The position numbers were made by a program, and so were the translations under genes. From the NCBI RefSeq assembly GCF_007997385.1, contig NZ_VOSC01000023.1:1-37381 (forward strand): a stretch of 37,381 bases of DNA, given 5' to 3'. The notes beneath the pieces were generated by a model. It was not told where the DNA came from. It saw nothing but the letters and a program-made list of their open reading frames with translations, and did not search any database. This DNA is from Seonamhaeicola algicola. Its GTDB lineage: Bacteria; Bacteroidota; Bacteroidia; Flavobacteriales; Flavobacteriaceae. This document shows, in pieces, positions 1-37,381 of this stretch. Numbering within the stretch: position 1 is the stretch's first letter; each line of letters begins with the position of its first letter.

Positions 1-2
1 TT

Positions 3-179
3 GATTTAGTAATGCTTTCAAGTGAGCCTTATCCGTTTAAAACAGCGCATAAAAAAGATTTGAAAACATGTTATCCAAATGCAAAAATTATGCTAGTAGA
101 TGGCGAAATGTTTTCTTGGTATGGCTCTAGATTAATAAAAGCATTTGCTTATTTTAAAGCGCTTCGTTTAAATCTTTAG
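3..179 (+). CDS. Helical-backbone metal receptor / BtuF-like ABC substrate-binding protein, C-terminal fragment
   Basis: Only the last 58 codons are in the window, in frame with position 3 and ending at a TAG. The visible pieces LSSEPYPF and LVDGEMFSWYGSRL are typical of the C-terminus of TroA-like binding proteins, which carry cobalamin, haem or iron-siderophore to an ABC importer at the cell surface. The gene starts upstream of the window, so signal peptide and ligand cannot be judged. Its last 26 bases overlap the end of a small ORF on the other strand (154-300). Family-level recognition is reasonable; the substrate is unknown. A cobalamin role would suit the B12-dependent mutase at 5057 but this is only a guess. 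Confidence 0.7.
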   Translation, partial: DLVMLSSEPYPFKTAHKKDLKTCYPNAKIMLVDGEMFSWYGSRLIKAFAYFKALRLNL

Positions 180-300
180 TAAATTCAACTTTGCTAATAT
201 CATCAACAAAATTAGCAATAGTTCTTTCAATTTCTTTAAGGCTAATAACTTTGTTTAAATTGGGCTTAATCTTGCCAACTCTACAGAAATGCTTATTCAT
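154..300 (-). CDS. Small hypothetical protein (48 aa)
   Basis: An ATG at 300 opens a 48-codon frame ending in TAA at 154-156. The product starts MNKHFCRVGKIKPNLNK and continues as a charged, probably helical stretch (ISLKEIERTIANFVDDISK). Composition and codon choice look like a real soluble protein, whereas the opposite-strand frame at 191-379 reads as a hydrophobic shadow. An A-rich stretch with AAAGAG precedes the ATG. It is convergent with the binding-protein gene and overlaps its end by 26 nt. I do not recognise the family. Conservation in relatives would decide whether it is expressed. Confidence 0.4.
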   Translation of the reverse strand: MNKHFCRVGKIKPNLNKVISLKEIERTIANFVDDISKVEFTKDLNEAL

Positions 301-384
301 AACGTTCTCTTTTTTTTATACTATAAAGTACGATAAAGCATGTAATTTAGATGTAAGAAAAAAGTTAAAGAATTACTAAAATTT

Positions 385-579
385 TTAGGCTGGTTTTGCA
401 GTATCTCTAGATAAATATTTAAGCTTATTAATTTTATCAAGTAGTTTTATGGCGCGGTATTCTGAAATGTCACTTAACGCAGAATCTGTTTGCCTAAAAT
501 TATAGGCTTCTTCAACAAGCTCTTTGTAGCGTTTGTTAAGCATGTTTTTTTTATGGGCTATTAATAAAAGTCTATCCAT
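385..579 (-). CDS. Small Lacal_2735-like protein (64 aa)
   Basis: A 64-residue charged protein with no signal peptide or membrane segment. The pattern KRYKELVEEAYNFRQTDSA followed by SDISEYRAIKLLDKINKL resembles the small Flavobacteriaceae family named after Lacal_2735: a helix with K-Y-x-K-L-x-E-x-A, an S-D-x-x-x-x-x-A turn, then a second helix. Function in that family is unknown; a two-helix hairpin is likely. The ATG is at 579, 109 nt upstream of the terminator that ends the next gene. The assignment is by pattern memory, so moderate. Confidence 0.5.
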   Translation of the reverse strand: MDRLLLIAHKKNMLNKRYKELVEEAYNFRQTDSALSDISEYRAIKLLDKINKLKYLSRDTAKPA

Positions 580-687
580 AATAACTGTTTTTAGCTTGAG
601 AGCGTTTTTTAAATGTACATTTTTTATTTAAAAATTCAAAATTTATATTTCGTTAATTTATTTGTTTACAATTGTTTGCGATTAAAA

Positions 688-722
688 TAAAACCCTGAAT
701 AGTCTTGCTATTCAGGGTTTTT
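688..722. terminator. Intrinsic terminator, bidirectional
   Basis: A perfect 12-bp inverted repeat (AACCCTGAATAG at 691-702, CTATTCAGGGTT at 708-719) with a 5-nt loop is flanked by A/T runs on both sides. It lies 22 nt past the stop of the minus-strand DUF4197 gene and should end that transcript. Confidence 0.85.
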
Positions 723-743
723 TACAAATATATTTTTTAAGTA

Positions 744-1445
744 TTAGTCTTGTAGTGCAAATACCTTTTTAAGTAAATCTGTTGTTCTAGATGCTGTTTT
801 ATTTCTAATATCTTTTTCTTCAACCGCAATCATGGTGTAAACACCTTTTAAAGCTTGGTTAGTAACATAATCTGTTAAGTCTGGGTTTACATTGTTAGTA
901 AGTGGTAAAGCATTGTATTTTGTTATTAAGTTTTTCCAAATATCATCTGCGCCTACTTTAGCAAAAGAGTTTTTTATTACCGGATTAAATTTATCATATA
1001 ATGCAGTTTGTGTTTTACTTGTTAAATATTGTGTAGCAGCATCATCATTACCCAATAAAATATTTTTAGCATCAGTAAAAGTAATGCCTTTAACAGCATC
1101 AACAAAAATAGGGGTGGCTTCTTTTACAGCATCTTCTGCGGCTCTGTTTAAAACTTTCAAACCTTCATCGGCTAATTTACTTAGGCCAATGTCTCTTAAT
1201 GTTTTATCAACTTTTTGTAATTCCTCAGGTAAAAGAATTTTAACTAAACTATTTTTATAAAATCCGTCTTTTTGGGTGAGTTTTGTTACTTGCTTGTCTA
1301 TGCCAAAATCTAAAGCTTGCCTTAAACCAGCAGCAATGTCTGTATTTGTAATGCCGCCACTTTGTGGTAGCTGATTTACAACTTGTTGTAACTCTGCACA
1401 AGAGGTAAGGTTAAGTATTAATAAAAGAGCAATAATTTTTTTCAT
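744..1445 (-). CDS. DUF4197 domain-containing lipoprotein
   Basis: A 233-residue protein with a lipoprotein signal (MKKIIALLLILNLTSC, lipobox LTSC, Cys16). It is therefore probably anchored in an outer or inner membrane facing the periplasm. The rest matches DUF4197 from memory: a helical protein with LPEELQKVDKTLRDIG, a central AAEDAVKEATPIFVDAVKGITF segment, and a C-terminal YTMIAVEEKDIR. Function is unknown in the family. It is a single gene ending at the strong terminator at 688-722. A second terminator-like hairpin (1490-1519) lies between its start and the divergent gene. Confidence 0.8.
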   Translation of the reverse strand: MKKIIALLLILNLTSCAELQQVVNQLPQSGGITNTDIAAGLRQALDFGIDKQVTKLTQKDGFYKNSLVKILLPEELQKVDKTLRDIGLSKLADEGLKVLNRAAEDAVKEATPIFVDAVKGITFTDAKNILLGNDDAATQYLTSKTQTALYDKFNPVIKNSFAKVGADDIWKNLITKYNALPLTNNVNPDLTDYVTNQALKGVYTMIAVEEKDIRNKTASRTTDLLKKVFALQD

Positions 1446-1489
1446 AATATATATTTTTCATTAAGAAATTTCAGTAAAAATAATATAAA

Positions 1490-1519
1490 AAAAGACATCA
1501 AAAGGTATTGATGCCTTTT
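1490..1519 (-). terminator. Terminator-like hairpin upstream of the DUF4197 gene
   Basis: AAAAGACATCAA (1490-1501) pairs with TTGATGCCTTTT (1508-1519), with one G-U pair in RNA and a 6-nt loop. On the minus strand it is followed by a run of seven T, as in an intrinsic terminator. It lies between divergent genes, so it ends no annotated gene. It could close a short leader or small RNA read on the minus strand. The rest of the 1446-1676 gap holds a 7-bp inverted repeat ACTACAT/ATGTAGT (1547-1568) and two CACTTAAT copies 20 bp apart. Confidence 0.5.
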
Positions 1520-1676
1520 TGTAATTAATCATATAAAATCCCTCAAACTACATCTAATAGAATGTAGTAATTGAACATAAGACACTTAATTATTTAATTA
1601 GTCACTTAATAGTTTTATAACCTGAATTATAATTTTTTAGCATGATATTTGTTATACTTGTAAAAATGAATTTAGT

Positions 1677-2804
1677 ATGACATTGAAAAAAACACTTTTA
1701 TTAATTTGCTTGTTTATTAGTAGCATATTTTCATATGGGCAAATAAGAATTTCTGAAGTTATAAAGCAATCTGAAATAGTTAGTAACAATCAAAGTAAAT
1801 TATATTTTATAGATTTTTGGGCTACTTGGTGCGCACCATGTATTAGTGCTTCAAAATATTTAACTGTTTTACAAAAACAACATGCTAATGATTTGCATAT
1901 TGTTTCACTATCTCAAGAAAACGCAGCTATAGTAACCAATTTTTTAACCAAACATAATTTACAATTAACTACGGCTATTGATTATGATGGCGAAACATTT
2001 AAAAAATACAATGTGCAAAGTTTGCCCTATGGTGTTTTAATTGATGCTAATGGTAATAAACTTTGGGAAGGCCATCCGGCTAATCTAAAAGCACATACGT
2101 TACAAGGTTTTGTAAACAATAGTAATTACATGAAAACTTTTGAAGATGTTTTTGAAATTATAACTTCTGAAAACACGGTGGCTGAAAGTTATTTACCTAG
2201 AGAAGATATTGAAATTGAAGAAACTAATGTTATTGAAACTGAAGATTTTCAAATAATAAACAAACATACTTATGTTGAGCTGCAAGGACGTTTAAATGCC
2301 ATTTTAGCTTATGGCTGGAAGGTTAATATAAACCAAGTAAATGTTGATGAAGCTGATAACAAGTATTACAAATTGTATTTGAAAAAAAGCTCAAAACATT
2401 ACAGAAATTTTCCTGACACTTTTTTAAAGAAACTTAAAATGAAGTTAAAAACACAAACTGTTTTAACTGATAGTTATGTTTTAGATATGAATGCGTCAAC
2501 CTTATGGGATACGTTTCAAATTGATTGGGAAGATAACCCGGAACGTTTTTTAATTGGAGATTCTGATATTAAGGCAGATAATGTGTCTGTAAACGATATG
2601 GTTTACATGCTTAGTAAAGTGTTAGAAAAGCCTGTAGTTGTAAAAAACAGTAAATCAGTTAATAATGAGCGTTTACACGATTGGGATATTCATTATAAGT
2701 TTTATGATTTGATGGTTTCTAACCTATCAGATAATTATGGTATTAAACTAGAAAAAACTAAAACACCACTAGAAAATTATTTAATAATAAAAAAAGCACC
2801 TTAA
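1677..2804 (+). CDS. TlpA/thioredoxin-like protein with C-terminal DUF3738-like domain
   Basis: This 375-residue exported protein has a signal peptide (about residues 1-21, ending SYGQ) and a thioredoxin fold at about 28-145. That fold contains the redox motif FWATWCAPC and the cis-Pro region VQSLPYGVLID, so it should reduce or exchange disulfides in the periplasm. Residues of about 190-375 form a second region. Its end (VLEKPVVVKN, then LMVSNLSDNYGIKLEKTKTPLENYLIIKK) follows the layout I remember for TIGR03435/DUF3738 proteins; that link is tentative. A -7-like TATACTTG (one mismatch to TAnnTTTG) sits at 1653-1660. A five-codon mini-ORF (ATG at 1666) ends in TGA overlapping the start ATG as ATGA. 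The stop codon lies inside the terminator stem. Confidence 0.75.
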   Translation: MTLKKTLLLICLFISSIFSYGQIRISEVIKQSEIVSNNQSKLYFIDFWATWCAPCISASKYLTVLQKQHANDLHIVSLSQENAAIVTNFLTKHNLQLTTAIDYDGETFKKYNVQSLPYGVLIDANGNKLWEGHPANLKAHTLQGFVNNSNYMKTFEDVFEIITSENTVAESYLPREDIEIEETNVIETEDFQIINKHTYVELQGRLNAILAYGWKVNINQVNVDEADNKYYKLYLKKSSKHYRNFPDTFLKKLKMKLKTQTVLTDSYVLDMNASTLWDTFQIDWEDNPERFLIGDSDIKADNVSVNDMVYMLSKVLEKPVVVKNSKSVNNERLHDWDIHYKFYDLMVSNLSDNYGIKLEKTKTPLENYLIIKKAP

Positions 2805-2817
2805 AAAGGTGCTTTTT
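2791..2817. terminator. Intrinsic terminator overlapping the stop codon
   Basis: AAAAAGCACCTT (2791-2802) pairs perfectly with AAGGTGCTTTTT (2806-2817). The gene's TAA (2802-2804) is part of the hairpin. A/T runs on both sides let it serve the convergent OmpA-family gene (stop at 2840) as well. Confidence 0.85.
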
Positions 2818-2839
2818 AATATATATTAAGTAATAGTTA

Positions 2840-3937
2840 TTAGTTGCTAATAACTCTAAATTCAGTACGTCTGTTTTTCTTATGCTCACCTTCAGAACAG
2901 TCAACACCATTAGAACATCTATTTACTAATCTAGTTTCACCATATCCTTTAGCAATTAATCTGTTTCTAGAAATACCTTTAGAAACTAAGTAGTTTACAA
3001 CAGAGTTGGCTCTTTGTTGAGATAAAGACATGTTGTAATCATCATTTCCTCTAGAATCTGTATGAGACATTAACTCAATGCTTACAGGTTTGTTATTTAA
3101 TAAAGGTAATAAAGTATCATCAATTACTTTTTTAGAAGCAGGTGTAATTCTAGCGCTACCTAACTCATAAAAAATAGGTAATACGTTAGCATCTAATAAA
3201 CCACAATCAACTTCTTCCCAAGTAGTAATACCACCTTTTTTAGCTAATACTGTTCTTGTAACAGTTTGTGTTTTAGCTGGTACAGTTACACTTTTAGTGT
3301 AAGCAGGCTTATCAACAACTTGTTTTTTAATAGTAGCGTATTGTGCAGGAATTACTTGCTCTTCCATTCTAGCAGGTGTTTTAATAACTTGCTTTTTGTA
3401 AGTAGAAGGAATTTCAGAAACAGGTACGTTGCTAGTGTTAGCATCAGTAGCTAAAGTTGTATAGCTTACATCTCTGTATTGTGCTGGGTACTCAACAAAA
3501 CATGCTACAACACAATCTTCTTTGTTTGGTGAGCTACAAACAGTTTCTTTGTATTCCCATCCTGAAGTTTTAGGGTACGTTTCAAAAGTTCTAGAGCTTT
3601 TGCCAAAAGTAGCAGGATTAATAGTTATATCACTTCTACCTTCTTTTTTAATATAAGAAACATCAACAGTTTCATAAGTAGCAGGAACATAAGTAAACTT
3701 TTTAGTAGCTTCTTTCACTAAAACACGCTCTTCAACAGTTTTGTATGTAGCAGGAACAACTTCTAAAGTAGTGTAAGCAGGATAAACTTCAATAGTTTCC
3801 TCTATTGTTTTAAACTCATCTTTTGTAATACATTTTACATAACATTTACCAGGCTCTGGGTTAGCTGGTAAGTTTTGAGCTTGTGAGAATCCGAAACCTA
3901 AAAGTAAAGTTAGGCATAAAATAAAATTTGATTTCAT
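2840..3937 (-). CDS. OmpA-family outer membrane protein with PAxY-type repeats
   Basis: The 365-residue protein has a signal peptide (MKSNFILCLTLLLGFGFSQAQ). A repetitive middle (about residues 50-240) carries roughly ten units built on P-A-x-Y/T-x-x-V, such as VPATYKTVEERV, VPATYETVDVSY, IPAQYATIKKQV and VPAKTQTVTRTV. The C-terminus (about 245-365) is an OmpA-like peptidoglycan-binding domain, with IELMSHTDSRGNDDYNMSLSQQ, the RANSVVNYLVSKGI helix and NRRTEFRV. The OmpA domain should tie the protein to the cell wall; the repeats have no function I know. A four-Cys set (two near residue 35, two near 145) may form disulfides. It is a single gene, convergent with the TlpA-like gene. Confidence 0.85.
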   Translation of the reverse strand: MKSNFILCLTLLLGFGFSQAQNLPANPEPGKCYVKCITKDEFKTIEETIEVYPAYTTLEVVPATYKTVEERVLVKEATKKFTYVPATYETVDVSYIKKEGRSDITINPATFGKSSRTFETYPKTSGWEYKETVCSSPNKEDCVVACFVEYPAQYRDVSYTTLATDANTSNVPVSEIPSTYKKQVIKTPARMEEQVIPAQYATIKKQVVDKPAYTKSVTVPAKTQTVTRTVLAKKGGITTWEEVDCGLLDANVLPIFYELGSARITPASKKVIDDTLLPLLNNKPVSIELMSHTDSRGNDDYNMSLSQQRANSVVNYLVSKGISRNRLIAKGYGETRLVNRCSNGVDCSEGEHKKNRRTEFRVISN

Positions 3938-4053
3938 AAAAAAAAATTTAGTTAATGGTTTTAATTTTCTTGCTTATTAGACACAAACAAAATAATTAAG
4001 TCACATGTGTTTTATGAAATCGTAAGATTATCTTTTCGTAATATGTATGTTAA

Positions 4054-4908
4054 TTATGAAAAAATAACAGTTTTGTTGTTGTAAACCATCACTTTTCTGT
4101 CGGCATGTAATTTAACAGCATTAGCTAAAACTATTTTTTCAAGGTCACGGCCTTTGGCAATTAAATCGGGTATTGAATGTGCGTGTGTAACACGTGTAAC
4201 ATCTTGTTCTATAATTGGGCCAGCATCAAGCTCTTCAGTAACATAATGGCTTGTAGCACCAATAATTTTTACACCGCGTTTGTAGGCTGAATGATATGGT
4301 TTTGCACCAACAAAAGCTGGCAAAAATGAGTGGTGTATGTTTATAATTTTATTTGTGTATTTATCAATTAATTTAGCCGATACAATTTGCATGTAACGTG
4401 CCAAAACAATAAAATCAATATTATGTTCTTCTAATAATTTTAGTTGGTCATCTTCGGCTTTCGCTTTAGTGTCTTTTGTTACAGGAATGTGGTAAAACGG
4501 AATATTAAAATTATCAGCAATAGTTTTTAACGTATTATGATTGCTAATAATAAAAGGGATTTCTAAATTAAGCTCACCAGAATTGTAACGTCCTAATAAA
4601 TCATATAAACAATGATCGTATTTTGATATAAACAAGGCCATTTTAGGCTTCTTTTCCGAAGAATATATACGCCATTTCATATCAAAATTATCAGCTAAAA
4701 CATTTTTAAAGGCGTCTTTAAAAGCATTTGTAGAAAAAGCTTCCGATGTAAACTCGCTCTCTAAACGCATAAAAAATATATTTTGTTCCCTATCAACATG
4801 CTGGTCTATATAAACAATATTCCCGTTTTGTTGGGCAATAAAATTGGTTACAGAGGCAATAATATTAGGTTTATCATTACAATGTATTAAAATGGTAATC
4901 TTATTCAT
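4054..4908 (-). CDS. purU: Formyltetrahydrofolate deformylase
   Basis: At 284 residues it has the usual PurU length and layout. An N-terminal ACT-like domain (ITILIHCNDKPNIIASVTNFI) is followed by a formyl-transferase fold with the conserved INIHHSFLPAF, GAKPYHSAYKRGVKIIGATSHYV and LDAGPIIEQDV blocks. PurU hydrolyses 10-formyl-tetrahydrofolate to formate and tetrahydrofolate, balancing one-carbon units for purine synthesis. Start at the ATG at 4908. It is divergent from the mutase gene across 148 AT-rich bases. No regulatory element is obvious beyond a weak -7-like TAATTTTA on the minus strand. Confidence 0.93.
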   Translation of the reverse strand: MNKITILIHCNDKPNIIASVTNFIAQQNGNIVYIDQHVDREQNIFFMRLESEFTSEAFSTNAFKDAFKNVLADNFDMKWRIYSSEKKPKMALFISKYDHCLYDLLGRYNSGELNLEIPFIISNHNTLKTIADNFNIPFYHIPVTKDTKAKAEDDQLKLLEEHNIDFIVLARYMQIVSAKLIDKYTNKIINIHHSFLPAFVGAKPYHSAYKRGVKIIGATSHYVTEELDAGPIIEQDVTRVTHAHSIPDLIAKGRDLEKIVLANAVKLHADRKVMVYNNKTVIFS

Positions 4909-5056
4909 AAGGCATAAAATATATAAACGCCAGTAAAATTATATTAAAATTGAACTAATGCTATTTAAAATTATATTTTTTGAAAATAATTTGAAATAAT
5001 ATTATTTTTTTGAATATTTCGTAAATTGCAAGCGTAAAAATGATATTTCTTTAAAA

Positions 5057-8000
5057 ATGAATCAAACAGATATATACAAACCACAACATAATATTAGAGT
5101 TGTAACTGCTGCTTCGTTATTTGACGGACATGATGCTTCTATTAATATAATGCGAAGAATAATTCAGGCTACAGGTGTTGAGGTTATTCATTTAGGGCAT
5201 GATAGAAGTGTTGAAGAGGTAGTAAATACAGCAATTCAAGAAGATGTTAATGCTATATGCATGACTTCTTACCAAGGTGGGCATATTGAGTATTTTAAAT
5301 ACATGTATGATTTATTGAAGGAAAAAGGTGCTGGCCACATCAAAATTTTTGGCGGTGGCGGCGGCGTTATTCTACCAAATGAAATTAAAGATTTAATGCA
5401 TTATGGTATTGCAAGAATTTATTCGCCTGATGATGGAAGAGCTATGGGTTTACAAGGTATGATTAACGATTTGGTTGAAACATCAGATTTTGCAATTGGC
5501 AATGTTTTATCTAATGAAATTGAATTGCTAAAAGAACAAAACCATGGCGCTATTGCTAGAATAATTTCAGCTATTGAAAATTTTCCTGAAGTTTCAGAAA
5601 ACGTTTTAAAAACAATAAAATCGTATACCTCAAATACACCTGTTTTAGGCATTACGGGTACTGGTGGTGCGGGTAAATCATCACTTGTTGATGAATTGGT
5701 AAGACGTTTTTTAATTGATTTTCCTGAAAAAACTATTGGTATTATTTCTGTTGATCCTTCAAAAAGAAAAACTGGTGGCGCCCTTTTAGGTGATAGAATT
5801 AGAATGAATTCTATAAATAATTCCAGGGTGTACATGCGTAGTTTGGCAACACGTCAATCTAACCTATCACTTTCAAAACATATTGACGAGGCTATTCAGG
5901 TTTTAAAAGCTTCAAATTTCGATTTAATTATTTTAGAAACCTCTGGCATTGGGCAATCGGGCTCTGAAATTGTTGAACATTGCAATGTACCAATGTATGT
6001 TATGACACCAGAATTTGGTGCAGCCACACAGCTTGAAAAAATTGATATGTTAGATTTTGCCAATATTGTAGCTGTAAATAAATTTGATAAACGCGGAGCT
6101 TTAGATGCACTGCGTGATGTAAAAAAACAATACGTACGTAACCATAATTTATGGGATGCTGAAGAAGATGAATTACCAGTTTACGGCACTATAGCATCAC
6201 AGTTTAATGACCCTGGAATGAACCGATTATACAAAGCGGTTATTGATGCTTTAGTTAAAAAAACAAAGGCTAATTTGCAATCGTCATTCACATTAACACA
6301 TCATTTAAGCGAAAAGATATTTATCATTCCACCATCAAGAACGCGTTATCTTTCTGAAATATCTGAAAGTAATAGAAATTATAATAAAACAGCACAACAG
6401 CAGGCCAATATAGCGCAAAAATTATATGGTATTTACCAAACAATTTGCTCAGTTGCTGAAATTTCAAATAACAATGAAAAATCACTTTTAAATAGTAATG
6501 GATTAAATGAAGAAACCATTCTCAGTATTAGCCAAAGTAATACTACTATTTCTAATGAAGAAGAAACAACTTGTAATACATCTCAACTTTTAAAACTTTT
6601 ATTTAAAGAGTTTGACCGTGTGAAAATGAATTTAACACCCCAAAATTGGGAGTTAATTATCAATTGGAAATGTAATGTTGAAAAATACAAAGCGCCTATT
6701 TACGCGTTTAAAGTACGTGATAAAGAATTAAAAATTGAAACACATTCAGAGTCGTTATCGCATCTTCAAATACCCAAAGTTGCACTACCAAAATACAGGG
6801 CTTGGGGCGATTTATTACAATGGATTTTAAAAGAAAACGTACCAGGGCAATTTCCTTTCACATCAGGGTTATATCCATTTAAAAGAGTAGGCGAAGATCC
6901 AGCAAGAATGTTTGCTGGTGAAGGCGGCCCCGAACGTACCAACCGAAGGTTTCATTACGTAAGCAAAGGCATGCCTGCTAAACGATTATCAACAGCTTTT
7001 GACAGTGTAACACTTTACGGAAACGACCCAGATTACAGACCCGATATTTACGGTAAAATAGGTAATGCTGGCGTAAGTATTTGTTGTTTAGATGATGCTA
7101 AAAAACTGTATTCTGGTTTTAATTTAGCTAATGTTAAAACATCGGTAAGCATGACTATTAATGGGCCTGCACCAATGTTACTTGGGTTTTTTATGAATGC
7201 AGCTATAGACCAACAGTGCGAAATTTATATAAAAGAAAATAATTTAGAAGCTAAAGTTGAAGCTAAAATAGCTGAAATTTATAAGAATAAAGAGCGCCCA
7301 AAATACAATGGCGAATTACCTGAAGGAAATGATGGATTAGGACTTATGTTACTTGGAGTTACAGGAGACCAAGTGTTGCCAAATGAGGTTTACAAAAGCA
7401 TAAAGAAAGATACCATTGCGCAAGTACGAGGTACTGTACAAGCAGATATTTTAAAAGAAGATCAAGCACAAAATACCTGTATTTTTTCAACCGAATTTGC
7501 ATTGCGTTTAATGGGTGATGTACAAGAATATTTTATTGAAAATAATGTTAGGAATTTCTATTCGGTATCCATCTCAGGGTATCATATTGCCGAAGCTGGT
7601 GCTAACCCAATAACACAATTGGCTTTAACCCTTTCCAATGGTTTTACTTATGTAGAATATTACTTAAGCAGAGGTATGGATATTAATAAGTTTGGGCCTA
7701 ATTTATCTTTCTTTTTTTCCAACGGATTAGATCCTGAATATGCAGTAATTGGGCGTGTAGCAAGACGCATTTGGGCCAAAGCCATGAAAGATAAATATGG
7801 CGCTAATGAGCGTGCACAAATGCTAAAATACCACATTCAAACATCGGGTAGAAGTTTACATGCACAAGAAATAGATTTTAATGATATTAGAACCACACTA
7901 CAAGCACTTTATGCTATTTATGATAACTGTAACTCATTGCATACCAATGCGTATGATGAAGCTATAACAACACCAACCGAAGAATCTGTACGTCGTGCTA

Positions 8001-8521
8001 TGGCTATTCAGTTAATAATTAATAAAGAATTAGGTTTGGCTAAAAACGAAAACCCAACACAAGGTGCGTTTATAATAGAAGAATTAACAGATTTAGTTGA
8101 AGAAGCTGTATTACAGGAGTTTGATAGAATTACTGAGCGTGGTGGTGTTTTAGGCGCCATGGAAACCATGTACCAACGCAGTAAAATTCAAGAAGAAAGC
8201 TTGTATTATGAAACCTTAAAACATAACGGCAAGTTTCCTATAATAGGCGTAAATACATTTTTAAGTAGTAAAGGATCTCCAACCGTGTTGCCTGCCGAAG
8301 TTATTAGAGCAACTGAAGACGAAAAACAATTTCAAATTAAAACATTAGAAAACCTTCATAAATCACATGATACTGATGCGTTGCTTAAAAAGCTTCAAAA
8401 TGCAGCAATAAATAACCAAAACATTTTTAATGAACTTATGGATGTATGTAAAGTTTGCTCATTAGGTCAAATAACAACTGCCTTATTTGAAGTAGGCGGG
8501 CAGTACAGGCGTAATATGTAA
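5057..8521 (+). CDS. icmF: IcmF-type fused acyl-CoA mutase (B12 domain, G-protein chaperone, mutase)
   Basis: This 1154-residue protein has the IcmF domain order. The N-terminal B12-binding domain carries the DxH motif (D23, H25). A MeaB-like GTPase follows, with P-loop GTGGAGKS at 201-208 and NKFD further on. Next comes a linker of about 415-535, then a TIM-barrel mutase from about 560 ([32 protein letters not shown]). Such proteins interconvert branched and linear acyl-CoAs (isobutyryl/n-butyryl-CoA and relatives) with adenosylcobalamin; the G-domain protects and reloads the cofactor. By remembered alignment with methylmalonyl-CoA mutase (Tyr89/Arg207) and isobutyryl-CoA mutase (Phe/Gln), the specificity pair here is Tyr606/Gln805. 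That makes the exact substrate uncertain. It is monocistronic, followed by a new promoter. Confidence 0.9.
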
Positions 8522-8637
8522 GCAGAACACCTTTTTTTGTTTTCAAAAAGAATATGTAAATCGTTTATTCCGAGAATGTTTCGAGATAAAATTGATATAA
8601 AATTTTCGCCTAAATAGGAAAAACAAAACATTATAAC

Positions 8638-8664
8638 GCAACCAATACAAGGTTTTAACGTCTT
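8638..8664 (+). promoter_or_regulatory. Candidate ECF-type promoter (GCAAC-N16-CGTCTT)
   Basis: GCAAC at 8638-8642 and CGTCTT at 8659-8664 are separated by exactly 16 bases and lie 15 nt before the lipoprotein ATG. An AAC-type -35 and a CGTC-type -10 are the usual features of ECF sigma promoters, unlike the housekeeping TAnnTTTG seen elsewhere here. The same spacing recurs at 9192-9218. That SigZ drives it is inference. Confidence 0.45.
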
Positions 8665-8678
8665 TAAAACAAAAAGCT

Positions 8679-9164
8679 ATGATAAAAAAAATAGGCGTTT
8701 TAGTTGTTTGTTTTGTAATGTTTGCTTGTGGAGATGATGGTGTTTCAGGTGAAAAATATGAATATCATTTTTTTTCTGAACGTGAACTAACTGTTAATAC
8801 TGTTCAGGAATCTTACATGAAATACGGTGTTGTTTCTCAAGGCAATAATTTAGTATTTAAATACCATTACAAAGCTAAAGATGATGAGCAAATTGCTGAT
8901 GATGAATATTCAGAATTTATATATTTTGAAGTAGATGCTAACTTAAATAGTTTTGAGTTAACAAACGAGGCTTTAACTGGCGCTAAAGTTATTTTAACAA
9001 AATCTTGCTTTTGTTTTTTTGGTGATACTCCAGAAAAAAATGTTGAGCCAACTGGTATAATAACAGGTGAAAAAATATCTGATTCTAAATGGAAAATAAC
9101 ACTAAACGTAACGTTTTATGGTGATGAAACTAGGCAATTTGATAAAGTGTTTGTGTTACAATAA
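8679..9164 (+). CDS. Hypothetical lipoprotein (161 aa)
   Basis: A lipoprotein signal (MIKKIGVLVVCFVMFAC, Cys17) is followed by a soluble domain rich in beta-strand-like segments (SEFIYFEVDANLNSFELTNE, SDSKWKITLNVTFYGDETRQ). A CFCFF cluster lies near residue 110. I do not recognise the family. It may respond to misfolding or thiol stress, because a candidate ECF promoter precedes it and the next genes are a Cys-rich peptide and a SigZ-type sigma factor; this is inference from context only. The 157-nt gap before it otherwise holds nothing I can name. Confidence 0.7.
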   Translation: MIKKIGVLVVCFVMFACGDDGVSGEKYEYHFFSERELTVNTVQESYMKYGVVSQGNNLVFKYHYKAKDDEQIADDEYSEFIYFEVDANLNSFELTNEALTGAKVILTKSCFCFFGDTPEKNVEPTGIITGEKISDSKWKITLNVTFYGDETRQFDKVFVLQ

Positions 9165-9191
9165 ATTCATTTAAAAAAATATAAATTTTTT

Positions 9192-9218
9192 GCATCTTTT
9201 TTTAAACATGTACGTCTA
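9192..9218 (+). promoter_or_regulatory. Candidate ECF-type promoter (GCATC-N16-CGTCTA)
   Basis: GCATC at 9192-9196 and CGTCTA at 9213-9218 have the same 16-base spacing as the site at 8638-8664, differing by one base in the -35-like part. It lies 26 nt upstream of the Cys-rich peptide gene. It is a plausible target of the SigZ factor encoded just downstream, which would make the locus self-activating. No such site lies between the peptide gene and sigZ. Confidence 0.4.
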
Positions 9219-9244
9219 TTATATGAACTTTAAAAATAGATATC

Positions 9245-9343
9245 ATGAAAAATAACTGTACATGCAACTGCACTGGTTGCAAAAGTGGAAACTGTAAAAA
9301 TTGTACATGTACCAACTGTACGTGCTCAAATTGTAACTGTTAA
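9245..9343 (+). CDS. Metallothionein-like cysteine-rich peptide (32 aa, 11 Cys)
   Basis: An ATG at 9245 opens 32 codons ending in TAA. The peptide starts MKNNCTCNCTGCKSG and continues as CxxC and CxC units to a C-terminal Cys. Cys are at 5, 7, 9, 12, 17, 20, 22, 25, 27, 30 and 32, with no aromatic, His or acidic residues. Such spacing is that of metal-thiolate proteins, so binding of Zn, Cu or Cd or a thiol-buffering role is the natural reading. It does not match the bacterial BmtA/SmtA family as I remember it, which is longer and contains His. The DNA shows internal duplication (AACTGTAC-RTGC units). It is followed 79 nt later by a SigZ-type sigma gene and preceded by a candidate ECF promoter. 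A short ORF like this is easily missed by gene callers. Confidence 0.75.
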   Translation: MKNNCTCNCTGCKSGNCKNCTCTNCTCSNCNC

Positions 9344-9367
9344 TCATTATTAAAATATAAATGAATT

Positions 9368-9410
9368 GCGCTATTTTTAGTAAATTTATACTAGAATTAG
9401 CGCTATTTTT
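9368..9410. repeat. Direct repeat GCGCTATTTTT, 32 bp apart
   Basis: Two exact 11-base copies lie at 9368-9378 and 9400-9410, about three helical turns apart, between the Cys-rich gene and sigZ. Because GCGC is self-complementary, GCGCTA (9368-9373) can also pair with TAGCGC (9398-9403) as a hairpin followed by T's, a weak terminator-like shape. It could be a paired operator or partial terminator for sigZ expression. Confidence 0.4.
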
Positions 9411-9422
9411 TATTGATGATTT

Positions 9423-9968
9423 ATGAAGACTAAAGATGTTTGGAATACTTATGCTGATGCTATTAAATACTTTATTGTAAGTAAAGTAAATGATGCTGTA
9501 GTTGCTGATGATTTATTGCAGGAAACATTTATTAAAGTACACACAAAACTTAATACTTTAAAAGATGAAGACAAGCTAAAATCTTGGATTTTTTCAATAG
9601 CCCGATATACTGTTTTAGATTATTTTAGAAGCAAAAAAATAGTTTATGAAACAACCGATGATGATTTTGTTTTTGAAGACCAGAAATTAGAACATACCAA
9701 AGCCGATTGTTTGCGCGGTATTATTAAAAGCTTACCAAAAAAATACCGAGATCCGTTGTTTTTAAGTGATATACAGGGTTTAAAACAAGCGCAAGTTTCA
9801 AAGCAATTGCAATTACCTTTGCCCACAGTAAAATCTCAAATACAGCGTGCTAGAAAATTAATAGCTCAAGGTTTTATGGACTGTTGTGATTTTAAAGTAA
9901 ATGAAAACGGTTATTTAGTGGGTGAGTTAAAAGAAAAAGCCGATTGTAAAGTATGTAATACACACTAA
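9423..9968 (+). CDS. sigZ: SigZ-family ECF RNA polymerase sigma factor
   Basis: This 181-residue protein has sigma region 2 (about 10-75: DDLLQETFIKVHTKL, LKSWIFSIARYTVLDYFR) and region 4 (about 105-150: LPKKYRDPLFLSDIQGLKQAQVSKQL, LPTVKSQIQRARKLI). The tail carries C154, C155, C175 and C178 in the patterns MDCCDF and DCKVC. That Cys-bearing tail is the hallmark I associate with SigZ; it could bind a metal or sense thiol state. No anti-sigma gene is beside it, so direct sensing is plausible (inference). Its stop shares the four bases CTAA with the stop of the convergent gene. Position next to a metallothionein-like gene suggests a metal or thiol stress circuit. Confidence 0.85.
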   Translation: MKTKDVWNTYADAIKYFIVSKVNDAVVADDLLQETFIKVHTKLNTLKDEDKLKSWIFSIARYTVLDYFRSKKIVYETTDDDFVFEDQKLEHTKADCLRGIIKSLPKKYRDPLFLSDIQGLKQAQVSKQLQLPLPTVKSQIQRARKLIAQGFMDCCDFKVNENGYLVGELKEKADCKVCNTH

Positions 9969-10360
9969 AGTGTTAACATCCAATTACGTTGTAGTTTCTT
10001 AAATTTTCTTAATTCATACCTTAAAATGGGTAAGAAATCTTTACCATTACTGTTAGATTTTTCTAAGCGGTAAGAGTTCTTGTAAAGCAAATTTGTTAAA
10101 CGCCTTAACGAGGCTACGTGTTTATGCTTCCTTTCAGTATGGCGTTGTAATTCAGCATTTGCAATTTCAGGAGCTAAGTTTACAGATTGTTGAACAATGT
10201 CACCAGAAAAGTAAATGTTTGAATCTTCAAAACCATTTTCATTTAATGGTGCTAAATCATCATTTAAGTAGGTTGAAATACTTTGCGAAAGCGCTAAAAT
10301 TTCTAGAGCTTTTCTATAAATCGGTAATTCCGATAGGTTTGATGGGGTATTGTGTAACAT
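9965..10360 (-). CDS. Hypothetical helical protein (131 aa), possibly four-helix-bundle type
   Basis: I set the start at the ATG at 10360 (MLHNTPSNLSELPIYRKALEI) because AAGGAAG, a purine-rich ribosome site, lies just before it; a GTG at 10375 would add five residues. The protein is all-helical in appearance. It has an IYRKALEILALSQSI helix, a DIVQQSVNLAPEIANAE helix and a very basic C-terminal helix (RYELRKFKKLQRNW). The layout recalls the small four-helix-bundle proteins related to those encoded in 23S rRNA intervening sequences, but I am not sure. It is convergent with sigZ and divergent from the Lrp-type regulator. Confidence 0.6.
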   Translation of the reverse strand: MLHNTPSNLSELPIYRKALEILALSQSISTYLNDDLAPLNENGFEDSNIYFSGDIVQQSVNLAPEIANAELQRHTERKHKHVASLRRLTNLLYKNSYRLEKSNSNGKDFLPILRYELRKFKKLQRNWMLTL

Positions 10361-10430
10361 GGCTTCCTTTTTCACTACAATTTAATCAAAATTACTCACA
10401 AGTAATTATTTTCAACTTTAATATTTAAAG

Positions 10431-10446
10431 TAAATTTGTATTTTTG
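10431..10446 (+). promoter_or_regulatory. Two adjacent -7 elements (TAAATTTG, TATTTTTG)
   Basis: Perfect matches to the Bacteroidota -7 consensus TAnnTTTG lie back to back at 10431-10438 and 10439-10446, 38 nt before the Lrp/AsnC start. No clear -33 TTG is visible. Two start points one helical turn apart are possible. Confidence 0.5.
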
Positions 10447-10483
10447 CTTTAAAATGTATGTTTTTATAGTTTAAAATCTTTAA

Positions 10484-10924
10484 ATGCAAATAGACGAGCT
10501 TAATAAGAAGATTTTGAGGTGTTTACAGCAAAACGCTAGACTCTCTAATGCCGAAATTGGGCGTCAAGTAGGCATAAGTTCGCCTGCTGTTTCAGAGCGC
10601 ATAAAAAAAATGGAAGATTTGGGAATTATTGAAGGTTATAAAGCTTTGGTGTCTCCATTTGAAATTGGGTATCAGCTTAAAGCTATTATTACTTTGCGCG
10701 CTTTCATGGGAAAATTAAAACCGTTTTTAGAGAAGGTGAAAACCTTTGATGAAGTGGTTAATTGTTACCGGATAACAGGCGATGAAAATATTGTAATGGA
10801 AGTGGTTTTAAAAAATCAAAAACACTTAGAAACATTTATAGATCAGCTTATAATTTACGGTGAAAGTAAAACGCAAATAGTACTTTCTAGAGTTGTAAAA
10901 CAAAGTGAAATAAAACCTATTTAA
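10484..10924 (+). CDS. Lrp/AsnC-family transcriptional regulator
   Basis: The 146-residue protein has the full Lrp/AsnC layout. An N-terminal winged helix-turn-helix (about 5-60) has LNKKILRCLQQNARLSNAEIG and the recognition part ISSPAVSERIKKMEDLGII. An AsnC/RAM ligand-binding domain follows (about 65-140, with CYRITGDENIVMEVV). These proteins form octamers that sense amino acids or other small molecules. The target is unknown. It is convergent with the YpdA-like gene, only 6 nt separating the stops. Two -7 elements precede it. Confidence 0.92.
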   Translation: MQIDELNKKILRCLQQNARLSNAEIGRQVGISSPAVSERIKKMEDLGIIEGYKALVSPFEIGYQLKAIITLRAFMGKLKPFLEKVKTFDEVVNCYRITGDENIVMEVVLKNQKHLETFIDQLIIYGESKTQIVLSRVVKQSEIKPI

Positions 10925-10930
10925 GGGTTG

Positions 10931-11926
10931 TTAATTGCTTAAATTTAATTTAGTTTCAATATGTTTAGCTATGCGTTTTGCATGTATTCTAGAGTTTTCA
11001 ATAAACCATTTATGCGTTTCTTTTCCGCCACAAATAACACCTGCCAAGTATAGGTTTTCAATATTAGATTCCATAGTGTCATTATTATAAATAGGAATTT
11101 GCTTTTCATCATCTGTCATTGTAATACCACTATTTTTTAACAAATTAAAATCTGGTAAATAACCTGTAAGCGCAATAACATAATCATTAAGTAAAGTAAC
11201 CAAACCTTTAGGCGTTTTTACGGTTACTGAGTTTGGTGTTATTTCTTTAATTTCAGAGTTAAAATATGCTTTAATACTGCCTTCTTCAATTCTATTTATA
11301 ATATCTGGCCTAACCCAATATTTAACGCGTTCGCCTATATTTTCGCCTCTAACAACCATGGTTACGCGGCCTCCTTTTCGCCATATTTCTAAAGCGGCAT
11401 CAACCGCAGAATTACTAGCTCCAACAACCACAACATCTTGTAAGGTGTAATTGTGTGCTTCTTTATAATAATGTGTTACTTTATTTAGGTTTTCACCAGC
11501 AACATTAAGTAATTTTGGTATATCATAAAATCCTGTACATATTATTACATGTTTAGCGGTGTATTGACGTTTGCTTGTTTTTACCTGAAATGTTTGTGCA
11601 GTTTTGTTTATGTTTATAACAGTTTCATATAAGTTTATATTTAAATTATTTGAAGTGGTTACACGCCTATAATACTCTAAAGCTTCATCTCTATTGGGTT
11701 TGGGGTTGTTGCTTATAAAAGGAATGTTGTCTATTTCTAACTTTTCAGATGTAGAGAAAAACGTCATGTTTTTGGGGTAATTAAAAAGTGAGTTAGCTAG
11801 AGTACCTTTTTCAATTACTACATAATTCCAGTTTCTTTTTTTACACTCTAATGCGCAGGCAATACCAATAGGGCCGCCACCTATAATTATAATATCTTTT
11901 TCTGTTAGTATAGTTTCTTTTGTCAT
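10931..11926 (-). CDS. ypdA: YpdA-family NADPH:bacillithiol disulfide reductase (FAD)
   Basis: At 331 residues it has two dinucleotide folds: IIIGGGPIGIACALE near the N-terminus for FAD and VVVVGASNSAVDAALEIW at about 165-185 for NAD(P)H. It also has the family blocks MTFFSTSEKLEIDNIPF and LAGVICGGKETHKWFIENSR. YpdA reduces bacillithiol disulfide in Firmicutes; many Bacteroidota appear to make bacillithiol too, which is background knowledge and not visible here. It is last in a minus-strand operon, 10 nt after the VOC gene, with an MFS exporter first. This suggests that the operon handles thiol-reactive or toxic compounds. Confidence 0.85.
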   Translation of the reverse strand: MTKETILTEKDIIIIGGGPIGIACALECKKRNWNYVVIEKGTLANSLFNYPKNMTFFSTSEKLEIDNIPFISNNPKPNRDEALEYYRRVTTSNNLNINLYETVININKTAQTFQVKTSKRQYTAKHVIICTGFYDIPKLLNVAGENLNKVTHYYKEAHNYTLQDVVVVGASNSAVDAALEIWRKGGRVTMVVRGENIGERVKYWVRPDIINRIEEGSIKAYFNSEIKEITPNSVTVKTPKGLVTLLNDYVIALTGYLPDFNLLKNSGITMTDDEKQIPIYNNDTMESNIENLYLAGVICGGKETHKWFIENSRIHAKRIAKHIETKLNLSN

Positions 11927-11936
11927 ATAAATAGAA

Positions 11937-12314
11937 TTAATTTATGCGCCACGGAGGATTTTTACGGTTGTTTCCTGCGTGATATAAAATTATTTTGTTA
12001 CCATCTAAATCATATAAATGAGCTTCACGCCAAAGCCATGTTTTGTCTTCTGGTAGTTGTGCAAAATTAATGCCTTTTTTCTGTAAGTTTTTAACTAAAG
12101 TATCCAAATGATCATCTTCAAAATAAAGCGTTATACCGTTGCCTTTGGGCAATTTATCAACTTTATGAATAGAGAAAGTGCTATGTCCGTTAGGGCATTC
12201 AAACCTTACATACCTTGGGAGTGCATCAACAATAAGATACAGCCCCAAGGTTTTGTAAAATTCAGTAGCTTTGGCAACGTTAATTGAAGGTATAGTAATT
12301 TGGTTTAAATCCAT
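11937..12314 (-). CDS. VOC-superfamily (glyoxalase/bleomycin-resistance fold) protein
   Basis: A 125-residue single-domain VOC protein: NQITIPSINVAKATEFYKTLGLYL opens the first beta-alpha-beta unit, and WREAHLYDLDGNKIILYHAG with the family ending NRKNPPWRIN closes the second. VOC proteins bind metals and act on or sequester small toxic molecules (glyoxalases, fosfomycin thiol-transferases, bleomycin binders). The first metal-ligand position appears to be Gln5 and not His, so catalysis cannot be assumed. Its start overlaps the end of the MFS gene by 10 nt, so the two are probably translationally coupled. Confidence 0.85.
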   Translation of the reverse strand: MDLNQITIPSINVAKATEFYKTLGLYLIVDALPRYVRFECPNGHSTFSIHKVDKLPKGNGITLYFEDDHLDTLVKNLQKKGINFAQLPEDKTWLWREAHLYDLDGNKIILYHAGNNRKNPPWRIN

Positions 12315-13558
12315 AAAATTTCTTCGTCTTCAATAGCTATAAATGATGATTTTTGTTTCTTTTTTGCTTTTAAATATAGTTTTAAACCAACTAATAAAAA
12401 TACACAAACGGCTGCTAGTGCTGTTATAAAAAGCCAAGTGTTATCAAACCCAACTTTAGCTGTTAGTTGCAAGCCCATGTTATGACCAAATATATGTGCT
12501 ATTGAAAAAGCTATTGAGTATAATGCCATGTACTCACCTTGGTTACCTTTTTTAGCTCTATCCATAGCAAAAGCATTTGAAAACGGAAAGGCAATCATTT
12601 CGCCAAAAGTCATTAAAAGCATGCCAATAACTAATACGCCAACCCAACCAGATAGATTTAAAATTAAAAAGCTTAAACCGGTTAAAATTGCGCCAAAAAG
12701 CATGAGGCTTGTTTTGTTAAAACGGGTGTTTTCCAACCATTTTATAAGTGGCATTTCAAATACAAATATTAAAAAACCATTCATACCTAAAAGAAAACCA
12801 ATTTCTAATTCGGTTAAAAAATGCACGTCTTTATAGTAAATAGGCATGGTTGAAAAGTATTGTAAAAATACAATGCCAAAAAACAACATGGCTACTAAAA
12901 ACATTAAAAATGCTTTATCTGCGTATGCCGATTTGGGGTTTTTAACCTTAACCTCGTCTAATGTTTTTGTTGTTTTAGGGTTTAATACATTAATTAAAAC
13001 CAACGTTGCGGCTATACATGTAATGCCATCTACCCAAAATAAACCACCGTAACCCAATGATGTAATTATTAAACCACCAACAGCAGGACCTGCCGAAAAA
13101 CCTAAATTTATTGCTAAGCGTATTAATGTAACCGAGCGCGTTTTGTTTTCTGGTTTGCTGTAAGCACTTAACGCTACAAACATTGCAGGCCTAAAAGTAT
13201 CTGCCACTAGCATAACTAAAAATATGCCAATACAAAAGGCAACAAAGGTACTTAAAAATTGCAGTGCAATAAATAAAATACCTGTGCTAATTAAACTGTA
13301 GCACATTACTTTGTAATAGCCTATTTGGTCTGTTAATTTACCACCTAGCCATGAACCCACTACTGAACCTAAACCAAAGGCACTCATTATCCAAGCTACA
13401 TTGCTAACCGTAAAACCTAAGCTTTTGGTAAGATACAATGATAAAAATGGAATTACCATGGTGCCGGCTCTGTTAATAAGGGTTATGAGCGCTAACCACC
13501 ATACTTCTTTTGATAGTCCTTTAAACGTGTTTACGTAGTTGTTAATTAGTGTTTTCAT
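12305..13558 (-). CDS. MFS transporter, probable drug-efflux type (MdtH-like)
   Basis: The 417 residues contain about 12 hydrophobic segments. The loop 2-3 motif (GSVVGSWLGGKLTDQIGYYKV) is typical of the proton-coupled drug antiporters of the major facilitator superfamily, and RAGTMVIPFLSLYLTKSLGFTVS is the TM1 region of MdtH-like members. It should sit in the inner membrane and export small molecules, unidentified here. It is the first gene of a three-gene operon with a VOC protein and a YpdA-like reductase. The 277-nt upstream region contains a short ORF, an 8-bp competing pairing and an intrinsic terminator 64 nt before the ATG, so expression may be induced by attenuation. Confidence 0.87.
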   Translation of the reverse strand: MKTLINNYVNTFKGLSKEVWWLALITLINRAGTMVIPFLSLYLTKSLGFTVSNVAWIMSAFGLGSVVGSWLGGKLTDQIGYYKVMCYSLISTGILFIALQFLSTFVAFCIGIFLVMLVADTFRPAMFVALSAYSKPENKTRSVTLIRLAINLGFSAGPAVGGLIITSLGYGGLFWVDGITCIAATLVLINVLNPKTTKTLDEVKVKNPKSAYADKAFLMFLVAMLFFGIVFLQYFSTMPIYYKDVHFLTELEIGFLLGMNGFLIFVFEMPLIKWLENTRFNKTSLMLFGAILTGLSFLILNLSGWVGVLVIGMLLMTFGEMIAFPFSNAFAMDRAKKGNQGEYMALYSIAFSIAHIFGHNMGLQLTAKVGFDNTWLFITALAAVCVFLLVGLKLYLKAKKKQKSSFIAIEDEEILWI

Positions 13559-13621
13559 GTGTTCTAATTTTCTAAGTCATAAAAAAATGTTTGATTAAAA
13601 TGTTGATTATCAACTAAAAAT

Positions 13622-13651
13622 AAAAAGCCCGACTTAATAGTCGGGCTTTTT
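13622..13651. terminator. Intrinsic terminator in the leader of the MFS operon (candidate attenuator)
   Basis: AAAAAGCCCGACT (13622-13634) and AGTCGGGCTTTTT (13639-13651) form a perfect 13-bp stem with a 4-nt loop and T run. It lies upstream of the MFS gene on its strand and between divergent genes, so it ends no annotated gene. Upstream in the same transcript, TTGGGCTT (13701-13694 on the minus strand) can pair with the first arm and break the terminator. The mutually exclusive pairing makes this a candidate attenuator. Confidence 0.75.
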
Positions 13652-13665
13652 AATATTGCAATATT

Positions 13666-13731
13666 TTATAGTAATATCACCACAATATATAATAAGCCCA
13701 ACATGATTCCTTGGTTAAGGAAATCATCCAC
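13666..13731 (-). CDS. Candidate leader peptide upstream of the MFS operon (21 codons, GTG start)
   Basis: On the minus strand a GTG at 13731 opens 21 codons (beginning VDDFLNQGIMLG, then a hydrophobic tail) ending in TAA at 13668-13666, 15 nt before the terminator. An alternative frame starts at an ATG at 13727 and gives MISLTKESCWAYYILW, ending at 13677. Either frame would carry a ribosome over the GGGCTT segment that competes with the terminator. A hairpin-forming repeat (13703-13727) covers the start region. No confident promoter is visible; TTG-N21-GATATTTC at about 13757-13788 is weak. Which frame is used, or whether this is only a small RNA, is open. Confidence 0.35.
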   Translation of the reverse strand: MDDFLNQGIMLGLLYIVVILL

Positions 13732-13811
13732 TGCTTTTTACAAATTGCGACGAAATATCTCATTATCTAATTATTTTGAACAACAAACCTACATAAAATA
13801 TTTGTAAGTTG

Positions 13812-13819
13812 TATTTTTG
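13812..13819 (+). promoter_or_regulatory. -7 element TATTTTTG for the DUF4252 operon
   Basis: A perfect TAnnTTTG match 16 nt upstream of the ATG at 13836, which implies a very short leader. No convincing -33 TTG at the usual distance. Confidence 0.5.
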
Positions 13820-13835
13820 AAATGAATTTTTTTAT

Positions 13836-14363
13836 ATGAAACGTTTTTTTATTATTCTAATTTCAAGCATTTTACTGTGTGCTTGTGGCAGTAGTTTTCA
13901 AGGGTTTTACAATAATCATAAAGCCGATATAGGGGCAACAAGTTTTCAGGTGCCCAATTTTATGAAAGCGGTTTTAAGTAATGTATCTCATGATGTTAAA
14001 CATGCCATTGGCAATATTCATGATTTTAAATACATAAAACTTACCAACGTTACTGAAACTAAAAGGCAGCTTTTAATTGCAGAAATGAATGCCGTTACCA
14101 AAAACGGATATTTAGATGTTTTTAGAAAAAATGAATTAGATAAAACCCGTATAATTTCAGTTAAAGAATTAGGTAATGTGGTAACTGATGCCATAATTTT
14201 TAATAGTACAAAGGCAGGTACTTATGCGTATTATTTACAAGGAAATTTTGATCCGGAAAAAATAAAATCTTTTGCAAATGAAAATACTTTTAACGCATTT
14301 TCATCAGATTTGTTACAAAACTACAACACTAATTTAAACCCTTCATTTAACCCTAATAACTAA
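13836..14363 (+). CDS. DUF4252 domain-containing lipoprotein
   Basis: The 175-residue protein has a lipoprotein signal (MKRFFIILISSILLCAC, Cys17). It then matches DUF4252 as I remember it: YNNHKADIGATSFQVPNFM, a DFKYIKLTNVT strand, and a final GNFDPEKIKSFANE. The function of this Bacteroidota family is unknown; it is exported and lipid-anchored. The last base of its TAA is the first base of the next gene's ATG (TAATG), so the two are translationally coupled. Confidence 0.8.
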   Translation: MKRFFIILISSILLCACGSSFQGFYNNHKADIGATSFQVPNFMKAVLSNVSHDVKHAIGNIHDFKYIKLTNVTETKRQLLIAEMNAVTKNGYLDVFRKNELDKTRIISVKELGNVVTDAIIFNSTKAGTYAYYLQGNFDPEKIKSFANENTFNAFSSDLLQNYNTNLNPSFNPNN

Positions 14364-14968
14364 TGAAACAATTTTTTGTAGCATGTTTTTGTTTAATGAT
14401 TTGTGTAAGTTGTTCTCAAGATAAACAGCCAATAAAAGGTGAAACTGCTTACCAAAAAGAGCAAAATGCTATGTTTAAAGACGTAACAAAATCGCCTTTA
14501 AAAGAAAAAGATTTAAAACATTTTACAGGATTAGATTTTTTTAAAGTAGACTCTAGTTACATTGTTACTGCAACTTTGCAAAGAACTCCAAATTCAAAAT
14601 GGTTTACAATGAAAACCACTACAGAGCGTGTCACTAAAGAACGCATTTATGGTGTTTTACATTTTGAGTTAAAGGGTGTAAAATGTAAATTAAACATATA
14701 TCAAGGCAAAGATTTAATGAAAAGTGAAGGTTATGAAGATTATTTGTTTTTACCTTTTTTAGATGAAACCAATGGTATTGAAACCTATGGCGGTGGCCGA
14801 TATATTGATACTAGAATACCCGAAGGTAATACTATGGTTATTAACTTTAACGAAGCTTACAACCCTTATTGTGCATACAACGAAAAGTATTCATGCCCTG
14901 TTGTGCCTAGAGAAAATTATTTAAAATTAAGAGTTGAAGCAGGAGTAAAAGCCTTTAAAAACCACTAG
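14363..14968 (+). CDS. DUF1684 domain-containing lipoprotein
   Basis: A lipoprotein signal (MKQFFVACFCLMICVSC) is followed by the hallmark C-terminal blocks of DUF1684: FLPFLDETNGIETYGGGRYIDTR and NFNEAYNPYCAYNEKYSCPVVP, then ENYLKLRVEAG. The 201-residue length is normal. The biochemical function is unknown. It shares one base with the preceding DUF4252 gene and ends 3 nt before the stop of the convergent antiporter gene. Confidence 0.85.
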   Translation: MKQFFVACFCLMICVSCSQDKQPIKGETAYQKEQNAMFKDVTKSPLKEKDLKHFTGLDFFKVDSSYIVTATLQRTPNSKWFTMKTTTERVTKERIYGVLHFELKGVKCKLNIYQGKDLMKSEGYEDYLFLPFLDETNGIETYGGGRYIDTRIPEGNTMVINFNEAYNPYCAYNEKYSCPVVPRENYLKLRVEAGVKAFKNH

Positions 14969-14971
14969 ATT

Positions 14972-16438
14972 TTATAAGGTAATTTGAAGTGTTTTGTAAA
15001 CATCATCAAAAACGTCGCGTTTATCGGCTAAAACAATAAGTGTATCATCTGCTTCAATTTTTGTTGCGCCATTAGGCGTTATATAGCTGTCGTTTCTAAT
15101 AATCATAGCTATAATGGCATTTTTAGGAAAACCTAATTCAACAATTTTTTTATCAACAGCAAAACAATTAGGTGTAATTGAAATTTCTTTCATTTCAGCC
15201 TTGGGGTTTTCTGTTAAAAGTAAATCGGTTGCAGTTAGTTTTTTAGCTTGTTCTGGTAAAGCAACACCTAGCCATTTAGCAACAACCGAAAGTGTTGTGC
15301 CTTGAATTAATACTGATGTTACTGAAATAAAGAATACAATATTAAATATCATATCAGCCTTATCAATACCTGCTAATAACGGATAAGTAGCAAATACAAT
15401 AGGTACAGCACCACGTAAACCAACCCACGATATGTAAAAGCGTCTTCTGGTTGGCATTTTAAAAAATAGTAAACTAATAAAAACCCCTACGGGTCTGGCT
15501 ACTAAAATTAAAAATATTGAAATTAATAGACCAATACCAACATATGGAATTATTTGTTTTGGAAACACCAAAAGCCCCAGCGTAAGGAACAAAACTATTT
15601 GCATTAACCACGCTAAACCATCATACATCTTTAAAATGGTTTTTTTATGAATTAAATCTTGGTTGCCTAAATATACCGCACAAATGTAAATGGCTAAAAA
15701 CCCGTTGCCACCAACAAAATCTGTTGCTGAAAATGTAATAAACATAAGTGCAATTACAAGTACAGGATACAATCCTTCAAAATCTAGTTTTATTTTATTT
15801 ATTATTATTTTACTTAATTTACCAAAACCAAAACCCAAGGCTGCACCTAAAATCATTTGTTGTAAAAACAAAGGAATAACAGAGACTAAACTTTGGTCTT
15901 GGTTTATAACCAGCGTTAAAAAGGCAATGGTAAGCACATAGGCCATGGGGTCGTTACTTCCACTTTCAAGCTCTAAAGTTGGCCTTAAATTTGTTTTTAA
16001 AGCTAAATTTTTTGAACGTAAAATTGAAAATACTGCAGCCGCATCAGTTGATGATACAATAGAGCCCAACAACATACTTTCATAAATAGTAAAATTAGTA
16101 ATGCTCCACACAAAAGTGCCTAAAGATAATGCTGTAAGTAAAACACCTAAGGTTGATAGTGCTAGCCCTTCTTTTAAGATGGGTTTTACGTAGTTCCAGT
16201 TGGTATCTAATCCTCCAGAAAATAATATGAAATTAAGTGAAACAATACCAATAAATTGTGCCATTTGCGGGTTATCAAAATGAATACCACCAACACCATC
16301 AGAACCCGCAAGCATACCAATAGCTAAAAACAATATTAAAGTTGGTACCCCAAACTTGTATGATGTTTTACCAGCTACAAGACTAATAAACAACAGTAAC
16401 GAGCCTACTAATAATATGTTTTCTATGGTTAAATTCAT
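14972..16438 (-). CDS. Potassium/proton antiporter, CPA family with RCK_C domain (CvrA/NhaP2-like)
   Basis: I start it at the ATG at 16438 (MNLTIENILLVGSLLLF; 488 residues). The longer reading to 16465 would begin with TTG inside the promoter -7 element. About 12 membrane segments carry the sodium/proton exchanger signatures, including SGGLDTNW, SSTDAAAVFSILR, ELESGSNDPMAYVLT (the ND pair for ion binding) and SWVGLRGAVPIVFATYPL. A TrkA-C/RCK_C regulatory domain ends the protein (about 400-488, KKIVELGFPKNAIIAMIIR). It should export K+ or Na+ for protons at the inner membrane. The promoter TAACTTTG with an inverted repeat lies just upstream. Confidence 0.88.
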   Translation of the reverse strand: MNLTIENILLVGSLLLFISLVAGKTSYKFGVPTLILFLAIGMLAGSDGVGGIHFDNPQMAQFIGIVSLNFILFSGGLDTNWNYVKPILKEGLALSTLGVLLTALSLGTFVWSITNFTIYESMLLGSIVSSTDAAAVFSILRSKNLALKTNLRPTLELESGSNDPMAYVLTIAFLTLVINQDQSLVSVIPLFLQQMILGAALGFGFGKLSKIIINKIKLDFEGLYPVLVIALMFITFSATDFVGGNGFLAIYICAVYLGNQDLIHKKTILKMYDGLAWLMQIVLFLTLGLLVFPKQIIPYVGIGLLISIFLILVARPVGVFISLLFFKMPTRRRFYISWVGLRGAVPIVFATYPLLAGIDKADMIFNIVFFISVTSVLIQGTTLSVVAKWLGVALPEQAKKLTATDLLLTENPKAEMKEISITPNCFAVDKKIVELGFPKNAIIAMIIRNDSYITPNGATKIEADDTLIVLADKRDVFDDVYKTLQITL

Positions 16439-16462
16439 TCTACAATATAAATTTTTTAAGTA

Positions 16463-16492
16463 CAAAGTTATGCTTTACAGCTGGTTAAAGCA
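16463..16492 (-). promoter_or_regulatory. Antiporter promoter with inverted repeat in the spacer
   Basis: On the minus strand the perfect -7 element TAACTTTG (16470-16463) lies 24 nt before the chosen ATG, with a TTTG -33 candidate 23 bases upstream of it. The spacer holds a 7-bp inverted repeat, TGCTTTA (16471-16477) and TAAAGCA (16486-16492), placed where a bound repressor would block the polymerase. Confidence 0.5.
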
Positions 16493-16576
16493 TCAAAAAA
16501 AAATGTTAAAAATAGCAGGATAGTACTTGCTTAAATTTTTTAAAATAAATATAATTATAGCAAGTTGTAGTTGTAA

Positions 16577-16942
16577 TTATTTTACTAAAAACATACCAAG
16601 AAACACAGCTAAAAAACCAATAATAAAACTGGCAATTGTGTAAAAGGCAAAGGTTGTAAAATCGCCCGATTTTAAAAACACATGATTTTCGTAAGCAAAG
16701 GTTGAAAAGGTTGTAAAACCACCACAAAATCCTGTGGCCAATAATAGAGTTTGACTTTGGTTAAGGGTGTTGTTTTTAACAGCTAAGCCTAATATAACTC
16801 CAATTAACAAACTTCCTAGAATATTAGCGGTAAAAGTGCCGTAAGGTATACCTGTTGTAGCACTGTTTAAATATTTGCTAATTACATAGCGTAATACACT
16901 ACCAAAGCCACCACCAATAAAAACCAATAAAAGTTGCTTCAT
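16577..16942 (-). CDS. crcB: Fluoride efflux channel CrcB
   Basis: The 121-residue, four-helix membrane protein has the defining Fluc/CrcB features: the start MKQLLLVFIGGGFGSVLRY, NILGSLLIGVILG with the pore Asn, and GFCGGFTTFSTFAYE with the phenylalanine box and central Na+ site. Two copies form an antiparallel dimer that lets fluoride leave the cell. It begins one base after the stop of the SRPBCC/GyrI-like gene, so they form an operon. I looked for a fluoride riboswitch before this pair and do not see one. Confidence 0.95.
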   Translation of the reverse strand: MKQLLLVFIGGGFGSVLRYVISKYLNSATTGIPYGTFTANILGSLLIGVILGLAVKNNTLNQSQTLLLATGFCGGFTTFSTFAYENHVFLKSGDFTTFAFYTIASFIIGFLAVFLGMFLVK

Positions 16943-16943
16943 G

Positions 16944-17966
16944 CTATTTTATAGGAATATAAATTTCTGTAATCCAATCGGCCGGATTTGGAAAATCGCC
17001 AGGGTCATTGGTGTAAACCTCAAACGGACTAAAATTGGCTGCCTCTAAACCATTTTCGGCAATATACTTATATGATGCTTCCCAAGCTTTTGGTAAATTA
17101 GTGTAATTACCTTTCAGTGTAGTTTTTAAAGTTTTAATATTTGGTATAAAACCACATAGTATTTCGCTACCATCTTCAACAGTAATTTTATTCATAACAG
17201 GTATAGCATTACTCATAATTATATTACCGGTTTCAGGGTTCATTTCATTATATATTGTAAATGGCATACCGTTAGCAACAATATTGTTTTTTGCCATATA
17301 TGCCATAATTTCACCATATTGTTTACCCATTATTTGGCTAATGTTAGCACCTGTGGCCGATGTTGTTTTGTACATATAAAAACCACCACCATATTCTGTT
17401 TCGCCATTAATATTTATACTAAATTTTTTCATGCTTGCTGTAATAATACTATCTAGTTTAAATAAACCCCTATCAAAATCTGGTGCTGTATTTTCTTCAA
17501 TAGATCCCATAAAAGTGGTGAATAATTTAGTCATAAAATCTTGTTTTCCTTTCATGGCCCAAGTAACTTGTGTACCAGTTTGGGTGGTTTCAAAATGCCA
17601 TGTTATATCAGATTCAGACTCAAAAGGCTTAATAAACTCAATACGTTGTTCAATATTTGAATTTGGTGTAACAGCCAATGTTTCCATATTACCTTCACCT
17701 AAAATGTCTCCACTCCAAGCGTAACTTCCGCCAACACCACTGGTTTTATTGCCGTAACTTAAGCTAGCATTTGGTTCATGCTCCATCCACGGAGAAAATT
17801 CAGGCCAATTTTTATAGTCGTTTACTTTATTAAATAGTAATACTGCAGGCGCATTAATGTTTCTACTTCTAGAAAATTCATATTCGTTTGGTTGCACAGC
17901 AACATATATAGCAGTGCCAATAATAGCTATTAGTAAAAAGAAAAGTATGTACTTTAAAAATTTCAT
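16944..17966 (-). CDS. SRPBCC domain fused to GyrI-like effector-binding domain
   Basis: The 340-residue protein has a single N-terminal membrane helix (about 1-25). An SRPBCC/polyketide-cyclase-type domain follows (about 30-175, RNINAPAVLLFNKVNDYKNWPEFSPW). The C-terminal GyrI-like small-molecule-binding domain spans about 185-340 and ends SPFEVYTNDPGDFPNPADWITEIYIPI, the usual ending of AraC-effector/GyrI proteins. No DNA-binding part is present. Ligand and role are unknown. It is co-transcribed with crcB. The minus-strand -7 element TATCTTTG is at 17993-18000. Confidence 0.8.
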   Translation of the reverse strand: MKFLKYILFFLLIAIIGTAIYVAVQPNEYEFSRSRNINAPAVLLFNKVNDYKNWPEFSPWMEHEPNASLSYGNKTSGVGGSYAWSGDILGEGNMETLAVTPNSNIEQRIEFIKPFESESDITWHFETTQTGTQVTWAMKGKQDFMTKLFTTFMGSIEENTAPDFDRGLFKLDSIITASMKKFSININGETEYGGGFYMYKTTSATGANISQIMGKQYGEIMAYMAKNNIVANGMPFTIYNEMNPETGNIIMSNAIPVMNKITVEDGSEILCGFIPNIKTLKTTLKGNYTNLPKAWEASYKYIAENGLEAANFSPFEVYTNDPGDFPNPADWITEIYIPIK

Positions 17967-17992
17967 ATTCAGTGGTTGAGAGATTAGTATAC

Positions 17993-18000
17993 CAAAGATA
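17993..18000 (-). promoter_or_regulatory. -7 element TATCTTTG
   Basis: Perfect TAnnTTTG match on the minus strand, 26 nt upstream of the SRPBCC/GyrI-like start, and the likely promoter of that gene and crcB. A -33 TTG is not evident. Confidence 0.45.
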
Positions 18001-18074
18001 CAGTTTTTTTATTTTGGTTAATAAATTGTTGGAGTATACTGTGTTTTTAGTGTGTAATTTTTATTGATTTACCG

Positions 18075-18082
18075 TATTTTTG
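18075..18082 (+). promoter_or_regulatory. -7 element TATTTTTG
   Basis: Perfect TAnnTTTG match on the plus strand, about 70 nt upstream of the peptidase ATG at 18153. The leader between them is AT-rich and shows no obvious structure. Confidence 0.4.
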
Positions 18083-18152
18083 TTTTAATTATTAATTAAT
18101 ATACTTTTAAATATAAGTAATTAAAAGAATATTGAAACTTATAAATATAAAA

Positions 18153-20192
18153 ATGAAGTTGAAATTTATTTTAAGTGCAGTATTTGCTGCCACATTGTTT
18201 ATTGGTTGTGCCAATGATACATCAAAAAAAGAAGCAAAAAACACCAATGTTAAAGTTGAAGAAACGTTTGATTTTAACGTTGAACAGTTTGCCGATATTA
18301 AAGTGTTAAGATACCAAATACCGGGTTGGGAAAAATTAACATTAAAAGAGCAAAAACTTGTTTACTATTTAACGCAAGCAGGGTTAAGTGGTAGAGATAT
18401 TATGTGGGACCAAAACTACCGCCACAATTTAACCATTAGAAAAGCCTTAGAAACTATTTATACAAATTATAAAGGTGATAAAAACACAGCTAATTGGAAT
18501 AATTTTGAGGTGTATTTAAAGCGCGTTTGGTTTAGTAACGGTATTCATCATCACTATTCAAATGATAAATTAAAACCTGAATTTTCAGCTGAATATCTAA
18601 AGCAATTACTGGCAGAAACCAATACAGTTTTAGAAGGTGAAGCGTTTGATGTTATTTTTAATAATACCGATTTTAAAAAAGTTAATCAAGCAAAAGGTGT
18701 TGATAATGTAGCGCTTTCGGCAGTTAATTTCTATGGGCCAAATGTTACAAATAATGATGTTGAAGCATTTTATGCAACTAAAAAATCACCAAACCCAGAA
18801 AAGCCTTTATCATATGGTTTAAACTCGCAATTAGTAAAAGAAAATGGTATTGTAAAAGAGCGTGTTTATAAATCTGGCGGTCTTTATGGCAGTGCTATTG
18901 ATGAAATTATTAAATGGCTTGAATTGGCAAAAGGTGTTGCCGAAAATGAAGCACAAGCCAATGCTTTAGCGTTATTAATTTCTTATTACAAAACAGGTGA
19001 TTTACAAACTTGGGATGATTACAATGTGGCCTGGACCAACGCCACAAAAGGAAATATAGACTACATAAATAGTTTTATTGAGGTTTATAATGACCCGTTA
19101 GGGTACAGAGGTTCATATGAAACTATTGTACAAATAAATGATTTTGATATGTCTCAAAAAATGAAAGTAGTATCAGATAATGCACAATGGTTTGAAGATA
19201 ATTCATCAATAATGGATGCGCATAAAAAAGAAAATGTTGTAGGGGTAACTTATAAAGTAGTTAATGTAGCAGGTGAAGCTGGCGATGCCTCACCAAGTAC
19301 ACCTATTGGCGTTAATTTGCCTAATGCAAACTGGATTAGAGCTGCCGTTGGTAGTAAATCTGTATCTCTTGGAAACATAATTCACGCATACAATAATGCA
19401 GGTAGTACAGGCAGGCTTAAAGAGTTTGTGCATGATGATGAAGAGTTTGAGTTAGAAGAAAAATATGGGCAATTAGCCGATAAATTACACACAGCATTAC
19501 ATGAGGTTATTGGGCATGCTTCGGGTAAATTAAATCCGGGTGTTGGAGAAACCAAAGAAACACTTAAAAACTATGCATCTACTTTAGAAGAAGGTCGTGC
19601 AGATTTAGTTGGGTTATACTATTTATACAATTCTAAATTACAAGAATTAGGATTAGTTGATGATTGGAAATCTGTAGGTAAAGCCGCTTATGATGGGTAC
19701 ATACGTAACGGTTTATTAACCCAATTAATTAGACTTAATTTAGGTGATGATGTTGAAGAAGCACACATGCGTAACAGGCAATGGGTAAGTGCTTGGGTGT
19801 TTGAAAAAGGGCAAGCAGATAACGTTATTGAAAAAGTAACCAAAAACGGAAAAACCTATTTTAATATTACAGATTATGATAAGTTGCACGCACTTTTTGG
19901 AGAATTATTAAAGGAAACACAACGTATAAAATCTGAAGGCGATTTTGAAGCTGTTGAAGCTTTGGTTGAAGGTTACGGTGTAAAAGTAGATCAAGCAATT
20001 CACGCTGAAGTTTTAGAACGTAATAAACAATTTAAATCGGCTCCATATTCAGGTTTTGTAAACCCTGTTTTAGTACCAGAAATTAATGCATCTGGTGAAA
20101 TTACAGCTATAAAAGTTACGCAGCCAAAAACATTTGAAGAACAAATGCTAAATTACAGTGCAAACTATAATTTTTTACCAGAAATAAATTAG
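18153..20192 (+). CDS. Dipeptidyl-peptidase III family (M49) lipoprotein
   Basis: I place the start at the ATG at 18153 (MKLKFILSAVFAATLFIGC, lipobox FIGC) because the longer frame would need a TTG at 18132. The 679-residue zinc peptidase has HEVIGH at about 450-455, the HExxGH motif peculiar to M49. The second zinc-binding block is EEGRAD at about 479-484, with Gly where eukaryotic enzymes have Cys (EECRAE). Further family blocks are NFYGPNVTNNDVEAFY and WVSAWVFEKGQADNV. It should remove dipeptides from the N-termini of oligopeptides, here from a lipid anchor outside the cytoplasm. It is monocistronic, ending at a hairpin terminator. Confidence 0.92.
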   Translation: MKLKFILSAVFAATLFIGCANDTSKKEAKNTNVKVEETFDFNVEQFADIKVLRYQIPGWEKLTLKEQKLVYYLTQAGLSGRDIMWDQNYRHNLTIRKALETIYTNYKGDKNTANWNNFEVYLKRVWFSNGIHHHYSNDKLKPEFSAEYLKQLLAETNTVLEGEAFDVIFNNTDFKKVNQAKGVDNVALSAVNFYGPNVTNNDVEAFYATKKSPNPEKPLSYGLNSQLVKENGIVKERVYKSGGLYGSAIDEIIKWLELAKGVAENEAQANALALLISYYKTGDLQTWDDYNVAWTNATKGNIDYINSFIEVYNDPLGYRGSYETIVQINDFDMSQKMKVVSDNAQWFEDNSSIMDAHKKENVVGVTYKVVNVAGEAGDASPSTPIGVNLPNANWIRAAVGSKSVSLGNIIHAYNNAGSTGRLKEFVHDDEEFELEEKYGQLADKLHTALHEVIGHASGKLNPGVGETKETLKNYASTLEEGRADLVGLYYLYNSKLQELGLVDDWKSVGKAAYDGYIRNGLLTQLIRLNLGDDVEEAHMRNRQWVSAWVFEKGQADNVIEKVTKNGKTYFNITDYDKLHALFGELLKETQRIKSEGDFEAVEALVEGYGVKVDQAIHAEVLERNKQFKSAPYSGFVNPVLVPEINASGEITAIKVTQPKTFEEQMLNYSANYNFLPEIN

Positions 20193-20214
20193 TAATTTAT
20201 TTTTAAATAAAAAT

Positions 20215-20252
20215 AAAAAACAGAACTTTAACTTATCAAGGTTCTGTTTTTT
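20215..20252. terminator. Intrinsic terminator, bidirectional
   Basis: AAAAAACAGAAC (20215-20226) pairs with GTTCTGTTTTTT (20241-20252), with extra pairs into the loop and T runs on both strands. It ends the peptidase transcript and, from the other side, a small minus-strand ORF whose stop falls in the loop. Confidence 0.8.
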
Positions 20253-20322
20253 TGTTAACACTAAATATTAGCAGTAGTAAATTAACAACTAATAGAATAG
20301 AAATTACTAAAAGTGTTTTCAT
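20236..20322 (-). CDS. Small single-span membrane peptide (28 aa)
   Basis: An ATG at 20322 opens 28 codons: MKTLLVISILLVVN, more Leu/Ile to about residue 20, then the polar tail SVNKKTEP. The shape is one membrane helix with a positive end. The TGA lies in the loop of the terminator, as expected for a compact independent transcript. AAACAAA precedes the ATG. No clear -7 element is visible; TACTTTAT is the nearest. I do not recognise it. The 147 nt between this start and the next gene hold nothing else I can name. Confidence 0.4.
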   Translation of the reverse strand: MKTLLVISILLVVNLLLLIFSVNKKTEP

Positions 20323-20469
20323 TTTGTTTATTGGTGTTTGTTATAAAGTAGATGTATTACACACAAAAAGGTTGCGTGAAAAATCGTGCTTTATTATATA
20401 ACAAGTGTATTATTATTTTTCCTAGCTTGAGTTTTCTTTTTTTCTAACTGCAAAAAAAAATCTAGAAAT

Positions 20470-20655
20470 CTACTTAAAAAAGAATTTAATAGCAGCAATA
20501 AATAAAATGAAGGAAATAAAGGCTAGCAATATCCAACTACTACCTTTGTAAAAACGTTTATGAAGTTTCAAGTCTTTACGGTACATAAACCCTATTATTA
20601 TTGCAAATACAATAAAAAATAAAACACCAAATACTATTTGACCCTTACTAAACAT
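20470..20655 (-). CDS. Small two-span membrane protein (61 aa)
   Basis: The start is the ATG at 20655 (MFSKGQIVFGVLFFIVFAI). A longer reading from a TTG at 20673 would begin inside the -7 element TAAATTTG (20678-20671), so it is excluded. Two hydrophobic helices (about 7-25 and 42-58) flank a basic loop (MYRKDLKLHKRFYKG). The leader would be only about ten bases. I regard it as a conserved hypothetical of flavobacteria; function unknown. Confidence 0.7.
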   Translation of the reverse strand: MFSKGQIVFGVLFFIVFAIIIGFMYRKDLKLHKRFYKGSSWILLAFISFILFIAAIKFFFK

Positions 20656-20670
20656 ATAATTACTTTTATG

Positions 20671-20678
20671 CAAATTTA
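20671..20678 (-). promoter_or_regulatory. -7 element TAAATTTG fixing the start at 20655
   Basis: Perfect TAnnTTTG match read on the minus strand, 15 nt before the ATG at 20655, giving a near-leaderless transcript. Confidence 0.5.
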
Positions 20679-20730
20679 ATTAATAATGATGAGATTTTCG
20701 CTTTTGCGTTAATTACAAAATATAAAATTT

Positions 20731-21117
20731 ATGAAAGACAAAATAGAAGCAGTTAAAGCATTTCATACGGCATTTAAAATAGGGCATAGAGAAACTCCAA
20801 AAGCAGATTTGGGTAGCGATAAAAATACATTACGCTATAAGTTAATGCGCGAAGAAAACGAAGAGTACTTAGATGCAGTCAATAATAACGATTTAGTTGA
20901 AGTTGCTGATGCCTTAGGTGATATGCTTTATATTTTATGCGGTACTATAATAGAACATGGTTTGCAACATAAAATAGAAGAGGTTTTTGAAGAAATACAG
21001 CGTAGTAATATGAGTAAATTAGGGGAAGATGGTGAGCCAATCTACAGAGAAGACGGAAAAGTACTTAAAGGCCCAAACTATTTTAAGCCAAATATAAAAG
21101 CTATTTTAGAAAAGTAA
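20731..21117 (+). CDS. All-alpha NTP pyrophosphohydrolase (MazG/PRA-PH type)
   Basis: The 128-residue protein shows the metal-binding helices of the all-alpha NTP-PPase fold: REENEEYLDAV and, after DLVEVADALGDMLYILCG, the E-x-x-D set that holds Mg2+. The C-terminal EVFEEIQRSNMSKLGEDGEPI and GKVLKGPNYFKPN blocks are those of the stand-alone phosphoribosyl-ATP-pyrophosphohydrolase-like group. It should cleave a nucleoside triphosphate to the monophosphate and pyrophosphate, possibly as house-cleaning; the substrate cannot be told. It is divergent from the small membrane protein at 20655. Confidence 0.85.
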   Translation: MKDKIEAVKAFHTAFKIGHRETPKADLGSDKNTLRYKLMREENEEYLDAVNNNDLVEVADALGDMLYILCGTIIEHGLQHKIEEVFEEIQRSNMSKLGEDGEPIYREDGKVLKGPNYFKPNIKAILEK

Positions 21118-21173
21118 TATAAACTTTTATTTAAGGAATACAGTTTAGTATTTACTCATAATAAATTGAAAAT

Positions 21174-21203
21174 AAAAAAGATAGCGACATTGCTATCTTT
21201 TTT
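21174..21203. terminator. Intrinsic terminator, bidirectional
   Basis: AAAAAAGATAGC (21174-21185) pairs perfectly with GCTATCTTTTTT (21192-21203) across a 6-nt loop. It lies between the convergent NTP-PPase and ilvE genes and can serve both. Confidence 0.85.
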
Positions 21204-21241
21204 ATTGTGTTATATACTTTGCTTAACCAAGCAATCGTTTT

Positions 21242-22306
21242 TTATAATTTATAACGCCATCCAAATGGGTCTTCAGCTTTGTTTGTTTGAATATCGGTAA
21301 TGCGTTTCTTTAAAAAGTTGGCGTAAGTATCGTCCATTTTAGGTAAATCATAATCTTCACCTTTGTATCCAAATCCGGCAATAGGTGAAATTACTGCGGC
21401 TGTTCCAGCTCCAAACATTTCTTTTAACGAACCATTTTTAGCGGCTTCAACTACTTCATCAACTCTTAATTTTCTAACGTCAACATTTATACCTTCAGCT
21501 TTAGCTAATTCTATAATGCTTTTACGGGTAATACCATCAAGAATTCTATCACTTGTTGGGCCTGTAATTAGTGTATCATTAATTCTCACAAAAATATTCA
21601 TGGCACCAGCTTCTTCTATATATTCGTGGGTATTATCATCTGTCCAAATAACTTGTTGGTAGCCTTTTTCTTTAGCTAATTGCGTAGGGTAAAACTGGCC
21701 GGCATAATTACCTCCTGCTTTAGCAAAACCAACACCACCATTTGCAGAGCGTGAGTATTTTTCTTCAATAAGTACTTTTACTTCACCAGAAAAATAAGAA
21801 CCTGAAGGCGCTGTACAAATTAAAAACTTGTATTCATCAGCAGGTGATGCGTGAAAACCTTCACCCGATGCAAATACAAACGGACGAATGTATAATGAGC
21901 TACCATCCTTTTTAGGAATCCAATCTTTATCAACTTCTAGTAAAGCTTTTAGGCCTTCCATAAAATAATCTTCAGGCAATTCAGGTATTGCTAAACGTTT
22001 TGATGAAATATTTAAACGCTTGCAATTATCTAACGGGCGAAATAACCAAACATTATCTTCGGCATCTTTGTAAGCTTTCATGCCTTCAAAAACAGATTGC
22101 CCGTAATGGAAAATTTTTGCAGATGGATCTAATGTAATTCCTTGGTAAGGCATAACTTTTGGTGCTTGCCACTTACCATTTTTATAATCACATACCAACA
22201 TATGGTCTGAAAATACACTTCCAAACTTCAAATTATCAAAGTCTACTTCATTTATTTTAGAAGACTTTGTTTTTATAACCTCAATATCATTGATTATTGT
22301 GCTCAT
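21242..22306 (-). CDS. ilvE: Branched-chain amino acid aminotransferase
   Basis: At 354 residues this is the longer, type II form of the class IV PLP aminotransferase. It has YGQSVFEGMKAYKDAEDNVWLFRPLDNCKRL, the PLP-lysine region GFAKAGGNYAGQ, EYIEEAGAMNIFV and GTAAVISPI for phosphate binding. It transfers amino groups between Leu/Ile/Val and 2-oxoglutarate. It stands alone on the minus strand. The perfect -7 element TAACTTTG on that strand is at 22334-22327, 20 nt before the ATG. It is convergent with the NTP-PPase gene through a shared terminator. Confidence 0.95.
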   Translation of the reverse strand: MSTIINDIEVIKTKSSKINEVDFDNLKFGSVFSDHMLVCDYKNGKWQAPKVMPYQGITLDPSAKIFHYGQSVFEGMKAYKDAEDNVWLFRPLDNCKRLNISSKRLAIPELPEDYFMEGLKALLEVDKDWIPKKDGSSLYIRPFVFASGEGFHASPADEYKFLICTAPSGSYFSGEVKVLIEEKYSRSANGGVGFAKAGGNYAGQFYPTQLAKEKGYQQVIWTDDNTHEYIEEAGAMNIFVRINDTLITGPTSDRILDGITRKSIIELAKAEGINVDVRKLRVDEVVEAAKNGSLKEMFGAGTAAVISPIAGFGYKGEDYDLPKMDDTYANFLKKRITDIQTNKAEDPFGWRYKL

Positions 22307-22326
22307 AAGCCTGTAATTTTATCGAA

Positions 22327-22334
22327 CAAAGTTA
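22327..22334 (-). promoter_or_regulatory. ilvE -7 element TAACTTTG
   Basis: Perfect TAnnTTTG match read on the minus strand, 20 nt upstream of the ilvE ATG. No leader peptide or attenuator fits in the short leader. Confidence 0.5.
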
Positions 22335-22398
22335 AATAAAAGGTTTGTAAAAAAAGGGTATCTTTACATAAATCATTTAAAATTGAAATTTTTATACT

Positions 22399-22893
22399 AT
22401 GAGGCTATTTATTGTTGCAGTTATTAGTGTGTTAATGTTAAATTCTTGCAAGAAAAAGGTTGAAGAAACTAAAAAAACAAAAGAAAAGCTTACTTATGCA
22501 TCTTTTGGAAAAGAAATTATTGCAGATGATGCTATTGCGTCTGCATCAATGTTGGCGCATTTTAAAGATATGAATGTGGGCGATAGTATAAATTCTAAAA
22601 TGGTAGCAACAGTTAAAAATGTATGTCAGGCAAAAGGCTGTTGGATGACTTTAGATTTAGGAAATGGTAATGAAACTATGGTAAAATTTAAAGACTACGG
22701 TTTTTTTGTACCAAAAGATATTACTGGCAAACAAGTTATTGTAAACGGCAAAGCATTTGTTAATGAAGTACCCGTTGAAGAATTGCAACACTACGCAGAA
22801 GATGCAGGGAAATCTGCCGAAGAAATTGCGGCTATAACACAGCCTAAAAAAACATTTTCGTTTGAAGCCGATGGCGTATTAATAGTGCAATAA
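22399..22893 (+). CDS. DUF4920 domain-containing lipoprotein
   Basis: The 164-residue protein starts with a lipoprotein signal (MRLFIVAVISVLMLNSC, Cys17) and a Lys-rich spacer. The DUF4920 core follows, with YASFGKEIIADDAI, the conserved VKNVCQAKGCWMTLDLGNG (two Cys four residues apart) and VKFKDYGFFVPKDITGKQV. The function is unknown; the Cys pair could bind metal or form a disulfide outside the cytoplasm. The mnmD gene begins 9 nt after its stop, so they share a transcript. Confidence 0.8.
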   Translation: MRLFIVAVISVLMLNSCKKKVEETKKTKEKLTYASFGKEIIADDAIASASMLAHFKDMNVGDSINSKMVATVKNVCQAKGCWMTLDLGNGNETMVKFKDYGFFVPKDITGKQVIVNGKAFVNEVPVEELQHYAEDAGKSAEEIAAITQPKKTFSFEADGVLIVQ

Positions 22894-22902
22894 AACGTTA
22901 CA

Positions 22903-23622
22903 TTGAAACGCGAAATTATAATTACTGCCGATGGTTCTGCAACCATTCATATTCCTGAATGGAATGAACAATACCACTCAAAACACGGAGCAATTCAAGA
23001 GGCATATCATGTGTTTATTAAGCATGGTTTACACTATATAAGCCATTTAAATGCATCAAATTTTGTTCAAAAAAGTATCAATGAAAATGTGCAAAACGAA
23101 TTATCTATTCTTGAAATTGGTTTTGGCACAGGTTTAAATGCATTAATAACTTATATTGAATCTAGTAAACTTAAAATACCAGTAAATTATGTTGGGGTAG
23201 AAGGTTACCCTGTTTCTTTTGATGAAGTTACTAAACTAAATTATGCAGAAGCATTACATGTTGAAACATCATTTTTCAATGAATTACATGCTTTAACTTG
23301 GGAAAAAACACATCAAATTTCTAATACATTTACATTAACCAAACAAGAAAAGTTTTTTGATGATATTGATTATGAAAATAAGTTCAATCTTATATATTTT
23401 GACGCTTTTGGAGCTAGAGTTCAACCCGAATTATGGACGGAAAGTATATTCAAAAAAATGTATATAGCCTTAAAAAATGAAGGTGTTTTGGTTACCTATG
23501 CCGCTAAAGGAAGTGTACGAAGGGCTATGCAAGCTGTTGGTTTTTTGGTTGAAAAATTACCAGGACCACCAGGAAAGCGCGAAATGCTTAGAGCCACAAA
23601 ACATGTTATTTCTTCAGTATAA
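22903..23622 (+). CDS. mnmD: tRNA mnm5s2U34 methyltransferase, MnmD-type (no FAD domain), TTG start
   Basis: The 239 residues match MnmD: KREIIITADGSATIHIPEWNEQYHSKHGAIQEAYHVFIKHGL at the start (shown in family alignments I remember to be the true N-terminus), the SAM-binding LEIGFGTGLNAL at about 68-80, IYFDAFGARVQPELW and VTYAAKGSVRRAM. It methylates aminomethyl-thiouridine at the tRNA wobble position, the job done by the MnmC1 half of E. coli MnmC. No ATG is available where the family begins, so TTG at 22903 is taken as the start. It is co-transcribed with the DUF4920 gene. Confidence 0.88.
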   Translation: MKREIIITADGSATIHIPEWNEQYHSKHGAIQEAYHVFIKHGLHYISHLNASNFVQKSINENVQNELSILEIGFGTGLNALITYIESSKLKIPVNYVGVEGYPVSFDEVTKLNYAEALHVETSFFNELHALTWEKTHQISNTFTLTKQEKFFDDIDYENKFNLIYFDAFGARVQPELWTESIFKKMYIALKNEGVLVTYAAKGSVRRAMQAVGFLVEKLPGPPGKREMLRATKHVISSV

Positions 23623-23806
23623 AGCGTCACATATATACTAATATCTGCTACATTCATATGTTAATGGTAATTTAAATTAAAGAGAAATTTCTTAAATATT
23701 TAACAATAAATAACTTAAATTTTTACGTGTCTACTTATAACTGTTAAACCTTAGCTAAATAGCTAGTTATTGCAATAATGGTTTTGTATTTTTAATTAAA
23801 AATTGA

Positions 23807-24718
23807 ATGATGAAAGTTTTAATTACAGGTGCTACGGGTATGATTGGACAAGAGATTGTAAAACGCTGTCATGAAAAAGATATTACCGTAAATTATTTAA
23901 CCACAAGTAAATCTAAAATTAAAAGTACTGAAAACTATCAGGGTTTTTATTGGAATCCTGAAACTAATGATATTGATACAGCATGTTTTAAAAATGTTGA
24001 TGCTATAATTCATTTAGCAGGAGCCACAGTAGCAAAACGTTGGACAAAAAGTTATAAGAAAGAAATTTTACTTAGTAGAACAAAATCTGCTGAAGTACTA
24101 ATTAATGCATTAAAAGGCGAAACACATGGTATAAAACAAGTAATTTCGGCTAGCGGAATTAGTATTTATCCTGATTCTCAAACTAATTATTACGAAGAAG
24201 ATTTTAAAGGAAAAGATAGCACATTTTTAGCAAATGTTGTACATGCGTGGGAGCAAGCTATAGATGGTTTTTCAAAAGTAAACATACCTGCTGCTAAAAT
24301 TAGAATTGGTTTAGTTTTAGCAAACCAAGGTGGTGCGCTTCAACAAATGGTAAAGCCAATTAAACTTGGTGTTGGTGCTGCTTTTGGTACTGGTAAGCAA
24401 TGGCAGTCATGGATTCATATTGATGATTTAGCCAATATTTTTATGCATGTTTTAGAACATAAATTAGAGGGTGTTTACAATGCTGTATCGCCTAATCCGG
24501 TGTCTAATAATGAGCTTACAAAAACCATAGCAAATATTTTACACAAACCGCTTTTTTTACCCAATATTCCTAAGTTTTTTATGAAATTAGTATTAGGTGA
24601 AATGCACACTATTTTGTTTGATAGCCAGCGCGTAAGTAGTAAAAAAGTTGAAGATAGCGGATTTTATTTTCAACATCATCATTTAAAACCAGCATTGGTA
24701 GATTTACTTAAAAGTTAA
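23807..24718 (+). CDS. TIGR01777-family NAD-dependent epimerase
   Basis: The 303-residue protein has an extended-SDR Rossmann start (VLITGATGMIGQEIV) and the TIGR01777 blocks DAIIHLAGATVAKRWTKSYKKEILLSR, SASGISIYPDS, KIRIGLVLANQGGALQQMVKPIKLGVGAAFGTGKQWQSWIHIDDL and YNAVSPNPVSNNEL. The family contains plant SulA/cell-division-inhibitor-like annotations, but its reaction is not established. ATG at 23807 is followed directly by a second ATG at 23810, either of which could be used. Its last 15 bases overlap the end of trmL on the other strand. The 184 nt upstream hold no structure I trust. Confidence 0.88.
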   Translation: MMKVLITGATGMIGQEIVKRCHEKDITVNYLTTSKSKIKSTENYQGFYWNPETNDIDTACFKNVDAIIHLAGATVAKRWTKSYKKEILLSRTKSAEVLINALKGETHGIKQVISASGISIYPDSQTNYYEEDFKGKDSTFLANVVHAWEQAIDGFSKVNIPAAKIRIGLVLANQGGALQQMVKPIKLGVGAAFGTGKQWQSWIHIDDLANIFMHVLEHKLEGVYNAVSPNPVSNNELTKTIANILHKPLFLPNIPKFFMKLVLGEMHTILFDSQRVSSKKVEDSGFYFQHHHLKPALVDLLKS

Positions 24719-25162
24719 TTGGCGTAAACCTTCATAAACAATAATACTTACAGCGTTTGATAGGTTTAAACTGCGTACTTTTTCATTATAAATAGGAATT
24801 TTAAAAAGTGAAGATTCATAGGTTTCAATAATATGTTTGGGTAAGCCAACAGATTCTTTTCCAAAAATTAAAAACATATTATCTTCAAACGGAATATCCC
24901 AATGGTTTTTTGTTCCGTGGCTAGACAGGAATATAAGTTTTTTTGATCCGTTTATATTGAAGAATTCCGAAATGCTATCGTAATAAATAACCTGTAAATG
25001 TGGCCAATAATCTAAACCAGCACGTTTTAATTTGGCATCATCTATTTCAAAACCAAAAGGTTTAACTAAATGAAGTTTACAGCCAGAAGCCAATGCTAAT
25101 CTTCCAATATTACCGGTATTGTTGGGTATTTCAGGTTCAAATAAAACAATGTTTAATGGCAT
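24704..25162 (-). CDS. trmL: tRNA (cytidine/uridine-34 2'-O)-methyltransferase TrmL
   Basis: A 152-residue single-domain SPOUT enzyme of normal TrmL length. It has LFEPEIPNNTGNIGRLALASGCKLHLVKPFGF at the start, LKRAGLDYWPHL, LIFGKESVGLPKHI and VRSLNLSNAVSIIVYE at the trefoil-knot SAM site. It 2'-O-methylates the wobble base of tRNA-Leu isoacceptors. It is the last gene of the minus-strand run after the NDH-2-like gene (2-nt gap), and its 3' end overlaps the convergent epimerase gene by 15 nt. Confidence 0.92.
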   Translation of the reverse strand: MPLNIVLFEPEIPNNTGNIGRLALASGCKLHLVKPFGFEIDDAKLKRAGLDYWPHLQVIYYDSISEFFNINGSKKLIFLSSHGTKNHWDIPFEDNMFLIFGKESVGLPKHIIETYESSLFKIPIYNEKVRSLNLSNAVSIIVYEGLRQLTFK

Positions 25163-25164
25163 GT

Positions 25165-26439
25165 TTATTTGGTTTTAACACGGTTATTTACAGGTTTCAT
25201 TAAAATACGCAAAGTACTATCATTACTAAAGTAGCTTATACTCCAATTCATAAAAATTAGAAGCTTGTTTTTCACACTTAAAATAAGCATAAGGTGAATA
25301 AACATCCACGTAAACCATGCTAAACGCCCTTGAAAACTAAATTTTGGTAAATCTACCACGGCTTTACGTTTTCCTATGGTTGCCATTGAACCTTTATCTA
25401 TATATTCAAATACTTTTTGAGGTTTGTTTTTAGCACTATTTTTTAAATTTTTAGCAAGAAGCTTAGCTTGTTGTAGGGCTACGCCTGCTAGTTGCGGATG
25501 CCCTTTTGGGTAATTAGGCGTTTCCATATAAGCTATATCTCCTAAAGCATATACACCGTTTAAACCGTCAATTTTATTATGCCTATTAACTACTAAACGA
25601 TTACCACGTGTAATACAATTTTGGGGTAAACCGTTAATAATATTACCTGTAACGCCAGCAGCCCAAATAACATTTTTTGAGGTTATTTTTTCGCCAGTAT
25701 TTAAGGCTACTACATTACCATCATAATCATTTACTAGGGTGTTTGTTTTTACAATAACTCCTAAATCTTCTAAATATTCTTGTGATTTTGTTTGTGAACC
25801 TTTACTCATAGGGTTTAAGGTGTGTGGAGCGCCTTCTAAAAGATAAATAGTAAGTTTTGAAAAATCTTTATCAGGGTAATCTTTAGGTAAAATGTTCTTT
25901 TTCATTTCGGCTAAAGCACCCGCTAACTCTACACCCGTTGGTCCGCCACCAACAATAACAAAATTTAGTAATGCTTGTAGGTGGTTATCATCTTTACAAT
26001 TTAAAGCATCTTCAAAAGTTTGTAAAATTCTATTTCTTAGCTGAATGGCCTCCGGAATGGTTTTCATTGGGTAAGCATAATCTTCTAAATTTTTATTATT
26101 GAAATAGTTAGTGGTGCATCCTATAGCAATAACTAAATGATCATAATTAAACGTACCAATGGTGGTTGAAATATAGTTTTCTTCAGTATTAATATTTTCA
26201 ACTTTTGTTATTCTAATTTTTACATTTTTAGCTCGCTGAAAAACTTTTCTTAAAGGAAATGATATACTTGCGGGTTCTAAACGTGCCGATGCTACTTGGT
26301 ACATTAATGGCTGAAATTGATGAAAATTATGTTTGTCTATTAAAAGTACATCATAGGCCGGATGATTTATTAAATCTTGTGCAATACGCAAACCTGCAAA
26401 ACCTGCGCCTATAATTACAACCTTTTCTTTTTTAGCCAT
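25165..26439 (-). CDS. ndh: NDH-2-type NAD(P)H dehydrogenase (FAD)
   Basis: The 424 residues carry two Rossmann motifs, VVIIGAGFAGLRIAQDL for FAD at the N-terminus and FVIVGGGPTGVELAGALAEM at about 160-180 for NADH. They also carry the FAD-binding VYALGDIAY and the NDH-2 block HPQLAGVALQQAKLLAKNL. A hydrophobic C-terminal stretch (WFTWMFIHLMLILSV) would hold it at the inner membrane, where it passes electrons from NADH to quinone without pumping protons. It starts 12 nt after trpA, so it may be transcribed from the trp promoter or an internal one that I cannot see. Confidence 0.88.
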   Translation of the reverse strand: MAKKEKVVIIGAGFAGLRIAQDLINHPAYDVLLIDKHNFHQFQPLMYQVASARLEPASISFPLRKVFQRAKNVKIRITKVENINTEENYISTTIGTFNYDHLVIAIGCTTNYFNNKNLEDYAYPMKTIPEAIQLRNRILQTFEDALNCKDDNHLQALLNFVIVGGGPTGVELAGALAEMKKNILPKDYPDKDFSKLTIYLLEGAPHTLNPMSKGSQTKSQEYLEDLGVIVKTNTLVNDYDGNVVALNTGEKITSKNVIWAAGVTGNIINGLPQNCITRGNRLVVNRHNKIDGLNGVYALGDIAYMETPNYPKGHPQLAGVALQQAKLLAKNLKNSAKNKPQKVFEYIDKGSMATIGKRKAVVDLPKFSFQGRLAWFTWMFIHLMLILSVKNKLLIFMNWSISYFSNDSTLRILMKPVNNRVKTK

Positions 26440-26451
26440 TATTTTTGTGTT

Positions 26452-27216
26452 TTATTTTAAAATTGAATTTACAAACGCATCAATATTTTGTGCGTTGTTA
26501 GCGGTAATATGTTTCACAAAAGCACTACCAATTATGGCGCCCTTAGCATATTTTGTTGCGGCTTTAAAAGTGCTATTATTACTTATACCAAAACCTACAA
26601 TTTGCGGATTTTTTAAATTTAAGCTATTAATACGCTCAAAATACGCTGCTTGCTCATTACCAAAGCCAGATTTTGCACCAGTTGTACTAGCACTACTTAC
26701 CATGTAAATAAAACCGTTAGATACAGAGTCTATGAAACGAATACGTTCATCACTAGTTTGTGGTGTTATTAAAAATACGTTTATTAAGCCATATTTTTCA
26801 AATGTTGCTTGGTATTCTTCATGGTAAACATCAACTGGTAAATCGGGTATTATTAAACCATCAATACCAATTTCTTTACATTTTTTACAAAACGCTTCAA
26901 CACCGTATTGTAGCATAGGGTTAAAGTATCCCATAATTATTAATGGAATATTTACCGTTTTACGAATGTCTTTTAACTGGTTGAAAAGCACTTCAGTTGT
27001 CATACCATTTTTTAAGGCTTGCGTTGAGCTATCTTGAATGGTTGGCCCATCGGCTAATGGGTCACTAAAAGGTAGGCCAATTTCAATCATATCAACACCA
27101 TTTTTTTCAAGGTCTTGAATTATAGAAACGGTATCATTTAAGCTTGGATAACCTGCTGTAAAATATATAGACAGTAGTTTTTTGTTTTCTTGTAGTTTTT
27201 GGTTTATTCTGTTCAT
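26452..27216 (-). CDS. trpA: Tryptophan synthase alpha chain
   Basis: At 254 residues it has the TrpA barrel with its catalytic acids: DMIEIGLPFSDPLADGPTIQDSS (Glu in IEIG, Asp in FSDPLADGP), LIIMGYFNPMLQYG, GLIIPDLP and GFIYMVSSASTTGAK. It splits indole-3-glycerol phosphate to indole and glyceraldehyde-3-phosphate and passes indole to TrpB. It is separated from trpB by a GIY-YIG nuclease gene flanked by palindromes, although the two subunits work as one complex. Confidence 0.95.
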   Translation of the reverse strand: MNRINQKLQENKKLLSIYFTAGYPSLNDTVSIIQDLEKNGVDMIEIGLPFSDPLADGPTIQDSSTQALKNGMTTEVLFNQLKDIRKTVNIPLIIMGYFNPMLQYGVEAFCKKCKEIGIDGLIIPDLPVDVYHEEYQATFEKYGLINVFLITPQTSDERIRFIDSVSNGFIYMVSSASTTGAKSGFGNEQAAYFERINSLNLKNPQIVGFGISNNSTFKAATKYAKGAIIGSAFVKHITANNAQNIDAFVNSILK

Positions 27217-27233
27217 TGAAAATGAATTTTTTC

Positions 27234-27255
27234 ATTCCCTCGTATGAGGGAATCT
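27234..27255 (+). repeat. REP-like palindrome copy 1 (ATTCCCTC-GTAT-GAGGGAATCT)
   Basis: Perfect 8-bp arms (27234-27241 and 27246-27253) with a GTAT loop, followed by CT. It lies between the GIY-YIG stop and trpA. It shares the ending GGAATCT with the palindromes at 27552-27572 and 32480-32500. Confidence 0.6.
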
Positions 27256-27258
27256 ATT

Positions 27259-27543
27259 TTAAATGTAAGATGAAAGATCTTTCCAGTCTGGGTTTAAACT
27301 ATTTATTAAACTGATTTTCCATTCTCTATTCCATTTTTTTATTTGACGTTCTCTTTTTATGGAGTTGTTAACGTATTTTGTTGTTTCAAAATAAACAAGT
27401 TTTGTTACGTTATATTTTCCAGTAAAAGATTTTGAATTATTGTTTTTGTGCTGTTTTAGTCTTTCTTTCAATTGTTTTGTTCTTCCAATGTATAAAACTG
27501 TGTGGTTTTTATTTGTTAGTATGTATACATAATGAACTTCCAT
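27259..27543 (-). CDS. GIY-YIG nuclease family protein
   Basis: A 94-residue single GIY-YIG domain of the UhbA/UPF0213 type: VYILTNKNHTVLYIGRTKQLKERLKQHKNN carries the paired tyrosines of the motif and the catalytic Arg, and KLVYFETTKYVNNSIKRERQIKKW the catalytic Glu. Such proteins are probably DNA endonucleases; the cellular role is poorly known. Finding it between trpB and trpA, flanked by two inverted REP-like palindromes (27234-27255 and 27552-27572), suggests insertion as a unit into the trp operon. It is read in the same direction as the operon, 45 nt after trpB. Confidence 0.9.
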   Translation of the reverse strand: MEVHYVYILTNKNHTVLYIGRTKQLKERLKQHKNNNSKSFTGKYNVTKLVYFETTKYVNNSIKRERQIKKWNREWKISLINSLNPDWKDLSSYI

Positions 27544-27551
27544 AATCTCTT

Positions 27552-27572
27552 AGATTCCGATTTCTCGGAAAT
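27552..27572 (-). repeat. REP-like palindrome copy 2 (TTCCGA-GAAA-TCGGAATCT on the minus strand)
   Basis: Six-base arms with a GAAA loop, ending GGAATCT when read on the minus strand, so inverted relative to copy 1. It lies between the GIY-YIG start and the trpB stop. Confidence 0.5.
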
Positions 27573-27588
27573 GAAAAAAGTAACAAAT

Positions 27589-29469
27589 TTATATTTTAAA
27601 ATACTCAATATAATTATTCAAATCCTTATCGCCTCTTCCCGATAAACTCATTACCACCACATCATTGGGTTTAAACTGTTTTTGTTTGAAAATAGCTAGT
27701 GCATGCGAACTTTCAATGGCAGGTATAATACCTTCTAATTCACACAACTCTAAACCGGATTTCATGGCTTCGTCATCGGTAATAGACATAAATTCTGCAC
27801 GACCTGTTTTTGCTAAATGTGCGTGCATTGGGCCAACACCAGGATAATCTAACCCTGCCGAAATAGAGTAGGGCTCGGTTATTTGTCCGTCGTTAGTTTG
27901 CATTAACAGTGTTTTACAGCCATGAATAATGCCTTCTTTACCTAATACAGATGTTGCTGCACTTTCGCCAGAGTTTACACCTAAACCAGCTGCTTCAACA
28001 GCAATAATATTTACATTTGGTTCATGCAAAAAGTGGTAGTAAGTACCAGCGGCGTTACTACCACCACCAATACATGCCACAACGTAATCTGGGTTTTCTC
28101 TACCTTCATGTTCTTTTAATTGCCATTTAATTTCTTCGGAAATGACTGATTGAAAACGCGTAACCATGTCTGGATATGGATGCGGACCAATAGCAGAACC
28201 AATAATGTAATGCGTATCTACGGGATTGTTAATCCAATCGCGAATGGCTTCGTTGGTAGCATCTTTTAAAGTACGACTGCCTGATTTTGCAGGAATTACT
28301 GTTGCGCCTAGCATTTTCATACGGGCTACGTTTGGTGCTTGTCTTGCAATATCAATTTCACCCATATAAACAATACACTCTAAGCCCATTAATGCACAAA
28401 CGGTTGCTGTAGCTACACCGTGTTGGCCTGCACCAGTTTCGGCAATTATACGTTTTTTGCCCAAACGTTGTGCCATTAAAATTTGGCCAATGGTATTGTT
28501 AATTTTGTGTGCGCCTGTGTGGTTTAAATCTTCGCGCTTTAAATAAATTTTGGTATTATATTTTTCTGAAAGGCGTTTTGCAAAATACAACGGCGATGGA
28601 CGCCCTACGTAATCTTTTAAAAGCTTATCAAATTCTTTTTTAAATTCTGGTTCTGCCATAACTTTAAGGTAGTTTTGGCGTAACTCTTCAACGTTGGGGT
28701 ATAACATTTCAGGAATGTAAGCACCACCAAAATTGCCATAATACCCTTTGTCATCTACATTATAATTTTCTTGCATGGTTTTATCACTCAATTTATTTTG
28801 AAATTCTTTTAAAATAGCTATGTTTTTTAGGCCGGGAGCTATTTCAAATTTACTATTTACATCTAAAGCATAGCAATATTTTGCAGCTTTACTTTCTTTA
28901 AATTTTTTTATGTCATCAACTTGATCTAGCCCTATGCCACCGCTTAAAAAATAAGGTTTTGTTGAAGGGTAGTTGTTTAATAGGCTCCAATCAAATGTAT
29001 AGCCATTGCCTCCAGGTAGTTTGCCTTTTGTATCAAAAAGGAAGTAATCACAAACGTTTTCATATTGTTTTAAAACCTCAAAATTAAAACCATCTTTAAC
29101 AGAAAACACTTTTATAACTTCAACGGGTTCATTTAGTTGTTTTGAAGTGTTTAGCATATTGCAATAAAACGCCGATTCTTCGCCATGTAATTGTACTGCT
29201 TGCAGTTTAAATTTGTTAACAGTTTCAATAACGGTGTTTAAATTTTCATTAACAAAAACGCCTGTTTTTTTTATGCCTTCTGGTAATTGTGGCATAACAC
29301 CATCAAAATGTCTCGGTGATTTTTCATAAAATATAAATCCAAGATAATCTGGTTTTAAAGCAGCTACTTGCTTAATGTTATCTTGGTATTTCATGCCGCA
29401 AATTTTAAGCTGCATGTCAGTTTTTGCAGAATTACTGAGGTTTTGTTGCATTGTTTTTGTCTTTTCCAT
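27589..29469 (-). CDS. trpF-trpB: Fused phosphoribosylanthranilate isomerase - tryptophan synthase beta chain
   Basis: One 626-codon frame holds TrpF (about residues 19-231: [64 protein letters not shown]). TrpB follows from Met232 at 28776 ([13 protein letters not shown], the PLP lysine in [25 protein letters not shown]). TrpB alone would be 395 residues, the normal length. The ATG at 29415 (MQLKICG) may be the true TrpF start; 29469 gives 18 extra residues. At the junction the frame reads AGT GAT AAA ACC ATG, and one frame over the same bases hold TGA TAA. A single-base change could therefore have removed the TrpF stop. TrpB may also be made separately from its own ATG. The two domains catalyse PRA isomerisation and the indole-plus-serine step. 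Confidence 0.9.
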
Positions 29470-29511
29470 AGTAAATTTAGCGTTTTATTAAACTGTTTCC
29501 ATTTAAAAAAA

Positions 29512-30294
29512 TTAGATGAGGCTATTAATAAATACTGTTGCACTTTCACCTGGGTTATTGGTTTTCATAAAATTTTCTCCTATTAAAAAACCTTGGTATC
29601 CGTAAGGTTGTAATTCTTTAATAGATTCAATATTGCTTATGCCACTTTCTGATACTTTTACAAAATCGTTTGGAATTATTTTGCTTAATGCTTTGCTGGT
29701 GTTTAGGCTAACATCGAACGTTTTTAAATTTCGGTTATTAACACCTAACATATCTAAACTTGGCATTATGGATTTGTGTAATTCATCTTCGTTATGAACT
29801 TCTAAAAGCACATCTAACTTTAAACTTTTGGCTAATTCTGAAAATTGTTTGATTTCGTCTCTGGTTAAAATAGCTGCAATTAGTAAAATAACATCGGCGC
29901 CGTAAGCTTTGGCTTCAAGAATTTGATATTCATCAATAATGAATTCTTTACGTAATAGTGGTAAATTGCAACTGGCTCTTGCGGTTAGTAAATCGTCTAG
30001 AGAGCCACCAAAATATTTTCCATCGGTTAAAACCGACATCCCGCAAACACCTGCGTTTTCATAACCTATGGCTACATCTTGAACATTTAAACCGTTATTT
30101 ATTACAGATTTTGAAGGCGAACGTCGCTTATGCTCAGCGATTATTCCAGACTTGCTATTTTTTAAATTTTGAGCCAATGAGGTGGTTGTTCTTGTAAATA
30201 AAACAGATTGTTCTAGTTGCGAAGTAGGGATTAATGATTTTCTTAAATCTACTTCTTTGCGTTTATCTATTACTATTTTGTCTAAAATATTCAT
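29512..30294 (-). CDS. trpC: Indole-3-glycerol-phosphate synthase
   Basis: I start it at the ATG at 30294 (MNILDKIVIDKRKEVDLRK; 260 residues, normal length). An in-frame ATG at 30354 would add 20 residues (MSFFDSFFGQAK...) that are translated repeat DNA. The barrel motifs are present: IIAEHKRRSPSKSVI with the catalytic Lys and Glu, LRKEFIIDEYQILEAKAYGADVILLIAAIL, LGVNNRNLKTF and VSESGISN. It closes the pyrrole ring to form indole-3-glycerol phosphate. The fused trpF-trpB gene starts 42 nt downstream. Confidence 0.95.
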   Translation of the reverse strand: MNILDKIVIDKRKEVDLRKSLIPTSQLEQSVLFTRTTTSLAQNLKNSKSGIIAEHKRRSPSKSVINNGLNVQDVAIGYENAGVCGMSVLTDGKYFGGSLDDLLTARASCNLPLLRKEFIIDEYQILEAKAYGADVILLIAAILTRDEIKQFSELAKSLKLDVLLEVHNEDELHKSIMPSLDMLGVNNRNLKTFDVSLNTSKALSKIIPNDFVKVSESGISNIESIKELQPYGYQGFLIGENFMKTNNPGESATVFINSLI

Positions 30295-30312
30295 TTCATT
30301 TTTTATTAGTAA

Positions 30313-30511
30313 TTCATTTTTTGCTTGTCCAAAAAACGAATCAAAAAAGGACATTCAAGTCGAGGAATTTTTTCTTCAGATTATGTCTGAAGAAAAACCG
30401 ATTTGAAAACTCCGCGTCGAACTACGTTCTCCTGATTTCGGAGCTTTTCTTCATCTATTCTGCGCCTTGACAATCAATTCTACGAATTGAAAAGGGACTT
30501 GAATTTTTTTA
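30313..30511. repeat. Structured extragenic repeat, copy A (trpD-trpC gap)
   Basis: The element starts with an end related to copies B and C (CAAAAAACGAATCAAAAAA) and finishes with GGGACTTGAAT. Its termini pair: ATTCAAGTC (30353-30361) with GACTTGAAT (30496-30504). Inside are hairpins TTCTTCAGA/TCTGAAGAA (30372-30394) and TCAATTC/GAATTGA (30474-30490). The gap 30295-30581 contains this element and AT-rich sequence only; no gene is seen in it. Confidence 0.65.
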
Positions 30512-30581
30512 ATTTTTGTTTCTTTTATTTCTTGTTCTATTCTAAAATTTTAATCTTTCTAACTTCTAACTTCAACTAAAT

Positions 30582-31574
30582 CTATTTACTCAATTCAATT
30601 AATTTATCTAAACTTTGTTTTGCTTTACCAGAAAATAACGATTCTTTGGCTAGTTCAAAACCGGCTTTATGTGTAATTTGTTTGCTTGTTGCAATGGCTA
30701 ATCCTGCATTGGCACAAACCACATTGTTTTGGGCTTCGGTACCTTTACCAGATATTATATCGACAAATATGTTTGCAGCATCTGCAATGGTATCGCCACC
30801 ATAAATGGCTTCTTGCTTTATGGTTTTAAGCCCTAATTGTTCTGGCGAAAAAATAGTTTCTGAATGATTGGAAACTATTTTAGCTTTTCCGGTTAGCGAT
30901 ATTTCATCATAACCATCAAGAGCAAAAACTATATTGTAATTTTTATCGGTATTTTGATATAAGAAGCTATATAAACGCAACACCTCTAAATTAAAAACAC
31001 CTAATAATTGATTTTTTGGAAACGACGGATTTACCATTGGCCCTAACATGTTAAAAAATGTTTTTACACCTAGTTCTTTTCTAATTGGAGCTACATTTTT
31101 CATGGCAGGGTGGAAGAGTGGTGCATGTAAAATACATATTCCGGCTTGGTCTACGCAGCGTTTTAAAAAATCTTCGTTGTTTGAAAATTTAACACCCAAA
31201 TGCTCCATAACATTTGATGAGCCCGATGTTGATGACACGCCATAATTACCATGCTTTGAAACCTGAACACCGGCGCCTGCTGTTATAAAAGATGATAACG
31301 TTGAAATGTTAAATGTGTTTTTACCATCGCCACCAGTTCCTACAATATCAATGGCATTAAACTCACTTAAATCGATAGGAATGCAAAGTTCTAAAAGCGC
31401 ATCTCTAAAGCCCTGTAACTCATTTAACGTAATGCTTCGCATCATAAAAACCGATAAGAAACATGCAATTTGGCTAGGGTTGTACATATCGTTGGATATG
31501 TTTACAATAATTTGTTTTGCCTCTTGTGTGGTGAGGGTTTCGTGGTTTATTAGTCTGTTTAGTATGTTTTTCAT
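30582..31574 (-). CDS. trpD: Anthranilate phosphoribosyltransferase
   Basis: The 330-residue protein has the TrpD signature DIVGTGGDGKNTFNIST for the phosphoribosyl-pyrophosphate site, KHGNYGVSSTSGSSNVMEHLG for anthranilate, and FFNMLGPMVNPSFPKNQLLGVF. It attaches phosphoribose to anthranilate in the second step of the pathway. It is separated from trpG by 331 nt and from trpC by 287 nt (from the chosen trpC start), both filled by repeats, which is unusual for an operon. Confidence 0.95.
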   Translation of the reverse strand: MKNILNRLINHETLTTQEAKQIIVNISNDMYNPSQIACFLSVFMMRSITLNELQGFRDALLELCIPIDLSEFNAIDIVGTGGDGKNTFNISTLSSFITAGAGVQVSKHGNYGVSSTSGSSNVMEHLGVKFSNNEDFLKRCVDQAGICILHAPLFHPAMKNVAPIRKELGVKTFFNMLGPMVNPSFPKNQLLGVFNLEVLRLYSFLYQNTDKNYNIVFALDGYDEISLTGKAKIVSNHSETIFSPEQLGLKTIKQEAIYGGDTIADAANIFVDIISGKGTEAQNNVVCANAGLAIATSKQITHKAGFELAKESLFSGKAKQSLDKLIELSK

Positions 31575-31640
31575 GTCCTTTGTTAAATTCTCTTTAATAG
31601 AGAGAGTTTACTTCCGTTTTCGTATTTTATTAATTTAAAT

Positions 31641-31816
31641 GTTCATTTTGTCTTGATACAAAACGAACCAAAAAATCAAATCAATCTGAGGAAATTCCTC
31701 CGGAACGTTCACTTTAAAACTTCATGCTTGAAGCTACGCTTCGCAGTTACGTTTTACATTCTCTATTTCTGCAGATTGATGTTTTCGACTATGTCGAAAT
31801 TAGGGACTTGATTTTC
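31641..31816. repeat. Structured extragenic repeat, copy B (trpG-trpD gap)
   Basis: It opens with 36 bases identical to copy C (31641-31676, beginning GTTCATTTTGTCTTGATA) and ends with GGGACTTGATTTT. The termini pair almost perfectly (31672-31682 with 31805-31814, one mismatch). TCAATCTG (31681-31688) pairs with CAGATTGA (31772-31779). Inner hairpins are GAGGAA/TTCCTC (31688-31700) and TTTCGAC/GTCGAAA (31783-31799). The hairpin before GGGACTTGA is in the same place as in copy A but of different sequence. Confidence 0.7.
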
Positions 31817-31857
31817 TGCTTAATTACTTTTTTAACTTAAACTGTTTGATGAATTTC

Positions 31858-31906
31858 CATCTTCCGTCTTCCGTCTTCCATCTTCCGTCTTCCATCTTCC
31901 GTCTTC
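31858..31906. repeat. Seven-fold 7-bp tandem repeat (CRTCTTC)n
   Basis: Seven head-to-tail units alternating CATCTTC and CGTCTTC run from 31858 to 31906, ending at the trpG stop codon. Seven is not a multiple of three, and the array lies in the 331-nt trpG-trpD gap. That gap contains copy B and this array but no gene. It is likely to vary in copy number between strains. Confidence 0.8.
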
Positions 31907-32472
31907 TAATGATTCACCCAGTTTTCTAATATTTTTTTTCCGTCTGGTGTTAAAACCGATTCGGGATGGTATTGCACACCGCGAACATCATAGGTTTTAT
32001 GGCGTAATGACATTACTTGCCCGTTTTCATCAAAGGATGTTGCTTCTAAACTTTCTGGTAAATTTGCATTTACAACCCATGAGTGGTAACGGCCAACTTC
32101 AATGTTTTTATTTAAACCTTCAAAAATATATTCATCATCAACGCTTAAAGTTACGTTGGTTGCAACGCCATGGTAAACATCATCTAAATTTTCTAAAGAA
32201 CCTCCAAATACTTCACCAATAGCTTGTTGCCCTAAACACACACCAAAAATACTTTTTGTTGCTGCGTATTTTTCAATAATAGCTTTTAAAAGGCCAGCTT
32301 CGTCTGGAATTCCTGGTCCTGGAGATAATACAATTTTATCGAATGGTTCAACATCTTCTAATTGTAATTTATCGTTTCTAACAACAGTAACTTCACAGTT
32401 TAAATCTTCTAAATAATGTACAAGATTGTATGTAAAACTGTCGTAATTGTCTATAACTAATATTTTTTTCAT
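31906..32472 (-). CDS. trpG: Anthranilate synthase component II (glutamine amidotransferase)
   Basis: The 188 residues form a class I amidotransferase: LVIDNYDSFTYNLVHYL, LSPGPGIPDEAG, the nucleophile Cys79 in FGVCLGQQAIGEVFGG, and the His-Glu pair in VQYHPESVLTPDG. It supplies ammonia from glutamine to TrpE. The last bases meet a 7-bp tandem repeat. A REP-like palindrome lies 8 nt upstream of the start. Confidence 0.95.
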   Translation of the reverse strand: MKKILVIDNYDSFTYNLVHYLEDLNCEVTVVRNDKLQLEDVEPFDKIVLSPGPGIPDEAGLLKAIIEKYAATKSIFGVCLGQQAIGEVFGGSLENLDDVYHGVATNVTLSVDDEYIFEGLNKNIEVGRYHSWVVNANLPESLEATSFDENGQVMSLRHKTYDVRGVQYHPESVLTPDGKKILENWVNH

Positions 32473-32479
32473 TTTCTTG

Positions 32480-32500
32480 TTCCTGTAAAAACAGGAATCT
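32480..32500 (+). repeat. REP-like palindrome copy 3 (TTCCTGT-AAAA-ACAGGAATCT)
   Basis: Perfect 7-bp arms around AAAA, followed by TCT, just upstream of trpG. It shares the GGAATCT ending with the two palindromes flanking the GIY-YIG gene. Confidence 0.6.
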
Positions 32501-32527
32501 TTTTTAATTAAACTTTTATTGTTTTAA

Positions 32528-32563
32528 GTTCATTTTGTCTTGATACAAAACGAACCAAAAAAT
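32528..32563. repeat. Truncated copy C of the structured repeat (trpE-trpG gap)
   Basis: Thirty-six bases identical to 31641-31676 (from GTTCATTTTGTC to AACCAAAAAAT). The interior and right end of the element are missing. It contains the short palindrome TTTTGT/ACAAAA. Confidence 0.8.
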
Positions 32564-32587
32564 GACATTTCAAACTTCAAACTTAGG

Positions 32588-33994
32588 CTATATTTCCTCG
32601 GCCACTTTAATAGCTTTTTTAAGCGCACCTAGTTTGTTATAAACTTCTTGGGTTTCACTGTCTTCATCCGATTTTGAAACCATACCAGCACCTGCTTGCC
32701 AGTTTAGTTTGTAATCTTTACTTAAAAAAGTGCGAATCATTATGGCGTGGTTAAAGTTGCCTTCAAAATCCATAAAACCAATAGCGCCACCGTAATAACC
32801 ACGGCTAGTTTTTTCATATTTTTCAATAAGTTGCATAGCCATATGTTTTGGCGCACCACTTAATGTTCCTGCAGGAAAGGTGTCTGCAACCACTTGCATT
32901 GTAGAGGTAGCGTTGTGCTTTTTGCCAGTAACTTTACTTACTAAATGAATAACGTGCGAGAAAAATTGAACTTCGCGATAAGTTTCTACATTAACGTTAT
33001 TACCATGTCTACTTAAATCGTTTCTTGCCAAATCTACAAGCATAACGTGTTCGGCATTTTCTTTGTCATCATTTTTTAGTTTTTCGGCTAAAATTTCGTC
33101 TTGCTCTTCATCGCCAGTACGTTTAAAAGTTCCTGCAATGGGATGAATTTCGGCTAAACCATTGGTAACTATAAGTTGTGCTTCGGGTGAGCTGCCAAAT
33201 ATTTTGAAATCGCCATAATCAAAATAAAATAAATAAGGCGATGGGTTTATGCTTCGTAGGGCGCGGTATACATTAAAATCGTCGCCAGTAAATTCTTGAG
33301 AAAAACGGCGCGATAATACTAATTGAAACACATCACCACGTTGGCAGTGTTTTTTAGCCAGTTTTACCTGTTCTTTAAACTCATCATCCGTTAAGTTAGA
33401 TTGTATATTGTTTTTAGCGGTAAATTTATATGAAGCAAAATTTTGAACATTAATTAACGCATCAATATCATGTATGTTGTTATCCATATCATCATAACAA
33501 TGTGCAAAAATGTAGGCTTCGTTTTTAAAATGATTTATGGCTATAATGTTTTTATAAACCGCGTAATACACATCAGGAATACTAACTGAATCTTCTTTTT
33601 TACTAATTTCAATATCTTCAAAATATCTAACAGCATCATAGGCTGTGTAACCAAAAATACCGTTGTTTATAAATTTGAAGTTTTCATCACAAGATGTATT
33701 AAATCGTTTTGTGAATTTATAAATTTCATCAACCACACTTACATTACTATCAATGGTAGTTTGGGTAGTACTTCCATCAGGAAAGGTTTGAGATATAACT
33801 TCATTTTCAATTTTAATAGAAGCAATTGGGTTGAAGCATATATATGAGAAATTTTTATGGTTGCGGTGGTAGTCACCACTTTCTAACAATATACTATTTG
33901 GGTATTTATCGCGTATTTTATAATAAACGGTTACCGGCGTAATAGTATCGGTTAATATTTTTTTATGGTGTGTAAAAAGATTAAATGTTTTCAT
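32588..33994 (-). CDS. trpE: Anthranilate synthase component I
   Basis: The 468-residue protein has the feedback motif LLES at residues 36-39, which binds tryptophan in regulated enzymes. The chorismate-binding core follows: RGDVFQLVLSRRFSQEF, INPSPYLFYFDYGDFKIFGSSPEAQL, HPIAGTFKRTGD, DLARNDLSRHG, FPAGTLSGAPKHMAMQLI and RGYYGGAIGFMDFEG. With TrpG it makes anthranilate from chorismate. It is the first structural gene of the operon, 118 nt after the leader peptide stop, and sits behind the attenuator. Confidence 0.96.
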   Translation of the reverse strand: MKTFNLFTHHKKILTDTITPVTVYYKIRDKYPNSILLESGDYHRNHKNFSYICFNPIASIKIENEVISQTFPDGSTTQTTIDSNVSVVDEIYKFTKRFNTSCDENFKFINNGIFGYTAYDAVRYFEDIEISKKEDSVSIPDVYYAVYKNIIAINHFKNEAYIFAHCYDDMDNNIHDIDALINVQNFASYKFTAKNNIQSNLTDDEFKEQVKLAKKHCQRGDVFQLVLSRRFSQEFTGDDFNVYRALRSINPSPYLFYFDYGDFKIFGSSPEAQLIVTNGLAEIHPIAGTFKRTGDEEQDEILAEKLKNDDKENAEHVMLVDLARNDLSRHGNNVNVETYREVQFFSHVIHLVSKVTGKKHNATSTMQVVADTFPAGTLSGAPKHMAMQLIEKYEKTSRGYYGGAIGFMDFEGNFNHAIMIRTFLSKDYKLNWQAGAGMVSKSDEDSETQEVYNKLGALKKAIKVAEEI

Positions 33995-34030
33995 TTTGTT
34001 TGTTTTTTATGCCTACATATTGGTAATAAG

Positions 34031-34066
34031 CAAAGAAAAAAGGCTTGTCGTGAATGACAAGCCTTT
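34031..34066 (-). terminator. trp operon attenuator terminator
   Basis: Read on the minus strand, AAAGGCTTGTC (34066-34056) pairs perfectly with GACAAGCCTTT (34049-34039) around a 6-nt loop and is followed by a T-rich run. It lies between the leader peptide and trpE. The loop segment TTCACGA (34054-34048) can pair instead with TCGTGAA (34108-34102), just after the leader stop codon. That pairing would prevent the terminator from forming. Confidence 0.85.
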
Positions 34067-34111
34067 ATTTATATTTCAATTTTAAATATACTAGGTGTTA
34101 CTTCACGAATT

Positions 34112-34159
34112 TTAGTTTCGAAAGCACCACCACCAAGTATTATTTAAAGATATATTCAT
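34112..34159 (-). CDS. trpL: trp operon leader peptide (MNISLNNTWWWCFRN)
   Basis: An ATG at 34159 opens 15 codons with three consecutive TGG codons at positions 9-11, ending in TAA at 34114-34112. It lies about 14 nt after the predicted transcription start and 46 nt before the terminator. A run of Trp codons in a short ORF at exactly this place is the signature of ribosome-mediated attenuation: with scarce Trp-tRNA the ribosome stalls on the TGG run and leaves TCGTGAA free to block the terminator. A weaker pause-type pairing joins ACTTGGTG (34138-34131) with CACCTAGT (34097-34090). Confidence 0.85.
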   Translation of the reverse strand: MNISLNNTWWWCFRN

Positions 34160-34178
34160 TGTAAATTATTTTCTGCTT

Positions 34179-34209
34179 CAAATATAAAAATGAAAACATA
34201 ATTATACAA
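34179..34209 (-). promoter_or_regulatory. trp operon promoter (TTG-N20-TATATTTG)
   Basis: On the minus strand TTG (34209-34207) and a perfect -7 element TATATTTG (34186-34179) are 20 bases apart, as in the flavobacterial consensus. Transcription should start near 34173, giving a leader of about 14 nt to the trpL ATG. The 34000-34295 stretch is fully explained by this promoter, trpL, the attenuator and the upstream region of the divergent gene. Confidence 0.7.
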
Positions 34210-34295
34210 TACTTTACTTGAATTTTTAATTAAAAAAATGTTAAACGATGAATGTTTAAAACATCCATTAGTTATTTTTATACGTATTTAAGAAT

Positions 34296-34868
34296 ATGAT
34301 AATGCAAAAGTTTAAAGCAAGCATACAAATGAAAATAAGCGCTTCTGTTTTTTTAGCTATAATTTTATTAAGCTGTAACAGCAAAGTAGAACAAAAAGCT
34401 GTTGATAAAACTGATAATGTAGCGCAAAATGAAGCCGAATTAAAAACACAAGATTTTGATTTAGAAGTTTATGATTTTGAAGGATTAAGTCCGCTTTTAA
34501 ATAAAACCGATGGAAAAACATATGTAATAAATTTTTGGGCTACTTGGTGTGCGCCATGTGTAAAAGAATTACCTTATTTTGAAAAGTTACAGGCTAATTA
34601 CAACAGCAAAAATGTAGAGGTAATTTTGGTGAGTTTAGATTTTCCGCATCAATATGAAACCAAGTTAAAACCTTTTATAAAAACACATAATTTAAAAAGT
34701 AAAGTAGTAGTTTTAGATGATGCAGATGCTAATAGTTGGATACCTAAAGTAAGTGAAAATTGGTCTGGTTCTATACCAGCAACTATCATATATAAAAATA
34801 ACAAACGTGGTTTTTATGAGCAATCATTCACGTATGACGAATTAGAAAACGAACTTCAAAAATTTTAA
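34296..34868 (+). CDS. TlpA-family thiol-disulfide lipoprotein
   Basis: The 190-residue protein has an N-terminal lipoprotein signal ending LAIILLSCNSK. ATG codons at 34296, 34302 and 34329 could each start it, and the last (MKISASVFLAIILLSC) gives the most typical signal. The thioredoxin domain (about 70-190) carries VINFWATWCAPCVKELPYF and the cis-Pro region SGSIPATIIY. It should reduce or protect thiols in the periplasm, as TlpA/ResA proteins do for cytochrome c maturation. The next thioredoxin-fold gene follows after 10 nt in the same operon. Confidence 0.87.
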   Translation: MIMQKFKASIQMKISASVFLAIILLSCNSKVEQKAVDKTDNVAQNEAELKTQDFDLEVYDFEGLSPLLNKTDGKTYVINFWATWCAPCVKELPYFEKLQANYNSKNVEVILVSLDFPHQYETKLKPFIKTHNLKSKVVVLDDADANSWIPKVSENWSGSIPATIIYKNNKRGFYEQSFTYDELENELQKF

Positions 34869-34878
34869 ACAAAAAACA

Positions 34879-35499
34879 ATGAGTACAACAATTAAATTAT
34901 TAACGTTAGCTTTTGTAACTGTGCTATCGGTTATGTTTACTACACCAACAAATTACACAACAGATGGTTATAAAATTGGTGATATTGCTGAAGATTTTTC
35001 ACTAAAAAATATTGATGGTAAAAAGGTGTCGTTATCTAACTATAAAGATGCAAAAGGTTTTATAATAACCTTTACTTGCAATACATGCCCATACGCTGTA
35101 ATGTATGAAGATAGAATAGTAGCTTTAGATAAAAAATATGCGCCAAAAGGGTATCCGGTAATAGCAATTATGCCCAATAATACCAGTGTAGTACCAGGTG
35201 ATAATTTACAAGCAATGAAACAACGCGCTGCAGAAAAAGGATTCACATTCCCGTATTTAATTGATGAAAACCAAGATGTATACCCAAAATTTGGAGCAAC
35301 TAAAACGCCACATGTTTTCGTATTGAAAAAAACAGGAATAGGCAACATAGTAAAATATATTGGAGCTATTGATGATAATTATAAAAATGCCAAGGCTGTA
35401 ACAACTAAATATGTTGAAAATGCTGTTGATGCTTTAATTAATGGTAATGAAGTACCAGAAAAAGAAACAAAAGCTATTGGTTGTACTATAAAAAATTAA
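34879..35499 (+). CDS. Exported peroxiredoxin-like thioredoxin family protein
   Basis: The 206 residues begin with a hydrophobic signal or anchor (MSTTIKLLTLAFVTVLSVMF). A peroxiredoxin-like thioredoxin fold follows, with IGDIAEDFSLKNIDGKKVSL, the redox motif FTCNTCPYAVMYEDR, IAIMPNN, and GATKTPHVFVL with the cis-Pro. The C-terminus has a single extra Cys (IGCTIKN), as in homologues that I remember from flavobacteria. It is probably an extracytoplasmic thiol oxidoreductase or peroxidase. It shares a transcript with the TlpA-like gene and ends at the terminator at 35522-35552. Confidence 0.85.
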   Translation: MSTTIKLLTLAFVTVLSVMFTTPTNYTTDGYKIGDIAEDFSLKNIDGKKVSLSNYKDAKGFIITFTCNTCPYAVMYEDRIVALDKKYAPKGYPVIAIMPNNTSVVPGDNLQAMKQRAAEKGFTFPYLIDENQDVYPKFGATKTPHVFVLKKTGIGNIVKYIGAIDDNYKNAKAVTTKYVENAVDALINGNEVPEKETKAIGCTIKN

Positions 35500-35521
35500 T
35501 AAAAATCATATTTTATTTTAG

Positions 35522-35552
35522 AAATCTGAAGTGTAATGCTTCAGATTTTTTT
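35522..35552 (+). terminator. Intrinsic terminator
   Basis: AAATCTGAAG (35522-35531) pairs with CTTCAGATTT (35539-35548) around a 7-nt loop, followed by a T run. It ends the TlpA/peroxiredoxin-like operon. Confidence 0.8.
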
Positions 35553-35574
35553 CGTCTATAAATTATATAAACAC

Positions 35575-35582
35575 TAATTTTG
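35575..35582 (+). promoter_or_regulatory. -7 element TAATTTTG before the rhodanese pair
   Basis: Perfect TAnnTTTG match 17 nt upstream of the ATG at 35600. A new transcript starts here, separate from the preceding operon. Confidence 0.5.
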
Positions 35583-35599
35583 TTATCAAAATATTTAAA

Positions 35600-35917
35600 A
35601 TGGAAGATTTAACACAAGAAGAATGGGCAGAACAACTAGCCAATGATGATAATGCAGTTGTTTTAGATGTAAGAACAGATGCCGAAGTTGCAGAAGGTAT
35701 AATACCAAACGCTGTTCATATAGATTTTTATTTAGGTGATGCCTTTATTGATGAAATAGATAAACTAGATAAAAATAAAAATTATTACGTGTATTGCAGA
35801 TCTGGAAATAGAAGCGGACAAGCATGCGCCATCATGGAAGAAATGGGCTTTGAAAATGCCTATAATTTAGAAGGAGGCATGTTAGATTGGACTGGTGATG
35901 TTGTTGAAAAAAACTAA
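35600..35917 (+). CDS. Rhodanese-like protein, cytoplasmic
   Basis: A 105-residue single rhodanese domain without signal peptide. It has AVVLDVRTDAEVAEGIIPNAVHIDF, the active-site loop YVYCRSGNRSGQA with the catalytic Cys, and YNLEGGMLDW. Such proteins pass sulfane sulfur from donors such as thiosulfate or persulfides to acceptors, or act as sulfur carriers. An exported paralogue begins 4 nt later, so the pair may handle the same sulfur compound on both sides of the membrane. Confidence 0.9.
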   Translation: MEDLTQEEWAEQLANDDNAVVLDVRTDAEVAEGIIPNAVHIDFYLGDAFIDEIDKLDKNKNYYVYCRSGNRSGQACAIMEEMGFENAYNLEGGMLDWTGDVVEKN

Positions 35918-35921
35918 TTGT

Positions 35922-36317
35922 ATGAAACTATTTCAAATGGTAGTTTGCACACTCTTATGTGTATTGTTTTTTAGTTGTAATAGCATAAATGCTCAAAATA
36001 ATTATACAAATATATCTGCTGAAGAGTTGGCTGAAACTCTTAGTAAAGAAACCATACAATTAATTGACGTAAGAACACCCCAGGAGTTTAGCCAAGGGCA
36101 CATTGAAACCTCAGTGAACATAGATTTTCTATCTGAAAATTTTAATAAAAACATTGACGTTTTAGATAAAACAAAACCAGTATATGTGTACTGTAAATCA
36201 GGCAGAAGAAGCGCTAAAAGTACAGAGGCTTTTAAATCAGCAGGATTCAATAAAATTTACAATTTATACGGTGGATTTTTAAATTGGAATGGAAAAAAAT
36301 ATAAAATTGTAAAGTAA
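35922..36317 (+). CDS. Rhodanese-like protein, exported lipoprotein
   Basis: I choose the ATG at 35922, 4 nt after the previous stop (MKLFQMVVCTLLCVLFFSCNS; lipobox FFSC). The 131-residue product has a rhodanese domain with IQLIDVRTPQEFSQGHIETSVNIDF, the active loop YVYCKSGRRSAKS with its Cys, and YNLYGGFLNWNGK. It should work on the outer face of a membrane. Together with the cytoplasmic rhodanese and the two thioredoxin-fold proteins upstream it forms a thiol/sulfur-handling block. The 179 nt after it show nothing I can name. Confidence 0.9.
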   Translation: MKLFQMVVCTLLCVLFFSCNSINAQNNYTNISAEELAETLSKETIQLIDVRTPQEFSQGHIETSVNIDFLSENFNKNIDVLDKTKPVYVYCKSGRRSAKSTEAFKSAGFNKIYNLYGGFLNWNGKKYKIVK

Positions 36318-36496
36318 AAATTATACCACAAAAAGTAGTCTGTAATTCATAAGTTACTTTCAGCTAGTTTTTTAGGTACTTTACCTTTTTTATTTTACTC
36401 ACAAGCCAATATTTTTTAACTTTATTCATGATTAAGGGCTTTGTTAAGAAAGTCTTAAAATAAATCACTAAACAATTAATTTATAGCATTTAAATC

Positions 36497-36772
36497 ATGG
36501 ATAACGGTTATATTATTTTGGGGATAATAGCACTACTGTTTCTAAGCATGTACGGTTTTGCGTATTTATCTGTAGTCCAAGAAAAAATAAAACAAAAAAA
36601 GAATCTCAAAATTCAGCAAGAACAAGAAGAGCTTAAAAAGCAACGCCTTATTGCTAATCAAAAAATAAGAGATGAAAAATTACGTAAGTTCAACCAGCGT
36701 AAAGAAGAAATTCAGCATGAGCTTATGTTATTAGAAAAAATGAAACTAAAACAAAGTCAAAAAGTTAGCTAA
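36497..36772 (+). CDS. Small membrane-anchored coiled-coil protein (91 aa)
   Basis: An N-terminal membrane helix (about 5-28, GYIILGIIALLFLSMYGFAYL) is followed by a long, highly charged helix (about 30-88, with repeats of K, E and Q such as EEIQHELMLLEKMKLKQ). The helix is very likely a coiled coil in the cytoplasm. No catalytic motif is visible and I do not recognise the family. It is monocistronic, followed by a terminator. Confidence 0.65.
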   Translation: MDNGYIILGIIALLFLSMYGFAYLSVVQEKIKQKKNLKIQQEQEELKKQRLIANQKIRDEKLRKFNQRKEEIQHELMLLEKMKLKQSQKVS

Positions 36773-36794
36773 TTAACTAGCAATTTTATAAATT

Positions 36795-36826
36795 AAAACC
36801 CATATAGTTATTTGTATGGGTTTTTT
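36795..36826 (+). terminator. Intrinsic terminator
   Basis: AAAACCCATA (36795-36804) pairs with TATGGGTTTT (36815-36824) across a 10-nt loop, followed by more T's. Confidence 0.75.
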
Positions 36827-36920
36827 ATTATAATATATATTACTTTTATGCAATATAAATTATAATTTGTAGCCCTAAATCTATAAAAATAAACTTTTAA
36901 AACGCAATGTTATTAGTATC

Positions 36921-37381
36921 ATGCGTCTAGTTATATCTATGGTAAAACATATTTGCTTTTATACAGTTCTGCTTTTTTGTATGATGTCTTTTGCGCAAGA
37001 TGTTAGTATATCCTCACGTTTTTCTCAAGAAGGGAAACTATACAAAAATGTAGATGAAACCAAAAATCAATTAACAAAACCTATAGCTAGTTTTAAAGAA
37101 GGCCAAAAATGTATTGTAATTGCTTATTTAGGTAATGATAATTATAAAATTCAATTTAAAGACTGGGTTGGTTTAGTTACTATAGAAGATTTAGAAGTTA
37201 ATGATGCTATAGAAGATTTATATTTTGATTTTCAAGATAAAGAGCATGAGCGTAGAATACAAGAAGAAGAGGCGCGTAGACAAAAACTATATCAAATTGT
37301 TAACAAAGACAAGATTGAAAAAGAAAAACGTCGTTTAGATTCCATAGCCAAGGTAGAAGCCGCCGAACGCAAACGCATTGC
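36921..37381 (+). CDS. Exported protein with coiled-coil region, N-terminal part
   Basis: An open frame from the ATG at 36921 runs off the window after 153 codons. The signal peptide is clear from Met7 (MVKHICFYTVLLFCMMSFAQ), so the ATG at 36939 may be the true start. After it come a compact region (about 30-95, KPIASFKEGQKCIVIAYLGND and FKDWVGLVTIEDLEV) that could be an SH3-like beta-barrel, and then a Glu/Lys/Arg-rich helix (EHERRIQEEEARRQKL) continuing past the window. Family not recognised. A GCAAT-N15-CGTCT site (36904-36928) overlaps the first ATG. Confidence 0.6.
   Translation, partial: MRLVISMVKHICFYTVLLFCMMSFAQDVSISSRFSQEGKLYKNVDETKNQLTKPIASFKEGQKCIVIAYLGNDNYKIQFKDWVGLVTIEDLEVNDAIEDLYFDFQDKEHERRIQEEEARRQKLYQIVNKDKIEKEKRRLDSIAKVEAAERKRI

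Follow-up and report, generated by a model that had tools for sequence, protein, structure and literature searches.

The window, by which we mean the whole 37,381-nt stretch analysed here (Seonamhaeicola algicola contig NZ_VOSC01000023.1, assembly GCF_007997385.1), encodes a 32-residue Cys-rich peptide immediately upstream of a gene for a SigZ-type ECF sigma factor. Judged by its conservation and selection in relatives, the peptide is a real gene, and it most plausibly represents a new family of short, CxC-rich, metallothionein-like peptides with predicted metal binding. We consider it probable that the peptide and SigZ form an autogenous operon with a Cys-tailed, metal(loid)-sensing sigma factor, in which the peptide ends the signal. 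The locus contains the following features:

9191–9217, forward strand: candidate promoter of ECF type with its end 27 nt upstream of the ATG; TGCATC-N16-CGTCT, or TGCATCTTTTT-N12-GTCT in the wider form
9245–9343, forward strand: type I metallothionein-like peptide, 32 residues, 11 Cys, CxCxCx2Cx4Cx2CxCx2CxCx2CxC
9368–9411, forward strand: stem-loop (9368–9403) followed by TATTTTTT, terminator- or attenuator-like, between peptide and sigZ
9423–9968, forward strand: SigZ-type ECF sigma factor, 181 aa, with region 2 and region 4 (Pfam PF04542, PF08281)
9708–9710, forward strand: codon for Cys96, which follows most of region 2 and precedes region 4, Cys in 74/74 type I SigZ
9882–9956, forward strand: Cys-rich C-terminal tail of SigZ, C154 C155 ... 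C175 xx C178, invariant where the residue is present

Translation of 9245–9343 (+) gives MKNNCTCNCTGCKSGNCKNCTCTNCTCSNCNC followed by a stop, with Cys at positions 5, 7, 9, 12, 17, 20, 22, 25, 27, 30 and 32 (n = 11) and no F, W, Y or H, which bears out the claim of a preliminary description that the frame encodes a 32-residue, 11-Cys peptide without aromatics or His. That description had also placed the peptide directly before a SigZ-type gene with a Cys-rich tail, as we find it (sigZ at 9423–9968 (+), with CC...CxxC at residues 154–178), and had read the peptide as metallothionein-like but not BmtA/SmtA-like, a reading supported by the lack of matches in Pfam and NCBIfam and by the retained Cys pattern. 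The peptide is small and carries CxC and CxxC units with no aromatics, the general sequence hallmarks of metallothioneins, and the precise spacing of its Cys in such units is typical of metal-thiolate peptides. As one of nine Cys-rich peptides searched, it matched 0 families at E ≤ 10 in Pfam and NCBIfam; the positive control, run in Pfam only, was a human metallothionein, which matched PF00131. A search of the PDB with a type I consensus-like peptide as query returned one insignificant match (E 3.2), and none of the open-licence papers found by literature searches was, by title and abstract, about the type I peptide or a SigZ–metallothionein pair. Metallothioneins and Cys-tailed ECF sigma factors are known kinds of protein; the peptide family and its pairing with SigZ appear new.

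A first search of 59 genomes found true homologues in the S. algicola genome and three others, each of the four immediately followed by a SigZ-type gene in the same orientation. Two further matches of this search were dropped, L005, which lies in a 299-aa frame, and L006, which lies within or antisense to a repeat-protein gene. In a sample of 397 Flavobacteriaceae genomes, homologues occur in 67 (E ≤ 0.1), and the full 11-Cys pattern is kept in 61 of these 67, an unselected figure whose exceptions include two decayed-looking loci: G217, where two stops interrupt SigZ and the peptide has a shortened frame without an ATG, and G117, where three Cys are lost from the peptide and SigZ was not found. 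A wider DNA-pattern scan, filtered to keep matches with at most 12 Cys and no stop within 28 codons, found the peptide in at least 35 of the 116 loci listed, all of them in records titled Bacteroidota or a subgroup, including one Saprospiraceae and one Cytophagales; among those listed, the discarded matches were runs of Cys codons. With G004, which lies outside the 397-genome sample, the full-pattern loci number 62, and 17 close pairs, chosen by hand, gave 0.473 synonymous and 0.067 nonsynonymous changes per site, a ratio of 0.14. At non-Cys codons the nonsynonymous/synonymous ratio in these pairs is 0.24, a value that is independent of the selection for the Cys pattern. As judged from these substitutions, the peptide is under purifying selection, non-Cys codons included, and a chance ORF is ruled out by this selection in close pairs and by the conservation in 67/397 genomes.

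We collected 95 full-pattern peptides, in which Cys conservation holds by construction. SigZ lies directly downstream of 74 of them; six with a cut locus or a SigZ further off are counted apart (L093, L109, L116, L166, L171, L198), 15 have no SigZ downstream within the stretch examined, and L095 and L163 were left out of the counts as duplicates of G106 and G108. When four peptide-linked SigZ were aligned and used as the query (E ≤ 1e-30), 104 of the 397 genomes gave matches, with a score gap between 172 and 156 bits, and 51 of 51 genomes with a SigZ of at least 172 bits carry the peptide, with the cut chosen after the gap was seen and the model built from those four peptide-linked sequences. 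Absence of the ORF from relatives that keep sigZ, or loss of the Cys codons in homologues, had been set beforehand as refuting the metallothionein-like reading; the ORF is present in every one of these high-scoring SigZ genomes, and the Cys codons are conserved in the proportion given above. Any P value for the co-occurrence of peptide and SigZ is descriptive only, because related genomes are not independent. Sixteen of the 67 peptide genomes, some of them incomplete, have no SigZ of at least 172 bits, and the pairing is therefore not obligatory. SigZ-less copies lie in other gene neighbourhoods or in a window-like place without sigZ; in the latter (L069 and L078, assigned by eye) the peptide stands with a convergent 134–141-aa gene and an Lrp/AsnC-like gene as in the window, so that sigZ was lost or not gained there. 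No recurring metal-transport gene was seen beside the type I operon.

This distribution bears on whether the peptide might act on SigZ itself, as a metal relay or an anti-sigma partner of the Cys tail, and not mainly in storage or detoxification. The presence of the peptide in all 51 SigZ genomes and the decayed look of both genes in G217 are in keeping with such a role, but the 16 type I genomes above, together with two genomes of a type II peptide described below (L267 and L268), keep the peptide without a recognised SigZ, and there the peptide cannot regulate SigZ. We consider a regulatory partnership unlikely and favour a metal-buffering peptide whose expression would depend on SigZ.

The candidate promoter fits this dependence. 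Its wider form, TGCATCTTTTT-N12-GTCT, which we take to resemble the −35 and −10 elements of an ECF promoter, stands in front of the SigZ-linked peptides exactly in 59/74, with at most one mismatch in 72/74 and with at most two in 74/74, and all six peptides counted apart have it as well. It is absent from 15/15 peptides without SigZ downstream, even at three mismatches, so the promoter goes with the sigma and not with the peptide; upstream of several of these SigZ-less copies we found sequences such as TACCTTTA or TATCTTTA, which look similar to the −7 box usual in Bacteroidota. Dinucleotide shuffling, repeated five times, produced 0 matches with two or fewer mismatches and 0.4 on average with three, and the distance from promoter end to ATG is 25–34 nt in 71 of the 74 loci, the other three having 36, 37 and 66 nt. 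This pattern of occurrence suggests that SigZ drives the peptide promoter.

Within the S. algicola genome, TGCATC-N16-CGTCT has one perfect match, the peptide promoter, and with one mismatch allowed there are 18 matches vs 16 for the reversed pattern. A regulon scan of 52 genomes at one mismatch gave 16 sites beyond the operon vs 15 for the reversed pattern, which is not above the control. Exact sites number 53 in 49 of the 397 genomes, against 4 for the reversed-pattern control; 40 are the peptide promoter and 13 lie elsewhere, nine inside frames and four between genes (one upstream of a CDF gene, one upstream of a DUF3703 gene, one in a SigZ-like/ArsM gap, and one between a recA-like and another gene), and since these 13 are too few we claim no regulon. 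At L209 (G112) the exact type I promoter lies 24 nt before the CDF cation-efflux gene, and at L043 (G338) 19 nt before the DUF3703 gene, which itself precedes the peptide–sigZ operon; both genes are possible further SigZ targets. We also observed, at L208/L235 (G154), a promoter-like TGCATCTTTTT-N12-GTCT in the gap that separates an arsenite methyltransferase gene from a gene for a SigZ-like sigma.

The best NCBIfam matches of the window sigma are the SigZ models, both below cut-off (NF007215, 178.1 against 212 bits; TIGR02959, 163.1 against 168.65 bits), which makes Bacillus subtilis SigZ the closest named sigma family; B. subtilis was positive in the control of our phylum SigZ search. Five columns are the only ones with Cys in at least 30% of the 74 type I SigZ, namely Cys96, C154, C155, C175 and C178, the tail residues being Cys in 73/73 (C154, C155 and C175, each) and 72/72 (C178), so that every type I sequence covering them has the tail pattern CC-x19-CxxC and one linker Cys. 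By analogy with the CorE sigma factors discussed below, the Cys tail and Cys96 may constitute a metal(loid) sensor. The AlphaFold model of SigZ (pTM 0.44) builds the tail as two short strands at pLDDT 65–74; the tail cannot be called a domain with confidence, and we gave the model no weight as evidence for a folded sensor. The open-licence papers found for SigZ with metal or arsenic were, by title and abstract, not about SigZ.

Between the two genes, the stretch 9344–9422 folds at −22.5 kcal/mol (z −5.6), and 0/200 shuffles were as low. We counted 71 peptide–sigZ intergenic stretches of at least 35 nt in relatives, and a strong stem-loop is present in 60 vs 2.8% of simple letter shuffles, with 57 of the 71 beating all 60 of their shuffles and 38 of the 60 strong stem-loops having at least four consecutive T at the foot. 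A simple terminator scan of 8500–10500 found no site, including at 9368–9411, which counts against reading the hairpin as a terminator. We think that the hairpin probably limits read-through into sigZ. Such a layout could also belong to a leader peptide, in which a Cys-codon-rich ORF and the hairpin sense cysteine or charged tRNA-Cys and attenuate sigZ transcription while the peptide itself is functionless, and the 11 Cys codons of 32 and the terminator-like hairpin with its T-run between ORF and sigZ would suit it. The Cys codons, however, run throughout the ORF with no cluster at its end, and the leader reading fails because purifying selection acts at non-Cys codons too (ratio 0.24), because 15 peptides have no SigZ downstream and lie in other neighbourhoods or where sigZ is missing, and because in some relatives (L246, L248, L252 and L254) the sigma gene is followed by a Cys-rich ORF with a different Cys pattern. 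A functionless leader is quite unlikely, and we retain the reading of a working metallothionein-like peptide with a probably attenuating hairpin behind it.

In the circuit that we propose, the peptide gene would be the first of a two-gene operon with sigZ. Binding of metal(loid) at the Cys tail and Cys96 would alter the shape of SigZ and turn it on, as in CorE, and SigZ would then recognise the TGCATCTTTTT-N12-GTCT site upstream of the peptide and transcribe its own operon. The hairpin would curb read-through, giving much peptide and little sigma, and the peptide would wrap soft metal ions (Cu(I), Zn, Cd or As(III)) in Cys thiolates, thereby removing the metal and ending the signal.

A second peptide type occupies the same place beside the sister clade of type I SigZ. 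The next group of sigmas in the family, scoring 139–156 bits, has a different peptide upstream in 13 of 14 loci inspected, the type II peptide (MNxCKCTNCxCxKCNC...CxCC, mostly 37 residues, 14 Cys). Searched by itself, it occurs in 23 of the 397 genomes, with no overlap with the type I genomes (chance of no overlap 0.012, a descriptive value, as related genomes are not independent). A SigZ-like sigma lies 19–56 nt downstream of the peptide in 21 of the 23; the other two, L267 and L268, have no sigma within ~500 nt. The type II promoter, TG(T/C)ATCnTTTT-N12-GTC(T/A), is present with at most one mismatch in 13/13 family loci examined, and L223, whose sigma falls in the type II clade, lacks both peptide and promoter. 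In a phylogeny of 119 sigmas, each of the two types requires one label change (32 ungrouped rows uncounted). Type II sigmas have the equivalents of Cys96, C154, C155 and C175 in 14/14 and that of C178 in 13/14, and a Cys96 equivalent is found in 16 of 32 other SigZ-like sigmas.

Across the phylum, a SigZ match (E ≤ 1e-30) was found in 42 of 296 genomes. Among 30 of these loci examined, four are type I, and eight of the 26 others have a Cys-rich peptide of 26–48 residues beside the sigma, one of them type II. In other families, at L246, L248, L252 and L254, Cys-rich peptides of other patterns lie just downstream of SigZ-like genes, with 26–27 residues and 8 Cys or 43 residues and 13 Cys. Promoter matches occur in 7/32 SigZ-like loci outside types I and II, a count made without a shuffled control. 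Several SigZ-like loci have arsenic genes above curated cut-offs nearby, encoding ArsM (L232, L235, L239), ArsI/CadI (L241, L250) and ACR3 (L250); a VOC protein at L242 and a permease at L259 had no NCBIfam match at E ≤ 1e-40, and that these and similar neighbours are akin to arsenic genes is only our reading. That the peptide is instead a redox or sulfur store, its thiols a disulfide or reductant buffer and not metal ligands, would suit its high thiol content and the putative bacillithiol-disulfide reductase gene (YpdA) in the window, of a kind that may be general in these bacteria, but is very unlikely in view of the exact CxC/CxxC spacing and the arsenic-handling neighbours of some related SigZ genes.

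Extending the metal-buffering reading, we speculate, with slightly more doubt than confidence, that SigZ-type sigmas of Bacteroidota form a class that senses metal(loid)s through a single protein, each member partnered by a Cys-rich peptide of its own or by arsenic genes. If so, the SigZ-paired peptides, which comprise two or more well-defined types as well as several others, would have been repeatedly reinvented or have strongly diverged, and the simplest form of the system, one sigma, one promoter and one peptide, would buffer metal in a closed loop, with the peptide stripping metal from the sigma and so ending the signal.

The closest known systems share parts of this arrangement. Eukaryotic metallothioneins (PF00131) are like the window peptide small, CxC-rich and without aromatics or His, as are short fungal Cu-thioneins such as that of Neurospora, but the window peptide has no sequence match to PF00131 although the human protein does, and the likeness is compositional only. 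Bacterial SmtA/BmtA and the Pseudomonas metallothioneins are also small, Cys-rich and proposed to buffer metal, whereas the window peptide has no His and no aromatics, is dominated by CxC units and does not match these families; it is, moreover, tied to an ECF sigma, unlike SmtA/BmtA, and smtA is under the SmtB repressor. One paper describes clusters of the Zn3Cys9His and Cd4Cys9His kinds and notes that His is plentiful in Pseudomonas metallothioneins (PMC7387436). On the side of the sigma, CorE and CorE2 of Myxococcus xanthus, classified as ECF238 (formerly ECF44) (PMC8999054), are described in one section of the same source as combining a linker CXC with a C-terminal domain rich in Cys, neither of which is dispensable for activity, and as responding to copper or to Cd/Zn (PMC8999054, section 3.5.1). 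SigZ resembles CorE in design, with a Cys-rich C-terminal extension (C154, C155, C175, C178) and a linker Cys, but differs in that the linker CXC is absent and a single conserved linker Cys (Cys96) is found, in that the tail has four conserved Cys, and in that the partner gene encodes a metallothionein-like peptide.

Bacterial metallothioneins are known from few lineages, and peptides of 30–40 residues are readily overlooked by gene callers. The family described here extends throughout Flavobacteriaceae, with relatives elsewhere in Bacteroidota, and its pairing offers a proposed function for SigZ-type sigmas. Since the peptide, its likely regulator and the promoter lie in one operon, metal specificity, sensing and feedback are directly testable, and the pair of promoter and sensor could work as a metal reporter. 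Elsewhere in the window, 10931–11926 (−) encodes a YpdA-family putative bacillithiol disulfide reductase (TIGR04018, 490 bits), which points to the use of bacillithiol by the cell. A 161-aa lipoprotein-like protein with no Pfam match above cut-off is encoded at 8679–9164 (+), in the interval that separates the operon from a large gene upstream of it, and a similar ORF is also present in the sister genome G004.
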